From: Prevotellaceae bacterium
GTDB lineage: Bacteria; Bacteroidota; Bacteroidia; Bacteroidales; UBA932
Reading direction: 5' to 3'
NCBI GenBank assembly: GCA_031268055.1
Contig: JAIRXY010000176.1
Location: 1-15,480 of the forward strand
DNA length: 15,480 nt
The notes below the pieces were generated by a model. That model worked only from the letters and a program-made list of their open reading frames with translations. It made no database searches and had not been told where the DNA came from. The position numbers and the translations under genes are program-made. Positions 1-15,480 of the stretch are shown here, one piece after another; the first letter of the stretch is position 1, and the number at the start of each line of letters is the position of its first letter.

Positions 1-59
1 ATAGAAAAAAGGAACGAATATATATAATATAATATTAATATTTTTTACACCCCACCCGG

Positions 60-281
60 AGGGGTTTCCTGTGAATAACCCCCAGATTCATCTGGGGGTA
101 ACGCAAGCGCACGCTACAAACCCAAAACCCCGGAGGGGTTTCCCTATTATTTTGGGCAACGCTTGAAGCGCTGTAAGCACATTGCCTACGCTGCTTTCAT
201 GGAAAACGCTTACAGCGTTTTATGCCCTATCTTCGTCCCCTCCCCCCAGATGAATCTGGGGGTTATTCACAGGAAACCCCT
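60..281. repeat. 39-bp perfect inverted repeat with nested hairpins
   Basis: Bases 60-98 are the exact reverse complement of 243-281, with 144 bp between the arms. Each arm also contains a smaller palindrome (79-98 in the left arm, a run of C's, AGAT, and the mirror). Inside the loop a second nested pair, 169-178 against 208-217, is also complementary, and 203-221 forms an 8-bp stem with a 3-base loop. The segment could therefore fold into a large cruciform or a long RNA hairpin. I see no coding sequence or transposase. Whether it is a mobile repeat cannot be decided from one copy. Confidence 0.85.
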
Positions 282-348
282 ACGGGGTTTTTCACGCTCG
301 TAACCCCAATAGGGTTTAAAACCCTGTTGGGGGTTGAATCTGTCTTAC

Positions 349-375
349 AAATTCTGTAAATTCTGTAAATTCTGT
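349..375. repeat. Three tandem copies of a 9-mer
   Basis: The 9-mer AAATTCTGT is repeated exactly three times in a row (349-357, 358-366, 367-375). It sits inside the hairpin-rich island and is not part of a coding frame. Confidence 0.9.
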
Positions 376-476
376 CGAAACCCCTGTTAGGGTCAAATCA
401 ACCCTGTTCGAGGGGGGCAACCCGTGGGTTGCCCCTACGGTGGCGGCGGGCAATGCGGCGGCGGGCAAAAACCGCA

Positions 477-504
477 AGGGAGGGCCAAACCTTTTGCCCT
501 CCCT
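477..504. terminator. Possible terminator downstream of pdxK
   Basis: AGGGAGGGC (477-485) and GCCCTCCCT (496-504) form a perfect 9-bp stem with a 10-base loop, 61 bp beyond the stop of the minus-strand kinase gene. Read on the minus strand the stem is followed by a short T run after a few bases (complement of 469-474). Read on the plus strand a T-rich tail is also present. It fits a bidirectional intrinsic terminator, though neither T run directly abuts the stem. Confidence 0.4.
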
Positions 505-565
505 CTTTCAGCTTTTTGATAATAAAATGATGCCTTTTTTCAATAGATTAGTTTGTTTTTGCTGC

Positions 566-1423
566 TTATGGTTGCAAAAGATTTAGCGTCTTAATAAGCT
601 GGGGTATGCCATTTTCAAAATCTACGCCAAAGCGAATATCGGTCTTTGCCTCGAACGTTCTCCTGATGCTCGCCGTGGTGTACCCTACGGCTACCTCCAC
701 CGCCTGCGGCAAGCCAAAATTGTTGAGCAGCGCAGCCAGCAGCGCGCTTCCAAACACATCGCCCGTGCCGTGGTAGTAGCCGTCGATTCTATCGGCAAGG
801 AGGTAGGATATGCCGCCGGTCTCCCTGTCGTAGGCGGCGGCGCCAAGCTGCTTTTCGTCGAAAAACGTACCGGTGAGCACCACCTGCCGCGGGCCTATGT
901 CGCCCAGCTTCTTCAGCAGGAGGCTGATGTACTCCCTTGTGTACGGCCCGGTGCGGTATGGCTCTCCTACCAGCAGCGAGGCCTCCGTTACGTTTGGAAT
1001 GATGATGTCGGCCTTAGCGCAGAGCTTTTTCATTCCGAGGGCAAATTCGGGCGAAAAAATTTTGTACAGCTCTCCGTTGTCTGCCATCACGGGGTCAACC
1101 AGAATGATGTTGTCTTGCTCCCTGAAATCGTCGAAAATTTCGCCTACAATCTCCAGCTGCTCAAAGGAGCCTAAAAAGCCCGAGTACAGCGCGTCAAACT
1201 TTAGTTTCAGCGATTTCCAATGCTGCGCAAAGGGGCGCAAGTCTCCCGTCAGGTCTCTGTAGGTATACCCCGTAAATCCTCCCGTGTGGGTGGACAAAAC
1301 AGCCGTAGGCATTATGGCCGTTTCAATACCTGCCGCCGACAGAACAGGCAGCGCAACGGTCAGGGAGCACCTCCCGAATCCCGAAATATCGTGGATTGCA
1401 GCAACTCTTTTTTGGTGTGGCAT
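566..1423 (-). CDS. Pyridoxal/pyridoxamine kinase
   Basis: This 285-residue protein belongs to the PfkB/ribokinase-like vitamin B6 kinases, which phosphorylate pyridoxal, pyridoxamine or pyridoxine at the 5' hydroxyl with ATP to feed cytoplasmic PLP salvage. The N-terminus has the family opening IHDISGFGRCSLT (about 10-22), followed by THTGGF (45-50). DPVMADNG lies at 110-117, PNVTEA at 143-148 and the anion-hole/catalytic GTGD at 219-222, with D222 the likely base. Length is normal for the family. The ATG at 1421-1423 gives the expected N-terminus. The next gene upstream on this strand is cysK, a PLP enzyme, 209 bp away, so co-transcription is possible but not shown. PdxK and PdxY subfamilies cannot be separated by eye, so no symbol is given. 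Confidence 0.93.
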   Translation of the reverse strand: MPHQKRVAAIHDISGFGRCSLTVALPVLSAAGIETAIMPTAVLSTHTGGFTGYTYRDLTGDLRPFAQHWKSLKLKFDALYSGFLGSFEQLEIVGEIFDDFREQDNIILVDPVMADNGELYKIFSPEFALGMKKLCAKADIIIPNVTEASLLVGEPYRTGPYTREYISLLLKKLGDIGPRQVVLTGTFFDEKQLGAAAYDRETGGISYLLADRIDGYYHGTGDVFGSALLAALLNNFGLPQAVEVAVGYTTASIRRTFEAKTDIRFGVDFENGIPQLIKTLNLLQP

Positions 1424-1632
1424 AGGGCGATATGGTTACGTTGTTATGTAACGAAAAATAATTAATTCGTAAGTTTCTGTCTCTTAGCATGTTATGTAAA
1501 CAGCAGGCTGTTTTACCGTACATCATAAATAAGGCAGGCGGCATCCCTCAAGGGTCATATCTACCCAACCTTTTTGGGCTGCCGCGCTGCCTCTCTTTAC
1601 GTTCAAATCAGGCTGCTCCTGCTCTGATTTTT

Positions 1633-2580
1633 TTACAGCGGATACTCGTCAAAGGCGTAAAGCACCGTCGATAGGTAGCGCTCGCCGGTGTCCGGCAGGA
1701 TGGCAACGATGTTTTTCCCCTTGTTTTCGGGTAGCTTTGCCAGCTGCGCAGCCGCGTAGGTAGCCGCACCCGACGAAATTCCCACCAGCAGGCCTTCGAT
1801 CTTTGCCAGCTCTCGGCTCGTGCGAATGGCGTCGTCGTTGGATACGGTGATAATCTGGTCAACCACCGAGCGGTCAAAGTTTTTGGGAACAAAGCCAGCT
1901 CCAATGCCCTGTATCTTGTGCGGGCCGGAGTTGCCCCCCGACAGCACGGGCGAATCGGCAGGCTCAACGGCCACTATCTGCACCTTGGGGTTTAGCTTTT
2001 TCAGGTACCTGCCAACGCCGCTCACCGTACCGCCCGTACCCACGCCGGACACAAGTATGTCGACCTTTCCGTCGGTGTCGCGCGCTATTTCTTCCGCCGT
2101 TGTAGCCTCGTGAATGGCAGGGTTTGCCGCGTTGTCAAACTGCTGGAGAATGACCGCGCTTGGCGTTTCGCTGCGGAGCTCTTCGGCCCTGGCAATTGCC
2201 CCCTTCATTCCTTCCGATCCGGGGGTGAGCACAAGGTTAGCGCCCAGCGCCTTAAGGAGGTTTCGGCGCTCAATGCTCATGGTTTCCGGCATGGTGAGAA
2301 TGAGCTTGTAGCCTTTGGAGGCCGCAACAAATGCAAGCCCAATGCCGGTATTACCGCTCGTAGGCTCAATGATGGTCGAATCGGGCTTCAAAATGCCCTT
2401 TGCCTCGGCGTCTTCTACCATTGCCAGCGCTATGCGGTCCTTTACGCTGCCAAGCGGGTTGAAGTACTCTATTTTTCCAATCAGGTTTGCAACAAGTGCG
2501 TGCTTCTGCCCAAAGGCGTTCAACGCCAGCAAGGGGGTATTCCCCACAAGGTCTGTCAGCTTCTTTGCTATCTTTGCCAT
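1633..2580 (-). CDS. cysK: Cysteine synthase (O-acetylserine sulfhydrylase)
   Basis: A 315-residue fold-type II PLP enzyme that makes L-cysteine from O-acetylserine and sulfide in the cytoplasm. The Schiff-base lysine is K47 in NPLGSVKDR, the substrate loop TSGNTG spans 74-79, and the PLP phosphate loop GTGGT lies at 181-185. The active-site stretch with [12 protein letters not shown] is at 219-230, and the late VGISSGAA (267-273) supplies the serine near the pyridine nitrogen. The length matches CysK/CysM. The [12 protein letters not shown] element favours CysK. The stop codon abuts a short inverted repeat (about 1604-1630) that could help terminate the transcript. Upstream lies a candidate promoter and a long perfect inverted repeat shared with the divergent Nudix gene. 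Confidence 0.96.
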
Positions 2581-2617
2581 AATGATTTAGTTATTTTTTT
2601 TGATAAAACAATTGGTG

Positions 2618-2646
2618 TAAAATTACGTCGGCAAAATAAGCACAAA
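2618..2646 (-). promoter_or_regulatory. Candidate cysK promoter
   Basis: On the minus strand TTTG (2646-2643) is followed after 17 bases by TAATTTTA (2625-2618), close to the Bacteroidota -33 TTG / -7 TAnnTTTG pattern. Transcription would start roughly 30 bases upstream of the cysK ATG. The last base of the -7 element deviates from consensus. Confidence 0.4.
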
Positions 2647-2656
2647 TAAAAATACT

Positions 2657-2684
2657 GCGAAATACCATAAACATGGTATTTTGC
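2657..2684. repeat. Long inverted repeat between cysK and Nudix gene
   Basis: AAATACCAT (2660-2668) and ATGGTATTT (2673-2681) are perfect 9-bp arms around AAAC. The symmetry continues to 2657 and 2684 with one mismatch. It lies upstream of both divergent genes, outside the presumed core promoters. It could be an operator for a dimeric regulator or a cruciform. The sequence alone cannot decide. Confidence 0.7.
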
Positions 2685-2709
2685 ACCTGCAAGGGTTAAA
2701 TATTTTTAG

Positions 2710-2717
2710 TAGCTTTG
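2710..2717 (+). promoter_or_regulatory. -7 promoter element for Nudix gene
   Basis: TAGCTTTG matches the Bacteroidota TAnnTTTG element and would start a transcript near 2723, with a leader of about 58 bases to the ATG at 2781. A TTTG at 2680-2683 lies 26 bases upstream, longer than the usual spacer, so the -33 part is uncertain. Confidence 0.5.
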
Positions 2718-2780
2718 CAGCTCGCACGCCTACTTCAAAACCGAGTAAAAAGCGTAACCTCTAAATTTAGCAAGCACAAA

Positions 2781-3338
2781 ATGAGTTCACAAGCAGAGAT
2801 TTTTCCGCTGGTAGACGCCAGCGGCAGGGTTACAGGTAAGGCTACCCGCGCCGAGTGCCACAGCGGTAGCATGCTGCTGCATCCGGTGGTGCACCTCCAC
2901 TACTTCAATGCGCAAGGAGAGCTGTACCTTCAGAAGCGCGCCGCGCACAAGGACATCCAGCCCAACATGTGGGATACCTCGGTGGGCGGACACGTAAGCT
3001 ACGGCGAGGAGGTGGCGGCAGCCCTGCTCCGCGAGGCAAGCGAGGAGCTTGGCCTGCGCAATATTTGCCCTGTTTTTCTGTTTCGCTACGTCTTTGAGTC
3101 GGATGTAGAGCGCGAGCTGGTGTACGTCTACTACGCTACCTCCCCTGCGCTACCTCAACCCGACCACGACGAGGTGAGCGAAGGACGCTTTTGGAGCGTG
3201 GAGGAAATTCTTACCTCGCTGGGCAAAAACATTTTCACCCCCAACTTTGAAGGCGAAATAAAGAGAGCGCTAAGCGCGCTGCGCAACGTTTCAACGCTAC
3301 ACTTCCACCGTGCTACGACAATATGCTCATTTTGCTAA
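2781..3338 (+). CDS. Nudix hydrolase (YfcD/IPP isomerase-like)
   Basis: A 185-residue protein with a complete Nudix box, G-x5-E-x7-REAxEExGL, at residues 70-92 (GHVSYGEE through [10 protein letters not shown]), which binds the metal and cleaves nucleoside-diphosphate-linked substrates. The [13 protein letters not shown] context resembles the YfcD-type branch near isopentenyl-diphosphate isomerases, but the isomerase cysteine motif is absent, so a hydrolase is more likely. The substrate is unknown. The ATG at 2781 is preferred over a TTG at 2715, because that codon lies inside the -7 promoter element and the extra residues look non-conserved. The last 15 or so residues look atypical (Cys/His-rich) and the stop lies 26 bp inside the 3' end of convergent hisS, suggesting an extended tail. 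Confidence 0.9.
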
Positions 3339-4842
3339 AAATGGCAATTTGCTCACGCGTATAGTACTGCTTCTGGAAGTTTTTACCACAATCTTTGCAG
3401 CGCAAGCGCGATATACCTCTTCGATTTTTTCCTCTTTTCTCAACGTCCTTGCTGTTGCAGCGCGGGCAATGAGCTTCTTCCGTTTGCTTTACGGCGTTGC
3501 CAAAATTCAAAATATCCTCCACCGGAAGCACCTGCTGCTCCCCTGTTTTCAGGTTTTTGATGGAAACATTTTGCTTCGATATTTCGCTATCACCGGCAAT
3601 CACCACGTATGGAATAGAGTGCCTGTTGGCGTAGTCAAACTGCTTTTGCAGCTTTCTGCGGTCGGGGTAAATCTCAACGCTTACGCCGCTCTTGCGCAGC
3701 CGCGCGGCCAGCGGGATAGCGTACAGCACTTCGTGCACGCCAAGGTTGGTAAACATCACCTGCGTGCTCGCCTGCGCGCTGTCGGGAAAAAGGTTGAGCT
3801 GCAGCATTACATCGTAAATGCGGTCTGCGCCAAAGGAAATGCCTACGCCGGACACGTCGGGAAGGCCAAATATGCCGGTGAGATTATCGTAGCGCCCGCC
3901 GCCGGTAATGCTGCCCATCTCCACATCGTTGGCTTTGACCTCGAAAATAGCCCCTGTGTAGTAGCTCAACCCGCGCGCCAGCGACAAATCCAGCTCAACT
4001 TTGCACGCCAGCTCTACCTGCTGCAGGTAGCCCCAAATTATGCTAAGCTCCTGTATACCCTCCATTCCTACAGCAGAATTTTCCAGCATTAGGCTTAGCG
4101 CCTGTAGCTTTTCCTCCGACGAGCCGCTAAGCAGGAGGATAGGCTCCAGCGTAGCAATTGCTTCGTCCGAAATGCCGCACTCCATCAGCTCCGCCTTCAC
4201 CCCATCCAAGCCTATTTTTTCAATTTTATCAATGGCTAACGTTACTTCCATCAGCTTGTCGCTTGCGCCCATAAGCTCTGCTATTCCGCTCAACACCTTG
4301 CGGTTGTTGATTTTCAGCGTTACCGCAATGCCCAGCTTCTGGTAAACGGCGTCTACAATTTGCATCAGCTCTACCTCGTTGAGCAGCGACGGAGAGCCAA
4401 CGATGTCGACATCGCACTGGTAAAATTCGCGATAGCGTCCTTTCTGCGGCCTGTCGGCGCGCCACACGGGTTGTATCTGGTAGCGGCGAAACGGGAAGAC
4501 TATTTCACCCCGATGCTGCACCACGTAGCGGGCAAATGGTACGGTGAGGTCGTAGCGCAACCCCTTTTCGCACACCTTTAGCGATGCTGCGCCGGAGCTT
4601 GGCAAATCCTCGGGCAAAAGCTTGGAAAAAGCGTCGCCCGAGTTGAGAATCTTGAACAGGAGCTTATCGCCTTCCTCGCCGTACTTGCCGAGTAAAGTTG
4701 AGAGGTTTTCCAGCGCAGGTGTTTCAATCTGCTGAAAACCAAATGTTTTAAAAACGCCTCTGATAGCGTCAAAAATGTAGGTGCGCCTTGCTGTTTCTAC
4801 GGGCGAAAAATCGCGGGTGCCGGAAGGAATGGATGGTTTCAT
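3313..4842 (-). CDS. hisS: Histidyl-tRNA synthetase with C-terminal zinc ribbon
   Basis: A class II synthetase that charges tRNA-His in the cytoplasm. Motif 2 lies about 117-146 ([11 protein letters not shown] through REFYQCDVD). The HisRS-specific [10 protein letters not shown] is at 288-297 and GGGRYDNL at 314-321, followed by the anticodon-binding domain to about 448. The ATG at 4842 gives [12 protein letters not shown], the normal family start; a TTG at 4863 would add seven residues. The protein is 509 residues. From what I know of bacterial HisRS (about 420-460) the last 60 (450-509) are extra. They carry CPRC and CKDC: cysteines 459, 462, 482 and 485, spaced C-x2-C-x19-C-x2-C, with basic residues between. 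This looks like the zinc ribbon of IS1/InsA-type transposases. No frameshift or internal stop separates it. It lies downstream of the TamL-like gene, with 50 bp between. Confidence 0.95.
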
Positions 4843-4860
4843 AATTAGGATTTCAAATTT

Positions 4861-4868
4861 CAAATATA
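4861..4868 (-). promoter_or_regulatory. -7 promoter element for hisS
   Basis: On the minus strand 4868-4861 reads TATATTTG, a full match to TAnnTTTG. Transcription would begin about 12 bases before the hisS ATG at 4842. A TTTG at 4897-4894 sits 25 bases upstream, a slightly long spacer. It suggests hisS can be transcribed separately from the upstream gene. Confidence 0.4.
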
Positions 4869-4892
4869 ATAAATTTATTCACTCTATAACTT

Positions 4893-7244
4893 TCAAAACG
4901 GATATCCGATAGCCAAAAAAAGCGAGTTTGCCCCGTTCAGTAACCACTTGTCGGGCGTTACAAAGTACGCTCCTGTGAGCGCAGGGTCGTGCAGCCTGAT
5001 GCCGTAGTCAATTCTTGCTACCAGCACGCCAAAGTTAAAGCGCAAACCAACTCCCCAGTTGATTGCTACCTGCTTGGGAAAATCTCGCAGCGAAAAGAGC
5101 GCTCCCTTGCGGGGATCTTCCTTCCGAATAGCCCAAATGTTGCCGGCATCGGCAAAAATAGCGCCCTCCATCCTCCCCAGCAGCTTGAAGCGGTACTCAG
5201 CGTTCATCTCCAGTCGCATGTCGGCAAGATGGTTGAGTAGGTTGCCGCTCTCGCTGTACGAGCCGGGCCCAAGCGTTCGTATTTGCCATCCCCTTAGGCT
5301 GTTAGCACCTCCGCTGTAGTACATTTTATCAAACGGCAGTGAGAGAGAATTTCCGTAGGCAACGCCCACTCCTGCCAACGCTCGAAAAGCAACGGAGGAG
5401 GCCGAGCTGAAAACGTTCAGGATAGTGTAGGCAGCGTCGAACTTTACAAACTGCGCAAACTTGGTGCCTCCCACCTCATACGCCGCGCGCCCTGTGCCGC
5501 CGTCAACCTTGGGAGCAGCGCCAAAAGCCTTGTATCCAAGCCACAGCAAGTTACCCTTGAGGTCTACGTCAAAGCGCAGGTGCTGCTGAAACCTACCGCC
5601 GCTGCCGCGCGTGCTGTATATGGCCGACGTAGAAGACCCCAGCAAAAAAGCGTCCTGATAGGAGTTGAGCATGTAAGGGTTGGCGCTTATGCTGCTCTCA
5701 AACGAGGAGGCCATTTTGAGAATCTTTATAACGTTCATGTTCATCGTGTATATGTATATCATGTTGCCCAAGTTGCGCCACGAGTAGCCAAAGGTTATGT
5801 CGGCCAGAATGCGCGTGTAGTCGGGGCGCTGCTGAAAGTTGCCCGAAAGCGCTATCTGCGTTCGCGGGCTATACACGTTACGGTAAAAATCAAAGCGAAG
5901 GGGAAAAAGTATGCTGGGGGTATTAAGCGAAACGGAGGCCCCCAGCTCATACGAATTTTCGGGCGCAGCGTCGGCGTAAAGCTGCACCTTCTGAAATATC
6001 CCAGTGAGGTTTACATCCAGTATCTCTGCGCCGCGAAACAGGTTTTTATGCTGGTGGTGGCCGGTAATGGAGGCGCCAAAAAGCCAATTATCGCTAAGCG
6101 AAATTTCGCCGCCGTACTCGTAGCCCTGCCGCATGGACGGCAGCAGCGTAATAGCGCCGTGCAGCGGACGGGGCAGCGTATCGGCATCCGACGGCGCAAC
6201 GGGCAGCTCGGTAAAGCGAACATCCATAGACCTGAAAAGGCGGAGGTTGGCAAGGTTGCGGTACGTCCGGTCAACCTCCTGCACGTTGTACAAGCTGCCT
6301 ATTTGTATCCTGTTGTTCATGCCAATAGCCTCCGGGCGGAGGCCAGGGCGCTCGCCCTCGCCGGTGCATCCGCGGCAAAGCATTTCAAACGCTTCGTGAT
6401 GAATGGTATCCCAGCCTGCAGGAGCGCTGGCAGCGTTAGCCTGCGCTCTCTGCGGGCTGTTTTCCAGCAGCACCGACAAGCTCTGTACGTAAAATTGGTG
6501 GTGGCTGCCGGTTGGATTTTCCGGCGTTGCCGGCTCTTTTGCCACCAGAACGGTCAGGTTAACCTCACGGCTACCCAAAGTAGTATCGGCGCGGTAGGTC
6601 ACGTAGTTGTCGTAAAAGTTGTAGTAACCACAGGCGCGCATGTCGTTGGAGATACGGCTGCTTTCTTTTCTAAGCGTCTCTCCGTCAAATATATCCCCAA
6701 CCTTAACAAGGCTTTTTTCCGGATTAATAATCAGCGAAGTATCTATGCTTTCATCCATAATATCGTACGCAACGCTACGGATACGGTATGGCTGCTCCAG
6801 CTTCACGCTGTAAGCAACCTTGGCCTTGCGCTTGCCGTAGGCAATTGATACCTCTGCCGTAGAGCCATAGTAACCCCGATAGCCTACATACTGCTCCATG
6901 CGCTGCGCCGCGTTGGTGGCCAGCACGCTGTCGAGAATAACAGGGGGCTCACCGGCGTTGCGCACCAACCGGTTGATGAAGTTATCCTTTTCCGAGGCAA
7001 GGTTGTAGAAAATGAGGTACAATGGAATCATTCTAAAAATCGTTTTGTTCGGCTGCTGCCGGATAAGCGGCTCAATATCGCTCTCTTTTAGCCCTTCTCC
7101 CTCGATCTTGAGCTCGCTCTTGGTCAGCAAGTAGTCGCCCTGTGGAACATGCTTGGTGGTAGAGCACGACGCTAATATGTATCCTAACGCTGCTATCAAA
7201 AAAGCCCTACAAGGTATGTGGCGTATTCGTGGCAATGCTGACAA
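4893..7244 (-). CDS. tamL: TamL-like Omp85-family outer-membrane lipoprotein
   Basis: A 783-residue protein with a lipoprotein signal: basic n-region, hydrophobic stretch, and lipobox LASC with the lipidated cysteine at 27. Next come POTRA-like soluble repeats (roughly 35-340) and a C-terminal Omp85 beta-barrel. The barrel has the diagnostic GGANSLRGW segment, matching the conserved (V/L)RG(F/Y/W) of BamA/TamA, and ends with an aromatic residue (YPF). Bacteroidota carry such a lipidated TamA relative, TamL, which is thought to work with TamB in outer-membrane assembly. tamB is not in this window. No ATG is available: an in-frame TAA lies at 7254-7256 and the first usable codons are TTG at 7244 and TTG at 7235, so either start is non-ATG. 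The second also leaves a complete signal peptide. Confidence 0.88.
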   Translation of the reverse strand: MSALPRIRHIPCRAFLIAALGYILASCSTTKHVPQGDYLLTKSELKIEGEGLKESDIEPLIRQQPNKTIFRMIPLYLIFYNLASEKDNFINRLVRNAGEPPVILDSVLATNAAQRMEQYVGYRGYYGSTAEVSIAYGKRKAKVAYSVKLEQPYRIRSVAYDIMDESIDTSLIINPEKSLVKVGDIFDGETLRKESSRISNDMRACGYYNFYDNYVTYRADTTLGSREVNLTVLVAKEPATPENPTGSHHQFYVQSLSVLLENSPQRAQANAASAPAGWDTIHHEAFEMLCRGCTGEGERPGLRPEAIGMNNRIQIGSLYNVQEVDRTYRNLANLRLFRSMDVRFTELPVAPSDADTLPRPLHGAITLLPSMRQGYEYGGEISLSDNWLFGASITGHHQHKNLFRGAEILDVNLTGIFQKVQLYADAAPENSYELGASVSLNTPSILFPLRFDFYRNVYSPRTQIALSGNFQQRPDYTRILADITFGYSWRNLGNMIYIYTMNMNVIKILKMASSFESSISANPYMLNSYQDAFLLGSSTSAIYSTRGSGGRFQQHLRFDVDLKGNLLWLGYKAFGAAPKVDGGTGRAAYEVGGTKFAQFVKFDAAYTILNVFSSASSVAFRALAGVGVAYGNSLSLPFDKMYYSGGANSLRGWQIRTLGPGSYSESGNLLNHLADMRLEMNAEYRFKLLGRMEGAIFADAGNIWAIRKEDPRKGALFSLRDFPKQVAINWGVGLRFNFGVLVARIDYGIRLHDPALTGAYFVTPDKWLLNGANSLFLAIGYPF

Positions 7245-7316
7245 AGTCTGTTGTTATCTAAATTTATCTGGTTATTCAAAAAAAATTTGTATGACATCAC
7301 ATCAAATTTCGTTTGG

Positions 7317-7324
7317 CAAAGATA
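7317..7324 (-). promoter_or_regulatory. -7 promoter element for TamL-like gene
   Basis: On the minus strand 7324-7317 reads TATCTTTG, a full TAnnTTTG match, predicting a leader of about 65 bases before the TTG start. No TTG is seen at the usual -33 distance. Confidence 0.45.
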
Positions 7325-7388
7325 AAAATACAAATCGTACCTACCCCATTTTTTGCAAAAAATAATTTAATATACAGACTTTATTGTG

Positions 7389-7396
7389 TAGCTTTG
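7389..7396 (+). promoter_or_regulatory. -7 promoter element abutting the methyltransferase ATG
   Basis: TAGCTTTG is a full TAnnTTTG match and ends only four bases before the ATG at 7401. If used, transcription would start at or next to the start codon, giving a leaderless mRNA. No good -33 TTG lies at the right spacing. Confidence 0.45.
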
Positions 7397-7400
7397 CGGG

Positions 7401-8162
7401 ATGATTAGCAAATCGACCATAAGCCTCATCGCATCGCTGGAGCATAAAAAATACCGCGACAGGCACGGGTTGTTCGTTGCCGAAGGGGTCAAGCTGGTGG
7501 ACGAACTCTGCGCCCGGCTTACCCCATACGCCATTTTCGCTACCACGGCCTCCGGCGACGGCGGCAGCAGCAGCTACAATAGCACAATAATATCTGAGGC
7601 AGAGATGAAAAAAATCAGCTTCCTCAAAACACCCTCGCCCAAGCTCGGCATTTTTCGCATTCCGCAAAGCGCCTCCCCCCCCCTGCCCTCACCCTGCAAG
7701 CTGACGCTGGCGCTCGACGGCGTACAAGACCCCGGAAACATGGGCGCTATCGTCAGGCTGTGCGGCTGGTTTGGCATCGACATGCTGGTGTGCTCGTCCG
7801 GCGCCGCCAGCTGCTACAGCCCCAAGGCAGTACAGGCATCTATGGGCGCCATTGCGCACGTGGAGACGCTCTACACCGACTTGCCCGATTTCTTGTGCAT
7901 GGCAGCGGCAAAAAATATACCGGTGTACGGCACATTTCTGGAAGGGAGAAACATCTACCGCGAACCGCTAAGCGAAGGCTGCATTGTGGTAATGGGAAGC
8001 GAAGGAAAGGGCATAACTCCGGAGGTGGCGCAGCACATTTCGCACAAGCTATACATACCGTCTTTTTCTGCAAGCTGCGGCGTTGAATCGCTGAACGTAG
8101 CAATAGCTTCGGCCATAGTATGCTCCGAGCTATTCAAAAAAAGAATGGAGAACGAAAAATAA
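7401..8162 (+). CDS. TrmH/SpoU-family RNA 2'-O-methyltransferase
   Basis: A 253-residue SPOUT methyltransferase, predicted to transfer a methyl group from S-adenosylmethionine to a ribose 2'-hydroxyl of rRNA or tRNA. The N-terminus (SLEHKKYRDRHGLFVAEG, about 12-29) is the substrate-binding domain typical of RlmB/TsnR-like enzymes. The three SpoU motifs are present: NMGAIVRLCGWFG (catalytic arginine), VVMGSEGKGI, and the knot-forming GVESLNVAIA near the C-terminus. The start at 7401 fits the family, and no in-frame upstream start is needed. Exact target (23S G2251 or another site) cannot be told, so no symbol. It is divergent from the TamL-like gene. tRNA-Leu follows 75 bp downstream under its own promoter. 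Confidence 0.93.
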   Translation: MISKSTISLIASLEHKKYRDRHGLFVAEGVKLVDELCARLTPYAIFATTASGDGGSSSYNSTIISEAEMKKISFLKTPSPKLGIFRIPQSASPPLPSPCKLTLALDGVQDPGNMGAIVRLCGWFGIDMLVCSSGAASCYSPKAVQASMGAIAHVETLYTDLPDFLCMAAAKNIPVYGTFLEGRNIYREPLSEGCIVVMGSEGKGITPEVAQHISHKLYIPSFSASCGVESLNVAIASAIVCSELFKKRMENEK

Positions 8163-8192
8163 CGCAAAAAAAATTCCAATAGCGCTCCGTCC

Positions 8193-8223
8193 TTGTTTTT
8201 TACAAAAAAAATCGCTACCTTTG
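8193..8223 (+). promoter_or_regulatory. Promoter of tRNA-Leu
   Basis: TTG at 8193-8195 is followed after 20 bases by TACCTTTG at 8216-8223, an almost ideal Bacteroidota -33/-7 pair. The tRNA begins 14 bases downstream of the -7 box. Confidence 0.75.
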
Positions 8224-8237
8224 TTTTTTAATCACTT

Positions 8238-8319
8238 GCGGATATGGCGTAATTGGTAGCCGCGCCAGACTTAGGATCTGGTGCCGTAAGGCGTGGGGGT
8301 TCGAGTCCCTTTATCCGCA
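8238..8319 (+). tRNA. tRNA-Leu (anticodon TAG)
   Basis: A class II tRNA of 82 bases. The acceptor arms GCGGATA (8238-8244) and TATCCGC (8312-8318) pair perfectly and the discriminator is A. The anticodon stem CCAGA/TCTGG encloses a 7-base loop with anticodon TAG, reading CUA leucine codons. A long variable arm (GCC-GTAA-GGC) and the T-loop TTCGAGT follow. CCA is not encoded. The 3' half is also the integration target of the adjacent element. Confidence 0.97.
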
Positions 8320-8333
8320 CAATCAGCAGAATC
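8275..8333 (+). repeat. attL-like direct repeat (tRNA-Leu 3' end)
   Basis: These 59 bases are identical to 9421-9479, with a constant offset of 1146. The copy runs from the 3' side of the anticodon loop through the discriminator and 14 bases beyond. This is the arrangement expected of tyrosine-recombinase integration into a tRNA gene, with the tRNA kept intact on this side. Weaker identity continues to about 8372. Confidence 0.9.
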
Positions 8334-8344
8334 AAGCATGAATC

Positions 8345-8372
8345 AAGCCCTACAAGAACGTGGGGCTTTTTT
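8345..8372 (+). terminator. Intrinsic terminator of tRNA-Leu
   Basis: AAGCCCTAC (8345-8353) pairs with GTGGGGCTT (8360-8368), nine pairs with one G-T, around a 6-base loop, and a run of six T's covers 8367-8372. A diverged hairpin stands at the same place beyond the second repeat copy (about 9491-9514), but its T run is broken. Confidence 0.75.
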
Positions 8373-8399
8373 GTATGTGCATTTTTACACAAAAATATG

Positions 8400-8407
8400 T
8401 ATATTTG
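8400..8407 (+). promoter_or_regulatory. -7 promoter element for integrase remnant
   Basis: TATATTTG is a full TAnnTTTG match 39 bases upstream of the integrase-stub ATG. No correctly spaced TTG is visible. Confidence 0.35.
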
Positions 8408-8446
8408 CTCGCATATTTGTCATAGTTATATCATAAAAATCTTGCC

Positions 8447-8626
8447 ATGACTTTCAAAATATGGGTCCTTCGCGACAACAAAAAGCAGAATGGGTCAATG
8501 CCCGTTACCATACAGCTCACGCACAACGGGCAGCGGAGGTACATCAAGACGCCGCACGTGGTATTTGCACCGCAGCTCGATAGGAACGGCAATATCAAAG
8601 ACCCCAACAATGCCAATGACAATTAA
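8447..8626 (+). pseudogene. Tyrosine recombinase remnant (N-terminal arm-binding domain)
   Basis: Fifty-nine codons with a clean ATG and TAA. The translation (MTFKIWVLRDNKKQNGSMPV, then THNGQRRYIKT and a short linker) resembles the N-terminal arm-DNA-binding domain of Bacteroidota tyrosine recombinases, which begin with a beta-strand, a basic turn and an ITHNRK-like strand. The core-binding domain and catalytic domain (R-H-R-Y) are entirely missing, so the product cannot recombine DNA. It starts 127 bp from the tRNA and points away from it, the usual place for the integrase of a tRNA-targeted element. A short protein still able to bind att arms is conceivable but unproven. Identification rests on a short motif. 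Confidence 0.65.
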
Positions 8627-8647
8627 AGTTCCATATTTTTTTTATTT

Positions 8648-8995
8648 TTAAGTTGCAGCAGCGCTAACCACTCTAACAACTCCCTGCTGCACCTGTGTGA
8701 TTTCTGAAAAAGAAGCGCACCCTACCCGCTTGATTAGGCGCATTTCCGATATTGACCGAACTTGAAAGCAATCAAGTGCTGAAATTTTTGTTAGCCCATT
8801 CTGTTTCGAAGGCTGTATTTTTACCATCCACGGCGCTGTGCTATAGCGCTCTTTCCAATCAGTAATCGGCACAATAATTTTTAATGGCAACTTGCCAACC
8901 GTGTCGTTATTAATAATCATAGCAGGCCGAATTTTCTTTATCTCTGCGCCTACCGCAGGGTCTAAATTTATCAACCAAATCTCACCTCGCTTCAT
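8648..8995 (-). CDS. MazF/PemK-like endoribonuclease toxin
   Basis: A 115-residue protein of the MazF/PemK/Kid family, toxins that cut mRNA at short sequences unless bound by their antitoxin. The start MKRGEIWLINLDP is the family signature. It is followed by the conserved basic RP segment (KKIRPAMIINND), the IIVPIT strand and the late L-x-K-ISALDCFQVRSIS segment, typical of the dimer-forming sheet. Length is normal (about 110-120). The ATG at 8995 is chosen over a TTG at 9013 because it places RGEIW at the terminus. It overlaps the antitoxin gene by 14 bp, the usual order of antitoxin first. It seems intact. Confidence 0.88.
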   Translation of the reverse strand: MKRGEIWLINLDPAVGAEIKKIRPAMIINNDTVGKLPLKIIVPITDWKERYSTAPWMVKIQPSKQNGLTKISALDCFQVRSISEMRLIKRVGCASFSEITQVQQGVVRVVSAAAT

Positions 8996-9242
8996 AGAAA
9001 TCTTCACAATCAAGCTGCGTGAATATTGTCAACTCGTCATCATGCTTATAGTCATTATATAAACACATTACAGCATTCTCCAACAGGCCTGGGCTTGACC
9101 TAACCACATCGGCCTCCGTCACAAGAGTGACTTTGTATGCTTTGTCTTTGCCTCTTTGGATTAGGACTTCTGCGCCGCTATCCACCTTATCGAGGTAGCT
9201 TCTTTGCTGCTCCCGAAACGCTCTTGAACTCACTACTATCAT
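8982..9242 (-). CDS. Phd/YefM-like antitoxin
   Basis: An 86-residue protein with the N-terminal DNA-binding pattern of Phd/YefM antitoxins in this phylum: MIVVSSRAFREQQRSYLDKV, then the VLIQRGKDKAYKVTLV strand pair. The acidic, aromatic C-terminus (HDDELTIFTQ to DFYEAR) is the likely toxin-wrapping part. Such proteins neutralise the toxin and repress their own operon. The ATG at 9242 is preferred to a longer frame reaching 9350, since the family starts at MxVVSS and the -7 promoter box lies between. It overlaps and precedes the toxin gene. Phd-type antitoxins are usually paired with Doc or RelE/YoeB toxins, so the MazF-like partner is notable. Confidence 0.85.
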   Translation of the reverse strand: MIVVSSRAFREQQRSYLDKVDSGAEVLIQRGKDKAYKVTLVTEADVVRSSPGLLENAVMCLYNDYKHDDELTIFTQLDCEDFYEAR

Positions 9243-9276
9243 AATTTTAAAAAGTTTAATATGTACCAATTTAGTG

Positions 9277-9284
9277 CAAAGGTA
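9277..9284 (-). promoter_or_regulatory. -7 promoter element of the toxin-antitoxin operon
   Basis: On the minus strand 9284-9277 reads TACCTTTG, a perfect TAnnTTTG. The predicted start lies about 30 bases before the antitoxin ATG. No -33 TTG is seen at normal spacing. Confidence 0.55.
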
Positions 9285-9288
9285 GCAA

Positions 9289-9420
9289 TTATTTTTTTCT
9301 TTTGACAGGCTTCTTTTTGCTTGGCTCCGGAAGCAGCTCCGGAGAGTCAATTTTAATTATGGTGAATTCACCATAATTAGAAATGAATCGGGGGCAAGGG
9401 CTTACCGCATCAGCATTAAT
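9289..9420 (-). pseudogene. Truncated 3' coding remnant at the attR junction
   Basis: On the minus strand one frame reads from the right repeat boundary to a TAA at 9291-9289 and looks protein-like: about 43 codons including ADAVSPCPRFISNYGEFTII and ending in a proline/lysine-rich tail (PSKKKPVKRKK). There is no start codon context, because the frame runs into the tRNA-derived repeat at 9421, so only a C-terminus would remain. I do not recognise the family. The frame is interrupted by nothing, but its short length means chance cannot be excluded. Confidence 0.4.
9354..9379. repeat. 26-bp perfect palindrome
   Basis: Thirteen bases on each side mirror exactly with no spacer, centred on GAATTC (9364-9369). 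It lies between the toxin-antitoxin promoter and the right direct repeat, inside the possible coding remnant. It may be an operator, a recombination-related site or an accident of that coding sequence. Confidence 0.9.
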
Positions 9421-9479
9421 GATCTGGTGCCGTAAGGCGTGGGGGTTCGAGTCCCTTTATCCGCACAATCAGCAGAATC
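9421..9479 (+). repeat. attR-like direct repeat (partial tRNA-Leu)
   Basis: Exact second copy of 8275-8333. It holds the 3' 45 bases of the tRNA gene plus 14 flanking bases, without the 5' half, so it cannot make a tRNA. Beyond it, 9481-9518 still resembles 8335-8372 with several differences, including the loss of most of the terminator T run. Confidence 0.9.
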
Positions 9480-9488
9480 CAGCATGAA

Positions 9489-9791
9489 TCAAGACCTACA
9501 GCAACGTAGGGCTTGGTTATTTTTATTTTGTGCACCTTTTGCACAGGTATTTTTGCATAAAGTTCTTTTTTTGCTTGCCTCAGCCTTATCCACCAAAAAA
9601 CATGGCAAGCCGTAAAATAGCATCGCTGCCGTTCCTCCCTTAACCCCAAAATGAAGCGCAAGCTCCCTGTCGGAGTAAATGTCCGGCAAAATTTGGGTTA
9701 AATACATTTTGTGCCTGTTGCTATCCATTTTTCTTTTTGCAATATATTTATTGTAAGATGCTTGCAAAATATTATAGTAGAAGTTTTGCAT
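9489..9791 (-). CDS. Hypothetical ORF, 100 codons, uncertain
   Basis: An uninterrupted frame beginning at an ATG preceded by AAGGAA and ending in the degenerate hairpin beside attR. The middle (DRELALHFGVKGGTAAMLFY) has a credible protein character, while both ends are AT-rich or cysteine-rich and less convincing. No domain is recognised. It lies between attR and the promoter of rpsO, transcribed away from rpsO. It may be a decayed gene or a chance frame. This fills an otherwise gene-free 440-bp gap. Confidence 0.25.
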   Translation of the reverse strand: MQNFYYNILQASYNKYIAKRKMDSNRHKMYLTQILPDIYSDRELALHFGVKGGTAAMLFYGLPCFLVDKAEASKKRTLCKNTCAKGAQNKNNQALRCCRS

Positions 9792-9796
9792 ATTCC

Positions 9797-9827
9797 TTGT
9801 TGGTATAAAAAATTTTATCTACCTTTG
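9797..9827 (+). promoter_or_regulatory. Promoter of rpsO
   Basis: TTGTTG at 9797-9802 and TACCTTTG at 9820-9827 are separated by 17 bases from the second TTG or 20 from the first, a full -33/-7 pair. The leader to the ATG at 9863 is about 30 bases and AT-rich. Confidence 0.75.
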
Positions 9828-9862
9828 TGGGCTTTTAAACAATTTATATCATTAATAAATTC

Positions 9863-10132
9863 ATGTACTTAACAGCAGAAAAAAAGCAAGAAATTTTCGC
9901 ACAGTACGGGAAGTCTAATACGGACACAGGCTCATCGGAAGGCCAGATTGCCCTATTTTCCTACCGTATCAATCATCTCACCAACCACCTGAAATCCAAC
10001 AAGAAGGATTTTGGTACGGAGCGCGCGCTCTTGGGTATGGTTGGCAAGCGGCGCAGGCTGCTTGACTACTTAAAGAAGATTGATATAGAAAGATATAGAG
10101 CTATTATTAAGGCGCTCGACTTACGAAAGTAA
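9863..10132 (+). CDS. rpsO: 30S ribosomal protein S15
   Basis: An 89-residue protein of standard length. S15 binds the central domain of 16S rRNA early in small-subunit assembly. The conserved [10 protein letters not shown] (21-30), the helix with [10 protein letters not shown], and the [11 protein letters not shown] segment (about 62-72) followed by [14 protein letters not shown] are all present. It has its own promoter and is closed by a strong terminator. In many bacteria rpsO precedes pnp. Here apt lies between them. Confidence 0.98.
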
Positions 10133-10136
10133 ACAG

Positions 10137-10172
10137 AAGAAAGGCAATTGTAGCAATTGCCTTTCTTTCTTT
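10137..10172 (+). terminator. Intrinsic terminator of rpsO
   Basis: A 14-bp perfect stem (10137-10150 with 10154-10167) around the loop TAG, followed by a T-rich tail, starts four bases after the rpsO stop. It separates rpsO from apt. Confidence 0.85.
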
Positions 10173-10204
10173 GCTGAACGGCAGACTGTTAATGCATAAA
10201 TTTG
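10170..10204 (+). promoter_or_regulatory. Candidate promoter of apt
   Basis: TTTG at 10170-10173 and TAAATTTG at 10197-10204 are 23 bases apart. The -7 box ends 13 bases before the apt ATG, so the leader would be very short. Confidence 0.45.
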
Positions 10205-10217
10205 AAAATTGAACAAC

Positions 10218-10736
10218 ATGGACCTTAACCAACACATCCGCCTCATCCCGGATTATCCCAAGCCCGGAGTTATTTTTCAGGATATTACCACGCTGTTGGG
10301 TAATAGCGAAGCATTTCGCGCTGCGGTGCAGCAGGTGGCCGAGCATTACCGAAATAAAGGCATTACTAAGGTAGTGGGCATTGAATCGCGCGGATTTATT
10401 TTGGGTGCAGCAGTTGCATACGAGTTGGGCTTGGGCTTAGTCCCCATGCGCAAAAAAGGCAAGCTGCCGTGGAAAACCTACTCCTTAGAATACTCGCTGG
10501 AGTACGGTACCGACACCATCGAAATTCACCAGGATGCGCTAACTGCTACGGATAAAGTGCTCATCACCGACGACATCATCGCCACCGGCGGCACGGCCTA
10601 CGCCTCGCTGGAGCTGGTGCGAAAGTTCGACATTCCGACAGAAAACATTTTTATATGCTTCCTGCTCGACATTCACGACGTGCCGGGAAAAGAAAAGGAT
10701 CTCCTCAAAAAGCATGGATATTTTTCGCTGATATGA
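10218..10736 (+). CDS. apt: Adenine phosphoribosyltransferase
   Basis: A 172-residue type I phosphoribosyltransferase converting adenine and PRPP to AMP in purine salvage. The N-terminus IRLIPDYPKPGVIFQDIT is the family signature. GIESRGFILGAAVAYELGLGLVPMRKKGKLP forms the flexible-loop region, and the PRPP-binding motif VLITDDIIATGGTA (about 114-127) is complete. Length is near the usual 170-180. The ATG at 10218 is preferred over a TTG at 10209, as it places the conserved IPDYPKPG at the usual distance. The next gene, pnp, starts 57 bp downstream on the same strand with no strong terminator between, so they may be co-transcribed. Confidence 0.96.
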   Translation: MDLNQHIRLIPDYPKPGVIFQDITTLLGNSEAFRAAVQQVAEHYRNKGITKVVGIESRGFILGAAVAYELGLGLVPMRKKGKLPWKTYSLEYSLEYGTDTIEIHQDALTATDKVLITDDIIATGGTAYASLELVRKFDIPTENIFICFLLDIHDVPGKEKDLLKKHGYFSLI

Positions 10737-10793
10737 TTATATAAACCCGCTCTCGTGAAAAAGCTGAAGCGAGGGCACAAATGAACAAACCAA

Positions 10794-13028
10794 ATGCTGT
10801 ACAATGCAATAAAAAAAACAATTGACCTGGGCGATGGCCGCACCATTGAAGTTGAAACGGGCAAGCTGGCCAAGCAAGCCGACGGCGCTGTGGTGGTAAA
10901 AATGGGTAGCACCATGCTGCTCGCCGCCGTTACCTGCGCTCCCGACGCTAAAGAAGATACCGACTTTATGCCCCTGTCGGTAGAATACAAAGAAAAGTAC
11001 GCCGCCGCCGGACGATACCCGGGCGGATTCCTCAAGCGCGAGGCGCGCCCCAACGACCACGAAATTCTGACGTCGCGCCTTATCGACCGCGCGCTGCGTC
11101 CGCTTTTCCCCGACGATTTTCACGCCGAAGTTTTTGTCACCGTCAACCTTATCTCGGCCGATAACGATATCATCCCCGACGCGCTGGCCGGCCTTGCAGC
11201 CTCGGCAGCGCTGGCGGTTTCCGATATACCCTTCAACGGGCCTATCTCCGAAGTGCGCGTTGCCCGAATCGATGGACAGTGGAAAATTAACCCAACCTTC
11301 TCGGAGCTGGAAAAAGCCGACATCGACATCATGGTGGGCGCAACCGAAGAAAATATTTTGATGGTTGAGGGCGAAATGAGGGAGGTCTCGGAGGCCGAAA
11401 TGCTTGAAGCCATCAAGGTTGCCCACACCGAAATCAAGAAGCACTGCCGCATACAAAAGGAGCTCGAGGCAGAGCTGGGAAAGCAAACCAAGCGCACCTA
11501 CTGCCATGAGGACAACGATGAAGAGCTGCGCAAGCAGGTGTACGACGCCTGCTACGCCAAGGCATACGAGGTGGCAAAAAAGATGACCTCCAAGCAGGAG
11601 CGCACTACGCTGTTTGCACAGGTAGAGGAGGAGTTTATTGCAACCCTGCCCGACGACGAGGAGAAGGAGCGCAAAACCAAGCTGGTGAAGCGCTACTACC
11701 ACGATAACGTGCTCAAAAAAGCCATGCGCAACATGGTTTTGGACGAAGGCGTTCGCCTTGACGGGCGCAAGACCAACGAGATTCGCCCAATCTGGAGCGA
11801 AGTAGACTACCTGCCCGCAGCCCACGGCTCGGCCGTTTTTACGCGCGGCGAAACGCAATCACTCACCACCGTAACCCTCGGTACCAAGCTCGACCAAAAA
11901 GAGGTAGACGAGGTGCTTATTCAGGGTAGCGAGCAATTTGTGCTGCACTACAACTTCCCTCCGTTCTCCACCGGCGAGGCAAGACCCGCCCGCGGCACAA
12001 GCCGCCGCGAAATTGGGCATGGCAATCTTGCGCACCGCGCGCTAAAGCGACAAGTTCCGGTAGGCGAAGAAAACCCCTACGCCGTGCGCGTTGTGTCGGA
12101 TATTCTGGAGTCGAACGGCTCCTCCTCAATGGCCACCGTGTGCGCCGGAACGCTTGCGCTCATGGATGCCGGCATACAGCTCAAAAAACCGGTTTCAGGT
12201 ATCGCTATGGGGCTGATTAGCGAAAACAAGGCGACCAAGTTTGCCGTCCTCTCCGACATTTTGGGCGACGAAGACCACTTGGGCGACATGGACTTCAAGG
12301 TTACGGGAACCAAGGACGGTATCACCGCTACGCAAATGGACATCAAGGTAGACGGGCTGCCCTACGAGGTGCTGGAGCAGGCGCTGGAGCAAGCGCGGCA
12401 AGGCCGCCTGCACATTCTGGGCGAAATGATGAAAACGCTAAGCACACCGCGACCGGAGCTCAAGCCTCACGTGCCGCGCCTTGAGCAAATTGTGATTGAC
12501 AAGGACTTTATCGGCGCTGTAATTGGCCCGGGCGGTAAGGTTATTCAGGAAATACAGAAGCTGACCAACTCCACCATCACCATTACCGAGGTGGGTGACA
12601 AGGGCTTTGTGGACGTATTTGCCGCCAACAAAGATGATATTCAGGCTGCAATGGCGCGCATTAAGGCAATTGTAGCAGTACCGGAGATAGGCATGGTGTA
12701 CAAAGGCAAGATTGTATCAATTTTGGAGTTTGGCGCTTTTGTAGAGATACTGCCCGGCAAGGACGGGCTGCTGCACATTTCGGAGATAGCCTACGAGCGG
12801 GTTAACAAGGTAGAGGATTTCTACAAAGAAGGCGACGAGGTTGAGGTGATGCTCATCGAGGTTGAAAAGAATGGCAAGCTGCGCCTTTCGCGCCGCGCCC
12901 TGCTTCCACAACCCGAAGGCTGGGTGGAGCCTGAGCGCGCGCCACGCCACGAACGAAGAGACGGCGACCGCCGTGGCGGTGGCGACCGTCGCGATGGTCG
13001 TAGAGGCGGCGGAGATAGAAGAAGATAG
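10794..13028 (+). CDS. pnp: Polyribonucleotide nucleotidyltransferase (PNPase)
   Basis: A 744-residue 3'-to-5' phosphorolytic exoribonuclease, a trimeric enzyme of RNA turnover. The first RNase PH domain covers about 10-145 ([14 protein letters not shown] at 75-88), an alpha-helical linker about 205-310, and the second RNase PH domain about 318-545 with [13 protein letters not shown] and [10 protein letters not shown] (497-506) at the active site. The KH domain follows at about 556-625 with its IGPGGK loop at 577-582, then an S1 domain at about 631-702. The last 30 residues (715-744) are rich in Arg, Gly and Asp ([20 protein letters not shown]), an RNA-binding-like tail beyond the typical 700-710 residues. 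The ATG at 10794 gives the normal N-terminus. Confidence 0.98.
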
Positions 13029-13051
13029 CCAGAGCAAAAATTGTGAGCAGC

Positions 13052-13101
13052 AAGCTGAAAGTTAAGGAGATATTCTCTTCAACTTTCAGCTTTTGCTTTT
13101 G
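13052..13101 (+). terminator. Intrinsic terminator of pnp
   Basis: AAGCTGAAAGTT (13052-13063) pairs perfectly with AACTTTCAGCTT (13081-13092), followed by a T-rich tail (TTGCTTTT). It lies 23 bases after the pnp stop. Confidence 0.8.
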
Positions 13102-13156
13102 AGGCGCTTCCCCAAATTATCCTCAAAATGGCTACCAACCGAAGAATCTTTTAGCC

Positions 13157-13642
13157 TCAACCCCCAAAATCAGGGATTTTGCTCACTTTTCTCTCATGCT
13201 CCAGCAGCCACTGCTTACGCCATAAGCCGCCTGCGTAGCCAGTCAAGCTGCCGTCTTTTCCCACCACCCTATGGCAGGGAACAACGATGCTCAGGCTGTT
13301 TCGTCCGTTAGCCGTTCCTACTGCCCTCACCGCCTTTACGTTGCCCATACGCCGCGCCTGCTCTTCGTAGCAGATGGTGCGGCCGTAGGGTATTTTGCTC
13401 AGCTCGCGCCATACCCGCTGCTGAAACTCCGTGCCCGCCTGCGCTATAGGAAAATCAAATTTGCTGCGCCCCGCCTCAAAGTACTCCCTGAGCTGGGTTA
13501 CGCATTGCTCCAGCAGGGGGAGCGGCTCTCCGGCGGGGAGTGGCTTTTCATCCTCCACAAAGGATATGTCGGTAATCGCATGTGCGCCGGCGGTAATTCT
13601 TATCTTGCCAATAGGCGAATTGTAGTAAGCAAACGATGTCAT
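13157..13642 (-). CDS. ogt: Methylated-DNA-protein-cysteine methyltransferase
   Basis: A 161-residue suicide DNA-repair protein that removes methyl groups from O6-methylguanine (and O4-methylthymine) onto its own cysteine. The acceptor C123 lies in IVVPCHRVVG. The preceding helix-turn-helix (Q74-RVW to YEEQARRMG) with R106 as the likely arginine finger, and the GYAGGLWRKQWLLEHE tail are all conserved. No Ada regulatory N-terminal domain is present, so it is the Ogt/MGMT short form. The ATG is 26 bp after the stop of the radical SAM gene, implying one operon of DNA-repair type. The C-terminus (KVSKIPDFGG) runs to 13157, about 55 bp from the pnp terminator. Confidence 0.95.
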   Translation of the reverse strand: MTSFAYYNSPIGKIRITAGAHAITDISFVEDEKPLPAGEPLPLLEQCVTQLREYFEAGRSKFDFPIAQAGTEFQQRVWRELSKIPYGRTICYEEQARRMGNVKAVRAVGTANGRNSLSIVVPCHRVVGKDGSLTGYAGGLWRKQWLLEHERKVSKIPDFGG

Positions 13643-13668
13643 AGCTCAAGATTTATAATTCCAAAAAT

Positions 13669-14553
13669 TTACAGCAGCTTTAGCTGCTCAAAACCTGTAC
13701 CCGTTTTTTTATATGCCCTGATAATATCAGGCATTGCGTATAGCAGCCCATACTTTTCACATTCCTCCTTAAAAACCGCCGTGATGTTTTTATTCAACGG
13801 GTTACAGACGTAGCTGCTCCCAAATGTTTTTATATACTTGTTTTTCAGCCCTTCAAAGTGCCTGTCCAATTTGCTGTAAAAATACAGCCTCTGGTTATCC
13901 CTCAGCGTAACTCCGCCCATTGACCAAACAAATTTTGCCCCATTTTCGTGTGATAACCTGACTACTTGCCGAATATTTTCTTCCGTGTCGGTGATAAAAG
14001 GAATCATCGGGGTTAATAGCGTACCTACAAACAGCCCGCTATCCGACAGGCGCTTCATTGCTCTAAACCTAAAGGAGCTTGCACAAACGTTAGGCTCTAT
14101 GATTTTCGACAGGTTGTCGTCCGAAGTCGTAACCGTCAGCTTCAAAATAGCGCCTTGCAGCTTGCTCACTTCTTTAAGAACATCTACATCCCTCACAATT
14201 AAATCGCTTTTGGTCTCGATGGATACGCCAAAGCGGTATTTTTTTATGAGGGTTAAGGCTTTCCGCGTTATTTCATACTTTCTCTCAAAGGGATTGTAGG
14301 CGTCGGACATCGCGCCAATGCCAACAATGCCTTTCTTTCTTTTTGCCTGCAGCTCTTTTTCCAGTATTTCCAGCACGTCTTTTTTGGTTCTGACCGTATC
14401 AAAGTTATCCACCTGATAGCAGCTGCTCCTGCTGTCGCAGTAAATGCAGCCGTGCGGACAGCCTTTGTACAGATTCATATTGTAATCTATACCAAACCAG
14501 CTGTTGCCGTATGCAGATTTTTGCAGGATTGTTTTTGCGGGAATGAGCTCCAT
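13669..14553 (-). CDS. SPL-family radical SAM protein
   Basis: A 294-residue radical SAM protein of the SplB-related group (COG1533). The iron-sulfur cluster cysteines C32, C36 and C39 are in KGCPHGCIYC. Further family features are the conserved GAMSDAYNPFERKY (about 98-111), SIETKSDLIVRD, and the LLTPMIPFITDT segment. These proteins cleave SAM to a 5'-deoxyadenosyl radical. The best-known member, spore photoproduct lyase, repairs a UV-induced thymine lesion, but most relatives in non-sporulating bacteria have no proven substrate. It precedes the O6-alkylguanine repair gene by 26 bp on the same strand, which makes a DNA or RNA repair role plausible. Function beyond the family is inference. 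Confidence 0.88.
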   Translation of the reverse strand: MELIPAKTILQKSAYGNSWFGIDYNMNLYKGCPHGCIYCDSRSSCYQVDNFDTVRTKKDVLEILEKELQAKRKKGIVGIGAMSDAYNPFERKYEITRKALTLIKKYRFGVSIETKSDLIVRDVDVLKEVSKLQGAILKLTVTTSDDNLSKIIEPNVCASSFRFRAMKRLSDSGLFVGTLLTPMIPFITDTEENIRQVVRLSHENGAKFVWSMGGVTLRDNQRLYFYSKLDRHFEGLKNKYIKTFGSSYVCNPLNKNITAVFKEECEKYGLLYAMPDIIRAYKKTGTGFEQLKLL

Positions 14554-14749
14554 TGAAGTTACTTTTTCACCTGTTTTTTACAACCTTTTATCTCCTCAAC
14601 TACTCAATCAAACTAAAAGGATATGTTGTGTATTTGTGCCGTAAAACAGCATAAAACGGCCAATAAGCATTTCCTGAATGTGGAGGTTTTTTAGCCGCAT
14701 TTGAAACCCAAGCCTGCTTGCATAAATATTCCTATAAATATCTCTTGAC

Positions 14750-14848
14750 CTACGTGAGATAATGCCCTGCAATACCGATTAGCGTTCCCAAAATGACGGA
14801 CATGCCCAAAATGATGAATATTGTTCGGGAAACGGACATTGTCAGCAT
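14750..14848 (-). CDS. Possible small single-pass membrane protein
   Basis: A 32-codon frame with an ATG at 14848 and a TAG stop at 14752-14750. Residues 9-27 (TIFIILGMSVILGTLIGIA) make one clear transmembrane segment. In the other frame a 14-codon ORF starts at an ATG at 14909 and ends at 14865. The two would join into a protein of about 52 residues with one base fewer in the T5 run (14871-14875 on the plus strand as A's). So this is either a tiny protein, a frameshifted gene or chance. No family is recognised. Confidence 0.3.
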   Translation of the reverse strand: MLTMSVSRTIFIILGMSVILGTLIGIAGHYLT

Positions 14849-14966
14849 GCTGGTGGCCGATTCCTTATGCTGCAAAAAGGGTTGTTGGCGTGTCTTTACT
14901 TTTTTGCATTTTTCAGGCTAAAAAACATAGAGACAATATAAAAAATACCTCGCTAACAATTCGGGG

Positions 14967-14974
14967 CAAAGGTA
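14967..14974 (-). promoter_or_regulatory. -7 promoter element upstream of the small ORF
   Basis: On the minus strand 14974-14967 reads TACCTTTG, a perfect TAnnTTTG. It points towards the 14750-14909 small ORFs and, more distantly, the radical SAM gene. No clear -33 TTG. Confidence 0.4.
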
Positions 14975-15122
14975 AGCATAAAATTATAAATGGGAAGCGT
15001 TAGCAATAAAAATTACCTGACGGCGTGGAGGTGGAATTCAAAATCACTACTGTCCGATAAAAATTAATACAACGTGACTTATTGGCTTGCATCCTCATTC
15101 GTCTGAATTGTGATTTTTTGAT

Positions 15123-15240
15123 TTAATGACCTTGCATGATTTCAATAAATTTGCAATCTGTTGGGCTTAAAGCAATTTCTAATTTTGAATGAAAATCCTC
15201 ACTTTACAATTATTGTCTGAGCAGTATTTTTTTATTTCAT
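15123..15240 (-). pseudogene. Possible decayed coding trace
   Basis: Two neighbouring minus-strand frames give short protein-like stretches. One ends at TAA (15125-15123) with KLEIALSPTDCKFIEIMQGH. The other, just upstream, contains KYCSDNNCKVRIFI. Reading across a frameshift would join them. No start codon, family or promoter supports them, and chance is possible. Confidence 0.15.
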
Positions 15241-15480
15241 TTTTTTTGACAACACAAAATTATTGATAAGCAGCGATTTAAATAAACTACATGCTGTTTT
15301 TTTTCCATTGTAAATCAGCAAACTTTGGAGCTTGCGAGAATTGAGTAAATTAAAAAGCAAACCTTTAATAAGCTATTTACTTTACGTTACAAAAAAAGGG
15401 TGCACGTCAGCAAAAAATCTGTGAGGTAGTAAATGATTTTTTTCATTAGCTTGTAAAATTCAAATTTTTCGAGTAAGTTT

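Follow-up and report, generated by a model that had tools for sequence, protein, structure and literature searches.

A likely scar of a tyrosine-recombinase element holding a toxin-antitoxin pair at tRNA-Leu(TAG) in a Prevotellaceae bacterium

The window, which is the whole 15,480-nucleotide stretch of DNA analyzed here, is contig C241 of a 2.07 Mb Prevotellaceae genome assembled in 313 contigs (74.5% complete). A SpoU-family rRNA methylase gene forms the host left flank of tRNA-Leu(TAG). This tRNA is the only one that ARAGORN reports for the window, and Rfam finds one tRNA as well. A repeat begins inside this tRNA gene and recurs at an offset of 1146, and the DNA between its two copies holds an integrase stub, a toxin-antitoxin pair, and a fragment of a KilA-N gene (Table 1). 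Relatives are denoted by G numbers, contigs by C numbers, and fetched stretches by L numbers.

Table 1. Features at and around the tRNA-Leu(TAG) locus, in window coordinates
Feature	Position	Strand	Evidence
SpoU-family rRNA methylase, host left flank	7401..8162	+	PF00588, 4e-32
tRNA-Leu(TAG)	8238..8320	+	ARAGORN; Rfam RF00005, 56.2 bits
Repeat copy 1, attL-like	8275..8333	+	59/59 identical to copy 2
Diverged continuation of copy 1: terminator-like hairpin and T run	8334..8372	+	hairpin -14.5 kcal/mol
Left-end segment upstream of the integrase; presumed to hold arm sites and promoter	8374..8446	+	73-85% identity to four left ends
Tyrosine-recombinase N-terminal stub, 59 aa	8447..8626	+	PF17293 Arm-DNA-bind_5
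PemK/MazF-family toxin, 115 aa from ATG at 8995	8648..8995	-	PF02452
Putative Phd/YefM-like antitoxin, 86 aa, overlaps toxin start	8982..9242	-	weak PF02604; placed upstream of toxin
KilA-N gene fragment, runs into copy 2	9325..9423	+	tblastn to KilA-N protein of G009 C66
Repeat copy 2, attR-like	9421..9479	+	59/59 identical to copy 1
Diverged continuation of copy 2: hairpin without clean T run	9480..9518	+	hairpin -12.1 kcal/mol

The exact repeat of the tRNA-Leu 3' end, which was the starting point of the original prediction, is confirmed at every position. Copy 1 covers the 3' half of tRNA-Leu(TAG), from tRNA position 38 on. Because the tRNA ends at 8320 and a second tRNA is not called, the repeat consists of 46 nt of tRNA-Leu and 13 nt of flank. 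A repeat search listed the pair as 94 nt at 95%, with no third copy between 7500 and 10500. The similarity also continues in diverged form through the terminator, as had been proposed, with seven mismatches (8334, 8348, 8355, 8356, 8362, 8369, and 8370) and a hairpin in both copies. Six T in a row follow the hairpin of copy 1, and the hairpin of copy 2 has one internal stem mismatch and is followed by GGTTATT. With the T run lost and the stem mismatched in copy 2, transcription may now terminate at copy 1 alone. By judgement rather than by a computed figure, two exact 59-bp copies lying 1.1 kb from each other far exceed what chance would give. A local duplication or an assembly error, with no integration involved, would suit so fragmented and incomplete a genome, but it is very unlikely for a repeat that begins within a tRNA, is followed directly by an integrase left end, and has diverged between its copies at seven sites.

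The predicted N-terminal remnant of a tyrosine recombinase passes an integrase-domain profile, as the stub matches PF17293 at 7e-6 (26.9 bits, cut-off 22.6) and its arm-binding domain is thus recognized. The first 54 codons match tyrosine recombinases and the similarity stops at 8608. Over 53 aa, the stub is 79-83% identical to full-length integrases of G009, G002, and G003, and 54 codons of about 410 are left between the repeats. No catalytic domain of a tyrosine recombinase is present in the 59-aa stub. The left ends compared with the segment upstream of it came from G009, G002 (twice), and G001. The stub was also considered as a protein family of its own and rejected, as a search limited to proteins of similar length gave just two members, the query and a broken protein of G009.

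Behind the stub, the predicted antitoxin/toxin pair is recovered with unequal strength for its two genes. The toxin reading frame (8648-9013, minus strand) is complete and matches PF02452 at 3.8e-25 over positions 1-107 of 109. Its family is very common, with 3073 homologues. The putative antitoxin is weakly Phd/YefM-like and scores below the cut-off of PF02604 (0.012, 15.8 bits against 29.8); it has no NCBIfam match. At the DNA level, 8653-9297 matches G001 at 83%, and other genes surround the copy in that genome. Against the G001 copy, the toxin has a Ka/Ks ratio of 0.26, and two short antitoxin pieces have ratios of 0.14 and 0.10; the antitoxin frame contains a stop in G001. No relative of the stub's integrase lies near related toxins in the three fetched stretches (L046 of G001, L088 of G026, and L087 of G034). 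Since related toxins also occur without the stub's integrase family, we only infer that the pair arrived together with the element. Addiction may then have helped the pair, or the scar, to persist.

The partial coding piece noted before copy 2 is most likely a KilA-N fragment, judged by its similarity (tblastn 2.1e-4, 37% over 35 aa, 9325-9429) to a protein on C66 of G009 that itself matches PF04383 at 1.1e-25. The 33-aa piece has no Pfam match of its own. A palindrome at 9344-9389, pieces of which recur in other genomes, was considered as the end of a mobile element and rejected as a separate feature because it sits in KilA-N-like genes. Of five other loci, four (L082-L085) have the palindrome within a gene that resembles the KilA-N protein on C66 of G009. 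At the fifth (L086), the KilA-N similarity is present, with no long gene over the palindrome in the list of reading frames. Its near-exact form occurs in 2 of 60 genomes, the own genome and G005, where contig C41 holds a 22-aa remnant. Just right of copy 2, an N-terminal fragment of an AbiEii-type nucleotidyltransferase (9588-9728, minus strand) is 66% identical over 47 aa to a protein on G009 C92, where the full AbiEii gene is preceded by an AbiEi-like gene. This fragment is a second decayed toxin-antitoxin piece.

Comparison with related genomes places the locus in a wider context. The SpoU gene lies 5' of tRNA-Leu in the window and in four of ten relatives (G001, G002, G008, and G009). In G003, G004, G007, and G010, tRNA-Leu is matched with no SpoU gene within the fetched stretch, which in G004 and G010 lies at a contig end, and in G005 and G006 the tRNA-Leu match was not found. 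The SpoU/tRNA-Leu site of G008 is taken as the empty form because a profile built from ten left ends finds no left end in the 150 nt 3' of its tRNA. For this profile, the left end on contig C79 of the own genome was trimmed to 82 nt and that of G002 C173 was left out. Among other flanks, those of G007 and G010 likewise give no match and that of G003 C34 reaches 1.2 bits. The right flank of the element was not matched to an empty site, as the region upstream of rpsO is other sequence without a tRNA in all eight relatives read (stretches of approximately 0.25 to 1.5 kb).

The stub region was searched for in all 11 genomes of the genus (the own genome and ten relatives) and matched in 5 of them, at nine places; at a tenth place, G001 C53, the match is confined to sequence that precedes the integrase start. 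At tRNA-Leu, G009 C287 keeps approximately 60 integrase codons, followed by a DDE_3 transposase gene, G002 C74 keeps approximately 17 codons in a degraded frame, and G001 C53 is cut before the integrase start codon and retains none. The SpoU/tRNA-Leu remnants of these three genomes and of the window, with its 54 codons, therefore have unequal cut points. Further remnants lie at tRNA-Gln(TTG) on C79 of the own genome, G002 C166, and G001 C52. At tRNA-Arg(CCG), G003 C26 carries a full-length integrase and G001 C52 a left end. Full-length integrases also occur on G009 C267 and G002 C173, and those of G002 and G003 are 72 and 73% identical to that of G009. On C79 of the own genome (L048 826-956), what remains behind tRNA-Gln(TTG) is the terminator of a left end and 55 bp of the integrase stub. 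On G001 C52 (L044 2356-3607), the tRNA-Gln and tRNA-Arg left ends face each other approximately 1.1 kb apart with integrase scraps between them, and the tRNA-Gln left end is seemingly split by an insert with inverted ends.

Taken together, these observations make it likely that a tyrosine-recombinase element, most probably a prophage, once inserted into the 3' half of tRNA-Leu(TAG) and that deletions later shrank it to the scar now seen. The decayed integrative element of the original prediction is supported by the full-length integrases in the genus, the element-free site of G008, and the unequal remnants in G001, G002, and G009; the duplication is not common to all relatives, and both an empty form and longer forms exist. 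The element would have integrated in the 3' half of the tRNA gene, and recombination would have given the tRNA an element-borne 3' half together with the element's terminator (copy 1), while the old 3' half would have been displaced to the far end (copy 2). Later deletions would have taken away almost the whole element, sparing the first 54 integrase codons, the toxin-antitoxin pair, and the KilA-N piece. This order of events is our reconstruction from the remaining parts. The flank and terminator of the repeat may, as originally suggested, have been carried in from a related locus.

Several findings count against the scar, among them the unmatched right flank, the related toxins in stretches where this integrase family was not found, and the conjugation-type neighbours of the own genome's full-length integrase. 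The 13 identical nucleotides and the related terminator outside the tRNA go beyond what a simple replacement of the 3' end needs. The tRNA-Leu left ends differ from that of the window by 0.24-0.35 differences per site, and the SpoU genes of G001, G002, and G009 lie at an overall nucleotide distance of 0.19-0.22, no larger than the left-end distance, although their synonymous distance of 0.64-0.75 is larger. On sequence distances, one old insertion may have been inherited by the genus. Directly behind the tRNA, each of ten aligned left ends, at three tRNA types, has a terminator-like hairpin, which would suit elements that supply the tRNA terminator themselves. The copy 1 form of the terminator, allowing up to 3 mismatches, is found at two places in the own genome (copy 1 and C79), and a consensus of other left ends at none; the terminator as a general feature of this genome was thus rejected.

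The copy 2 terminator is also similar to those of left ends, scoring 29.8 bits across tRNA flank and terminator; this fits an older element as well. A second and still more degraded element could accordingly have its left end in copy 2. It may have been the holder of the AbiEii fragment that follows, and the locus would then be two tandem scars. The integrase family inserts repeatedly at tRNA genes, and such tandems have been described (PMC5704250). This accretion is unlikely, however, because the left-end profile is silent in the flank of copy 2 past its terminator, whereas the flank of copy 1, which is in the profile, scores 61.4 bits, and the repeat search lists no third copy between 7500 and 10500. 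A second element behind copy 2 was rejected on this lack of a match, with 500 shuffles of the flank reaching at most 5.8 bits. An alignment of copy 2 to the left end of G001 spanned 3 nt and was set aside. The scar of a single element, with copy 2 as its attR, fits the silence of the profile behind the terminator of copy 2.

The original prediction also offered a small non-autonomous element, made of two ends and the toxin-antitoxin pair, that a resident integrase moves in trans. The cores are identical over 59 bp, the left-arm region is retained, and the own genome holds a full-length integrase of the wider family. That integrase is just 44-46% identical, however, and the remnants elsewhere stop at different points. 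No other place in the own genome matches both element ends, and the suggested search for 1.1-kb copies with the same ends found none there or in 59 relatives, in each of which at most 6 candidates were scored. With no second copy found in these searches, such an element is very unlikely. It is likewise very unlikely that the locus is still a 1.1-kb cis-mobilizable unit, with two intact core sites, the kept left-arm region, and the addiction pair, which a related integrase cuts out and inserts again in trans; if true, it would be a very small selfish integrative unit.

For the element behind the scar, the integrase neighbours in relatives are informative. The G009 integrase adjoins a 621-aa protein with terminase matches (phrog_24361 4.1e-11, phrog_2 9.8e-9) and no Pfam match, and an SbcC-like gene lies on the same contig. 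In G002, the integrase is followed by an AntA antirepressor and an endolysin amidase, and the G003 integrase adjoins a 903-aa LPD38-domain protein. Because full-length relatives stand beside phage-type genes in G009 and G002, the parent element was probably a prophage. Relatives of the integrase occur in 33 of 50,697 phage records, with 36% identity at best; this best match, the integrase of Bacteroides phage Versailles (ON453897), covers the full length of the G009 relative but is distant. Two tblastn scans of viral contigs found no relative, and a search of genome contigs gave two loci, the contig of G009 itself and a Bacillota record at 34%. Within the element itself, no phage structural, packaging, or lysis genes are present among the pieces that the repeats enclose. 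The resident full-length integrase of the own genome adjoins TraG-like and ParA-like genes, which counts against a phage-only family. It lies at a contig end on C220 (L047 7164-8402) and probably belongs to an integrative conjugative element. On G009 C267, the integrase is preceded by approximately the last 22 nt of tRNA-Leu (one mismatch), and before that by DNA with a second integrase. This junction is an attP or a tandem junction, so the core lies at the tRNA 3' end.

By analogy, the feature would work like a CIME or a defective prophage in a tRNA-Leu 3' end, a target that is already known. A CIME is a cis-mobilizable element that has lost its integration and transfer genes and kept attL and attR (PMC5704250). 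The locus similarly has repeats at both ends, an integrase stub, and retained cargo, but the CIMEs described in that source derive from ICEs or IMEs, whereas the nearest full-length integrases here adjoin phage-type genes. NBU1 of Bacteroides, which is listed with a toxin-antitoxin system, and MTnPi4 of Prevotella intermedia are tyrosine-recombinase elements in the tRNA-Leu 3' end (PMC5704250). They share the kind of target and the host phylum with the locus, but the element here shows no transfer gene, and no relaxase family was found among the scanned proteins between the repeats. The HipAB-stabilized composite genomic island of Shewanella putrefaciens is likewise located at a tRNA gene and contains a toxin-antitoxin pair; as described, it is 48 kb long and has a different toxin family (PMC8978831), and a stabilizing role of the pair in the window is conjectural.

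As it stands, the locus is an ordinary kind of genomic scar. Within its genus, one integrase family is gained and lost at three tRNA genes, and the remnants capture several stages of decay. Were the toxin-antitoxin pair shown to keep the scar where it is, the locus would be a clear example of addiction that outlasts the element carrying it.
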